Source of the DNA: Gammaproteobacteria bacterium
GTDB lineage: Bacteria; Pseudomonadota; Gammaproteobacteria; Pseudomonadales; UBA3067
Reading direction: 5' to 3'
Assembly (NCBI GenBank): GCA_002402085.1
Contig: NVVB01000063.1
Coordinates: 1 to 7,261 of the forward strand
DNA length: 7,261 bases
The notes beneath the pieces are model-generated. The model had not been told where the DNA came from. It did no database searches and saw only the letters and a list, made by a program, of their open reading frames with translations. The position numbers and the translations under genes were made by a program. Numbering within the stretch: position 1 is the first letter of the stretch; the number at the start of each line of letters is the position of its first letter. Shown piece after piece: positions 1 to 7,261 of the stretch.

Positions 1-68
1 ACAGAGGCCGCCACCTTGAACCGAATGGTTCAAGGACCCAATCAACAGCGGCATTTTGGGGAGCTTTA
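1..68 (+). ncRNA. ssrS: 6S RNA, 3' end (5' part outside the window)
   Basis: 6S RNA binds the sigma-70 RNA polymerase holoenzyme and mimics an open promoter, repressing many promoters in stationary phase. Only the 3' strand of the molecule is present. A perfect 9-bp hairpin, CCTTGAACC (14-22) with GGTTCAAGG (27-35), matches the 3'-side hairpin of enterobacterial 6S RNA (CACCTTGAACC...GGTTCAAGG). It is followed at the expected distance by GGCATTTTGGGGAG (50-63), which corresponds to the GGCATCTCGGAGA closing-stem strand in E. coli. The next gene is 5-formyltetrahydrofolate cyclo-ligase, the classical downstream neighbour of ssrS, which strongly supports the call. The mature 3' end near 68 is estimated by comparison with E. 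coli. The partner strand of the closing stem lies off the left edge. Confidence 0.88.
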
Positions 69-69
69 A

Positions 70-133
70 CCACACACCTGCAATCGCACACCCGCAACTA
101 GACACCCACTCAACAACCCCCCACCACCCGCCT
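70..133 (+). promoter_or_regulatory. C-rich, G-poor leader: candidate Rho-loading (rut) region between 6S RNA and the cyclo-ligase gene
   Basis: Directly after the 6S RNA end, bases 71-132 contain 34 C, 19 A, 5 G and 4 T, a marked C-over-G bubble with no obvious stem. Such unstructured C-rich RNA is the usual signature of Rho loading, and no hairpin plus U-tract terminator is seen after 6S RNA. Rho-dependent termination between ssrS and ygfA has been reported in E. coli, so the position fits. If real, it would help form the 6S 3' end and limit read-through into the cyclo-ligase gene. The assignment is inferred from composition and position only. Confidence 0.4.
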
Positions 134-249
134 TAAATTCAGCGCACGACTTCCCGCACCTTTCTAAGAAGAGTAATATTGTCAGGCCTTGAGCCCGACC
201 GATTGGCTCTCGCGGCTCGACAACACGCGCCTCAGCGCTAGCGCCATTC

Positions 250-861
250 ATGACTATAACGCACTGCTTTCTCGCCATGCCCACTATTAAAAAAATTCGC
301 ACCGCGATTCGTAAACAACGCCGAAGCCTCAGCCGAGCGCAACAACGATTTGCCTCCCAAGCGGCATGCAATCGCCTGACCAATCACCCTATCTTTATAA
401 GAAGTAAGCACATTGCTATTTATTGGCCGAATGACGGAGAGATCGATCCAACGCCCTTGCTAGAGAAAGCGTGGCGATTAGGCAAACACTGCTATTTACC
501 GGTATTGGCACCTTTAGATAAGAAGACACTGGGCTTTAGTCGATATAGGAAAAATCAAACACTTCGAAACAATCGCTACGGCATCCCTGAGCCCGCTACG
601 AGCCACTCAAGCCTATACCCGGCATGGGCGTTAGATATAGTCATCACACCACTGGTAGCCTTTGACCAAGAAGGCAATCGCATTGGAATGGGGGGAGGGT
701 ACTACGATCGGACGTTTCACTTTAGAGCCAAAAGCCCTACACGGAAACCTGCGTTAATTGGACTGGGGCATCACTTTCAGCAAATTGACTGCATTCCAGC
801 GCGAGCATGGGACGTGCCATTAACGCTAGCGGCGACGGACATGAGTCTAATTGAGTTCTAA
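250..861 (+). CDS. ygfA: 5-formyltetrahydrofolate cyclo-ligase (5,10-methenyltetrahydrofolate synthetase)
   Basis: This cytoplasmic enzyme uses ATP to convert 5-formyltetrahydrofolate to 5,10-methenyltetrahydrofolate, returning the stored folate to one-carbon metabolism. The 203-residue product shows the family's N-terminal basic helix (IRKQRRSLS, 20-28), a YWPNDGEIDPTPLL segment (58-71), LDIVITPLVAFD (128-139), the nucleotide-binding motif GNRIGMGGGYYDR (142-154), and the C-terminal Q-x-x-x-x-IPARAWDVPL region (178-191). It resembles E. coli YgfA over its whole length, and the 6S RNA upstream is the typical context. The start is uncertain. ATG 250 gives 203 residues; ATG 277 gives 194 (MPTIKKIRTAIRKQ), closer to the family's usual length. 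Neither has a clear Shine-Dalgarno sequence, and a 10-bp palindrome, GCGCTAGCGC (235-244), sits where one would lie for ATG 250. It was probably co-transcribed at least partly with 6S RNA. The gene ends 9 bases before the convergent small gene. Confidence 0.93.
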   Translation: MTITHCFLAMPTIKKIRTAIRKQRRSLSRAQQRFASQAACNRLTNHPIFIRSKHIAIYWPNDGEIDPTPLLEKAWRLGKHCYLPVLAPLDKKTLGFSRYRKNQTLRNNRYGIPEPATSHSSLYPAWALDIVITPLVAFDQEGNRIGMGGGYYDRTFHFRAKSPTRKPALIGLGHHFQQIDCIPARAWDVPLTLAATDMSLIEF

Positions 862-870
862 AGCACTCGA

Positions 871-996
871 CTATCGGATTACGTATTGCTTTGCCACACT
901 CTCGGGGGAAACATCACCCTGCGAGTAACTACTCACCAAAACGCCTAACCCAAAAATAACTGCAAGCACTAACATAATGTCGGGTTTCTTTTTCAT
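871..996 (-). CDS. Small single-pass membrane protein, 41 residues
   Basis: Reading the minus strand from ATG (996-994) to TAG (873-871) gives 41 residues. The protein begins MKKKPD, then has a hydrophobic stretch of about 18 residues (7-24, IMLVLAVIFGLGVLVSSY), and ends in a short polar tail (SQGDVSPESVAKQYVIR). A positive N-terminus before one hydrophobic helix predicts an inner-membrane protein with its N-terminus in the cytoplasm. A weak Shine-Dalgarno-like GAAAG lies close upstream of the ATG. It recalls short MKKKPD/MKKRP-type conserved hypothetical proteins of gammaproteobacteria, but that is from memory and no function is known. There is no lipobox, so a lipoprotein is unlikely. It runs convergently to the cyclo-ligase gene with only 9 bases between stop codons and no visible terminator hairpin, so the two transcripts may overlap. 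It is too short for default gene callers and could easily be missed. Confidence 0.68.
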   Translation of the reverse strand: MKKKPDIMLVLAVIFGLGVLVSSYSQGDVSPESVAKQYVIR

Positions 997-1433
997 ACTT
1001 TCAACTGAGCAAGATTATTGCCGAAGTAAATTAATAAAAATTGTTCAATGATCCTATCTACAACCATCAAGCGGTCATTCAAAAGCGAACTACTGGCGGC
1101 CTGATATTACCAAGATATCGTTAAACGCCCTTTCAATCCGGGAACTAGGTCCGATATCTGCAAGAAGCCTACCGAACCAGCATCGATAGCAAATAAACTG
1201 CACGGCCCAAAACCCTACGACGGATTTAGTGGTTGTTTTCAAAGTACGCGTTAATGGGTGTGTTAGGTGCCGAGCGCTGTATAAATTATTATTACTGGCA
1301 CGACTTACTTAGGACCATAACCAAATCGTCCAATTAAAGCCAGCTTTATAACTCCATAGACGAGGCAAATGGCATTCGCCAAGCAGTCTACTGGGCGCAG
1401 TGGTTAGAAATGAATGAAAAAAATTCGACCTGA
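997..1433. other. Gene-free stretch between two minus-strand units
   Basis: No reading frame here has a credible start, ribosome-binding site and length. The + strand offers only peptides of under about 20 codons, for example from ATG 1048. On the minus strand an open frame of about 75 codons crosses the middle of the stretch but contains no ATG, only an internal TTG, and its translation shows no family I recognise. The part next to the small membrane-protein gene (about 1021-1060) is AT-rich and presumably holds its promoter, but no well-spaced -35/-10 pair is convincing. The clearest structure is the imperfect inverted repeat listed separately. No tRNA, terminator with U-tract or insertion-sequence end was recognised. 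Confidence 0.6.
1121..1254. repeat. Long imperfect inverted repeat in the gene-free stretch
   Basis: The arm at 1121-1153 can pair with the arm at 1221-1254 around a 67-base centre. Counting by hand gives 22 Watson-Crick and 4 G-U pairs over 33 positions if read as + strand RNA, with a bulged A at 1125 and small internal loops. The innermost ten pairs are uninterrupted: ACTAGGTCCG (1144-1153) with CGGATTTAGT (1221-1230). Outside the 3' arm lies GTTAGGT (1262-1268), which fits the integron core consensus GTTRRRY, but no matching RYYYAAC lies at the other end. It may be a decayed palindromic element or a structured RNA; the sequence alone does not decide. Confidence 0.35.
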
Positions 1434-1754
1434 CTAGCCCAAACTAAATTCAACTGACTGATGCTCGGGAAAAATTACCGTATAACCGTCATCGTCATCG
1501 GCCTTATAAGCCGCTACCACAGCATTCAAGGACAAGCCCATATCAGCTTGAGTAAGTATGCTTTTACATGCCGCCAAGGCTTGCGCAGGTACATCGGTAC
1601 GAATCAAAAGATTCAGCTTCCCAGCCCCTAAGCAATGGCCGTCCATACCATGCGCATCCCCAAGCGCCAGCCCAAGCTCGAACTCAAGCTTAAGCAACTG
1701 ATCAAAGTCATCCATTAGCGCGCCGTCAAACTGAAGAACCAGCTGATATTTCAT
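1434..1754 (-). CDS. Conserved hypothetical protein, 106 residues, coupled to the VF530 gene
   Basis: The product is a small acidic, soluble-looking protein with no signal peptide or membrane helix. It starts [11 protein letters not shown], has an acidic helix ([19 protein letters not shown], 15-33), then [20 protein letters not shown] (37-56), a central helix, [18 protein letters not shown] (79-96) and ends VEFSLG. The pattern [10 protein letters not shown]-x-EL, DGH-x-x-GxG-x-x-N-x-x-IxT, VAAY and YTVIxP recalls a conserved hypothetical family in proteobacteria; I know no assigned function and propose none. Its ATG overlaps the VF530 stop codon in an ATGA (1754-1751), so it is very probably translated by coupling and made with the VF530 protein. 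No rho-independent terminator was found after its stop. Confidence 0.8.
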
Positions 1755-2005
1755 CGCGACCGCCTATGTTTCGCCCACGGATCAGGCCCAGCAAACGTGT
1801 CGAGGTATAAATCTTCAACTTTTTTTCGAGCCCAGGGGGTTTTGCGTAAAAACTTTAAGGACGACTTAACAGAAGGGTCACTCTTAAAACAATTGATTGG
1901 GACGTTTTCCGCCAACGTCGGCCAACCGAGATGCGCCTCTAGCCTTTTCACTACTTGCTCAAGGGTGACACCGTGTAATGGATTATTTACTTGCTCGCCG
2001 GTCAT
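1751..2005 (-). CDS. VF530 family (DUF2132) small DNA-binding-type protein
   Basis: The 84-residue product carries the whole DUF2132/VF530 signature: [13 protein letters not shown] (7-19), the LGW motif (26-28), [32 protein letters not shown] (37-68). The family is named after Vibrio fischeri VF530, a small helical protein classed as DNA-binding; its cellular role is not established. Beyond the usual end at DLYL this copy has a tail of about 16 residues ending in a basic stretch ([10 protein letters not shown]), which may add nucleic-acid contacts. ATG 2005 is the only reasonable start, because an in-frame TGA lies five codons upstream; the Shine-Dalgarno is weak. It is the first gene of a two-gene operon, overlapping the next by four bases, with a TATAAT box about 35 bases upstream of the ATG. 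Confidence 0.92.
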
Positions 2006-2039
2006 GAATGCAGCCCATCAATTTTCAATCGTGTGGTTC

Positions 2040-2068
2040 ATTATACAACGAATGCAAAACTGAAATAA
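2040..2068 (-). promoter_or_regulatory. Candidate sigma-70 promoter of the VF530 operon
   Basis: On the minus strand, a perfect TATAAT occupies 2045-2040. With a 17-base spacer the -35 position (2068-2063) reads TTATTT, a poor match to TTGACA, and no extended -10 TG is present. Transcription would start near 2033, giving a leader of about 28 bases before ATG 2005. The strong -10 and its position between the kinase stop and the VF530 start support it; the weak -35 suggests low basal activity or an activator. Confidence 0.45.
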
Positions 2069-2134
2069 AAGCCTGCGCACGACTATTGGGCGACTAAATC
2101 AGCGATAACCACCACTCGATGAGTGCGGCGTGAT

Positions 2135-5100
2135 TTAATTGCGCTTATTCTGACCACTTTGCAGACTCGATGCGGACTTATCGGGCAAGGCCGCGTATTT
2201 AAATAGACGCAACTTTAACAAAGACAACAACGCATCCGTATCCACTGGCTTGGACATATAATCTGACGCGCCACAATCCAAGCATTTTTGTCGATCCTCT
2301 GGCATGGCATTGGCCGTCACCGCAACAATGGGCAGCTCACTTAAGTAATTAATCTTTCTAATCTCTGTAATCGCCTCGTAGCCATCCATGACTGGCATCA
2401 TTATGTCCATGATGATTAGCTCAATGTCGTCATTTTCGGTAGCGACCAATTTATCCAAAGCGACCTGACCATTCTCCGCGATCACTACTTCCAAGCCTTC
2501 GCCCTCAAGAATCTTCGACATGCTAAATAGATTACGGACATCATCATCCACCAACAGCACCTTTCTATTTTCTAGCGCAATGCTGTCGCCACTGGCCAAC
2601 TCAATATCCGGGCTCTGACCATGCGGTACCGATTGATGCTGTACCGATTGATCCAGTGCCGCTTGATTCTGCATAGATGGCTCTTGCACAGATTGATTGT
2701 CTAGTGATTGAATTTGACTGCCTTGGACGTCGTGGCCACTTGATGGAGAATCCTGGCCTTGGATACCCAACGATGCGTTTGACGCCCTAGCGGCATCAGT
2801 CGTACTAGGCGTATCTTGCGAATGCGAGGCGGACTCCACCGAATTTAAAAACGTCATCACCGTGCCGAGCAGATTAGCAAAAGAGTCCTCTTTCTTAATC
2901 ACACTAATCGCATACTGCTCCAATTGCCGCTGTTCATTACGGTTAATCTCTCGCCCGGTATACACGACCACCGGCGGCGGAACCGGCATAGAAGAGCGAA
3001 GCCTTTCTAGCACTTCCAAGCCATCAATATCCGGCAAGCCCAAATCAAGAATCATGCAATGATAACACCCTGTCGATGCCGCTTTTATAGCGTTTTCCCC
3101 CGAGGACACACAGTCCACATCAAGACCCGACTCCTGTAGCATTATTCGCAAGGCGTTCTGCCCTACTAACTCATCTTCAACCACCAGTATTTTATTGATA
3201 TCACTTTGAGTAGCCCGACTAAAACTGCGTAATGCCTCAACTACTTCATCTTCTTTGGCGGGCTTTTGGATCACACCCACAGCACCCGATTGCAATAGCT
3301 CTATATTTACATCACGCGCAGTAATAATCTCAACCGGAATCCTTGCTGTTTTGGGGTTAGCTTTTAATTTCCCCAAAACCTCTAAGCCATCCATATCAGG
3401 CAAGCCCATGTCGAGGAGGATGCCGCTCGGTTCATGGGCCAGCGCAAGCTTCAAACCAGTCTCGCCATTACTTGCAGTATGGCAGCGAAACCCCGTTTCG
3501 CGCACGATGTCCATCAATACCTTGTTAAAGGCAGGATCATCTTCGATCACTAAGATGGCTTCGCCTCGACCAGCCTCCGCATCCTGGTTCGCCATATTAT
3601 TGCTATCCGAAGGAGACTCAGACAACGCGGGAAATAAAGAGTGTGACTGCGCTTGAGACTGATTACTAACCTGTGCATCGTCCTCGTCTAATACCAACGT
3701 CTCAGGCAGCAGCAAGGTGAACGTACTGCCTTTGCCTTCGGTACTGGTTAACTTAATTTCACCGCCCAAAAAACTCGCTAACTCACGGGAAATAGTCAGC
3801 CCCAATCCAGTACCGCCATACTGTCGACTGGTGGAGCCGTCGGCTTGTTGAAACGACTCGAATATCAAATTAATTTTCTCTTCTGGAATACCCACGCCTG
3901 AATCTTTAACCGAAAAACCAACAGTCGGAACCCCTTTCAGTGACTCGCGCAGATAATTAAATCCGTCCTTAGGTCGAAATGCCGTAACGATCACCTCGCC
4001 TCGCATCGTAAACTTAAAGGCATTGGACAGAAAGTTTTTAAGGATCTGGTGCAAACGCTGATTATCCGTGATCATTTTATCCAGCCCACTGGCGTCTTCA
4101 AAAATCAGCTTGACGTCTTTATCCCCAGCAATGGGCGCAAATTGCTGTTCCAAGCGTTGCAGAGTCTGGCCAATGCAGACCTCTTCCACATGCAAAGACA
4201 GCATGCCTGCCTCTACTTTTGACAAATCCAAAATATCGGTAATTATATTTAATAAATCTTTACCGCCTTCATTAATAATCCCCGCACACTCCACTTGAGA
4301 GACATCCAAATTACCCTTTTTATTATCCATTAAATGCTTTGACAAAATTAACAAGCTATTCAATGGCGTACGTAACTCATGGGACATATTGGCTAAAAAC
4401 TCAGACTTGTATTTACTCGAGCGTTTTAATTCTTCTGCATTGAGTTTTAAGTCAGCTTGAGAACTTGTTAATTCAGCGTTTTTTTGTTCGATTTGACTTT
4501 TTTGTAGGGACAACCTTTCCGCTTGTGCATGCAACTCAGTACTGGAAATATCTTCAAACTCTTTTGACTTACGAAGCTGCTCAATCATGTCATTGAAATC
4601 ATCGGCTAATTCGCCAATTTCATCACAGGAAGGGCTCTCGACAAATTCAGAGAAATCACCCCCAGCCACTTTCTCCGTAGCGAACGACAACCTTCGCACA
4701 GCGCCAACGATCGATCGCGACACAAATACGGCCGTGAGCATCGCAACGCCAATGGAGAGCAGCGTACCCAACAACGTAATTAAGGCGGTACTTTCTGCCG
4801 CACGCTCAGCTTTAAGTGTTCGCACGCCAATGAGCCTTCTTTCCTCATTAATAAAACCGTCTATTTTCGCTCTTAATTCATCCATGAGCTTTTTGCCAGT
4901 TTCATTCTCAATCAGTGCGGTGACATCATTCATGGTCGCGCCGGTTTCATTGAGGCTTCGACGCAAAGCGATTTCAGGCTCACCCGCCTCGGCAATCCAT
5001 TGCTCCGACTTCGCCGTCAACAGGGCAATTTGCTGCTTCATTTGAGCCGCATCATAGCCCAACCTTACCAATGCTTTGAGTTCTTCGAAATGTTTAGTTA

Positions 5101-7261
5101 AGGATTTTTTGCCTGATTCAAAGGGCTGTAAAAACTCATCGCGACCGGTAATTAAAAAACCACGCTGTCCCGTTTCTTGATCGACAATGTCGTAAGCGAT
5201 GGCCACCAAAAGCCTCTGCCCAGGCCGATTGGTGGCTTTAACAAACTTACGATTAATTTGCTCTAACTTAAAACGAATTCGATCCAGTACCCCTTTGCCT
5301 AAGCCCGCAGATATCACCTGCTCGATATCTGTGTACTTGGCTGTTTTGGCATTCACTTGTCTTCGAATACTTATTTCCGGATTGGCCGCGACCCTGAGCC
5401 ATTGCGCCGCCAAACCCTCCACAAGCTTTATTTCAGCTAACATCTCATCTACATCAAGTGCATCAGCAGCAATATTACGTAACTCAGCAAGTGACTGTAG
5501 CAACTCTTTTTGCCCGGCATGATAGGGCTCCAAAAAAGATTCGTCGCCGGTAATTAGGAAGCCTCGTTGACCCGTCTCTTGATCCACTAAATTCTTTGCC
5601 ACACGCAGTGATGCATTCACACCATGGAAATTTTGCGCGCGCGTAAAACTGCCACGAATGTCGTCCAAGAGCACCCGTATTTCATCCAGTATTGATTTAC
5701 CGGTAGCGCGCCGAACTACATTCTGAATTTGTGAAATAGTGTTGACGCTTCGCCCTTGCAACTTGTTACGCGCGAGTATTTGCGGAACTATCGATAGCTG
5801 ACGCCAACTATCCACCGCTTCACCCAGCCCATTAAGACCCGTGATCAATTGAATCCGACTGGCTTGGGGGGCATTGAGCACGCTCACCGACAGATCCATA
5901 TAACGCTTTTTATAGCGAACTAATTGCGTAGAATATTGTTTGATATAGGCCTGATCACCCGTAATAACAAAATTAGTGATTAGCGATTTCTGAGCCAAAA
6001 TGGCGTATTCAAGATCCGCAGCGATTAAAGCGGAATCTGATAAATCAAGCTGCCACAAGCCTTGTTGCAGCGCCGTCAATGATTTCAACAGCGTATCAAA
6101 CTGCTCCTCACCTTGCTGGCGACTTACAGTCGATTGCAATAAATCGAGGGGCGAACGTTCAGTCTCATTAATCTCTCTACGGGCTTTGATCTCTTTATCT
6201 GCGGCTTGGCTTTTCCATAAGCCCATATTAATGCGCAACTCTTCTAGATCCGCCATCACCGTCTCCTTACGGTAAATATTGGCAACCATGGCGCGCAAGG
6301 CCTGCACATGAATCTTAAAGTTTTTACCCCCACGATGAAACGGATCGAGAAACTCATCTCTACCGGTAATTAAATAACCCCGCTGACCTGTTTCTTGATC
6401 GACTATATCTTTTAGGATGGAAAGCACTAATATACGTGCTGATTCATTGCCCGCCTTTAAAAATATCTCCGAAAGATCATTTAAATACCGACGCGCCTCA
6501 TCAATGATTATTTTTCCTACGGAATTGGATAAGCGTGTTTCTAACGCACCATAAATCGATTTTTCTTGACTTTCCAACTCCGCCTCAGTCAAAATTCCTT
6601 GTCCTTGTCCTTGTCCTTGTCCTTGTCCTTGTCCTTGTCCTTGTCCTTGTCCTTGTCCTTGTCCTTGTCCTTGTCCTTGTCCTTGTCCTTGTCTACGTAA
6701 GTCTATTTCTATATTGGCTGCCTCCGTTAACCAACGTCGACTTAATATTTCCACTTGATCGATTATTTTATTCACTTCTTGCGCATCATACGCGTTCAAT
6801 ACAATGGAACGAAGCTCGTTCATATGCAGACGGAAATTTCTTTGCCCCGCATAATATGGCGCTAGAAATTGTTCATCTCCGGCAATTAGAAATCCTCGCT
6901 CACCGGTTTCCTGATCAACAATGTCTTTGGTTATCGCTAGAATTAGATTTTCCGCTTGTAACGCGTCCGCACGCCTAAACTTTTCAGTCAAACGACCGGT
7001 CAACACCCGTATATTATCAAGAATATCTTTGCCTGTTTTTTGACGCAGTACATTCTGAATGTAATCAAGGCGTATACTCTGCGGCTGGACTTTACGACGT
7101 TGGGCAATTTCTGGCTCAGCGGCTTGCAATATCCAAGCCTTTTCCAGCGTATCAATTTGATTGATTTTTTCAAGCTGCGCGGGGTTATCGTCAATCAACA
7201 ATTTAATATCCGCAATGGAATCATCCCACGCATTCTTAGCATCTACATAGGGCGCTAAAAA
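2135..7261 (-). CDS. Multi-CHASE3 hybrid sensor histidine kinase with three receiver domains (5' end outside the window)
   Basis: This membrane sensor kinase autophosphorylates a histidine and passes phosphate to aspartates of its own receivers. The frame is open to the right edge, so 1,708 C-terminal residues are visible (numbered from the first codon at 7261). In order: CHASE3-like modules 0-5 (about 1-768) with motif DIVDQETGQRGFLITG; one transmembrane helix (about 824-846); HAMP (847-900); coiled coil (901-950); HisKA with HELRTP, His961; HATPase_c (about 1064-1187) with N1076/N1080, DSGVG (1120-1124) and GGTGLGL (1149-1155); receivers REC1 (Asp1284, Lys1333), REC2 (Asp1406, Lys1456) and REC3 (Asp1619, Lys1671). 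All catalytic residues look intact. No HPt domain is visible, so a separate HPt protein or direct output is inferred. An N-terminal transmembrane helix is expected upstream. Module 3 has lost the DQETG core. The TTG at 7201 is not a credible start, because it lies inside a module. Signal and target are unknown. Confidence 0.93.
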   Translation of the reverse strand, partial: FLAPYVDAKNAWDDSIADIKLLIDDNPAQLEKINQIDTLEKAWILQAAEPEIAQRRKVQPQSIRLDYIQNVLRQKTGKDILDNIRVLTGRLTEKFRRADALQAENLILAITKDIVDQETGERGFLIAGDEQFLAPYYAGQRNFRLHMNELRSIVLNAYDAQEVNKIIDQVEILSRRWLTEAANIEIDLRRQGQGQGQGQGQGQGQGQGQGQGQGQGQGQGQGILTEAELESQEKSIYGALETRLSNSVGKIIIDEARRYLNDLSEIFLKAGNESARILVLSILKDIVDQETGQRGYLITGRDEFLDPFHRGGKNFKIHVQALRAMVANIYRKETVMADLEELRINMGLWKSQAADKEIKARREINETERSPLDLLQSTVSRQQGEEQFDTLLKSLTALQQGLWQLDLSDSALIAADLEYAILAQKSLITNFVITGDQAYIKQYSTQLVRYKKRYMDLSVSVLNAPQASRIQLITGLNGLGEAVDSWRQLSIVPQILARNKLQGRSVNTISQIQNVVRRATGKSILDEIRVLLDDIRGSFTRAQNFHGVNASLRVAKNLVDQETGQRGFLITGDESFLEPYHAGQKELLQSLAELRNIAADALDVDEMLAEIKLVEGLAAQWLRVAANPEISIRRQVNAKTAKYTDIEQVISAGLGKGVLDRIRFKLEQINRKFVKATNRPGQRLLVAIAYDIVDQETGQRGFLITGRDEFLQPFESGKKSLTKHFEELKALVRLGYDAAQMKQQIALLTAKSEQWIAEAGEPEIALRRSLNETGATMNDVTALIENETGKKLMDELRAKIDGFINEERRLIGVRTLKAERAAESTALITLLGTLLSIGVAMLTAVFVSRSIVGAVRRLSFATEKVAGGDFSEFVESPSCDEIGELADDFNDMIEQLRKSKEFEDISSTELHAQAERLSLQKSQIEQKNAELTSSQADLKLNAEELKRSSKYKSEFLANMSHELRTPLNSLLILSKHLMDNKKGNLDVSQVECAGIINEGGKDLLNIITDILDLSKVEAGMLSLHVEEVCIGQTLQRLEQQFAPIAGDKDVKLIFEDASGLDKMITDNQRLHQILKNFLSNAFKFTMRGEVIVTAFRPKDGFNYLRESLKGVPTVGFSVKDSGVGIPEEKINLIFESFQQADGSTSRQYGGTGLGLTISRELASFLGGEIKLTSTEGKGSTFTLLLPETLVLDEDDAQVSNQSQAQSHSLFPALSESPSDSNNMANQDAEAGRGEAILVIEDDPAFNKVLMDIVRETGFRCHTASNGETGLKLALAHEPSGILLDMGLPDMDGLEVLGKLKANPKTARIPVEIITARDVNIELLQSGAVGVIQKPAKEDEVVEALRSFSRATQSDINKILVVEDELVGQNALRIMLQESGLDVDCVSSGENAIKAASTGCYHCMILDLGLPDIDGLEVLERLRSSMPVPPPVVVYTGREINRNEQRQLEQYAISVIKKEDSFANLLGTVMTFLNSVESASHSQDTPSTTDAARASNASLGIQGQDSPSSGHDVQGSQIQSLDNQSVQEPSMQNQAALDQSVQHQSVPHGQSPDIELASGDSIALENRKVLLVDDDVRNLFSMSKILEGEGLEVVIAENGQVALDKLVATENDDIELIIMDIMMPVMDGYEAITEIRKINYLSELPIVAVTANAMPEDRQKCLDCGASDYMSKPVDTDALLSLLKLRLFKYAALPDKSASSLQSGQNKRN
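2624..2698 (-). repeat. Degenerate 15-base repeat encoding a Gln/Ser pentapeptide linker
   Basis: Between REC2 and REC3 the kinase has a low-complexity linker of about 90 residues rich in Gln, Ser and Asp. Within it five five-residue units follow each other (1522-1546): NQSVQ, EPSMQ, NQAAL, DQSVQ, HQSVP. At DNA level the two C-terminal units share an exact 12-base word, GTACCGATTGAT (2626-2637 and 2641-2652 on the + strand), 15 bases apart. The rest has diverged, so this repeat looks older than the Gln-Gly run. It probably acts as a flexible tether for the last receiver. Confidence 0.7.
4958..7261 (-). repeat. Tandem array of at least six CHASE3-like modules within the kinase gene
   Basis: Successive copies of the same roughly 135-residue unit are seen, each running GK-x-x-LD-x-IR ... 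DIVDQETGQRGFLITG-x-x-x-FL-x-PF/Y ... PEI-x-x-RR. Approximate spans are: module 0, 7094-7261 (partial); module 1, 6692-7033; module 2, 6176-6517; module 3, 5762-6112 (divergent, QKSLITNFVITG); module 4, 5360-5701; module 5, 4958-5299. Spacing between the ITG motifs is 134-140 residues once the Gln-Gly insertion is set aside. CHASE3 is an extracytoplasmic helical sensor domain normally present once, between two transmembrane helices; only after module 5 does a membrane helix appear. DNA similarity is highest around the motif: 42 of 48 bases agree between 5144-5191 and 6362-6409. More copies may lie off the right edge. Confidence 0.88.
6597..6692 (-). repeat. Perfect hexanucleotide tandem repeat (16 copies) encoding (Gln-Gly)16
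   Basis: Sixteen uninterrupted copies of CCTTGT (+ strand), 96 bases, lie inside the kinase gene. In the coding frame they give CAA GGA repeated, that is residues 191-222 as (QG)16, placed directly after the conserved EI-x-x-RR end of module 1 and before the first helix of module 2. Every copy is identical, with no synonymous drift, which points to recent expansion or ongoing slippage. Since the unit is six bases, gain or loss of copies changes only linker length by two residues and never the frame. Other modules have ordinary short linkers at this place. Confidence 0.97.

Follow-up and report, generated by a model that had tools for sequence, protein, structure and literature searches.

What a perfect microsatellite is doing inside the sensor array of a predicted histidine kinase, and what would follow for signalling if its length changed, is the question raised by the window examined here (the whole 7,261-nucleotide stretch of DNA). 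On the minus strand, between 6596 and 6691, sixteen copies of CAAGGA that are identical in every base occupy 96 bp and are read in frame as (QG)16, that is (Gln-Gly)16, with the count taken as it stands in the assembly. An earlier note had described this perfect in-frame 16-copy run; our analysis upholds the run itself and shifts it by one base from the 6597–6692 given there. TRF reported the tract at 6596–6693 with 16.3 copies and 100% matches, and the longest period-6 run in the window, at 98 bases, is far above chance expectation, with runs of at most 17 bases in 200 mononucleotide shuffles. Because GGA is the rarest glycine codon outside the tract (6 of 104 in the window's part of the gene), codon preference does not account for its use at 16 of 16 positions within it.

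The frame that carries the tract ends at 2135 and stays open on the contig to 7576, a span of 1813 codons, and one of the ATGs at 7556–7564 is likely to be its start codon. PF05227 (CHASE3) matches six stretches of the protein with 341 bits against a cut-off of 28, identifying a CHASE3 sensor array, and the HAMP, HisKA, HATPase_c and three receiver stretches, all of which were found, mark the product as a predicted hybrid histidine kinase. The six modules were confirmed with a purpose-built CHASE3 profile, constructed from relatives, which also sets the module boundaries in the following list of features.

2135 to 7261, minus strand: hybrid histidine kinase gene with the tract; its 5' part lies outside the window, and the frame is open to 7576.
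7064 to 7261, minus strand: CHASE3 module 1, the portion within the window (own CHASE3 profile).
6692 to 7042, minus strand: CHASE3 module 2, up to the Arg-Arg that precedes the tract (own CHASE3 profile).
6596 to 6691, minus strand: (CAAGGA)16 tract encoding (Gln-Gly)16, at the junction of CHASE3 modules 2 and 3 (repeat scan; predicted disordered).
6575 to 6577, minus strand: TTG at which database protein P0001 (1480 aa) starts, just downstream of the tract.
6143 to 6526, minus strand: CHASE3 module 3 (own CHASE3 profile).
5732 to 6121, minus strand: CHASE3 module 4 (own profile); the loop between its helices 3 and 4 is a second repeat hot spot, in relatives only.
5327 to 5710, minus strand: CHASE3 module 5 (own CHASE3 profile).
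4925 to 5308, minus strand: CHASE3 module 6 (own CHASE3 profile).
4571 to 4726, minus strand: HAMP domain (domain match).
4205 to 4408, minus strand: HisKA phospho-acceptor domain (domain match).
3698 to 4066, minus strand: HATPase_c domain (domain match).
2216 to 2560, minus strand: receiver (REC) domain, the best-scoring of three stretches (domain match).

With these boundaries the linkers between the six modules measure 7, 44, 7, 7 and 6 residues. The QG tract makes up most of the 44-residue linker, and the profile's module 2 also runs about 11 residues into the tract. The location at a CHASE3 junction that had been claimed for the tract can thus be specified as the joint between modules 2 and 3 (junction 2/3), the other four linkers being ordinary ones of 6–7 residues. 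The array has a hydrophobic stretch on either side and is therefore presumed to lie in the periplasm. A search of the window against Rfam at the gathering score gave no match. The upstream neighbours of the kinase gene, which encode proteins of 147 and 415 aa, recur only at the sister locus among the 77 loci searched; neither protein had a Pfam match, and they gave no clue to the ligand.

Structure prediction points to a joint whose character differs among family members. An AlphaFold2 model of a fragment with the QG tract, made with 41 sequences, comprises six four-helix bundles, mostly above pLDDT 85. The tract itself (fragment residues 191–222) is predicted as coil, with ten-residue blocks at pLDDT 58, 44 and 47, and is flanked by a helix ending at residue 192 and another starting at 226; other junction loops are also of low confidence but short, those at 58–63 and 502–506 falling below pLDDT 50. 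At the equivalent site of the relative L034, an (EA)n repeat (fragment residues 216–237) is predicted to be mostly helical, with block pLDDT values of 82, 62 and 71, and spans the end of a helix at 182–222 and the start of a helix at 227–246, leaving a four-residue break. Since the joint is predicted to be floppy in the QG protein and mostly helical in L034, the recurring feature appears to be a length-variable repeat and not one mechanical property. This qualifies the earlier suggestion that a six-base unit can only change spacer length and so set the geometry or reach of the sensor: whole-unit differences do occur in relatives, but reach is not the sole possible consequence, as the spacer is not always predicted to be floppy and (EA)n is mostly helical. 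Foldseek returned no match in the PDB at E ≤0.001, and the best 60 of 422 matches in a profile search of solved structures covered only the part downstream of the CHASE3 array, starting at about profile position 912.

How the tract arose may be read from the sister species. The only other genome of the genus that was found, G001, has an orthologue with 62% amino acid identity, and its junction 2/3 again encodes QG, written as twelve copies of CAAGGG followed by CAAGAA (the G001 contig matches a contig of Moraxellaceae bacterium NORP120 at 8,832 of 8,832 compared bases). Between the two species the peptide is kept, the synonymous unit is exchanged throughout and the copy count is 16 versus 12. 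An exchange of units with the same peptide would be hard to achieve through point mutation or codon selection, whereas repeated copying of a unit would accomplish it, and the sister's QG in a different unit, CAAGGG, agrees with the earlier view that the identical copies stem from repeat copying and not from selection at the protein level. Because every tract is uniform in the unit particular to its species, we infer that slippage, or else recombination of units, produced it. The persistence of QG in both species of the genus, along with the predicted disorder of the tract, would also suit a long hydrophilic linker of fixed length that is selected for itself as a disordered tether, any length change being incidental. 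We consider such a tether unlikely, given that relatives have a mostly helical linker or an ordinary one of 6–8 residues and that, among the aligned repeat-bearing close pairs described below, only the P0016/P0152/P0153 set is constant in length.

Beyond what the earlier note described, the relatives present a hot spot spread through the family, with many units. Our DNA comparison covered 22 genes, comprising the window gene, loci with five or six modules and two genes split over two contigs (L048+L080 and L055+L051, paired from record names and position); loci with fewer modules or fragments (e.g. L052, L054, L072) and duplicate loci of the same genome were excluded. A perfect tandem repeat of at least 18 bp lies at junction 2/3 in 12 of the 22 genes, and the other 10 are without a perfect repeat of 18 bp there. 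These repeats are built from nine different DNA units that are 6 or 9 bp long: QG is encoded by CAAGGA and CAAGGG (one gene each), AE by GCCGAA (three genes), GCAGAG (two) and GCTGAG (one), TG by ACTGGC, KDL by AAAGACTTA, AGD by GCTGGTGAT and EGV by GAAGGTGTA. Repeats of at least 24 bp number 15 in the 24 ORF pieces of the 22 genes (103,479 nt); 12 of them, from 11 genes with one split gene counted twice, fall inside the 2,271 nt that junction 2/3 takes up in these genes, and the remaining three lie elsewhere in the CHASE3 array. At a threshold of at least 18 bp there are 13 repeats at junction 2/3 and four elsewhere. A naive binomial calculation for the longer repeats gives 5e-18, which is a guide only, since the genes share ancestry and the junction is made longer by the repeats it contains. 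The flanking DNA of the same loci (133,278 nt) contains four repeats of at least 24 bp, with periods of 13–15; a fifth listed repeat was set aside because it is the terminal part of the repeat in a split gene.

Protein sequences show the same concentration, with some spread to other joints. Linkers longer than 10 residues were counted in the 36 database proteins that have exactly six modules: they occur at junction 2/3 in 11, at 3/4 in seven and at 4/5 in two, with none of the 36 exceeding this length at 1/2 or 5/6, and 2/3 is therefore not the sole variable joint. The 212 of 216 fetched proteins that have at least one module were scanned for runs with four or more copies and a length of at least 8 residues. 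Twenty were found: 10 at junction 2/3, seven at or close to the module 4 loop (including two from proteins whose module 4 went unrecognised) and three elsewhere, two of which lie outside the array. Judged from these sequence comparisons, junction 2/3 is a repeat hot spot of the family and not a one-off. The same comparisons bear on whether the copy count, or even the whole tract, could have been made by an assembler. The window's own genome is fragmented (139 contigs), and assemblers do fail at such sites, as in the isolate DC_out160, whose gene breaks off inside its (GCTGGTGAT) repeat and continues on a second contig. The assemblies of other species nevertheless have tracts at junction 2/3 with different units, and a chimera would not yield in-frame units everywhere, which makes an artefact very improbable.

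Changes in length are seen between pairs of close relatives. L037 and L055, which belong to one genus and whose proteins are 94–96% identical, are identical at 615 of 624 aligned bases in the region of the tract, with a single internal gap of exactly one repeat unit. Between the Colwellia loci L043 and L053, 288 of 322 bases match, and their single internal gap, situated in the module 4 loop, is exactly three units. In the protein alignment of P0040 and P0041 (785 of 894 residues identical), the single internal gap of six residues corresponds to three NT units. Smaller differences separate P0018 from P0029 (two residues, along with different repeated letters), P0028 from P0031 (one N) and L036 from P0016 (two residues), while the AE runs of P0016, P0152 and P0153 are equal in length in the alignment and P0020 and P0021 have neither a repeat nor a length difference. 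Slippage and spacer change are thus well supported in the relatives. The prediction that copy number would vary while the flanks are conserved is thereby borne out among relatives, in the 16 copies of the window against 12 in the sister and in the pairs L037/L055, L043/L053 and P0040/P0041.

On balance we lean towards the view that the microsatellite at junction 2/3 likely changes length by slippage in two-residue steps, and that such changes would retune the coupling of modules 1 and 2 to the other four modules and the kinase. Slippage, or recombination between units, would add or drop two residues at a time (three for nine-base units) with the frame kept. Each change would fall after the module pair adjoining the first membrane helix and before the four modules toward the second membrane helix, the HAMP domain and the kinase, with the QG stretch as a predicted disordered tether between them. 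Altered spacing or strain at this joint could then shift the coupling or the set-point in small steps. The tract would in that event act as a graded, always-in-frame length switch, comparable to the TolA repeat discussed below, and not as an on/off phase switch.

A serious rival, which we regard as distinctly possible if not probable, is that junction 2/3 is merely exposed, so that extra hydrophilic residues are harmless and the products of slippage pile up with signalling unaffected. Such neutral tolerance accounts for nearly all the data behind the retuning reading. The chemistry of the repeats varies (QG, TG, AGD, KDL, AE), and their predicted structure spans coil to mostly helix; opposite chemistries such as QG and EA fit tolerance just as well as tuning. 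The window's own genome also has many other short tandem repeats. In a 324-kb sample of it, 17 perfect repeats of at least 24 bp were listed, the window tract included, and these merge to 14 places, eight of which lie inside mechanically called ORFs of at least 90 aa, including some that are in frame in ORFs other than the kinase gene. Slippage at the tract may consequently need no special function. The tract is the longest of the 17 (98 bp, the next being 58 bp) and is the only run of at least four CAAGGA copies in the genome. Speaking somewhat against neutrality, though compatible with it, are the retention of the QG peptide at 62% identity despite the replaced DNA unit, and the recurrence of the hot spot in distant lineages, with a second clade having its own hot spot in another loop.

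The distribution of the two hot spots was followed on a quick maximum-likelihood tree of 49 rows with SH-aLRT support only and a midpoint split. Nine database proteins matching loci were left off, as were five-module and fragment proteins (such as P0028, P0031, P0034 and P0124), and repeat labels were our own, with short AE runs such as those of P0010 and P0012 scored as no repeat. One side (23 rows) has 13 of the 14 rows scored as carrying a 2/3 repeat. The other side (26 rows) has mostly ordinary 2/3 linkers and includes seven of the eight rows scored for a repeat in the module 4 loop, all of them SN, NS, NT or AN, this being the related clade with SN/NT/AN repeats in one loop of module 4. 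The eighth row, L044, carries QG and sits on the first side, with its repeat in the gap where module 4 is expected; as its module 4 went unrecognised, the loop label is presumptive. Presence or absence of the 2/3 repeat requires at least eight changes on this tree, on which L044 and L050 are long branches of unsure placement.

A bolder extension of the retuning reading, which we offer tentatively and think rather unlikely as it stands, is that each of two sister clades retains a microsatellite prone to slippage, in a place that is fixed in the structure (junction 2/3 for one clade, the loop between helices 3 and 4 of module 4 for the other). The unit would turn over while hypermutability is kept, and populations would hold cells with graded sensor settings, making the repeat a heritable tuning knob of six-module CHASE3 kinases. 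What gives the locus its wider interest is a tract within a signal receptor whose frame its own length changes cannot break and which has been rebuilt from different DNA units at one joint in several lineages. If length matters, a clone could spread its bets over sensor settings, and the family would offer a ready-made range of lengths for studying the coupling of tandem sensor modules to a kinase. Even if length is neutral, the repeats show where a sensor array tolerates variable spacing.

Repeat-driven switching in bacteria is known mostly for turning genes on or off. In simple-sequence contingency loci, such as the tracts of Campylobacter and Neisseria, perfect short units lie in coding sequence, slippage is expected and the outcome is on or off. 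The tract resembles these loci in having perfect short tandem units within a coding region, but its unit of six (or nine) bp keeps the frame, so only length changes and no on/off switch results; with its six-base unit in frame within the ORF, the tract does not fit a phase-variable locus, in which a change of units shifts the frame or alters a promoter. The nearest tested case that we found for the proposed mechanism is TolA of E. coli. There, in-frame constructs with 2–39 copies gave copy-number-dependent phenotypes and changed stress tolerance, and rearrangements arose at a frequency of 6.9x10^-5 (PMC3477136). The two cases are alike in that the repeat is read in frame and lies in a linking domain of a protein of the cell envelope, with a count that varies and a frame that is kept, and they differ in that TolA has 15-bp units, is not a kinase and contracts in a RecA-dependent manner (PMC3477136), whereas the CHASE3 tract has 6-bp units, belongs to a kinase and has had its unit replaced between species. 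The tract and its counterparts in relatives have the form of a TolA-type repeat, being perfect or near-perfect, in frame and with a unit that is a multiple of three; copy number differs between close relatives, including L037 and L055 within one genus. GlnX has tandem four-helix bundles of the CHASE3/4HB sensor type, and the modules described here, which match Pfam CHASE3 and are predicted to form tandem four-helix bundles, are alike in this respect (PMC9769921). The window protein is unlike such sensors in having six consecutive modules ahead of its HAMP domain and kinase, the linker that follows module 2 being a microsatellite. No report of repeats within CHASE3 arrays was recognised in the open-licence literature searched.

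The tract also affects how these genes appear in databases. P0001 is 100% identical to the window protein and, at 1480 aa, starts directly after the tract; P0002, which is 99.8% identical over 1,002 residues to the G001 translation, and P0039 both start directly after junction 2/3. These starts, and the AAGGA contained in CAAGGA, could be taken to mean that tandem AAGGA forms a Shine-Dalgarno-like row acting at the RNA level and driving internal initiation of a shorter protein. We hold this to be exceedingly improbable: the short product would be without two modules and the first membrane helix, both the window species and G001 have an open frame upstream, and GCCGAA, GCAGAG, ACTGGC and AAAGACTTA occupy junction 2/3 without an AAGGA-like motif. 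A frameshift behind the short P0001 and P0002 was also considered and set aside. A 305-aa query around the tract gave 31 matches, the top one 40% identical and none above 47%, and found no separately called upstream fragment, so a broken frame is not indicated and a gene-calling artefact is likelier. The TTG start of P0001 is likely to be such an artefact, and two modules and the membrane helix are likely to be absent from the gene models of P0001, P0002 and P0039. As a warning to database users, some entries for genes of this kind are cut short or split at the repeat.

Genes with this array are uncommon among the genomes searched. At an E of 1e-70, nine of 390 genomes of the order gave strong matches. 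By genus, strong matches were found in four of five genomes in one genus, in two of 18 in the genus around the Cycloclasticus locus and in four of 39 in the Colwellia genus, where one match is just 151 residues long. A class-wide search of 369 genomes at an E of 1e-80 recovered the window's own genome only.

In the kinase's own genome, a sample of loci (L135-L154) contained many perfect tandem arrays whose units are 6 to 15 bp long, found both between genes and inside open reading frames. This genome seems prone to short tandem repeats. In the QG-encoding repeats, the units GGGCAA, GGACAA and GGGGCA give the coding strand stretches of G at regular intervals, an arrangement that could fold into G-quadruplexes and might promote slippage. 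The sites of these units are:

L010 1859-1930, QG units
window 6596-6691, minus strand, QG units between CHASE3 modules 2 and 3 of the hybrid histidine kinase
L044, QG units in a relative, in the gap where module 4 should be

Another gene is divided between two contigs (L048 and L080), with the break falling inside its 9-bp repeat, and its C-terminal half carries an additional (GATACT) repeat farther along the array; the database protein P0046 has a TD run past the array.

Further features of the window are as follows:

1-66, plus strand, 6S RNA, 3' part, truncated by the window edge (it scores 26.9 bits, where the gathering score is 46.4)
250-861, plus strand, 5-formyltetrahydrofolate cyclo-ligase gene
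1434-1754, minus strand, 106-aa ORF
1751-2005, minus strand, VF530 DNA-binding protein gene
2621-2671, minus strand, imperfect 15-bp repeat (3.4 copies, 80%)

The imperfect repeat sits in a Gln/Ser-rich linker preceding the last receiver domain of the kinase. The 106-aa ORF, which gave no match in a Pfam search, adjoins the VF530 gene. The cyclo-ligase gene lies directly downstream of the 6S RNA part, the usual pairing.

Upstream of the kinase gene, beyond the window, lie two further genes:

L030 2714-4407, genes for a 147-aa and a 415-aa protein

Among the loci searched, only that of the sister species has them too, and neither protein matched in a Pfam search. The 147-aa protein looks secreted and resembles small PstS-like proteins; the 415-aa protein appears outer-membrane-like by eye. 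Farther on is a large ORF judged by eye to be NRPS-like.
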